Shown here piece after piece: positions 1-32,146 of a DNA stretch of 32,146 nt. Under the pieces are notes generated by a model, which saw nothing but the letters and a program-made list of their open reading frames with translations, was not told the origin of the DNA and searched no databases. Every line of letters starts with the position of its first letter. The stretch's first letter is position 1. The position numbers were made by a program, and so were the translations under genes. Source of the DNA: Rhodobacter sp. SGA-6-6 (GTDB lineage Bacteria > Pseudomonadota > Alphaproteobacteria > Rhodobacterales > Rhodobacteraceae); the NCBI RefSeq assembly GCF_011043545.1, contig NZ_JAAKGP010000020.1:1-32146 (forward strand), given 5' to 3'.

Positions 1-118
1 ATTGGAGCGTCCATAACGCTGGAACATCGCATTCATCAAAGCAATCTATAGAGGTCTCTTGGGGCAGAGATGTCGTCGTCTTCAGCGCGTCCATGGGAAG
101 CCCATAAGACCGGCAGAC

Positions 119-295
119 TCAGTCCATCGTTGGAAGCCATGTGTTTCGCCGGAATGACCTCTCTTTCGTCCGGCGATGTGCTGCTTGTAGTGCGTCCGTA
201 GGTGACGGCGGACAGTCCAAAGCCTCGAATAACGCCGGATGGTCACATGGCTGCAAGATCGTCACGTCAGCGCTGTTGCCATTTGCCGATTCCAT
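119..295 (-). CDS. Short ORF of unknown function, possibly an antitoxin remnant
   Basis: A 58-codon minus-strand frame lies downstream of the RES toxin gene. Its middle section (ALFEALDCPPSP followed by a basic tail) loosely resembles the C-terminal toxin-binding tail of DUF1778/TacA-type antitoxins. No ribbon-helix-helix N-terminus is visible, so if that resemblance is real this is only a fragment. No clear ribosome binding site was found, and a longer overlapping plus-strand frame exists here too. The remainder of positions 1-332 shows no recognisable gene, repeat or RNA. This call is weak and may be chance. Confidence 0.2.
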   Translation of the reverse strand: MESANGNSADVTILQPCDHPALFEALDCPPSPTDALQAAHRRTKERSFRRNTWLPTMD

Positions 296-332
296 TTCTT
301 CGGCCCCTCCAAAACGCATGCGCCGATACTCG

Positions 333-1034
333 TCAGCCGACTGCCGTAATCGAGTAGTGCGGCGTCCCATCCCAAACAAGATCCCAGGATGCGCCCGGCC
401 GGACGTTCTGGATCGCGTGAGGCTCGAAGCAGACGAGGCAATTCCCGCCAAGAGCAGGCGCCCGGACCGACGGGTAAATCAGGCCACGCGATCCACCCCG
501 ACGGAGATGCTGGGCCAGGCTTTGGCCCTCGGGATATCCGACAGCCGGATCGGGATGCAGAGCCGGATGGCCCAGCTCGTCGGTCATGTCGTCGAAGACG
601 CCGATGAAATCCGCCAGCAATTCCACATAGCGAGCGCTGTCATGGAAGCTGCCGGTAAAGCCTAGTTCGCGCGTGCGGTGCCAGGCCACTTCGCTGACGG
701 ACACCATCACCTCCCATGCGCAATACCACGCGCCGCGCTCCTCTGTGTTGAAGCGATTTCCGCCGGCGCGGGTATAGGTGAAGGCGGCGTTGACATGACT
801 GTCGCCATAAATACGCAGATCACGGCTGCGCCGCTGCCAGGCAAGCTCGCGCGGGTCCAGATGCGGATTGCGCCCACGTTCCGCCAAAAGACGGCCGCTG
901 GTCAGACCCTCGATCTCTGCGAGGATCTCCATCTCGTCATCGGTATCGACGAGACCACGCAGGGATGGCGGCTTGTGGTAAGTGGCGGGCAGGAGACGAA
1001 CGAGACCGCGATCGGAAATCTCGGTCTGCTTCAT
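333..1034 (-). CDS. RES-domain toxin of an Xre/RES toxin-antitoxin pair
   Basis: This 233-residue protein has the RES domain over most of its length. The family carries conserved Arg, Tyr, Glu and Ser residues; here the GGNRFN segment is followed by ERGAWYCAWEVMVSVSEVAW, and a C-terminal LIYPSVR supplies the expected serine. RES toxins of Xre/RES modules act in the cytoplasm by breaking down NAD+, which arrests growth when the antitoxin is lost. The start codon overlaps the stop of the antitoxin gene by four bases (ATGA, 1031-1034), so the two are translationally coupled. The antitoxin-first order is normal for this family. The module probably stabilises the plasmid, though a role in phage defence by NAD+ depletion is possible. 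The family call is firm; the activity is inferred from the family. Confidence 0.88.
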   Translation of the reverse strand: MKQTEISDRGLVRLLPATYHKPPSLRGLVDTDDEMEILAEIEGLTSGRLLAERGRNPHLDPRELAWQRRSRDLRIYGDSHVNAAFTYTRAGGNRFNTEERGAWYCAWEVMVSVSEVAWHRTRELGFTGSFHDSARYVELLADFIGVFDDMTDELGHPALHPDPAVGYPEGQSLAQHLRRGGSRGLIYPSVRAPALGGNCLVCFEPHAIQNVRPGASWDLVWDGTPHYSITAVG

Positions 1035-1420
1035 GCCCCACCACGCAACGCATCGAGATAGGTCCGAACCGCGAGAATTTGCGGCAAGCCCCCGTCGATG
1101 GCGGTGTCAACCGGACGGCTGCCCCCGAACAGCGGGCCGGTGTTCGGACGGGTGAACCAGCTTCGCGCGAGCGGCTCGGAGAAGTAGAGTTCGAGCGACT
1201 TGTAAATACCGATCACCGCACTGAGCCGCAGAAGCTGATCCTTGGTCAGTTCCCCCGCGAAATCCGGCTTCTTGGCGCGCTTCCAGGTGCTCTCTGACAT
1301 ATCCGCAAGGCCAGCCGCTTCCTTGAGGCTGAGACCCCAAGCATCGGCCACGCGCGCATAGGCCTTCAACGCGACGGCGTTGATCTGTGCGGGTTCCCGG
1401 ATTTTCTCAGCAACGTACAT
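1031..1420 (-). CDS. Xre/MbcA/ParS-type antitoxin (DUF2384 family)
   Basis: A 129-residue antitoxin with an N-terminal helix-turn-helix (WGLSLKEAAGLADMSESTWKRA, about residues 28-49) and a C-terminal DUF2384-like half that in this family inserts into the RES active site. I chose the ATG at 1420 because GGAGG lies five bases upstream. An in-frame ATG at 1432 would add four residues, but it sits almost on the predicted transcription start and lacks a Shine-Dalgarno. The protein neutralises the RES toxin encoded by the overlapping gene and probably represses the operon through the direct repeats at 1445-1477. The length matches the family. Confidence 0.87.
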   Translation of the reverse strand: MYVAEKIREPAQINAVALKAYARVADAWGLSLKEAAGLADMSESTWKRAKKPDFAGELTKDQLLRLSAVIGIYKSLELYFSEPLARSWFTRPNTGPLFGGSRPVDTAIDGGLPQILAVRTYLDALRGGA

Positions 1421-1439
1421 GGCGTCCTCCATTGGCCTG

Positions 1440-1477
1440 AATATAGATCATATGACCTCTTTGTAAAGATCAAATGA
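1440..1477 (-). promoter_or_regulatory. Promoter and operator repeats of the Xre/RES operon
   Basis: On the minus strand a -35 TTTACA (1467-1462) and a -10 TATATT (1445-1440) are separated by 16 bp and point at the antitoxin gene. On the plus strand an 11-bp near-identical direct repeat, AGATCATATGA (1445-1455) and AGATCAAATGA (1467-1477), is spaced 22 bp, about two helical turns, and overlaps both promoter elements. This is a likely autoregulatory operator for the Xre-type antitoxin. The elements are seen in the sequence; the role is inferred. Confidence 0.6.
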
Positions 1478-1490
1478 ACTGCCCGCGCTC

Positions 1491-2135
1491 TCACCCGAAC
1501 CGCCGCCCGGCTTCGGTGAAGGTGTACTCGTTCACGATGATCCCCTCCTCGATGGCCTCGTCCGAGGTGAGGTGGTCGTATTCGGCTTCAAGCTGCCGGT
1601 AGAGCCAGCGGGCCAGATCGCGCAGCGCCTCGGTCACGATCTCCTCCGCATCGCCGGTCGGCGACTGCCAGGTCGGGCTGTCGCGGGTGACGTCCACGGA
1701 CATGGTGTATTCGTGGTAGTAGCGGCCACGGTGGCTGGCCTCGGCGGCCAGCTGGTAAAAATTGCGCCGCTGGAGGGCCTGCAGCCGGTCGGCGATGCTG
1801 TGCAAGGTTGCGTCCTGTGGCGCGTAATCCCGGATGTGCGCGGCCGCGCCCTTGGCGTGGGACCAATAGCCCTCGAAGCAGGCTCCGTCGCCCTGGCTCC
1901 AGAAGCCGGAGAACCAGATGCTGGGCTTGGCCCGCGTCCCGCCGCCCATCAGGCGGACGGGGGTGGTCTTCAGCCGGATGCCGAGGATTTCGCAGACCCG
2001 CTCGAAATCCTCGTAGACCGCGTCCCACCAGTCATCGTGGGGTCCAAGCTCGCGATACCAGCTGCGGGCCTTTTCCTTTGCGGCCTCCGAGAGTTCGGGG
2101 AACTGGTAGACCGTGGTGCAGATGAGTTCAGGCAT
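1491..2135 (-). CDS. Conserved plasmid hypothetical protein
   Basis: A 214-residue protein rich in aromatic and acidic residues, with no signal peptide or membrane segment. It opens with a VYQFPELSEAAKEKARSWYRE segment, a pattern I associate with small accessory proteins of phages and plasmids, but I cannot assign a function. Its start overlaps the end of the upstream gene (2128-2547) by eight bases, so the two are probably co-translated. It is the last gene of the minus-strand run that starts near radC, and it ends about 70 bp before the Xre/RES operon. The coding call rests on the tight overlap and a codon use like its neighbours. Confidence 0.75.
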   Translation of the reverse strand: MPELICTTVYQFPELSEAAKEKARSWYRELGPHDDWWDAVYEDFERVCEILGIRLKTTPVRLMGGGTRAKPSIWFSGFWSQGDGACFEGYWSHAKGAAAHIRDYAPQDATLHSIADRLQALQRRNFYQLAAEASHRGRYYHEYTMSVDVTRDSPTWQSPTGDAEEIVTEALRDLARWLYRQLEAEYDHLTSDEAIEEGIIVNEYTFTEAGRRFG

Positions 2136-2547
2136 CGACGTCCTCCCCGTTCAGCGCGGCGGCCAGCCATTCCTGGCTGCTCCTCCAGCCAATGGAATTG
2201 CGGGCACCGAGATCGATGACATGCGCGCCACCGCCAAAGGCGTCGAGGCGCGGCCGGGAGCAGGTCAACGCATACTGGAAACCCCAAAGTCCGGTGAGGT
2301 CGAGCTCTTCTGCGAGGCGCAGGACGAAGCGGATGACGGCCTCGACATCTCCGTGCTCGTCATCATGGATCCAGAGGGTGCTGCCCTTGGGGCCATCTTG
2401 GCACACGAGGTCGAAGCCTGCGACCTCCGGGTCATCGGCGTCCTGATCCGCAGCGCGCAAGCACTGGAACAGGGCAAGCGCGCGGGTGGCCTTGTCGGGC
2501 GTGCCGACGTCGAGCAGGCACGAAAAATGGGTGAAGTAATCCGCCAT
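2128..2547 (-). CDS. Hypothetical plasmid protein
   Basis: A 139-residue, acidic soluble protein beginning MADYFTHFSC, preceded by an AGGAGG-type ribosome binding site (about 2553-2557 on the minus strand). I recognise no domain. The middle part (STLWIHDDEHGDVEAVIRF) has alternating hydrophobic residues suggesting beta strands. It sits in a run of small plasmid genes on one strand. The gene upstream of it is separated by a hairpin with a short T-run (2567-2588), so expression may be partly uncoupled there. It overlaps the downstream gene by eight bases. Confidence 0.72.
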   Translation of the reverse strand: MADYFTHFSCLLDVGTPDKATRALALFQCLRAADQDADDPEVAGFDLVCQDGPKGSTLWIHDDEHGDVEAVIRFVLRLAEELDLTGLWGFQYALTCSRPRLDAFGGGAHVIDLGARNSIGWRSSQEWLAAALNGEDVDA

Positions 2548-2566
2548 GGGGACCTCCTGAACGGGG

Positions 2567-2588
2567 AAAACCCGGCCGAGAGGCCGGG
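2567..2588 (-). terminator. Hairpin with T-run between two small plasmid genes
   Basis: On the minus strand CCCGGCC and GGCCGGG (7-bp perfect stem, 4-base loop TCTC) are followed directly by TTTT. It lies between the gene ending at 2623 and the start codon at 2547. It fits a rho-independent terminator or an attenuator that reduces read-through into the downstream pair. Confidence 0.6.
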
Positions 2589-2622
2589 CGTTCTGTTGGA
2601 AGAAAGGGGTGATTGGGGGCGA

Positions 2623-2820
2623 TCAGCCGGTGGGACTGTCGCCCGCCAGCTGTCGCGCGGCATGCGCGCAGAGCATCTGCCGGTAGAAGCGCTTGCGCGC
2701 TGCCCGGAAGCCGCGAACCGCGCGCGTGTCGGGGTGAAGCGCCCGGACCGCCGCCCGCAGAACTGCATAGGGCGAAGCGGTCACGGGCAGGCCGAGGCGC
2801 TGATAGGCCGGATCGGTCAT
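2623..2820 (-). CDS. Small hypothetical plasmid protein
   Basis: A 65-residue basic protein starting MTDPAYQRLGLP. The longer frame beginning at 2850 would run back into the preceding gene without a better start. It contains an RAAVRALHPDTRAVRGFRAARKRF stretch of alternating Arg and hydrophobic residues, likely an amphipathic helix; no domain is recognised. Its start codon lies directly after the stop of the DUF6915-type gene (about one base apart), which supports co-translation. A hairpin with a T-run follows it. Confidence 0.62.
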   Translation of the reverse strand: MTDPAYQRLGLPVTASPYAVLRAAVRALHPDTRAVRGFRAARKRFYRQMLCAHAARQLAGDSPTG

Positions 2821-2821
2821 C

Positions 2822-3199
2822 TCAGGTGACCTCGACCACGGGAGACGCAAGATGCGGATCGACCAGCGCCTCGATCCCCGCGGTCCGGCCCATCCAGGGC
2901 TCGGGCCGGATGGCCTTCACCCAATCGGCAAAACTCGGGATGAAGCCGAGGTCTTCCTTCACATGCTGCTCGCCGACCCATCGGGTCGGAATGATGCGCC
3001 CGGTCGAGAGGGTGAGGGTCGGGCCGAAGATCGTCTCGGCCATGAAGATGCCCTCGGCATGGTGGCGTAGCGCCCGGTGGCGGAAGTCCGCTGTGATCTC
3101 CTTGCTCTGGTCGAACCAGGTATGCACGGCCATGTAGCAGTCGACCGTGCCGCCCCATTTCTTCACCGAGGAGAGGGCGTGGTGATAGGGATGTGCCAT
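2822..3199 (-). CDS. DUF6915-type plasmid protein
   Basis: A 125-residue protein starting MAHPYHHALSSVKKWGG, then a RHRALRHHAEGIFMAETIFG block and WVGEQHVKEDLGFIPSFADW. This pattern of conserved His and Trp residues matches what I know as the DUF6915 family of alphaproteobacterial plasmids. The clustered histidines (HHAEG, EQHV) could bind a metal, but no function is established. I chose the ATG at 3199 because the family begins exactly there. It lies in the same tight operon as the DUF6878-type gene upstream (10-bp gap) and the 65-residue gene downstream. Confidence 0.78.
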   Translation of the reverse strand: MAHPYHHALSSVKKWGGTVDCYMAVHTWFDQSKEITADFRHRALRHHAEGIFMAETIFGPTLTLSTGRIIPTRWVGEQHVKEDLGFIPSFADWVKAIRPEPWMGRTAGIEALVDPHLASPVVEVT

Positions 3200-3209
3200 C
3201 GCCGCCCCC

Positions 3210-3701
3210 TCAGAAATCGTGGGTGAAAAGTTCGGACGAGGTGAAGCGCTCGTTGAACTCAAGGTGGATGCAGCGGGCCGCGGCGTCGAAACAGAACTGG
3301 CCCCAAGCGCCGTCGTTGTTTTCCCAACCGCCATGGGTGTCGGAGAGGAAGTCGTAGGTGAGTTGCTCTACGACATCCTCCAGCGAGAGCCGCCGCATCT
3401 CGATCTCGGGGTCGTCCCAGGTGAGCGCGGCGTACTCGATTTCAGTGGCGGGGAAATCGACGGCGGTTTCACCGGACCATGCACCGATGCTTTCGATCTG
3501 GCCGCTGTCCCCGGCGCCGTCGAAGGTCACGGTGACATGGGTTATGCCGGCGGCCATGAGGCCGTCGAAGAGGCGATCCTTGTTACAGGGGCGCAGCGCG
3601 TCGATTCGGGCCGCGCGTTCGGCATGCGCCGCGAAGATCTGCGCCATATCGACGGTCGAGGGTGCCATCGGCGGCGCGAGGGTGGGTTCAGTCAGGGTCA
3701 T
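3210..3701 (-). CDS. DUF6878-type plasmid protein
   Basis: A 163-residue protein. After a low-complexity N-terminus it has NKDRLFDGLMAAGITHVTVTFDGAGDSGQIE, then an acidic and aromatic C-terminal half with SDTHGGWENNDGAWG. The FDGxGDSGQIE and HGGWENNDGAYG-like motifs are typical of DUF6878, a family of unknown function found on plasmids. I chose the ATG at 3701 (MTLTEPTL) because the longer frame to 3914 adds a sequence unlike the family and overlaps the upstream gene. It is in an operon with the DUF6915-type gene 10 bp downstream. Confidence 0.8.
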   Translation of the reverse strand: MTLTEPTLAPPMAPSTVDMAQIFAAHAERAARIDALRPCNKDRLFDGLMAAGITHVTVTFDGAGDSGQIESIGAWSGETAVDFPATEIEYAALTWDDPEIEMRRLSLEDVVEQLTYDFLSDTHGGWENNDGAWGQFCFDAAARCIHLEFNERFTSSELFTHDF

Positions 3702-3801
3702 CGGGTGTCTCCGGTAAGGGGAAGAGATCGGAGCCGGGCCGGGCGATCTCTCTCCCCCGGACAAGCTCCAAATTCCCCTGCCCTCCTCTGTCTCTCGGGC
3801 C

Positions 3802-4320
3802 TCACGCCGCGACCTGCAGCGCCCGGGCGGCAAAGGCGCGCCAGAGCGGGTCGACGAGACGCGCATCGAGAAGATCGGCGCGGTGGCGCAGCCGAACCGC
3901 CAGATCGGGCTCACCCCAGGCAGCCGCGCGGCCCGCCTGCGCGCGCAGCTGGCTTGCCTCGGTCACGACGCTCCTTGCCTCGGCCGCGCTCGTCACCGGG
4001 TGGCACCATGCGACAGCGTGGTCGCTGGCGGCCCCGGCCAGCACAAGGCGCTCGTCGCGGTCGAGGATCGCCAGAAGCTCGGGCGCGGTATCCGGAGCCA
4101 TCCCCTCGGCATGGTCGATCGCGCCCTGCATGGCCTCGGCCAGCGTCGCGAAACGGGAGAGTACGAGCGGGGCGGCGCAGCCCGACATGAGATCTGCCGG
4201 TGCGCGGCGCGACAGGGTCAGGGCGAAGGGGTGACTGGGGTCAGCCTCGCCCGAGGGAAAATGCGGCGGGACGCCCCGCGCGTAAGCGGTCGGGTGGATG
4301 GGCAATGGCAGGTCGAACAT
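3802..4320 (-). CDS. Hypothetical plasmid protein, alanine-rich
   Basis: A 172-residue, Ala/Arg-rich protein starting MFDLPLPIHPTAYARG. No domain is recognised. The second half is probably helical (repeated AEARSVVTEASQLRAQAGRAAAW-type sequence), with no membrane segment. Its leader (4332-4356) carries a third, weaker copy of a motif found at the same place ahead of the DUF932 and ParB-like genes, which suggests common regulation. A hairpin (4379-4408) separates it from radC upstream. Confidence 0.68.
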   Translation of the reverse strand: MFDLPLPIHPTAYARGVPPHFPSGEADPSHPFALTLSRRAPADLMSGCAAPLVLSRFATLAEAMQGAIDHAEGMAPDTAPELLAILDRDERLVLAGAASDHAVAWCHPVTSAAEARSVVTEASQLRAQAGRAAAWGEPDLAVRLRHRADLLDARLVDPLWRAFAARALQVAA

Positions 4321-4378
4321 GGGAAAATCTCCAACGGCGCGGGAAGCCTCTCTCCCCGCTTAACCGTCAAAGACCAAA

Positions 4379-4408
4379 CCGCCGCCCTCTTCCTCGAAGG
4401 GGCGGCGG
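4379..4408 (-). terminator. GC-rich hairpin after radC
   Basis: A perfect 9-bp stem, CCGCCGCCC (4379-4387) with GGGCGGCGG (4400-4408), has a 12-base loop. On the minus strand it is followed by TTTGGTCTTT. It lies between the radC stop and the next start codon, so it probably terminates or attenuates radC transcripts. Confidence 0.55.
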
Positions 4409-4427
4409 CGATGGGTCCGACGGGCCC

Positions 4428-4868
4428 TCAGAGCTTGCCCAAAGCTCGCAGGCTCAGCTCCGTCCCGGCGCCGACGATGATGTGGTCGTGCAGCGTCAGC
4501 CCGAGGTACTTGCAGCCCTTCTGGATTTCCTTGGTCATGCTGAGATCGGCCTCCGACGGCGTCGGATCGCCCGAGGGGTGGTTGTGGATCAGGATCAAGG
4601 CGCTGGCGTTCAGCATCAGCGCCCGCTTGATCACCTCGCGCGGATAGACCGGGACATGGTCGACCGTGCCGGTCGAGAGAAGCTCATCGGAGATGATGCG
4701 GTTCTTGCGGTCGAGATAGAGGACATGGAAGCGCTCGATGGGTCCTCTGACAGTCAGCGCGCAGTAGTCCATCAGCGCCTGCCAGCTGCCGATGACCGGG
4801 TTCTGGCTGAGGTAACGGCCGAGGATGTCGCGGGCATCGAGGATGACGGTTTCTTCCTGGGGGGTCAT
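4428..4868 (-). CDS. radC: Short RadC-family JAB/MPN-domain protein
   Basis: A 146-residue protein consisting essentially of the JAB (MPN+) domain of RadC. The zinc site is complete: E62 (SDELLS), the HNHPSGDPTPSEAD motif giving H95 and H97, and D108. Chromosomal RadC is about 220 residues with an N-terminal helix-hairpin-helix part. That part is missing here, as is usual for plasmid and prophage copies, which are often associated with anti-restriction or DNA-processing loci. The biochemical role of RadC-type JAB proteins is unsettled, so the old 'DNA repair' label should be read cautiously. It is followed by a hairpin and preceded by GC-rich inverted repeats. Confidence 0.88.
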   Translation of the reverse strand: MTPQEETVILDARDILGRYLSQNPVIGSWQALMDYCALTVRGPIERFHVLYLDRKNRIISDELLSTGTVDHVPVYPREVIKRALMLNASALILIHNHPSGDPTPSEADLSMTKEIQKGCKYLGLTLHDHIIVGAGTELSLRALGKL

Positions 4869-4950
4869 GAAGGTTCTCGCTGAATTGCGCAGGCCGAAGC
4901 CCCCCGCCCTCTCGGGGCGGGGCCAGTGGCGTGCATGTGGAAGGAGAAAG

Positions 4951-4979
4951 CGCGACCGCCGCGCGCGAGGGCGGTCGCG
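4951..4979 (-). terminator. 10-bp perfect hairpin after the DUF932 gene
   Basis: CGCGACCGCC (4951-4960) pairs perfectly with GGCGGTCGCG (4970-4979) around a 9-base loop. On the minus strand it starts 16 bases after the DUF932 stop codon and is followed by a pyrimidine-rich CTTTCTCCTT. It probably acts as a terminator. A second GC hairpin (about 4903-4922) lies closer to radC. Confidence 0.6.
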
Positions 4980-4994
4980 TTGTCGGGCCCGGCG

Positions 4995-6194
4995 TCAGCC
5001 GACCCGGTCGAGAAGCTTCTTGGCGCGCCCTTCCATGTCGAGGCGGGCATCCTGCTGGGTCTTGTCGCGCGCAAGCCGCGTGATGCCCTGCACGAAGTCG
5101 AAGACACTCTCGGGCGGGCGGCCCTCTTCCATCAGCACCTTCTCGATGATCTTGCCGGATTCGCCCTTCGAGAAGCCGCGCTTCCTGAGGAAGTCGTTCC
5201 GGTCTTCATCCGTGCGTGCCACGATTTGCTGCCGCGCCGCCTTGATGCCATTCACGAAGCCCTGCGGCGAGGAATTGGCGAACCGCGTCAGCGCGGGCGC
5301 GGCCTCATGCGCGAAGCGCGAGGCCGCGTATTTCGAGTGGCGGATGGTAATCTCCTGGAAATCCTCGACGCCCCAGAGGTTGCGGTTCTGGCAAACGGCG
5401 CGCAGGTAGAAGCTCGCCATGCCAAGGGTCTTCGCGCCCACTTCAGAGTTCCAGCAGTAGAAGCCCCGGAAGTAGAGGTCGGGGGAGCCGTCCGGCAGGC
5501 GGCCCGCCTCGATCGGGTTGTGATCGTCGACCAGGAACAGGAAGACATCGCGGTCCGAGGCATAAAGCGTGGTCGTGTCGCGGCTGATCTCGACATCGGG
5601 GTTGTACACCCCGGTCGACCAGTCGAGCACGCCCGGCACCTTCCAGCGCGTATCGCCCGTGCCATTGCCCGCGATGCGCTGCACAGCTTCGACCAGTTCA
5701 TGGTCATGGATGCGGCCATAGTCGGGGCCGGTCACGGCACGCAGTTCGGTGCGACCGCCTTCGGTCTCGAAGGTCTTCACCTGCTCGGCGCGGTGGTTGG
5801 TCAGGCCGTACTGCAGGTTGATGCCCGCCAGCGGCGCAGGCAACTGCCGCAGGTAGGACGCCGGTGCGCCGACAATGCTGGCAAGCTGGCCAAAGGCCCA
5901 ATGCGTGGGCGCGACAGGTTCATGCGCTTTCGGCAGCATCAGGTGCAACCGTTCGGGGTTGTCGCGCGCCGCCTCGACGCGGATGTCAGCGGTCTGCACC
6001 ACCCGGCTCCGGCTGCGCTCGGAGCGGCCTTTCACACTGGCCCAGAGATCGTCGAGCGACAGATACCGCTCGTCATCGGGCCGGTTGAACCATTCGGACG
6101 ACACGCGCCCATTCCGCTCACCCCGGCTCACATCCACTTTCCAGCCACCCGCCCGCGCCGGTGCGACTGGATCCAGAACTTCTACAACGCCCAT
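4995..6194 (-). CDS. DUF932 plasmid/phage-like protein
   Basis: A 399-residue protein of the DUF932 family (phage/plasmid-like protein, TIGR03299 type). Family landmarks are THWAFGQLASIVGAPASYLRQLP near residues 95-115, the GRTELRAVTGPDYGRIHDHELV block, DRDVFLFLVDDHNPIE, and the FRGFYCWNSEVGAKTLG/YLRAVCQNRNLWG block. The family is widespread on plasmids and conjugative elements, usually beside radC, ssb and parB-like genes as here. Its molecular role is not known; links to DNA processing after transfer are inferred from context only. A leader motif shared with the ParB-like gene lies 14 bases ahead of the start codon (6208-6233). Confidence 0.88.
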   Translation of the reverse strand: MGVVEVLDPVAPARAGGWKVDVSRGERNGRVSSEWFNRPDDERYLSLDDLWASVKGRSERSRSRVVQTADIRVEAARDNPERLHLMLPKAHEPVAPTHWAFGQLASIVGAPASYLRQLPAPLAGINLQYGLTNHRAEQVKTFETEGGRTELRAVTGPDYGRIHDHELVEAVQRIAGNGTGDTRWKVPGVLDWSTGVYNPDVEISRDTTTLYASDRDVFLFLVDDHNPIEAGRLPDGSPDLYFRGFYCWNSEVGAKTLGMASFYLRAVCQNRNLWGVEDFQEITIRHSKYAASRFAHEAAPALTRFANSSPQGFVNGIKAARQQIVARTDEDRNDFLRKRGFSKGESGKIIEKVLMEEGRPPESVFDFVQGITRLARDKTQQDARLDMEGRAKKLLDRVG

Positions 6195-6207
6195 CGGCTA
6201 TCTCCCG

Positions 6208-6233
6208 CGACGGGCGCCGGGAGCCACTCTCCC
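6208..6233 (-). repeat. Shared leader motif, copy 1 (ahead of DUF932)
   Basis: This 26-bp segment is identical at 25 of 26 positions to 16290-16315. Both copies begin exactly 14 bases upstream of a start codon. On the minus-strand transcript the first bases form GGGAG-AGUGG-CUCCC, a small stem-loop. A weaker third copy is at 4332-4356. It could be a regulator-binding site or a conserved 5' leader; the conservation is seen, the function unknown. Confidence 0.6.
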
Positions 6234-6366
6234 AGCCCTCAACCCGTCGCCGGAAAACCGGCACTCCTCTCACTCTCAAAGCCCTGCGCCGACGAGTTAA
6301 CTTCCGCGACGATGTGAATGCATGATCAGTAAAACGCAATCTGGTCCAATAAGAGGAAGAGCAAGT

Positions 6367-7662
6367 CTACTTGATCTTCTTAAGTTCCTGAATCTCACGG
6401 AGCGCGGCGCGTTCAAACCGCTTGATCTGCTGAGTGATCTTTTCGTCACCACCGAATGCGGAGGCGCTGCGCCGTCCATAGGAAGAAAAATTTCGCACGA
6501 TCCGAACACCTTCGTCGTCACGCACCTTCAGGTGAGCGAACCGGCGATACAGGCGCTTGGTGTGTGCCTTAGTCGACGTTCCAGATGCAATATTTCGCTC
6601 GGCGATCTTGCGGGTCCGACGCATAGCTCTTTTCATCTTGCGCCACTGGCGAGCGAGGGAGCTTTCGCGAATTGCAGGCCCCGCCTCGTGGAGCGCGAAG
6701 CCAAGGTACTGTGCCGCTTTCCCCGCCACGGCGCCCGTGCCCGTAAACTCGGTCCTTTCGGTCTTGTGCGGAGAGATATCCAGCTTCTCTGCCTTGATGA
6801 GATCCATGATCTCTGCTTCGGCTGCTGCGGCGTGAGCAGGGTCGCAGATCACCAAGATGTCGTCCGAATAGCGGCGATACAGCGCACCGATGCTGTCGCA
6901 GAAAGCGCGTGCAGCCTTGTCGAAGTCAATCATGTATAGGTTCGACGCTGCTGCGCTGATGGGGGTGCCCTGAGGGATGCCTCGCCGATGCCCCTTTGCC
7001 AGTTCGGGGTTCGGGTGGAACTTGATGCCATTTGCCTTGAGTTCTTCGACGCTGGCGATCCGGTCCCGGCCATTCCCCTTGAGCCGGGAGGAGAACGTGG
7101 CGTTCGCCTTGAGTTCTTCCATATCGACGTAGTGGAAGGCGGTGATCGCCCGAAATACGCGCATCCAGTGTTCGGGCAGTGACGTTACGCCCAGCACTGC
7201 CTTCACGCGGCGCTTCAGGAGCGTGTGGTCAAGATTGTCGAAGAAGCTGCTGACGTCGAACGCCAAGATTGTGACGGGAGCATGGGTCTTGGCAAACGCA
7301 AGCACTTCCGCCGAGAAATCGTAGTTGCCGCGACCGAGGGCACGATAGGCCAGAACGCTATCGGACAGACCTGCGGCGTTATAATGGGCATCCAGCAATT
7401 TGTTTATTTCGCTGGCGTAGAACGAAAGTATGCAGGCGTCCCGGTGCGACGCATACTTGATCGGGCGGTCCTTCGAGGTGATCGTCCGTTTCCCGGTCAT
7501 CGGGCATTTCTTGTAGCGTTTCTCTGACTTCGTGTAGTGAAGCAGCGGGACAAACGAGTGCTCAATCACGAAGTTCGGGTCCATTACCTTCCTAGCGAAC
7601 TTCTCGCCAACGGGCAGATCGAAATGGCGGTAGCCTCTGGACTTAAACCAATCGAGCCGCAT
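6367..7662 (-). CDS. drt2: DRT2-type antiviral reverse transcriptase (UG2 clade)
   Basis: A 431-residue stand-alone reverse transcriptase. The N-terminus WFKSRGYRHFDLP is the family signature I know from DRT2, followed by PIKYASHRDACILSFYA and YRALGRGNYDF. Catalytic motifs are intact: motif A FDVSSFFDNLDH (136 is the Asp), RRGIPQGTPISAAASNLYM (226-244), and YSDD at 265-268 with its two Asp residues. A basic C-terminal tail rich in Arg/Lys probably binds RNA. In characterised DRT2 systems the enzyme copies an upstream non-coding RNA by rolling-circle reverse transcription into a concatemeric cDNA that encodes a toxic repetitive protein during phage infection. The start codon follows AAGGAGG at a 4-base distance. 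About 310 bp upstream of it carry no ordinary gene but show RNA structure and a neo-type unit (separate entries). Motif spacing argues against a group II intron maturase or a retron RT. Confidence 0.9.
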   Translation of the reverse strand: MRLDWFKSRGYRHFDLPVGEKFARKVMDPNFVIEHSFVPLLHYTKSEKRYKKCPMTGKRTITSKDRPIKYASHRDACILSFYASEINKLLDAHYNAAGLSDSVLAYRALGRGNYDFSAEVLAFAKTHAPVTILAFDVSSFFDNLDHTLLKRRVKAVLGVTSLPEHWMRVFRAITAFHYVDMEELKANATFSSRLKGNGRDRIASVEELKANGIKFHPNPELAKGHRRGIPQGTPISAAASNLYMIDFDKAARAFCDSIGALYRRYSDDILVICDPAHAAAAEAEIMDLIKAEKLDISPHKTERTEFTGTGAVAGKAAQYLGFALHEAGPAIRESSLARQWRKMKRAMRRTRKIAERNIASGTSTKAHTKRLYRRFAHLKVRDDEGVRIVRNFSSYGRRSASAFGGDEKITQQIKRFERAALREIQELKKIK

Positions 7663-7809
7663 TCAGCCTCCTTATCGCAGAGTTCGGAGGACTGGCCCTG
7701 ACCCTGGGCTCCGGTTTTTAGGCCGGGCGTCCCCCGAACGCACGCCACCTTCTGTCAGCGCATACGTTCAGCGTCTCACTTCCGAACGCCTCGCAGACAC
7801 GGGTCTCAA

Positions 7810-7938
7810 AACGCGAGGTGGTATAATGTAACCGTGGAGGTCCGAGCTATGCTCAGTGTCTCATTCCGTCTGGCTCTGGTCGCAGAGATGCTGTTCGGCA
7901 TCGTGCTGCCAGGTCACCATAAAGAGGTTGACAAGTTC
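7810..7938 (+). other. neo: Predicted neo repeat unit (rolling-circle cDNA, never-ending ORF)
   Basis: This plus-strand segment would be the cDNA strand of the DRT2 RNA. AACG occurs at 7810-7813 and again at 7939-7942, so head-to-tail joining there gives a 129-nt unit (43 codons). One frame is stop-free through the unit and across the junction; the other two plus-strand frames and the three minus-strand frames contain stops. Within the unit are TATAAT (7822-7827), GGAGGT (7836-7841), ATG (7849) and TTGACA (7928-7933). Only after joining does TTGACA lie 17 bp before TATAAT. In the unjoined locus the -35 position (7799-7804, ACGGGT) does not resemble a -35, so the promoter should be silent until reverse transcription. 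The repeat begins MLSVSFRLALVAEML and ends NVTVEVRA. The template locus itself is open from 7702 to a stop at 8038-8040. An ordinary 63-residue antisense gene is the alternative, but the misordered consensus elements argue against it. Confidence 0.75.
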
Positions 7939-7942
7939 AACG
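7810..7942. repeat. AACG microhomology marking the predicted template-jump junction
   Basis: AACG at 7810-7813 and 7939-7942 (CGTT on the RNA) is spaced 129 bp. In the RNA the 3' copy falls at the edge of the one-sided bulge inside stem 5, and the 5' copy at the base of stem 2. The reverse transcriptase would therefore have matching bases at both template borders, comparable to the short repeated motif used for jumping in characterised DRT2. Four bases alone could be chance; the weight comes from the exact 17-bp promoter spacing and in-frame length that follow. Confidence 0.55.
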
Positions 7943-7977
7943 GCCAAACCCGTGAGCCATTTCTCGCGGGCAGTCAC

Positions 7978-8006
7978 TATTTGGTGAGCAAGTTTCGGCA
8001 ATTCAA
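7978..8006 (-). promoter_or_regulatory. Candidate promoter of the DRT2 non-coding RNA
   Basis: Minus strand TTGAAT (8006-8001), 17-bp spacer, CAAATA (7983-7978), predicting a start near 7971, immediately before hairpin 1 of the RNA. The -35 lies inside an inverted repeat GGCAA-N7-TTGCC (8013-7997). The -10 is weak, so this is a moderate call. Confidence 0.45.
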
Positions 8007-8057
8007 GGTTGCCAAAAGACAATTTAGCCAACCCCGTTGATGCCGAGGGTACGAGAA

Positions 8058-8078
8058 CCCGGCGGGTTCCCCGCCGGG
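8058..8078 (-). terminator. GC-rich hairpin downstream of ssb
   Basis: CCCGGCGG (8058-8065) pairs with CCGCCGGG (8071-8078) around a 5-base loop, 22 bases after the ssb stop on the minus strand, followed by TTCTCG. It probably ends the ssb transcript before the DRT2 RNA promoter. Confidence 0.5.
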
Positions 8079-8100
8079 CCCGAGGGGGAGACCCCGTTCC

Positions 8101-8505
8101 TCAGAACGGGATCTCGTCGTCGCGGTCGACCAGCTCGGGGTTTTCGGTCTCGGCCGACTTCGGGCGGCTCAGGAAGTCGACCTTCTCGGCGATGATCTCG
8201 CAGCCGTAGCGGTCGTTCCCCATGCTGTCGATCCACTTGGTGTAGTGGATGCGGCCGTGGACGAGGACCTTCATGCCCTTCTCGCAATGCTCCGCGACCG
8301 TCTTGCCGAGACCGTTGAAACAGGTGATGCGGTGCCATTCGGTGTCCATGACCCGGTAGCCGTTCTCGTCGCGCAGGACGCGACCTTCCGAGAGGCGGGG
8401 GCGGGAGGTGGCCAGGCTGAAGTTGGTGATCTTGGTGCCGCCTTGGGTAGTGCGGACTTCGGGGGTCTGACCGATGTTGCCGGCGAGGATGACGATGTTC
8501 TGCAT
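8101..8505 (-). CDS. ssb: Single-stranded DNA-binding protein
   Basis: A 134-residue SSB: an OB fold starting MQNIVILAGNIGQTPEVRTTQGG, then TEWHRITCFNGLGKTVAEHCEKG and VLVHGRIHYTKW, ending in the acidic tip DDEIPF that recruits partner proteins. The ATG at 8505 is preceded by AGGAGC at a suitable distance; longer frames upstream are not SSB-like. It binds single-stranded DNA during replication, transfer or repair of the element. The linker between OB fold and tip is short compared with chromosomal SSB (about 160-180 residues), as common for plasmid versions. It lies between the H-NS-like gene (divergent) and the DRT2 locus. Confidence 0.93.
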   Translation of the reverse strand: MQNIVILAGNIGQTPEVRTTQGGTKITNFSLATSRPRLSEGRVLRDENGYRVMDTEWHRITCFNGLGKTVAEHCEKGMKVLVHGRIHYTKWIDSMGNDRYGCEIIAEKVDFLSRPKSAETENPELVDRDDEIPF

Positions 8506-8929
8506 GGTAAGCTCCTGTGTTTCCTGTCTTCGGGACCGTCCCTTCGACAAGACCCGGAAAAAGCCCGTCGGGTGACGCGTGCACGGTGGACGGAACGGCC
8601 ACCGGAGACCCCCAGAGGACCGGGGTGGAGCGGGCAGCCCCAAAGGGGCAACACGGCCCGGACTGACGCGGGGTTGCGCGCAGGCAAGCGAACGGGATTA
8701 GGGGATTGTCAGTCGAAGGGATGGCCCGGGAGACAGAGATGCGCGGGGAGCCCATGCTAGAACCCGTCACCCTGCCAATCGAGACTGCCTGACCCCCAGT
8801 TCAGCACCTGCCTAGCGGCGAAACGACGATCACCAGCCTTTGCCACCCCTACCCTTGCCTTCCGGGAGTTGCGGCACCCTACCGCGACGGGCTATCGATA
8901 CCGGAACATTCAGGACACGGACCGCACCA
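8506..8929. other. Divergent intergenic region, ssb and H-NS-like gene
   Basis: This 424-base stretch lies between two divergent genes. It is GC-rich and contains only frames that mirror coding bias on the other strand. It should hold the promoters of both genes, but I see no convincing -35/-10 pair. A short partly palindromic GGGACCGTCCC lies near 8530. No RNA gene or mobile element was recognised. Confidence 0.5.
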
Positions 8930-9250
8930 ATGGCTGATTACGATCTCGAGGCACTGTCGCTCAGCGAGCTGAAGAAATTGCAGAAGGACGTCGCCAGGGC
9001 GATCTCCACTTATCAAGATCGGCAGAAGGCAGAGGCCCGCGCCAAGGTGGAATCTCTCGCCCGGGATCTGGGCTACTCCCTGGCCGAACTCGTCGGCACC
9101 GAGACGAAATCCTCGCGCGCGCCTGCCGCGCCGAAATACCGGCACCCTGAGAACCCGGCACTCACCTGGTCCGGTCGCGGGCGCAAACCGCAGTGGTTTG
9201 TGGAAGCGTTGGAGGCGGGGAAAACTGCAAGCGACCTGGCCATAAACTGA
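8930..9250 (+). CDS. H-NS-family nucleoid protein (HvrA-like)
   Basis: A 106-residue protein with an N-terminal coiled-coil oligomerisation part (LEALSLSELKKLQKDVARAISTYQDRQKAEARAK) and a C-terminal H-NS DNA-binding domain, YRHPENPALTWSGRGRKPQW, with the core loop that inserts into the minor groove of AT-rich DNA. This arrangement is typical of alphaproteobacterial HvrA/H-NS proteins. I chose the ATG at 8930 because the family begins MADYDLEALSL; the longer frame to 8840 adds unrelated sequence. A plasmid-borne H-NS can silence foreign cargo and reduce the cost of plasmid carriage. It sits beside the DRT2 and Argonaute loci, which it may silence; that is inference. Confidence 0.9.
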   Translation: MADYDLEALSLSELKKLQKDVARAISTYQDRQKAEARAKVESLARDLGYSLAELVGTETKSSRAPAAPKYRHPENPALTWSGRGRKPQWFVEALEAGKTASDLAIN

Positions 9251-9251
9251 T

Positions 9252-9299
9252 GCTGCTCTTCCTCCAATGCTTTGTGTTCAGCATTAGGGGAAGAGCAGC
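9252..9299. terminator. Long hairpin between convergent genes
   Basis: GCTGCTCTTCC (9252-9262) pairs perfectly with GGAAGAGCAGC (9289-9299). Inside it AATGCT (9266-9271) pairs with AGCATT (9280-9285). It lies directly after the H-NS stop and about 40 bp before the Argonaute stop on the other strand. No T-run follows on either strand. It probably separates the two convergent transcription units. Confidence 0.6.
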
Positions 9300-9340
9300 T
9301 GCCATTACAAAGCTCTGCCAAGCATCCGAATACAGCCTTG

Positions 9341-10897
9341 CTAGATATAGAATTTGAATGGCTGCGGTCCGCCCTCCCGCGCCGAACCCATCACAAGGAT
9401 GTCGCCGACCATCTTCGCGAAGCGAACCGTTACCGGTAGCCCGTCGTTGAAGTTACACGAGTTGTAGTTAATCTTTGTCAGTCCCATGATGTCAGCAAGA
9501 ACCGTCCGCATCTCTGGTTGACGATGCTTTGAGCGCAAGATCGTCACCATAAGCGGGTTGGGTGTTTCAGGCCCGATATACGTATCCAGCTGTGGGACGT
9601 AGCCGCTCGTCCAAAGGTAGGCGTTCTTCTCGTCTAAGTTTAGGGCCGTTCCCCTGATCACAGGGTAGTCGCCAGCACGGAAGAGCTTTGCGTCACCACC
9701 CGTTGGCTTGATCCGAACGCCGACGACATTCGTCCCCTTCGGCGCCGTGCGACAGAAGGCATTCCACTCCTCGTCGTTGAATGACGCCTGCCCATGGATG
9801 AAGAGCTCCTTGGGCGGTTCGGAATGCAGCTCCCGATACGCTTCGATCACAGTCCCTAGAAGCTCTTCCGCGGCGTGAGCGTTTAGATGGTACTCGTACT
9901 CGCCTGTCTTCCAAGGGCCATTCGCGCCGCGGAACACCACACCATCGCCCTCACTCAGGAACATCTGCGCCGCGCAGCAGACGTGGTTGTCGCGGTTGTT
10001 CGGGAGGTTTTTGTAGACCATCCCGATGTAGCATACCCCTTCGCGCACGTTCGACAGCCTCCAGGGCGGCCGGTCCTGAGTCTTGTAGTAAAGCCCCGTC
10101 GCGATGTTCCACGCCACCGTCGCCGGGTCTTGGGTGGTTCGCTTGGGATAGCCCGCACTGTTGGTGAACGCTGTCGGCTCGAGGGTCGACTCGCGCAGGA
10201 TCTGAGATGGCGCGATCGAGAGCAAGGTCGCCTTAATGTGCCTACGGAAGTCGGGTATGTCGTCAAACACGTCCTCGATGCTCGGATCAAACCGTTCGTC
10301 CATGAAAAGGAACGACTGGGCTGACCTTGCGCGCTGCTTCTTGGGCGTTTTCCCGGCGACGAGGGTCAAACCGGTCCGCCTCGATTCCGGACGGCATCGC
10401 TCGTACACTATCTCGGGCACGACGAATATCCATACGTCGATCGATCCCTCTTCGTTGCGCCTGAATTTGTGGACGCGCTCAGTGTAGATACGGGCGACCG
10501 CATCGACGGCCTCGTGCATGTTCTGCACTCTCGTCGCGCGCTCGATGGCGTCGAACTCGACCGTCAGGGCCCTGAGCCGATCTGGATCGAACGTAACGCC
10601 GAATGTCTCTTCGAGCCCGGCGAAGTCCGCGAGATGAAGACGGTCCTTCTTCTCCGTCGGCCCGGGAGGCGGCACCTGTATCCCCGAAAGCAGCCGTCGG
10701 CTCCAAGAGCGGAAGTGGCCGATCCCTTCCGCCGTCCCGACAACCCCAATTCGAACCTCTATAGGCTTCCGTGGGCCGTCATGAGGTCCAAAGAGAAACA
10801 GGCCATCCTTTGGGTGGTGGCTCCTCTGGTCATGGCGGAAGTCGAGTTCTGGCTCATCCAAGTGATCTACGATCAAGCTTGCCTCGGGAAACCTCAT
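9341..10897 (-). CDS. Short prokaryotic Argonaute (MID-PIWI, catalytically inactive)
   Basis: A 518-residue protein with the layout of a short pAgo: an N-terminal [10 protein letters not shown] segment (32-41), a MID region around 150-260 ([19 protein letters not shown], where K222 and Q232 could contact the guide 5' end), and a PIWI region from about 265 to the end. The catalytic DEDX set is not kept: the first Asp position reads YIGMVY (residue 293 Met) and the second LFIHGQ. It is therefore expected to bind guide and target without cutting. In such systems target recognition activates the partner protein, here Mrr-TIR-APAZ. The genes overlap by four bases (ATGA, 10894-10897). A functional alternative is hard to see given the partner gene. 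Confidence 0.88.
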
Positions 10898-12843
10898 GTA
10901 ACGTCTCCTTCGGGCACAGCATCTTCGTCGTCAGCCCCTGGCCGACCGAGCGTGCTTTCGTCCTGCTCTTCGGCATCAGGGTCGCCCACGTCTGGAAGTG
11001 CGGTGCTGACCGGTGAGGTGAAGAGAACTGGCTCAGATGAAAGAAGCATTGCCTGGCCTGGAGCCAGCGAAACCCGAATGTAGGCTGAGTCGCCCGACAT
11101 GACCTGAAGAAATGCCAGAAGCCGCCCATGCCATTGCTTGTTGCGCCAACCCTTGCAGACCGATCTGCGAAGGCGGTGCATCTTCTTCGGGTCATCTATG
11201 CGTTCGCCCTGCTCTGTATCGTTGTCCTCCGCGAAAAGGACGCGCGCCTTCAGGCGGAAGTGCCAGAAAGGCCAGTTCCGAGGAATCGCTGTTACACCAT
11301 ACGACCAGACATGCTTTCGGGCGATGTTGCGCAGCATCGACGACCTGCGCTCGCCTTGCCGCCCCCAAGGTACCCGTTCACCAATCCCAACCTGAGTTGG
11401 GGACACATGGAAACCATCGCCGTTGGAATACGCGTAGGCGACCATTCCGATCTTCCTGCAGTGCCGTTCCCATCCATCGCGCAGCAGGCCCGTGAGCATG
11501 TTCGACAAATCACGCCCCGCGACACCGATCTCGGGCATTCCTTTATCCACCGCATCCACAACCGGCACAGATGTCCGCAGGCGCAACTTTGCCACTCCTC
11601 CGAAGCTTTCCTCAACATCAGGCGGCGTTGCGAAAGTAATCACGCCTCGCTCATACGCGACGGCGGGAAACGACAGCCCTTGCACCCGTCTCTTGAGGAC
11701 GCCGGTTTGGACCGCTCCCGTCGCCTCGTAAAAGTGGAGTTCATCGGGCATTTCCAATATCTGAATCCAATTCGAGACCAAGGACTCTGGCTCGCGCACC
11801 AGCGGAACAGCACCACGCTTTCGGAAGCTGTCCCATTGGGTTGCGACCGTGATGTTCTCACGACGGCACGTCACGTGTTGGCGGCGCAGCGTCTCGAGAA
11901 GCTTCGAGAGCCCTTCCGCCCAGCCGCTCGTGAAATCGGCAGGCGTCGCATCGCGGAGACCATCAATCTTGGCCCCCTCCTCGATCCGTAGCGGGATTAT
12001 CAAGCGAGCGTCACCAAGACTTGCGGCAAGCGTCTTCGCCCTGTCTATCAGATCCATAGCGTCTTCGTTGGCGCGAGTGGCCGCGCCCGCTACCGCCAGC
12101 ACCTTCGCAGCGCGGTGCTCCAGCGCCACTCCAATCTCCTTGTGCCATCTGTCTCCAGGCTCGAGGGTAAGGATCTCGGAAAAGACGCGATACCCATGCG
12201 CTTCGAGCTTTGGACCAAGCCATAGAATGAACTGGTCGTGGTCGGGGCGTGCTCCGACGAGGAACAGAGTATCCCTCTCCGCTTCCGCTTCAGCCTCCAC
12301 CTTGCTGCCTGTACCTGGCTTCGGAAGCAGCGCTTGAAGGATCGAGGGAGGCTTCACGCGGCCTTCGCGCTCATCCAACGTCTCATTAAGCATCCGCTTT
12401 AGGGTACGCCCGCTCGCGGGGGTCCATAGCCTGGGATGAGCCTCTTCGATGTCAGGATGAGCGCGCAGCAGCGCCTCGAGATCTTCGCGCCCAAAGATGT
12501 TTCCTGGAGAGCGGATCGCGGGGCCACATATCTCCATGAGGTCCTGCTTCCGTTGTGGGGTCATCGCTACAGACGTTGCCAAGATGTAGCGATCTGGCGC
12601 CAATTTATCGATCTTCGCTCGCTCCTTCGACATCTCACTCTTCAAAGCAGCGATCGCAGACCTTTCGTATCTCTTGGCTTGCAGGATAGTCAGGCTTTCT
12701 GCCTGCGGCGCGTGTCGCCCATCTATTCCACCATCGGCTCCTTCGCCGAATTGCTCAAAGCGAATACCTAGAGCACGACCGATAAGATCGGCTGAAAGCG
12801 CCTCGAACTCAGAGGGCGATAAGGCAGAGAAATCGACAGGCAT
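10894..12843 (-). CDS. Mrr-TIR-APAZ effector partner of the short Argonaute
   Basis: A 649-residue three-domain protein. Residues about 1-120 are an Mrr-type restriction endonuclease fold with a PD-(D/E)xK-like site, GADGGIDGR (D41) followed by LQAKRY (Q55-A-K57), and DRYILATS. Residues about 190-330 are a TIR domain: [31 protein letters not shown], with WHKEI giving E236 as the candidate NADase glutamate. The rest is the APAZ domain, which pairs with short Argonautes (for example [13 protein letters not shown] and the [14 protein letters not shown] block), and an acidic tail. In related SPARTA systems guided target detection drives TIR NADase activity and cell death; an added nuclease gives a possible second effector. 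The start has no clear Shine-Dalgarno, so translation initiation may be weak. Confidence 0.86.
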
Positions 12844-12977
12844 AGGTACAACATATCGTCATTGAGTCCAGTTTACACCCAATATTCTCCTCAAAGACAT
12901 GCCGATCACTAGGGCGGTTGACGGCCAGCTGGCGCATCTATCCTGCGCCTCACCCCTCGGGAAGTGAGGCCGAAGCC
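12844..12977. other. Upstream region of the Argonaute operon
   Basis: 134 bases holding the presumed minus-strand promoter of the Mrr-TIR-APAZ/pAgo operon. TTGAGG and TTGGGT hexamers are present on the minus strand (around 12895-12878) but without a convincing -10 at the right spacing. It is more AT-rich than the surroundings near 12846-12900. Confidence 0.3.
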
Positions 12978-13142
12978 TCACCCGAAGGGATCGTATTCCG
13001 AAACGATCACGACCTCGTCGCCGTCGATTTCATCGGCGGGGACAGCGCCGAAGGTTCCATCTCCTGCCTGGAAGACGACGATCGAGACCATGAGCGTGGC
13101 GGCGAGGGAGGCTGCGAAGGCGTGAGCATCTTTGCGGGACAT
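12978..13142 (-). CDS. Small single-pass membrane or secreted protein
   Basis: A 54-residue protein: basic start MSRKDAHAF, a hydrophobic stretch AASLAATLMVSIVVFQ (about residues 9-24), then an acidic tail DEIDGDEVVIVSEYDPFG. This looks like a signal anchor or signal peptide with a short periplasmic tail. The ATG at 13142 has AGGAG eight bases upstream; the longer frame to 13319 lacks such support. No family is recognised. It lies between the Argonaute operon and the 157-residue hypothetical gene, on the same strand as both. Confidence 0.55.
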   Translation of the reverse strand: MSRKDAHAFAASLAATLMVSIVVFQAGDGTFGAVPADEIDGDEVVIVSEYDPFG

Positions 13143-13530
13143 CTGTTTGGCTCCTGTCTTGGAGGCGGGGGACCATCCCCCGCGCGACAGGACCCCGCAG
13201 GCCCGAAGGCTGGCTGACATCACCGGGTGCGTTCGGCTCGCCCGAATCCACCCGGCGGCACGGGCGTGCCCGTAGTCCGACCCCTCGCGGGTTGATCTCG
13301 AAGACGGGATTCGGGGCAAGGAAGGGAATGGCGAGCGGGGGATGGTGCCCCAACGTCAGGAGCCGATTGTTCCGTTGATGCGTGGAACGCCGCCGGCCTC
13401 CCGGCCAGGCTCTTCGTTGAAGACCTCCTTCTTGGGAGATGGATCCTTTGGCGCCCCGCGGCATCGCGGGACGAAGGTGCGATCGGTGAGAGGCCCGCCC
13501 TTCGGCAGGCCCCTCACACAATCTCAGGGC
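13143..13530 (-). other. Intergenic region with hairpins, no gene seen
   Basis: 388 bases, GC-rich. At 13486-13517 a long imperfect hairpin (GTGAG...CTCAC ends, interior GGCC/GGCC and GCC/GGC pairs) follows the 157-residue gene on the minus strand and probably terminates it; it has no T-run. A second small hairpin lies at about 13454-13470 (CCCCGCG/CGCGGGA). Open frames here mirror coding bias and I do not support any as a gene. Confidence 0.45.
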
Positions 13531-14004
13531 TCAGGCGGCCAGGTCCGCGCCCCCTGCCCCTTCGCCGTCGTCGGCACCGACGATCTCGAGTCGCGCGTTG
13601 CGATAGCCTTCGCGTGCGCTCCAAAGCTCGGCCGCAGTGACAGACTCCGCCAGATGCAGAAGCTCGGTGTTACCACCGAAATCCAGCAGCACGCGGACCT
13701 GCCCGGGCTTCGGTTCCTCGGCCACCTGGAAGATCAGTCGACTGTCAGCCGAATGACTGCGCATGATCGTGACGAGGATCACCCCGTCCGAGGAGAAGTT
13801 GCCCTCATGCAGCGTGAAGGAGGCCGGTGCCGTCCATGTCGGATAGACCTTGGGCGGTTCCTTCTTCACAAGGCGGCCAACGCCGTTCGAGCGCTCCCAG
13901 GCTGCGAGCTTCTTGGTGAAACGTGCCGGCGGCTTGGGACTGCCGTCGGTGTAACGGATCAGCGCCCCCAAAGGGGCTGTGTCGATGATGTTTGTTGCAG
14001 ACAT
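13531..14004 (-). CDS. Hypothetical plasmid protein
   Basis: A 157-residue protein starting MSATNIIDTAPLGALIRYTDG, with an N-terminal segment rich in Lys/Arg (RFTKKLAAWERSNGVGRLVKKEPP) and a C-terminal beta-rich part, ending in an Ala/Gly/Glu tail. I do not recognise a domain. GAGGA lies upstream of the ATG. The gene is next to the long ParB-like gene on the same strand; an inverted repeat (14018-14037) sits in its leader, and a strong hairpin (14071-14092) separates it from the ParB-like gene, suggesting its own promoter. Confidence 0.7.
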   Translation of the reverse strand: MSATNIIDTAPLGALIRYTDGSPKPPARFTKKLAAWERSNGVGRLVKKEPPKVYPTWTAPASFTLHEGNFSSDGVILVTIMRSHSADSRLIFQVAEEPKPGQVRVLLDFGGNTELLHLAESVTAAELWSAREGYRNARLEIVGADDGEGAGGADLAA

Positions 14005-14017
14005 GATTCCTCATCCC

Positions 14018-14037
14018 GAATGCGAGTATCCGCATTC
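14018..14037. promoter_or_regulatory. Inverted repeat in the leader of the 157-residue gene
   Basis: GAATGCG (14018-14024) and CGCATTC (14031-14037), a perfect 7-bp inverted repeat with a 6-base centre, begins 14 bases ahead of the start codon. It could be a protein-binding operator or an mRNA hairpin near the ribosome binding site. Confidence 0.4.
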
Positions 14038-14070
14038 ATCATATTGATATTGCTGTGTTTTGTGAGAGAA

Positions 14071-14092
14071 GGGGGCGGGTTTCCCCGCCCCC
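14071..14092 (-). terminator. 9-bp GC hairpin after the ParB-like gene
   Basis: GGGGGCGGG (14071-14079) and CCCGCCCCC (14084-14092) form a perfect stem with a 4-base loop, 13 bases after the ParB-like stop codon. On the minus strand TTCTCTC follows. It is a likely terminator. Confidence 0.65.
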
Positions 14093-14104
14093 GGATGGCT
14101 CAGA

Positions 14105-16276
14105 TCATTCCGCGGCCATCATCGCCGCGGCGCTGTCCGGCAAATCGACCATCAGGAAGGCCGGGAGATCGACATCCTCAGGCTCGCCCGCGTCCTCCCC
14201 CTGCCTTTCTCCGACCGCCTCGCCGTCGAGCGCCACGACATCAGTCCGGCGCAGGACCTCGGGCAACCAGCCGCTTCCCTTGAGGAGCCGCTCGGCTTCT
14301 GTGGCCATCTCACCCTTCTTCAGGTGATCGAGAAGCTGTGCGGTCCCCTCCCCTTTCGCCTCGCGAACAGCCTCGAGGATCCGGGCCTTGGGCACCCGGT
14401 TAAGGTAGCCATCCACCGTCGGCTCCCAACCTGCCTCGACCATGTCGAGATCGACGGCACGCGCCACCAGATCGGCATGGGCCATGCGGCGGGTCAGACC
14501 GCTGGCGGAGATGCCCGCACCGTAGGGGTTCACCTTCTCATGGAGCGCGTTGATCCCAAAGCTGAGGCAATGCGCCAGGAGCGCCAAACGGCTGCTCTGG
14601 TCGAGCAGGGTCAGATAGTCCCAGAGCGCGGCATCGTCGCCGAGGGGCAGATCGGCCTCCCAAGCGGCGTGACGCTCATCGACGAGCTTCGCCACGACGC
14701 TGTCTTTCAGATCGGGTGCCTGCGCCGACATATAGACGTGGCGCACCGAGGCTTCGAGGCAGCTGCCCGAGGCAGAGGAGGTGCGGAAGGTATCTGTCAC
14801 CAGCTTCAGAAGCAGGAGCGTCAGCGCCACGTCCGGCGACCGCCCGATGGCCTCGCGCAGCGCCAGGGTCCGGTGGGCCGTCAGTTCCATGACCAGCCGC
14901 TCAGGCAGCGGCTTCAGCGCGCTGTCGTCCTCATCCTCGGTCGGATCGGCGCCGATCGGCTGACCACCCGAAGTGATGACGGTGCCCCCGGCGGAGGTCG
15001 CCGACGGTTTCCAACTGGAAACACCGACATCACCCCCCTGCCCCATCGCATCCACGCCATCACCGTCTAGGACCGCGGTCTCCTCGCGCGGCTCATCCTC
15101 GGGCCGGACATAGCCACGGTAGACCGCAAGGCTGCCACCTCGATCCAGCGTGACGAAGACGCCAGCGTGCCCGACCTCGGCCGGGTCGTAGATCAGCGGC
15201 CGCTGCTCCAGCGATTCCATCGCCATCTCGAGCTGCCCGAGCAGGGCATCGATCTCCTCGGGGTATTCGTCCTGGCCGGAGTATTCCTCTTCCAGCACAC
15301 GATACTCGGCGAGGAGCGAAGCGTGGGCCGCGCTTTCCTCGTCGGTCATCGGGGCGGGATCACCGGCCAGACGTCGCAGACCGTGGCTGTAGCCGTAGGG
15401 CAGGTCGGTCGCCACCTCGATCCACTTCCAGCCCTCAGAGGCCAGAGCCTCGGCTTCCGCCTGAAGCTTCTCGGCCACCAGCCGGTCCAGAAGGGCAGGG
15501 TCCTCGAGCCAACCGCCGTCATCGCCTTGGAAGAGATCGCGCAGCACAGCGCCTCCCGCCGCCTCATAGGCATCGACACCGACGAAAACCGCGCGACGAT
15601 CAGACGCCCGGACCGAGGTCTCGGTCAGCATGCGCCGGATGGCATAGGGCTCTTTGTTCCAGGAGTTCTTCACCGCATCCCAGACCTGCACCTGACGCGC
15701 GTGGTCCGGGCTCACCGTGAAGGCCATCAGCTGTTCCAGCGTCATCCCATCCTCGGCATAGACCTCGAGCAGGGCAGGGGCGACGGAGGCGAGTTTTAGG
15801 CGCTGCTTGACGATCTGCGGCATGACGAAGAAGGCTGCCGCGATCGCTTCCTCGCCCTGACCCTTCTCGCGCAGGGCCTGAAAGGCTCGGAACTGGTCCA
15901 GCGGGTGCAGAGCCACGCGCTGCATGTTCTCTGCGAGCGAGTCGTCCTCGGCGAGGATCTCCGACGCAGCATCCCGCACGATGCAGGGGACCGGCGCGGT
16001 CTTCGCCAGCCGCTTTTGCTTCACCAAGAGCGACAGCGCCTGGAAGCGACGACCACCGGCCGGGATCTCGAACATGCCGGTCTCGACCCCATCGGCATCG
16101 AGCATGGGCCGGACGTTCAAGCCCTGCAGCAGTCCGCGGCGTGCGATGTCCTCGGCCAGTTCCTCGACCGAGACGCCAGCCTTGATGCGCCGCACGTTGG
16201 ACTGGCTCAGCACGAGCTTGTCGAAGGGGATGTCCCGTGAGGGGGACAGGGTGACTTTCTGAGCTGCTTTCGCCAT
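14105..16276 (-). CDS. Long ParB/Spo0J-domain plasmid protein
   Basis: A 723-residue protein with a ParB N-terminal domain: IPFDKLVLSQSNVRRIKAG, then ELAEDIARRGLLQGLNVRPML and GRRFQALSLL, and a central helix-turn-helix-like EEAIAAAFFVMPQIVKQRLKLASV. The remaining 500 or so residues are plasmid-specific. It is about twice the length of a partition ParB and is not next to a parA; the repABC operon has its own RepB. Such long ParB-like proteins are common on alphaproteobacterial plasmids near DUF932, radC and ssb. I chose the ATG at 16276 (MAKAAQKVTL) over the longer frame because the ParB region starts just after it. Its leader carries the motif shared with the DUF932 gene. DNA binding is likely; nuclease or CTPase activity cannot be judged here. 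Confidence 0.85.
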   Translation of the reverse strand: MAKAAQKVTLSPSRDIPFDKLVLSQSNVRRIKAGVSVEELAEDIARRGLLQGLNVRPMLDADGVETGMFEIPAGGRRFQALSLLVKQKRLAKTAPVPCIVRDAASEILAEDDSLAENMQRVALHPLDQFRAFQALREKGQGEEAIAAAFFVMPQIVKQRLKLASVAPALLEVYAEDGMTLEQLMAFTVSPDHARQVQVWDAVKNSWNKEPYAIRRMLTETSVRASDRRAVFVGVDAYEAAGGAVLRDLFQGDDGGWLEDPALLDRLVAEKLQAEAEALASEGWKWIEVATDLPYGYSHGLRRLAGDPAPMTDEESAAHASLLAEYRVLEEEYSGQDEYPEEIDALLGQLEMAMESLEQRPLIYDPAEVGHAGVFVTLDRGGSLAVYRGYVRPEDEPREETAVLDGDGVDAMGQGGDVGVSSWKPSATSAGGTVITSGGQPIGADPTEDEDDSALKPLPERLVMELTAHRTLALREAIGRSPDVALTLLLLKLVTDTFRTSSASGSCLEASVRHVYMSAQAPDLKDSVVAKLVDERHAAWEADLPLGDDAALWDYLTLLDQSSRLALLAHCLSFGINALHEKVNPYGAGISASGLTRRMAHADLVARAVDLDMVEAGWEPTVDGYLNRVPKARILEAVREAKGEGTAQLLDHLKKGEMATEAERLLKGSGWLPEVLRRTDVVALDGEAVGERQGEDAGEPEDVDLPAFLMVDLPDSAAAMMAAE

Positions 16277-16289
16277 CAGATCTTCTCCT

Positions 16290-16315
16290 CGACGGGCGCC
16301 GGAAGCCACTCTCCC
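16290..16315 (-). repeat. Shared leader motif, copy 2 (ahead of the ParB-like gene)
   Basis: 25 of 26 positions match 6208-6233, at the same 14-base distance from the start codon. On the transcript the stem is kept as GGGAG/CUUCC, with a G-U pair replacing a G-C pair, which hints at selection on RNA structure. Confidence 0.6.
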
Positions 16316-16386
16316 GATCTCACTTCCCGTCACCCCTCAACCCCCCCAACCTTTCCCTCTCTTCTGCTACCGACGCATCGCCGCGT

Positions 16387-16449
16387 GACTTAACAGCTGT
16401 AAAGTCGCGCCGAACTTGATGATCGCTCCAAGAGACTTAACAGCTGTTA
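16387..16449. other. parS: Two parS-like palindromes downstream of repC
   Basis: GACTTAACAGCTGT occurs at 16387-16400 and 16434-16447. The first extends to GACTTAACAGCTGTAAAGTC (16387-16406), a 20-bp palindrome broken only at one symmetric base pair. The second contains the perfect palindrome TAACAGCTGTTA (16438-16449) that overlaps the repC stop codon. repABC replicons carry 16-bp-class palindromes of the GTT...GC...AAC type, bound by RepB for partition, close to the operon. These are the best candidates for that centromere here. Confidence 0.6.
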
Positions 16450-17670
16450 TGCAGCATTTCGCCGGGACATCAGCGCCATGACCATCGGCCCAGAGGAGAA
16501 CTCGCCCGCCGCTGCCTTGGATGTCAGCGCACGGAGGTAGCCACCGGGCGACCGGATGTCCGCAAAGCGTTCCAGCATAGCGACGACAACGATCGATGCC
16601 TGCTCGGGGCCCATGAACCGTTGCGCTTCTTCCCAAGCGGAAGCACTGATCCCCATGGCGGGCCGTACATGGCAAGCCGCGTCGAAAAGCTGATGCCAAT
16701 GGCGGATGTCGCCTTGGTAAAAGGTTTTGAGCGACGGGCAGCCAGCGATCACCAGATGGAGCGGGATCTTTGGCACGCGTCTTGTGTCCGCTTCTTCCAC
16801 GTCAGCACCAGGTGCATCCGTTTCAACATCTGGCGCGTCGGCCTCCGCCCCGCCTTTTTCCAAGGCAGGTTCAAGATCTATAGATTCTTTATTTGAATTA
16901 TGATGGTGGCGCTCAGTCTTGGCACCATTGGTGTTCATTTCTTCTGTTTCAGGGCCATCAATGACGTTGCGTGCGCGATCGAGAAGGGCTTCAAGGTCGG
17001 TCCGATATGCGGAGAGCTCCTCAAGCGTGAGCTTGCGGCGCAGGGCGCGCGCTGTGAGGACAGCCTTGTCGCGAAACTGATCCCAGAGGCCGAGGCCTGG
17101 CTGGACCTCTTCTCCGAACTCCGCCAGGGCAGCAAGATCGCGCCGCATCAGGCTCACGACCTCCCGCAGTCTCCGGACACGGTCCTCGGCCTCACGCACA
17201 GCCTCTGCGGCCCGTGCCACCTCTTCGGACCGGCAGTAGAATGGCGAGAGATCGAAGCCGAAAGCCACGCGCTCTTCGCCATGCTTGCGGACATACCTCT
17301 TCCCGTTGGGGCTATCGCGGCGCATGAGCAAGCCAGCGTCCACCAGGCGGGCAATGTGCCTGCGCATGGTGGAGCAGGGCATGCCATTCAGCCGCTCGCA
17401 GATCGCCTTGTTGGACGGGAAGACGACCATTTCAGCGTTCCCGCCAAGCGCATCGTCCGGGAAGAAGCTGAGAAGACCCTGCATGACCGTCAAATCACGT
17501 TCTGTGACCCCAAAGACCGCTTGCGCTTTGGACAGTTCGCGCAGGAGTTCCCACTTGTTGATGAGCTTACCCGGAACAGATACCTCAGGCCGCTCGACCA
17601 CGCGCAGATGGGCGTGCGAGATCGGCCGCATAAACGGCGAAATCGGTGTGTACTCCATGATGTCATTCAC
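16447..17670 (-). CDS. repC: Replication initiator RepC
   Basis: A 407-residue RepC. Family landmarks: YTPISPFMRPISHAHL at the start, KWELLRELSKAQAVFGVTERDLTVMQGLLSFFP, a winged-helix region (FPSNKAICERLNGMPCSTMRRHIARLVDAGLLMRRDSPNGKRY), and the C-terminal SPGGYLRALTSKAAAGEFSSGPMVMALM. RepC is the essential initiator of repABC plasmids and normally acts on an origin inside its own gene; an AT-rich block near 16866-16960 fits. The longest frame starts with GTG at 17670; an ATG at 17658 (MEYTPI) is an equally plausible start and neither has a strong Shine-Dalgarno, as expected for a gene controlled by an antisense RNA. Confidence 0.95.
   Translation of the reverse strand: MNDIMEYTPISPFMRPISHAHLRVVERPEVSVPGKLINKWELLRELSKAQAVFGVTERDLTVMQGLLSFFPDDALGGNAEMVVFPSNKAICERLNGMPCSTMRRHIARLVDAGLLMRRDSPNGKRYVRKHGEERVAFGFDLSPFYCRSEEVARAAEAVREAEDRVRRLREVVSLMRRDLAALAEFGEEVQPGLGLWDQFRDKAVLTARALRRKLTLEELSAYRTDLEALLDRARNVIDGPETEEMNTNGAKTERHHHNSNKESIDLEPALEKGGAEADAPDVETDAPGADVEEADTRRVPKIPLHLVIAGCPSLKTFYQGDIRHWHQLFDAACHVRPAMGISASAWEEAQRFMGPEQASIVVVAMLERFADIRSPGGYLRALTSKAAAGEFSSGPMVMALMSRRNAA
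16866..16960. other. AT-rich block inside repC, candidate oriV
   Basis: Within the GC-rich repC coding sequence the stretch around 16873-16906 (including CTATAGATTCTTTATTTGAA) is strongly AT-rich and encodes the linker between the two RepC domains. In characterised repABC plasmids oriV lies in an AT-rich segment within repC. The position agrees; no iterons were seen. Confidence 0.45.
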
Positions 17671-17708
17671 GAAGGCAAAATTTCCCTGGCCCGCGAATCG
17701 CTTTGCGC

Positions 17709-17832
17709 TTGCGGGAAAGGGGCCAGATCGCTACATTCAGAGGTGCGAAAACTGAGTTTTGTAGCGGGCTGGTCCCGTGCGAAACCTAAGAAAGGTCTCG
17801 TGAAGCTTGCTTCTCGGGGCCTTTTTCTTTTC
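17709..17832 (+). ncRNA. Antisense counter-transcribed RNA (incRNA) between repB and repC
   Basis: On the plus strand TTGCGG (17709-17714), 17-bp spacer, TACATT (17732-17737) predicts a start near 17744. A terminator hairpin follows: 17794-17806 pairs with 17809-17821 (13 positions, one mismatch, two G-U) and TTTTTCTTTT starts at 17822. The RNA of about 85-90 nt runs opposite to repABC in the repB-repC gap. This is the place and orientation of the ctRNA that represses repC and sets copy number and incompatibility in repABC plasmids. Confidence 0.8.
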
Positions 17833-17870
17833 TGCCTGTCTCGTGCCTCCTTTTTGGTTGTTGCTCTTCC

Positions 17871-18803
17871 TCAGTCTTCCTTGCGCTTCCAGCGCTCGTG
17901 AAGCTCGGCGATCAGCTGCGGGGCCTTGCCCTCAAGCCAGCTGACAAAATCTCTGTCCTCGGCCTTCAGCTCGAGCTTGAACTGTCGGCCGCGGCGCCCT
18001 GTCGCGATGGTTGCAGCCCCGACACCCGGAATGGCCACACTAGGTGCCCCTCGGGGGCTTGATGGGCGGGTCGGCCGCTCTGCCTGCACCACTGCGGCGA
18101 GGACGGCCAGGAACGCGGCGTCCGACTTTTCGTCAGGTCCACCGGAGTGAGAGGACCTGGTCTCTGCCGCTACTGCAGCGAGGTTCTCGCGGTCCACAGA
18201 TGCATCGCCCAGTGACTTCTTGAGTTCCTCCCAACGAGGCCGGCCGATACCTGGCGCAGCACCTATCGCTAGGACGAGGCTCTCGCCAACCGCGCGGACG
18301 ACGCTTAACAGCTGCGACACACCAGCTTCGGTAAGACCTAGAACCTCTGCCACGCCCTTGTTGGTGCGTTCCGCCTCTCCCAGGTGATCGCCATTGAGCA
18401 AGGCTGCCGCCACCAAGGCACGTTCGATGAAGCTCAGATCGCGGCGTTCTTGGTTCTCGAGCAGCTGATCCCGAAGCGCCTGATCCCCGTCCATTTCGGT
18501 GACGATCGCACGGACCTTGATCCCGAGATCCCGGCAGGCTTCAAGCCGACGCCGCCCGTAGATCAGGCTGTAGCGATCCCCTTCGAGAGGTCGCACGAGG
18601 ATCGGCACCCGTTGGCCACTTCTGGAGATCGATGCCTTTAGCCCCGCAATCTCGATTTGAAGACGGTCATCCAGCCTGCCCACGGTCTCGACATGGTCAG
18701 GCTCGATCTCGAACACGCCGCCCCGCAGCCTGCGCCCCTCAAGAGCGTCGGGGGCATTGCGCAAGGTCTGCAAGGGCAGTCCCAGTTTAGGCTTTCTTGC
18801 CAT
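17871..18803 (-). CDS. repB: Partition protein RepB (ParB family)
   Basis: A 310-residue ParB-family protein. N-terminal: MARKPKLGLPLQTL, then the ParB domain with KASISRSGQRVPILVRPLEGDRYSLIYGRRRLEACRDLG (GRRR box) and DQLLENQERRDLSFIERA. A helix-turn-helix follows: NKGVAEVLGLTEAGVSQLLSVVR. The C-terminal part is for dimerisation. It binds centromere sites (candidates at 16387-16449) and with RepA segregates the plasmid. I chose the ATG at 18803, which overlaps the end of repA by 17 bases, a normal coupling; the longer frame to 18854 lies inside repA. Confidence 0.94.
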   Translation of the reverse strand: MARKPKLGLPLQTLRNAPDALEGRRLRGGVFEIEPDHVETVGRLDDRLQIEIAGLKASISRSGQRVPILVRPLEGDRYSLIYGRRRLEACRDLGIKVRAIVTEMDGDQALRDQLLENQERRDLSFIERALVAAALLNGDHLGEAERTNKGVAEVLGLTEAGVSQLLSVVRAVGESLVLAIGAAPGIGRPRWEELKKSLGDASVDRENLAAVAAETRSSHSGGPDEKSDAAFLAVLAAVVQAERPTRPSSPRGAPSVAIPGVGAATIATGRRGRQFKLELKAEDRDFVSWLEGKAPQLIAELHERWKRKED

Positions 18804-19980
18804 TGCGTCCCCACGTGCTTTGGATGATCGCAGCGATCTCGTCGTTGACGGCATTCATGGACTCGATGGCGCGGTCGAAGGTCTGGCGCGTGAAGTCCTT
18901 CTTGTCCGCCTCATACAAGGTCTGCTTGGTCAGCCCTGCATCCGATATCGCCGTCGACTCGACCATGTGGTTGGTCAGCACCGAACGCCCGAAGAGCCCG
19001 CGGATGAAGGCGATCACCTCGGTTTGCGGGGCGTCGCCCACCTTGTAGCGGGTCGGCAGGAACCGGAGCCAATCGAACCGCAGGTTGGCGCCTGCATCGC
19101 GGATCACGCCCAGCAGGTCGGCCGTCATCCGCAGGAACTGAGACATGGACATGAGGTCAAGCATCTGCGGGTGGACCGTCACCAGGACGCCCGAGGACGC
19201 GGAAAGGGCAGACATGGTCAGGAAGCCCAGTTGCGGAGGGCAGTCGATCACGACGACATCGTAGTCACTTTCGACGCTGTCGAGGGCGTCTCGGACTCTC
19301 GCGAAGAAAGCGCGGGCGCCGCCACGCTGGATCGCGGCCGGGGTCTCGTGCTCGAACTCCATGAGCTCGAGATTGCCCGGAATGAGATCCAGGCCACGGA
19401 TGTAGGTCTTCCTGATGACCTCGGAAACCGGAACAGGGTCGTCATACCGGACTGCGTCGTACAGCGTCCCGCCTTCCATGAGGTCCAGTTCAGGCTGGAT
19501 CCCATGCAAGGCGGACAACGACGCCTGCGGATCCAGATCAATGGCCAGCACACGATAACCCTTGAACGCGAGTCTCTGCGCAAGGTGCGCTGATGTGGTG
19601 GTCTTGCCGCTTCCACCCTTGAAATTCACAACGGAAATGACTTGCAGCTCGTCGCCCTTACGACGGCCCGGCACGTACGTTCCCGGCTTCTTGGCGTTGG
19701 CCTCAAGGCTTTGTCTGATCTCCCAGACATCGTCGAGAGTGTAGCGGCGATGGCTACCGGCCGTCGTCTCAACGTCGGTGATCTTGCCTTCCCGATGAAG
19801 TTTGCGAAGGTAGGTATGATCGACACCGAGCAACTCGGCCGCCTCACCGCTCGTCAAACTGCGCATCACCTTCTTCGCATCGGGTGGAAAGTGCGCTGCA
19901 CGTTGTGCATGCAGGTTCGAAGCCAAGAGTTCGGCGTAGTGACCAATGGCGACGTCCAGGTCTTTGTCTATCTCGGTCAT
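18787..19980 (-). CDS. repA: Partition ATPase RepA (ParA family)
   Basis: A 397-residue RepA with an N-terminal winged helix-turn-helix of MerR type (SLTSGEAAELLGVDHTYLRKLHREGKI, about 41-67) used for operon autorepression. The ParA ATPase core has a deviant Walker A, KGGSGKTTT (121-129), followed by AIDLDPQASLS and DVVVIDCPPQLG. It pairs with RepB for partition and represses the repABC promoter. It is the first gene of the operon. The 5' region (19981-20100) has GCGCG-type inverted sequence around ATAAAAAT, a possible operator, but I could not fix the promoter. Confidence 0.95.
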   Translation of the reverse strand: MTEIDKDLDVAIGHYAELLASNLHAQRAAHFPPDAKKVMRSLTSGEAAELLGVDHTYLRKLHREGKITDVETTAGSHRRYTLDDVWEIRQSLEANAKKPGTYVPGRRKGDELQVISVVNFKGGSGKTTTSAHLAQRLAFKGYRVLAIDLDPQASLSALHGIQPELDLMEGGTLYDAVRYDDPVPVSEVIRKTYIRGLDLIPGNLELMEFEHETPAAIQRGGARAFFARVRDALDSVESDYDVVVIDCPPQLGFLTMSALSASSGVLVTVHPQMLDLMSMSQFLRMTADLLGVIRDAGANLRFDWLRFLPTRYKVGDAPQTEVIAFIRGLFGRSVLTNHMVESTAISDAGLTKQTLYEADKKDFTRQTFDRAIESMNAVNDEIAAIIQSTWGRNGKKA

Positions 19981-20130
19981 GCCCCGCTCGATCCGTGGGC
20001 GCGATTTTTATGTGACCGCGCGTTATTTTTCGAGACTATTGCCTGACCGATCAGATTCGCGCAAGCACTTTCTAAATCTGGTGTCAGCCACTGCGTGACG
20101 CACAAGAGTAGCCCAAGCTCGCGGACAGGC

Positions 20131-20173
20131 TTGCCCATTTAGCTAGTGTGATATACATTACTGATCGTATATC
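20131..20173 (+). promoter_or_regulatory. vapBC promoter and operator
   Basis: TTGCCC (20131-20136), 17 bp, TACATT (20154-20159). Overlapping the -10 is a perfect inverted repeat GATATAC-N10-GTATATC (20150-20173), ending 16 bases before the antitoxin start. VapBC complexes usually bind such repeats and repress their own operon. Confidence 0.65.
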
Positions 20174-20189
20174 CACGCAGGAGGCCAAA

Positions 20190-20417
20190 ATGCAGGTCGC
20201 GAAATGGGGCAACTCGCTTGCCGTCCGCCTGCCCGCCGAGCTTGTTCGGGAGCTTGGCCTCAAGGAAGGCGATCAGATCGACCTGGTCAAGGACGACGGC
20301 CAGGTCAGAGTCCGTCGTCTGGCGCGCGCGGATGAGGTGCTGACGGGTCTGCGCCGGTTCCGGGGCAAGCTGCCCGCTGCAGAGCGCCTGAGCCGCGATG
20401 ACGCGCATGAGCGCTGA
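20190..20417 (+). CDS. vapB: VapB antitoxin (AbrB/MazE-type)
   Basis: A 75-residue antitoxin with the swapped-hairpin AbrB/SpoVT domain: MQVAKWGNSLAVRLPAELVRELGLKEGDQIDLVKDDGQ. The C-terminal tail (about 45-75) should wrap around the VapC active site. The ATG at 20190 has AGGAGG about five bases upstream, so the longer frame from 20148 is rejected. It overlaps vapC by 20 bases. It is likely a plasmid addiction module, standing next to repABC. Confidence 0.9.
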   Translation: MQVAKWGNSLAVRLPAELVRELGLKEGDQIDLVKDDGQVRVRRLARADEVLTGLRRFRGKLPAAERLSRDDAHER

Positions 20418-20802
20418 GTTCGCGGATACGAATGTCGTTCTTTACCTGCTCGACGACGGCCCGAAGGCCGATCGCGCCGAGGTCATCCTGGGGCAGGGGC
20501 CCCGGATCAGCGTTCAAGTCCTGAACGAGACGCTGGTCAACTGTCGCCGCAAGGCTGGCATGAGTTGGGAGGAAGCAGGGGCGTTTCTCGAGGGCGTGCG
20601 CGCCTTGTGTCCCGTCGAAGACCTGACCCTTCAGACCCATGACGTCGGCCGCGCCTTGGCGGAACGCTACAGCTTCTCGATCTACGACGCGATGATCGTG
20701 GCCAGCGCTTTGGTTGCAGGCTGCACCACGCTGTGGAGCGAGGACATGCAAGATGGCTTGCTGGTGGAAGGCCAACTTCGCATCATCAACCCCTTTGCGT
20801 GA
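20398..20802 (+). CDS. vapC: VapC toxin (PIN-domain ribonuclease)
   Basis: A 134-residue PIN-domain protein: FADTNVVLYLLD near the N-terminus supplies the first catalytic Asp, ETLVNC the conserved Glu, and FSIYDAMIVASALVAGC with LWSEDMQDG the distal acidic residues. VapC toxins cleave RNA (often tRNA or rRNA loops) when freed of VapB. Two starts are possible, 20398 (MTRMSAEF) and 20407 (MSAEF); both overlap vapB, so translation is coupled. Confidence 0.9.
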   Translation: MTRMSAEFADTNVVLYLLDDGPKADRAEVILGQGPRISVQVLNETLVNCRRKAGMSWEEAGAFLEGVRALCPVEDLTLQTHDVGRALAERYSFSIYDAMIVASALVAGCTTLWSEDMQDGLLVEGQLRIINPFA

Positions 20803-20880
20803 GCAGAGAGTTTCTGAGCATGGCGCTGGCCAAAGCCTTGTAATCCTTCCATGTCGTGGAGAATTTGCAAGGCATCTCGA

Positions 20881-21765
20881 CTAAGCAAGCAGCCCCAGCC
20901 TCTCAGCCCTCTCCAGCAGCATCTTCACCGAGGAGGGTTGCCAGCTTGTCCGCCCGCGGGGCGTACGCTCGCGCATCGCTTCGAGTCGAGTGCAGATCGC
21001 CTGAAGTGTGATGTCGGGGTCCGCGCCCTTGATGGCGGCGACGATGGCGGGCAGGCGGTCGTCGGTTTCGCGGCGGCCGGCGCGGTCCAGTACCGTGGGC
21101 GGTAGGAAGCCGTCCCGCACATAGGCGTTGACTGCGCGCAAAAGGCGGCTTTGCGTCCATTGGCGCTCACGGGGCAGGGGGCCGTTGACGATGCGCAGCA
21201 CGTCTTCCCAGGCCATGTCGGGCCGCAAGCGTCGTACATGGGGCACCCAGTCCTGCGCCGTCTCGTTCAGACGTTCCATGTAGCCGTCCTGCCGCGCCAG
21301 CCGGACCTTGCGCAGCGCCGCCGGATCCCGGGCGCGCAGGCCCGGGTTACCGCCGACCCTGCCTTTGGTCCGTGCGCTGGCCAGTCCGGCCTTGGTGCGT
21401 TCGCGGATCAGGGCGCGCTCGAACTCAGCGGCGGCGCCCAGGACCTGGAGAGTGAATTTGCCCTGCGGGGAGGATGTGTCGATCGGGTCCATTAGCGAGC
21501 GGAAGAAGGCGCCCTTGGCTTCCAGCCGCTCGATCACCTCCAGCAGATGCGAGAGGGATCGCGCGAGACGGTCGATCCGCACGACGACCAGCGTGTCGCC
21601 CTTGCCGATGCGTTCCAACACCCGCGCAAGCACCGGTCGCGCACGATTGCCGCCCGAGGCCTGCTCCTCGTGGATCTCGACGCAGCCCGCGGATTTCAGG
21701 GCCTGCGACTGGGGCAGGGGGGTCTGATCCTCGGTCGAGACGCGCGCGTAGCCGATCAGGGGCAT
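20881..21765 (-). CDS. Serine recombinase (resolvase/invertase family)
   Basis: A 294-residue small-type serine recombinase. N-terminal catalytic domain: MPLIGYARVSTEDQ (nucleophile Ser10), VRIDRLARSLSHLLEVI and AEFERALIRERTKAGLASARTKGR. After residue about 150 it has a longer C-terminal region than classical 180-200 residue resolvases, about 100 extra residues with helix-turn-helix-like segments. It probably resolves plasmid multimers or belongs to a transposon remnant. It is divergent from the RHE_PE00001-type gene; the 226-bp gap between them would be where a res site lies, and it contains CCGTTTTTAAACGG, but no full res site could be defined. Confidence 0.88.
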   Translation of the reverse strand: MPLIGYARVSTEDQTPLPQSQALKSAGCVEIHEEQASGGNRARPVLARVLERIGKGDTLVVVRIDRLARSLSHLLEVIERLEAKGAFFRSLMDPIDTSSPQGKFTLQVLGAAAEFERALIRERTKAGLASARTKGRVGGNPGLRARDPAALRKVRLARQDGYMERLNETAQDWVPHVRRLRPDMAWEDVLRIVNGPLPRERQWTQSRLLRAVNAYVRDGFLPPTVLDRAGRRETDDRLPAIVAAIKGADPDITLQAICTRLEAMRERTPRGRTSWQPSSVKMLLERAERLGLLA

Positions 21766-21956
21766 AAAATCAGGCCATTTGCAGTTTCATATACCAGCAA
21801 TAAACGACCGTTTTTAAACGGAAGCAAGGGCGCTCTCTAAGACCTAGGTCAGCGAAATGCCCTTGGTTTCCTCAGGCTGTGCGCGATCAGACAGATCTCG
21901 CAGGCAGTCGCGCTCGCGTGCTCTATAAGAAGTGCAGAGGTACCCCGAGAAAATCC

Positions 21957-21988
21957 TTGGGTAAAATGCAAAACGCGCGTATTTTGCA
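21957..21988 (+). promoter_or_regulatory. Leaderless-type promoter with overlapping operator
   Basis: TTGGGT (21957-21962), 17-bp spacer, TATTTT (21980-21985) would start transcription at about 21992, which is the start codon itself. A palindrome TGCAAAA-N8-TTTTGCA (21967-21988) covers the spacer and the -10. This is a probable repressor site, most simply bound by the HTH protein encoded directly downstream. Confidence 0.6.
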
Positions 21989-21991
21989 CAT

Positions 21992-23140
21992 ATGAAGCCT
22001 CAAGCATCTGCTCCACTTGATAGTTTTGACGACCATCTGATCGGGGTGGAAGAGGCCGAAGAGAGATCGGAAGACGATCTGTGGTTCCTGCCCGGTCCGA
22101 CCGAAGACGAGCCCGACGATCTGCCGCCCGGCCCCAGAGCCGAACCCCGCGAGACTGGGATCGTTGACGACTGGCGCAAAGCCGAGGCGGACAATGCCGC
22201 GCGGCTCGCCCGTGTCGCAGGTCGGCTCGGTGGGCTGGACGAGCGGTTGCGGAGGGGGCCTGAGGGCTGGCGTCACAGGCTCGCCCTGATCGAAGCGGCC
22301 GACCTAAGCTGGTTCGCAGGCGACCGTATCGGGCCGGATCGACTGGCTCTCTGGATCGCCCTGCGCCTGTCTGGAGTTCAAGACGACACTGCCGCCCTGG
22401 CACGGGTCGGATGGACGGTCCGGCGACTGACAGGAGGGCGAGGGCCGGAGGTGGACCTGGCCGCGTTCTTGGATCGCCGTGACCCCGCGAACTTGGCAGA
22501 TGAGGCGGAGCCATTCGCGGATCGCGCGGGCGGTTGGCTGGACCTGATGGCGCAAGCTGCCGATCTGCACCCGATCAGCCGTGCCTGCATGGGCTTTCAC
22601 ATTTGGAGCTTGGCGGGTCTCGGGCAGCACGGGGACCGTATGGAGGCGGCAGTCACGGCTGCCCGGATCGCAGCCAGTGAGGGCAGAGGGGCAGTCTTCG
22701 CGCCACTGGCCATGGGCGGGGCAGGGGGCCTTCGTGCTTCAGGCCGACCCGCCGACCGTTTGATGCGCTGGCTCGACGGGATGGAAACGGCTTGCCTGAG
22801 CGCGATCCGGCACCTCGACGACGTTGAGGTATGGGCTGCGCGGGCGGAGGCAGAGATGACCTCACTCTCGGGGAGAACGCCCCAAGCCTTGCGCGCGGTA
22901 CTTGCTGAATGGCCACTTGTCTCTGCCCCGATGGCCGAGACAATGACCGGCGCCAGTCGCGCCGCCGTTCAGCGTAACCTCGCTTGGATGGAGGCGCGGC
23001 ACCTCATCCGCGAAGTGACCGGGCAGGGTCGATACCGGATGTGGCGTATCGTTGAAGCGCGCGAAATCGAAAGTCGGTCAATCTCGAACAGGTCAAGGAA
23101 AGTTTCGCCGAATAGCTCTTTCGAGAAGAAGGCCGGATAA
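21992..23140 (+). CDS. RHE_PE00001-type protein with C-terminal HTH (DUF1612)
   Basis: A 382-residue protein. Family landmarks: ARLARVAGRLGGLDERLRRGPEGWRHRLALIEAADLSWFAGD, then DRLALWIALRLSGVQDDTAALARVGWTVRRL. Near the C-terminus a winged HTH (PMAETMTGASRAAVQRNLAWMEARHLIREVTGQGRYRMW) is present. The family is common on rhizobial and rhodobacterial plasmids and has no established role; the HTH suggests a transcriptional regulator. The start ATG at 21992/21994 lies three bases after a palindromic operator with no Shine-Dalgarno, consistent with a leaderless mRNA and autoregulation. Confidence 0.8.
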   Translation: MKPQASAPLDSFDDHLIGVEEAEERSEDDLWFLPGPTEDEPDDLPPGPRAEPRETGIVDDWRKAEADNAARLARVAGRLGGLDERLRRGPEGWRHRLALIEAADLSWFAGDRIGPDRLALWIALRLSGVQDDTAALARVGWTVRRLTGGRGPEVDLAAFLDRRDPANLADEAEPFADRAGGWLDLMAQAADLHPISRACMGFHIWSLAGLGQHGDRMEAAVTAARIAASEGRGAVFAPLAMGGAGGLRASGRPADRLMRWLDGMETACLSAIRHLDDVEVWAARAEAEMTSLSGRTPQALRAVLAEWPLVSAPMAETMTGASRAAVQRNLAWMEARHLIREVTGQGRYRMWRIVEAREIESRSISNRSRKVSPNSSFEKKAG

Positions 23141-23278
23141 AAATGCGCAGTCGTATTGAGGCTTGCTCGCGGCTTCCAACAGATAGATCGTGTCAAGAGA
23201 TGGCCAAAGAGCGCCTTACTCTTGTGATTTCTTGCGACGCAGGCTGCGTCGATCAATGCCTTTGGTTTTGAGGATTTG

Positions 23279-24508
23279 ATGCGCGCACTGCACACCGCCG
23301 ACTGGCATATTGGGCAAACTCTGAACGGCTGGTCCCGTGAGCGCGAGCACGAAGTGTTCTTCGCGCGGCTCGCCGACGTCCTGGACGAGGAGGACATCGA
23401 TCTCCTCCTCGTCGCCGGTGACATATTTGACAACAGCAACCCATCAGGCGAGAGCCAGCGACTCCTCTATCGGTCCCTCGCAGAGTTCAAGCGTCGGCGC
23501 CCAGAACTCGTCACCGTGATCACGGGCGGCAACCATGATCCCGCCCTGCGTCTAGAAGCACCCGCCGATCTGTTTGAGAGCCTTGATATCCACGCGATCG
23601 GGACCGTGCGCCGACAAGCTGGCGTTCTGGATGCACGAGAGCATCTCATCGCCATCCCAGGTCCAAACGGCGATCCCGCTCTTTACGTTCTGGCGATCCC
23701 TTTCCTCCGTGCGGCCGACCTCACGGGCGTTACCTTTTCAGACACAGAGACCGGGCTCAGCATTGAGGCCGCAGCACGGTCCTTCCATGCCGAAATCGTT
23801 GCAGCCGTCGAGCAGATCGTGGATGATCTGCCCCTTATCGCCACTGGGCACCTCCACTGCACGGGTGGCATTGAGAGTGAAGGCGCCGAGCGCCGGATTC
23901 TGATCGGCGGCTCGCACGCGGTACCGCCGGACATCTTTCCTCCTCGCCTTGACTATGTTGCCCTCGGCCATCTCCACGGGCCACAGAGCCTCGACGGCGG
24001 CCGCGTCCGATATTCCGGAAGTTGCTTTCCGCTCTCGGCTTCCGAAATCCGTTACAGTCACGGCGTCACGATCCTTGAGATCGATGGACGCAGTATCACG
24101 ACACGCCATCGCGATATCCCCTGGCCGGCTCCGGTCCTCCGATTGCCCAAGTCAGGGACGATGAACCTCGACGACTTGGAAGCCGCGCTTCTGGAAGTCG
24201 TCGCTGTCCCAGACATGGGACTGCGACCCCTCGTCTATGTCGAACTTGCGGCCGGGCCCGACGCGCCTGCCGTGATCATAGGCAAAGCCGAAGCGCTGTT
24301 GCGCGCGCTGCCCGTCCGTCCAGCCGGCATTCGAATCCATCGTGCCGTGGATGCGGATCCAGAGAGTGCCGCCTCGGCAGCCCCAGTGATCTCCCTCAAG
24401 GACACGCAACCCGAGGACCTCTTCGTGCAAGCGTTCAGCCGCAGGCACGGCATAGCTCCTGACGATCGCCACCTTGCGGGGTTCCGCGACATTCTGGGGA
24501 GCCTGTGA
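23279..24508 (+). CDS. sbcD: Exonuclease SbcCD subunit D
   Basis: A 409-residue Mre11-type nuclease. Metal-binding motifs are present: TADWHIG (D8, H10), AGDIFD (D48), GGNHD (N85, H86), GHLH (H191, H193) and LGHLHGPQ. With SbcC it cleaves hairpins, DNA ends blocked by protein, and cruciforms. The start is the ATG at 23279, preceded by GAGG; an in-frame TTG directly before it is unlikely. It is three bases upstream of sbcC, so the two form one operon. The C-terminal part carries the SbcC-binding region. Confidence 0.93.
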   Translation: MRALHTADWHIGQTLNGWSREREHEVFFARLADVLDEEDIDLLLVAGDIFDNSNPSGESQRLLYRSLAEFKRRRPELVTVITGGNHDPALRLEAPADLFESLDIHAIGTVRRQAGVLDAREHLIAIPGPNGDPALYVLAIPFLRAADLTGVTFSDTETGLSIEAAARSFHAEIVAAVEQIVDDLPLIATGHLHCTGGIESEGAERRILIGGSHAVPPDIFPPRLDYVALGHLHGPQSLDGGRVRYSGSCFPLSASEIRYSHGVTILEIDGRSITTRHRDIPWPAPVLRLPKSGTMNLDDLEAALLEVVAVPDMGLRPLVYVELAAGPDAPAVIIGKAEALLRALPVRPAGIRIHRAVDADPESAASAAPVISLKDTQPEDLFVQAFSRRHGIAPDDRHLAGFRDILGSL

Positions 24509-24511
24509 GCC

Positions 24512-27500
24512 ATGCAGATTCTCTCGATCAGCGGGGAAAACATTGCGAGCCTCGCAGAGCCTTTTGCGATCCGACTCAATGAAGGACCTCTTTCATCTGC
24601 CGGCCTCTTTGCCATCACGGGAGAGACCGGTGCAGGGAAATCGAGCCTTCTCGATGCGATGTGTCTGGCCCTCTATGGCGACTGTCCTCGCCTTTCGGGT
24701 GCTGGCACTCGGGAAAGCGTCGAGGACGTCGATGGTCAAGAACTGAAGTCCAACGACCCCCGCATGGCACTTCGCCGTGGAGCTTCCAACGGTTTTGCCC
24801 GCGTAGTGTTCCGGGCGGTCGACGGAGAGGACTATGCGGCGGAATGGATGGCTCGCCGGGCGCGGGGAAGACTGGATGGGCGGCTGCAGGCAGTAGAGCG
24901 GAGCGTGATGCGGCTGTCGGACAAGCAGGTTCTCGCGACGCAAACCTCCATCGTGAACGAGCGCATCGTCGAGCTGACCGGTCTGACATATGATGAGTTC
25001 CGGCGGACAGTGCTCCTTGCGCAGGGCGATTTCGATGCCTTTCTCGTTGCAAAGACGGGTGACCGGGCTGCGATCCTCGAAAAGGTGACAGGCACCGAGA
25101 TCTATCGAGCGATCTCGCGGAAGGTCTTCGAGCGTTATGCGGAGGCGCGGCGCTCGCTCGACTCGCTCGAAACGCGGCGCGGCGAGCACAGGCTTTTGTC
25201 CGGGGATGAGCGCGAAGCCCTGTCCGCGCAGATTGGGGAACTGCGGGACCTCCAAACCCTGGATGGCAAGGAACTTCAGCGGATCTCGGCCGAGATCGCC
25301 GTGTATGAATCGCGGGACGAAGCCCATACGAAAGTCACCAAAGCGAGGCAGCGGGTGGCAACAGCGCAAACAGCGCTTGAAGACTGTGCAGAGAACCAAG
25401 CTTGGCTCAGGGAATGGGAAGGCGCGCGTGGCCTGCGCAGCGAGGTTAAGGAACGGGAAATCGCGGTCAAAGCTCTCGGCGATGCTTCAGCATCACGCGA
25501 TGACCTCATCATCAAACATGATCAGCAGGATGCGCTGGTGAAGGAAGCGAACGTCGCGGTGCAGACGGCAAAGGCCGATCACGACGCGGCGGAAGAGCTG
25601 TTCAAGAAGCTCGGCCCGGACTGGACACGCGCGACGACCCTCGATGGGAACATGAGGACCGCAGAGGGCGAATTACGGGATGCCGAGGCGAAAATCGCCG
25701 ATGCGGCCGAACAGGCAAGACAGGCGGATGCTGTTTCGCAGGACCTGGAGAGGGACAAGAAGGCGCTCGAGGCGGCTGTTGCGCGGGAGAGCGCCACCCT
25801 CGAAGCCGTCGTCGGCCACGAGACGTTGTTGGCGAACTGGACGATGCTCGAGGGTCGCCTTCAGGATCGTATCGAGGCGGCCACCAGCCTGGCAGCATGG
25901 TTGGTCGAGAAAGCGGACCTGACAGACTCGATAGCGATTGACGTCAAGACGAAGACGACCGCGCAGGACGCGATCAGGAGGGCCGACACTACCGTCACGG
26001 CTGCCCACGAAAGGCAGGATCAGGTTGCGGGTGAGCGCGAGGCGTTGAGGTCCGCTAACCCGTCCGCCAGATTGGTGCGTCTGTCACAAGCGGCGACGGA
26101 ACTGCGCGCTGTGCAGGGCGCTGATCGAGAGGTGGGCGCTGCACGAAGCGTGATCTCCGGGAGTGAAAGGAAGATCGCAGATGCGCGCGCACAGCTTGCC
26201 TTTGCGGTCGCGGCGAAGGCGATTGCGACCACAGAGGTCGAGGCCGCCCGGCAAAGGGTCGAAACGCTCAGGCGTCCGGTCGCCAGTGCTGCGGCCGCAG
26301 TCTCGGCCGAAGCTGCGCGCCTGCGGCAGCATCTCCGGGATGGAGAACCGTGCCCTGTCTGTCAGTCGCTCTCTCATCCTGTGATGCAGGACAGCGCCTT
26401 GGCGCAGCTTGCGGCCGAGCTCCGCTTGCAGCTTGAGACCGAAGAGAAAGCGTACTCTGCGGCGATGGACGCACTCCGAAACGCCGACGGAACAGCGGCC
26501 GAAGCCGAGAAAATTAGCGCCGAGGAGACGGCGATCAGGCCAGAGCTCGACAGTCGCCTCGCGAAGGCCATCGAGGCTTTCACCGAAGCGCGCGGCCTTC
26601 TGGACGGCACCGCTCTCGACAACCGGCTCCCGCGCGAGCCCGGTGTCGGTGATGTCGTATATGCGCAGCTTGTCGTGACGATCGGCGAGTGGCGCAAGAA
26701 GCTGGAGCAAGACCGGGACCGCCTCGAGGAGGTCGACAGGATTCATGACGACGCGGCCAGGGTGATCGATGCACAAGGGCGTGAGATTGCACGCCTTGAG
26801 GCACAGATCCGCGATCTTGATCAAAGGATGGCGGGATCCGGGTCAAGGATCGAGAAGCTGTCCGCGAATATCGAGACTGCAAGAACAGCGGTCGAGCAGA
26901 TCGACACCCGGGTCGGACCAATCCTCGCGGCGCTTGGCCGCGATGTGGAAGCGTTCGGCGAGGGCGCAGAGGACGTGCTAAGCGAGCTGCAAAGGGCCGT
27001 CTCCGACCTGACGGAGGCGCAGCGTCGCCTCACCGACTATCGGGCCCGGCTTGCAGAGCTGGGGCCCGACATCGCCCGAGCTGCGGCTGAGCTCGCAGTC
27101 GCAAGGCGTGCAGAAGCGGATGCCACGGCTCAAAGGGATGCGCGGACCAAGAACCTCCATGCTCTCAGAGAAGAAAGGGCATCGCTGCTGGGCGGTGAGC
27201 CTACGGAGGTGCACCGGACGCGGCATAACGATGCGCGAAAAGATGCGCTACTCGCACTCCAGCGCGTTGAAGCCACGGCCAGGCGCGAAGCGATCGTTCT
27301 CGCCGGCTTTGAAAGTGCGCTAGCCGCCGCTTGCCAGACCGTTGGTCAGGCTGAAATCCGTGCGAAGACCGCTGAGGAGGCGCTTTCGGCCGCGTGCGCT
27401 GCCGCGGGTCTGTCTTTTGAGCGCGTGATCGCACTTCACGCAGCCTCCGACGCAGAGGTCACTTCCCTCCGCGAACAGGTCCAAAAAGCACAAACTGAAA

Positions 27501-28243
27501 AGACCGAAGCCGACGGCGCGCTCAAGGAGCTTGAGTCTGCCTTGATTGCCATCGAAGAAAAGGGGCTTCCAGACAAACCTCGGGATGAGCTTGAGGCCCG
27601 CAAAGACGAGGTCAATGCCGCGGTCGAGAAACGGGCCCAAGAGATCGGCGGGTTGATCGAGCAGCAGTCAGCAGACCTTCAAGCGCAGGAAAGGTTGAAG
27701 GGCCTTGAGACCGAGATCAAGGAGGCCAGCGCGACCGCCGATACATGGCTCGCGATCAATGACGCCATCGGCTCTGCGAGCGGAGATCGCTTTGCCCAGA
27801 TCGCGCAGGCCGTAACCCTTGGCCTTCTCGTGGAGCGTGCGAATCTGCACCTAAGGGACCTCAAGCCACGGTACCAGTTGGAGGTCGCCGCGTCTGACCT
27901 AGCGCTTCTCGTCGTTGATCTCGACATGGCCGGTGATCGACGCACGACGCGCTCTTTGTCGGGTGGCGAGAGATTCCTTGTTTCTCTGGCGCTCGCTCTG
28001 GCCCTTTCGGGCATGGGGACACATCGTGCCTTGGCCGGTACCTTATTCATTGACGAAGGCTTTGGGTCGCTGGACTCCGATAGCCTCGATCTTGCCATTG
28101 ATGCCTTGGAGCGACTGCAAGCGCAGGGGCGAACCGTGGGCGTGATCAGCCATGTACAGGCAATGAAAGATAGGATCCCGGTTCAGGTCGAGGTGATCAA
28201 GACAGGCGGAGGGGCCAGCGAGGTTCGATTGAAGGTGGCGTAA
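24512..28243 (+). CDS. sbcC: Exonuclease SbcCD subunit C (Rad50-like ATPase)
   Basis: A 1243-residue SMC/Rad50-type protein. Walker A GETGAGKS (37-44), long heptad-rich coiled coil, zinc hook CPVC (614-617) at the apex, second coiled coil, signature SLSGGERF (S1150 region), and Walker [12 protein letters not shown] (D1181, E1182). The ATP-driven clamp controls SbcD nuclease activity. The length is slightly above typical SbcC (about 1050). Plasmid and island copies of SbcCD are less common than the chromosomal pair and may act against foreign or replicating DNA; that role is not proven by sequence. No defence-specific partner such as a JetD-like nuclease is in the operon. Confidence 0.93.
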
Positions 28244-28532
28244 AGAAAATGTTTGAAACGTGAAGATTCTTTTGATGGTCTTCGCCAGATTGGGGCAGTG
28301 TGCCTACGTCGCCGTGCTGTAGAGAAATCCCTTCTGATCGAGCATTCGGGGCGCTTAAGAGAAAGCAGGTTCTTGAATGAGTTGAGGCGTAACGGCTACA
28401 TCTAATGCTGGTTCAAAAAGTGCAGTCCTCTCTGGGTCGGTGCGGCAACGGATTAAGCCCGATTGGCGCGAACACCGTTTTGAGCGAGGTGTAGTCAACC
28501 GAGCCTGCCGTTTCGGCCACATTGCCGTTCCC
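28244..28532. other. Intergenic region after sbcC, no gene seen
   Basis: 289 bases with lower GC just after the sbcC stop. No clear terminator hairpin, promoter or gene was found. The region ends at the stop codon of the truncated gene copy described next. Confidence 0.4.
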
Positions 28533-28766
28533 TCATGATCGGACGATTTCTCCCGCCATCATGGCCCGCCCATGAACGGCGAGCGTCGCGATGAACCTTG
28601 GGCAGCCGAACTTCCGGATGACATCGAGAACGCGAGCCTTGTAAGCAGTTTGCCCGATGAGGCGTAGCATCTGGCGCGGCTCGATTCCCTGCCACCGGCC
28701 AGCCCGAATGAGGTAGAAGCCCGTCGGCTTATGTGGCCCCTCGCTTGCGTCCGTCGAAAGACGCAA
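28533..28766 (-). pseudogene. Truncated copy of the gene at the right edge
   Basis: A minus-strand frame ending RVLDVIRKFGCPRFIATLAVHGRAMM-GEI, closely similar to the C-terminus of the gene at 31784-32146. By my count 84 of 95 bases match between 28567-28661 and 31815-31909. Its N-terminal portion does not match, and no start with a ribosome binding site is visible, so it is best read as a 5'-truncated relic cut off by the region holding the AAA_13 ATPase gene. The function of the family is not known to me. Confidence 0.65.
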
Positions 28767-28768
28767 GC
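28743..28768. promoter_or_regulatory. 9-bp inverted repeat ahead of the AAA_13 gene
   Basis: GCTTGCGTC (28743-28751) and GACGCAAGC (28760-28768) form a perfect inverted repeat with an 8-base centre, ending 25 bases before the ATPase start codon. It may be an operator, a leader hairpin or the terminator of an incoming transcript; no T-run follows. Confidence 0.45.
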
Positions 28769-28793
28769 ATTCTCGCCTTACAGGAGAGAGAAA

Positions 28794-31454
28794 ATGGCCA
28801 AAGATCTGTTAGGTTGGGCCGCAGAACAGCCCGACTGGGTGAAGGACTGCCTGCGGCGGATCGCCATCGCGGCGGATTATTCAGTAGAGCAGGCGGACGC
28901 CGACTGCATCCTCGACAACGTGCGTGCCGCGGCGAGGGCTGCCTCGCCCGTTCACCCCATGATTTCCATCGATGCTTCACATATCGGAGGCGGATTTCGG
29001 GAGGCGCAGCGAACCGTGCTGGTGCAGCTTGGTCCGGTGCAGAACATCGACCGGCTCGCCGGTGACCAGAAGCTGCGCATGGCTGCAGTGGGTATCACAC
29101 TGGTGTATGGGGAGAACGGGAGCGGGAAGAGCGGATACACACGCATTGCCAAGCGGCTGTGCCGCAGCCTCACCGCGGACCAACTGCGGGGGAACGTCTT
29201 CGACCCCACCGGCGGGCCAATGCGGGTGCAGGTGCGTTATAAGGTCGGCGACGATGCGGTGACCGACATCGAGTGGGATCCCGCGACCCCCGCACCCTCG
29301 CAGCTCCGTCAGATTTCAGTTTTCGATAGTCACAATGCCCGACTCTACGTCGATGGCGAGAATAGGATCGCCTACCTTCCCCGCGAAATTGCGATCCTCG
29401 AGCACCATGGCGAACTGTGCCAGAGGATGGCCGCGAAGTTCTCCGAAGAAGAGAAGGCCCTCGCATCGCGGCTGCGCGTCCCGCTTCCCGCAGGCTACAC
29501 CTCAGGTAGCACTGTGTCACTGACGCTCGCTAAACTTCATCCAAAGGTTTCGTTGCTGCCGACAGAGGACGAACTTCGCGCGCTATCTGAACTTTCCAAG
29601 ACGGAAATAGAGGAACTCGCCCGACTGGAGGCAGAACTCGCAGCCGATCCTGTCGCCTTGGCTGCGACGCGCCGCCGCGCCGTCGCAGTCTTGAAGCGTG
29701 TGTGCGAAGTGCTGGGTAGCCTTCGAAGCGGGCTTTCGGATACTATTGGCGAGGCAATCGTATCCGCACGCCGGGAGCTCGTCCAGGCTGAGGAGGCTGA
29801 GAGGATCGCAGCATCCGCCAGCTTTGCGGACGAACCCGTCGCGAATGTCGGCAGCCAGGCGTGGCGGATTCTGTTCGAGGCAGCGCGCAAGTTTGCTGCC
29901 GCTGGAGCGGAGTCAGCGCCCGAGCGTCTGCCGGAGACGGCCGACGACCTTTGCCTCCTGTGTCTCGAGCCGCTCACCTCGTCTGGTGCCGACCGACTAG
30001 CGCGCTTCAACGATTTTGTGAGTGGGGAGGCCACAAAGCGCGCTGACGCAGCGCACAAAGCCCTTCAGGCGCTTCTTTCGCAAGTCGAGCAGGTCAAAGT
30101 GCCCGAGGTTGTGGTCGTGGAAGAGAGCCTAGCGGCCTACGGCCAACTCGACGCCACGCGTGCGGAAATCGTAGCCGAGATCATCAGGATCTTGCGCGAA
30201 TTCGAGACCAGGCGAGCTTCTCTGCTGGACGAGACGGCGAACCCGGCGCCCGCTCCGGATGTCGCCGCGCTCATCGCGACGTCCTCCGCCGAACTCGCCC
30301 GCCTAGAGGAGGAGGCCTCGTCGCTCCAACAAAGCGCCTCCCACACCCAAACGCTGGATGCCATGCGGGCGCGGCTCGCCGAACTCAAGGACCGGGCGAA
30401 GCTCGCGAACGACATCGAAACGGTCGTGCAGCGTCTTCGGGACGTCGGGGAGCAAAAATCGCTCGCGAGCTGCCAAACACAAGTAGCGACTCGTTCGATC
30501 TCAACGCAAATCACCGCCCTGCGTAAACAGCTCGTGACCGAGGAGTTGGAATGCCGGATAGCTGAGGAGATCTGCTCGTTCGACCTAAACCACCTCCCGT
30601 TCAAGGTCAGCGATTCGAGTTCGGGCGGCAAGAGCCTGTTCTCGGTGGGTCTTCACGGCGCCGGTGCCGTGAAGAACAACCAGGTCCTTTCGGAGGGTGA
30701 GCAGCGAGCGCTGGCGCTCGCCTGCTTCCTCGCTGAGATCGGAGGCTATGACCCGCGCTACGGTATCATCATCGACGACCCGGTGTCCTCGCTCGATCAC
30801 CTGCGCATTCGCAAGGTCGCCCAACGTCTCGTCGCCGAGGCGAAGAAAGGGCGGCAGGTCATTATCTTCACGCACAATCTGGTGTTCTTCAACGAGGTGG
30901 TGTCGGAGGCAGCTCGAGTCGGGGACGCTGCACCTCTGATAAAGTCGGTCGTGGCCAAGACCCAGTCCGAGGGATTCGGCGTGATCCGCGAGAACAGCGA
31001 GCCGTGGGTTGCAGACCTAAACGCACGGATTGATAGGTTGCGCAAACGCGCCACGGAGCTCAAGTCCGTAACGAACTTCGACACAGACGAATACCGCCGG
31101 CAAGCAAAGGATTTTTACTCGGACTTACGCGAATCTTGGGAGCGGGCCGTTGAGGAGCTTGTCCTTGCTAAGACCGTGGTGAGGTTCGTGCCGGACGTGA
31201 TGACGGGCCGATTGAAAGACGTTACGGTCACCGACGAAGACTACCGGATCATCTTCTTCGCGATGAAGCGAGCGTCCGAACGGTCAGGCCACGACATGTC
31301 TGCCGGTAGGGACATACCGCAGCCGTCCCCGGACGACATGGAGGCAGACCTGAAGATGCTCGACGATTTCAGGATCGAGCTCAAAAAGAGGAACAAGGAG
31401 ACCTCCGACAGGAGATCCGCGCTCGAGAACCCGGTAAGCGCAAAACTGATTTAG
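28794..31454 (+). CDS. AAA_13-family ATPase with CxxC motif (RloC/PrrC-like)
   Basis: An 886-residue ABC/SMC-type ATPase. Walker A GENGSGKS (106-113), paired coiled coils around a CLLC motif (C387, C390) resembling a small zinc hook, signature LSEGEQRALALACFLAE (from 632), Walker B IIIDDPVSSLD (658-668) and H-loop FTHN (H694). The C-terminal domain has LRESWERAVEELVL and ends with a conserved-looking ERSGHD (H833). This layout is that of AAA_13 proteins such as RloC and PrrC, which couple an ATPase to a tRNA anticodon nuclease. I cannot confirm the nuclease triad, so RNase function is inference. The ATG at 28794 follows AGGAGAGAG; the longer frame to 28731 is rejected. It stands alone between two copies of a gene segment. 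Confidence 0.82.
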   Translation: MAKDLLGWAAEQPDWVKDCLRRIAIAADYSVEQADADCILDNVRAAARAASPVHPMISIDASHIGGGFREAQRTVLVQLGPVQNIDRLAGDQKLRMAAVGITLVYGENGSGKSGYTRIAKRLCRSLTADQLRGNVFDPTGGPMRVQVRYKVGDDAVTDIEWDPATPAPSQLRQISVFDSHNARLYVDGENRIAYLPREIAILEHHGELCQRMAAKFSEEEKALASRLRVPLPAGYTSGSTVSLTLAKLHPKVSLLPTEDELRALSELSKTEIEELARLEAELAADPVALAATRRRAVAVLKRVCEVLGSLRSGLSDTIGEAIVSARRELVQAEEAERIAASASFADEPVANVGSQAWRILFEAARKFAAAGAESAPERLPETADDLCLLCLEPLTSSGADRLARFNDFVSGEATKRADAAHKALQALLSQVEQVKVPEVVVVEESLAAYGQLDATRAEIVAEIIRILREFETRRASLLDETANPAPAPDVAALIATSSAELARLEEEASSLQQSASHTQTLDAMRARLAELKDRAKLANDIETVVQRLRDVGEQKSLASCQTQVATRSISTQITALRKQLVTEELECRIAEEICSFDLNHLPFKVSDSSSGGKSLFSVGLHGAGAVKNNQVLSEGEQRALALACFLAEIGGYDPRYGIIIDDPVSSLDHLRIRKVAQRLVAEAKKGRQVIIFTHNLVFFNEVVSEAARVGDAAPLIKSVVAKTQSEGFGVIRENSEPWVADLNARIDRLRKRATELKSVTNFDTDEYRRQAKDFYSDLRESWERAVEELVLAKTVVRFVPDVMTGRLKDVTVTDEDYRIIFFAMKRASERSGHDMSAGRDIPQPSPDDMEADLKMLDDFRIELKKRNKETSDRRSALENPVSAKLI

Positions 31455-31515
31455 GGAGCCGTGGATTGATCGGGTAAACGGTTCGGATGTCCGCTTCCGT
31501 CGAGTTTTGATTTGG

Positions 31516-31794
31516 ATGGTGCTCGGCCGCGAAACTACCAAAGTGGTCGTTAGTCGGTACCGCTACGTAGGCCTAGTTCGCGCCTACGAGGCGCTTCGTG
31601 CTGCGGGCCGCATGACTGGCAGCTTCGGGCTGGGAATGACGATCTCGCATTACGATACAGGTGAAAGGCCCGTTCGATACGGGCAGAAACCGAAGTTACA
31701 CTGGTCTTGGGCAAAGACGCTCTCGGCTTTTCATACTGTGCTAGCGGAATTCTCAAAGGTACCCAAGCATAGCTGTTTCTCAATCACCGGCTGA
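31516..31794 (+). CDS. Small uncharacterised ORF
   Basis: A 92-residue frame from an ATG at 31516, containing VSRYRYVGLVRAYEALRAAG and HYDTGERPVRYGQKPKLHW. It is basic and aromatic-rich, with no recognised domain and no good ribosome binding site. It overlaps the end of the convergent gene by 11 bases. It might be a real small gene or a relic of the DNA that came with the ATPase gene. Confidence 0.3.
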   Translation: MVLGRETTKVVVSRYRYVGLVRAYEALRAAGRMTGSFGLGMTISHYDTGERPVRYGQKPKLHWSWAKTLSAFHTVLAEFSKVPKHSCFSITG

Positions 31795-32146
31795 TCTCGC
31801 CTGACATCACAGCACGCCCATGAACGGCGAGCGTCGCGGTGAACCTCGGGCAGCCGAACCGTTGGATGACATCGAGAACGCGAGCCTCGTAAGCCGCCGG
31901 CCCGATGAGCCGACACAGGTCTGAAGCGTGAAACTGCCGGTTGCCACTTGGTGCAGCCTTGATCTGGTCGTGCAACTCCCGCTGCCGTGGATCAGGCGCT
32001 TGCTCCGACGTTGAAATAGGCGCAGCCTCCGGTCGGATCCCCGTACTAGGTGACGTTCGCCAGCGACGCATGAAACCGAGCAGGAACCCGGCCGGAACCT
32101 TGTCGTTCCCTCGCGCCAGGTTGAAGGCCAGGAAGCGGTCCCAGAT
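31784..32146 (-). CDS. C-terminal part of an unrecognised gene, runs off the right edge
   Basis: The frame is open to the end of the window, so the N-terminus is missing (about 120 residues seen). Visible: WDRFLAFNLARGNDKVPAGFLLGFMRRWR, a low-complexity linker, then LCRLIGPAAYEARVLDVIQRFGCPRF and LAVHGRAVMSGEISR at the C-terminus. I do not recognise the family. The segment from ARVLDVI onward is duplicated at 28533-28766. The ATG at 32071 is internal and should not be taken as the start. Confidence 0.6.
   Translation of the reverse strand: MWDRFLAFNLARGNDKVPAGFLLGFMRRWRTSPSTGIRPEAAPISTSEQAPDPRQRELHDQIKAAPSGNRQFHASDLCRLIGPAAYEARVLDVIQRFGCPRFTATLAVHGRAVMSGEISR

Follow-up and report, generated by a model that had tools for sequence, protein, structure and literature searches.

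The closest described system is DRT2/neo of Klebsiella pneumoniae, and the locus described here shares with it a single reverse transcriptase (RT) gene, an upstream non-coding RNA (ncRNA), a short repeat flanking the template, -35 and -10 boxes that stand at 17 bp only across the join, a stop-free frame with a ribosome-binding site in a unit divisible by three, and a 5' handle hairpin (PMC11100668, PMC12039810). In the available text of one study of that system, ACA motifs flank the template, and it is the junction that creates the promoter, with a 17-bp spacing; the units of 42 close homologs are all divisible by three and open, several of them 111 or 129 nt long, and breaking the homology between the ACA copies abolished defence (PMC12039810). 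For divergent DRT2 clades, other mechanisms were left open because Neo annotation was 'more challenging' there (Tang preprint, PMC11100668). DRT10 is likewise a defence RT that makes tandem-repeat DNA with an associated ncRNA, but its synthesis is described as protein-primed, and the available text names no neo gene (PMC12632851). In the open-licence literature we found nothing on DRT2, Neo or its ncRNA in Alphaproteobacteria or Rhodobacter, where supplementary tables may list the clade already, nothing on RT-13 RNA, RF03017 or 'UG2 reverse transcriptase', and, among the matches listed for DRT2 and microhomology, nothing on variety of the joint.

Our locus lies in a 32,146-nt stretch of DNA from Rhodobacter sp. 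SGA-6-6, here called the window. By its sequence, the 431-aa product of the gene at 6367-7662 (minus strand) is an RT of the DRT2 (UG2 defence RT) family: it matches PADLOC Drt2 (PDLC03757, E 3.3e-129) and the solved DRT2 chains in the PDB (E 7e-60 to 2e-57), carries a YSDD motif in our alignment A1, and scores 382.1 bits against NCBIfam NF041746, 8 bits under the cut-off of 390 and so a narrow miss of one curated equivalog model. In the RT tree, the window's clade comprises 13 rows (L069, L070, L024, L025, L071, L072, L018, L021 and five near rows) and is separate from the Klebsiella type with branch support of 100/100; the window RT is 31-32% identical to those of K. pneumoniae-like (Kpn-like) loci L035, L036, L038 and L039. 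PADLOC, the PDB-chain matches and the tree all agree with the assignment to DRT2 made in an earlier note from the letters of the window alone. At another locus (L022/L023, G420), a DRT2-like RT is divided over two reading frames and is possibly a decayed copy.

A structured ncRNA is found directly upstream of the RT gene on the same strand, with a conserved extent in our alignments of 7677-8008 (minus strand; 5' end approximate). Its 3' part (7677-7745, minus strand) is a member of the Rfam family RT-13 (RF03017; 81.8 bits, gathering score 69.1), the only family to reach its gathering score in the window, which RT-12 does not. RT-13 also matches in seven of the eight distant clade loci (L018, L024, L025 and L069-L072) and was not found in L021, whereas RT-12 is found in Kpn-like L035 and in L027. 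In the window, the RT-13 part is likely the RT-binding scaffold. The Rfam model spans only 67 nt, and the template, the jump motifs and the neo frame all lie outside it. A 5' handle hairpin (7949-7970, minus strand) lies just outside the first jump motif and is backed by covariation: both sides are changed in 17 cells, where shuffled alignments gave 5.9, with a score of 0.463 against 0.184, a value reached in 0 of 500 shuffles. The predicted template is located between scaffold and handle. A stem resembling SL2 (CACGGGT/ACCCGTG) around the template was dropped since, in relatives, its 5' half belongs to the handle hairpin.

The template is bracketed by identical motifs, read as AACG on the plus strand at 7810-7813 and 7939-7942, 129 nt apart, and as CGUU in the RNA. 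Jump motif 2 (7810-7813, minus strand), just 3' of the template, is where the growing end of the cDNA is predicted to land, and GCGTT is invariant there in 14 of 14 aligned loci; jump motif 1 (7939-7942, minus strand), the 5' end of the template, is kept in 13 of these 14, L069 having TGTT and L021 standing outside this alignment. On the plus strand, the window carries a -10 box TATAAT (7822-7827), a Shine-Dalgarno-like GGAGGT (7836-7841) 7 nt ahead of an ATG at 7849, and a -35 box TTGACA (7928-7933), the wrong order for a promoter. Joining 7942 to 7814 yields a 129-nt unit, the predicted template and cDNA repeat (7814-7942, minus strand), with a perfect TTGACA-17-TATAAT promoter that reaches into the next repeat and a single stop-free frame of 43 codons. 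This predicted Neo frame runs from the ATG to the join (7849-7942, plus strand) and is completed by 7814-7848 of the next repeat; the remaining two frames of the strand contain stops across the joined unit. In the 32-kb window, the plus strand has TATAAT twice and the minus strand lacks it; TTGACA occurs five times on both strands combined. The earlier note had placed each of these elements correctly to the base, and its join, with the 129-nt length, the 17-bp spacing and the open 43-codon frame, is confirmed.

Requiring the published ACA/TGT joint fails for the window's clade, and the scan for joins was therefore made motif-free. We took the 500 nt ahead of the RT gene, listed all pairs of repeats of at least 3 nt with a spacing of 84-219 nt, and scored each by the promoter formed across it. 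The AACG join ranked first of 562 pairs, with 0 promoter mismatches against 2 for the next best; among the joins with 2 mismatches, one (108 nt, 18 bp) is likewise divisible by three and open. In 400 dinucleotide shuffles of 450 nt, a perfect promoter was formed at no join, and one with at most 1 mismatch at some join in 4/400. Adding a 17-bp spacing, a repeat of at least 4 nt, a length divisible by three and an open frame left 0/400 shuffles at up to 1 mismatch and 2/400 at up to 2.

We consider it very probable that the locus consists of a DRT2 RT gene and an RNA template whose head-to-tail copying makes a promoter and an endless stop-free frame. The families of RT and RNA, the scrambling of the elements, the geometry of the join, its conservation and the excess over shuffles are directly computed. 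The steps that follow, from priming and the jump at CGUU through the second strand, mRNA and protein to growth arrest, we infer from the K. pneumoniae system (PMC11100668, PMC12039810). The RT would bind the RT-13 scaffold and start cDNA synthesis at the template's 3' side (7814), copying up to the CGUU at its 5' edge (7942), just before the handle hairpin. The AACG at the cDNA end would then re-anneal to the second CGUU (7810-7813), and restarting there would give 129-nt repeats. Upon phage infection a second strand would be made, every junction would become a TTGACA-17-TATAAT promoter driving mRNA, and translation would yield a hydrophobic Neo of 43-residue repeats, with growth arrest as the likely outcome. 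The alphaproteobacterial Neo repeat, promoter and junction put forward in the earlier note are thus supported by sequence, and the biochemical steps stay predicted. The locus differs from that of K. pneumoniae in its joint, AACG (RNA CGUU) rather than TGT (RNA ACA), so that the ACA-1/ACA-2 jump motifs are not found, and in its scaffold, which is RT-13 in the window and RT-12 in L035.

Comparison with relatives had been proposed in the earlier note, and the AACG junction, the 17-bp promoter spacing, the 129-nt length and the open frame are kept in all 16 readable close relatives (L001-L012, L014, L016, L059 and L063; RT 85-99% identical). The boxes are perfect in 14 of them, with TTGACG in L009 and L010. 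These units are nearly identical and so add little independent evidence; L016 appears to repeat L008, and L009 and L010 are two contigs of one assembly. Three loci were left out: L013, whose contig begins inside the RT, L032, with the upstream end missing, and L076, with a masked upstream region.

The eight distant clade members (L069, L070, L024, L025, L071, L072, L018 and L021; RT identity 47-57%) keep the layout of the join in form, down to 47% RT identity. Units of 129 nt are found in L069 (joint AAC), in L070, L024 and L025 (AACG) and in L072 (AAACG); the others are 123 nt in L071 (AAACG), 120 nt in L018 (TCAACG) and 66 nt in L021 (ACA). Across the clade, joints are therefore AACG-like or ACA and not the published TGT. 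The earlier note had counted a broken frame or absent -35 and -10 elements in homologous loci against its own reading. At the chosen joins, all 13 clade rows parse as a unit whose length is a multiple of three and which has a single open frame, and the frame is broken in none; the boxes are less well kept, the -35 and -10 together having 3 mismatches in each of L018, L070 and L071 and 2 in each of L024 and L072. The unit upstream of the RT in L021 (G113:C1), with TTGACC-17-TATAAT and 22 codons, is the smallest predicted neo unit that we observed. GenBank annotates 'hypothetical proteins' antisense to the ncRNA in L024 (1177-1305, minus strand; Rhizobium) and L025 (1171-1305, minus strand; Neorhizobium), and both begin at the predicted neo ATG by hand count.

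We also assessed the phase of the frame and the joint across DRT2. An open join was picked in 25 DRT2 loci; each of them has exactly one open frame, and its phase is the same in 25/25: the -35 translates as hydrophobic-Asp-x, and the codon seven residues further on begins at the first base of the -10, giving Tyr in 24 loci and His in L018. Only L070 among the 25 was picked using phase as a filter, and 15 further loci (L022, L026, L028-L031, L034, L060, L064-L068, L074 and L075) stand outside this table. Kpn-like control loci have the same phase as the window. A test using the joint (at most 1 mismatch, 17 bp, divisible by three, open) was passed by 13/28 diverse loci, against 6/1120 shuffles and 0/28 opposite strands. 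In a joint-blind version, run on 38 DRT2 loci, the best -35/-10 pair alone implies the unit. Nineteen loci, some of them related and hence not all independent, had a unique pair with at most 1 mismatch; 17 of the implied units are divisible by three, and 16 are open only in the fixed phase. The joint is a match of 2 nt or more in all 16 and of 3 nt or more in 12. The failures are L024 (124 nt), L030 (120 nt, not open) and L028, which has perfect boxes at 17 bp and an implied unit of 145 nt that is not divisible by three. Of 2280 shuffles, 118 had a pair, 40 of these were divisible by three and 3 were open only in phase, none of which shared 2 nt at the joint; opposite strands gave 3 pairs, 0 of them open. 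Random diagonals share at least 3 nt in 18% of cases and at least 4 in 5%, so that a joint of 3 nt counts for little by itself.

The Kpn-like loci L035-L039 served as positive controls. Against the solved K. pneumoniae enzyme, the RT of L035 gives E 8e-163, and the published 117 nt was recovered in 5/5, with TGT as the top joint in four and tied with CAA in L036. Outside the clade, joints include ACC, ACG, AGG, ATCT, TAATA, TAATACT and TGT. Upstream of the RT, L042 and L043 have perfect promoters; the joint is TAATACT (7 nt) with a 150-nt unit in L042, and TAATA (5 nt) with a 147-nt unit in L043. In the window's bacterial family, other DRT2 types (L061, L062 and L064-L068) have a joint different from the window's; that of L061 is readable as TTT or ACG, and an earlier parse of L062 as 114 nt with ACA is unsure, since a 141-nt unit with a 2-nt match came out ahead in the joint-blind scan. 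Within the family, L029, L064, L066, L067 and L068 form a separate DRT2 clade; upstream of the RT they have template gaps in threes, a box like TGGTATGTT or TGGTATGAT and only a 2-nt joint; a unit of about 111 nt is found in 3/5, two of them tied with another pair. No convincing unit was found in the Calothrix loci (L026 and L031), L028 or L030. Searching viral contigs with the window RT alone gave 0 relatives; alignment A1 gave 26 loci, of which 10 were scanned (L033 with 272 nt upstream only), L040 was dropped and 15 partial matches were left out, and alignment A2 added 0 new loci.

Repetitive cDNA might be made with its joint at another short repeat, giving a different product or frame. Microhomologies of at least 3 nt are common, as the 562 pairs attest, and some other DRT2 loci offer 2-nt matches only. 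Promoter strength alone picks a pair other than the claimed join in L018, L024 and L070; the claimed join is second in the list for L018 and emerges in L070 only with the frame phase as a filter. In the window, however, the 129-nt join is alone in having a perfect promoter, and its placement recurs: the end of the joint lies 9 nt past the -35 and 8 nt short of the -10 in 14/24 parsed loci (9 in the clade and 5 outside), as against 6 and 11 nt in the Kpn-like controls and 4 and 13 nt in L027. We regard a different joint as unlikely.

The -10 box is of the extended form (TGGTATAAT, starting at 7819). Extended -10 promoters can sometimes act without a -35, and the claim that the promoter is formed only by concatenation is thus strongly but not absolutely supported. 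Neither box has a partner in the genome, with 4-6 mismatches upstream of TATAAT at spacings of 15-19 and 4-6 after TTGACA; even so, transcription could leak from the extended -10 where the copy is unjoined. This would allow an ordinary antisense gene, in which the box drives a 63-aa genomic ORF from the ATG at 7849 with no rolling circle. The genomic ORF does continue beyond the template, and the Rhizobium and Neorhizobium loci have their annotated antisense ORFs. Such a gene would lack an upstream -35, the TG of the extended -10 is absent in L069, L024 and L025, and an antisense gene would leave unexplained both the exact 17-bp placement of TTGACA across the join and the length divisible by three and fixed phase in relatives, all of which makes this reading very improbable. 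That the system is a decayed DRT2, with its parts present and no longer working in its host, we give hardly any credence, given an intact 431-aa RT with its YSDD motif, perfect promoter boxes and units identical or near-identical in close relatives of other named genera.

Under the preferred reading of a gene built by head-to-tail copying, the predicted Neo repeat is MLSVSFRLALVAEMLFGIVLPGHHKEVDKFNARWYNVTVEVRA. Seven 129-nt clade units were compared, those of the window and L009 being almost the same; the predicted frame is open in 7/7, and each other of the six frames is stopped in at least 5. The predicted Neo has a hydrophobic core (P = 0.03 against composition shuffles), and a codon-position test found position 2 not significantly slower (P = 0.21). 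Against L024 and L025, 24 codons changed non-synonymously and 4-6 synonymously, which indicates that the Neo sequence itself is not tightly kept.

Other genes of the window include a pair at 9341-12843 (minus strand), adjoining DRT2. One product resembles short Argonautes (PADLOC pAgo_I, E 1.5e-210); its partner of 649 aa, encoded ahead of it, combines a TIR domain with an Mrr-type nuclease domain (PADLOC Aga_TIR, 1104 bits). DRT2 and this short Argonaute/TIR pair look like a small defence island. RepC, RepB and RepA of a repABC replicon (16447-19980, minus strand) make the window plasmid-like, and the carrier is likely a plasmid of an alphaproteobacterium. The stretch 24512-31454 (plus strand) encodes a 1243-aa SbcC/LmuB-like ATPase and a 907-aa protein, the latter from the phage-defence candidate family PDC-S06.

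From the clade parses with their differing joints, together with the joint-blind phase result, the locus appears to be a DRT2 variant whose joint is re-spellable between clades. We think it fairly probable that this holds DRT2-wide, each clade having its own jump word of 2-7 nt while the 17-bp spacing, a length divisible by three (66 to 150 nt) and one frame phase are fixed. This suggests that the RT needs matching ends at a set place and no fixed jump sequence. A clade outside the Klebsiella type parses cleanly once the ACA motif is dropped as a requirement, and the joint-blind rule predicts neo units in several further DRT2 clades, naming exact junctions that can be checked by sequencing. 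The RNA family RT-13 gains a predicted function. If this reading is true, genes would be built by the same mechanism in the divergent DRT2 clades, the alphaproteobacterial branch would have RT-13 as its scaffold, and the DRT2 of L021 would build its gene from a unit of 22 codons.
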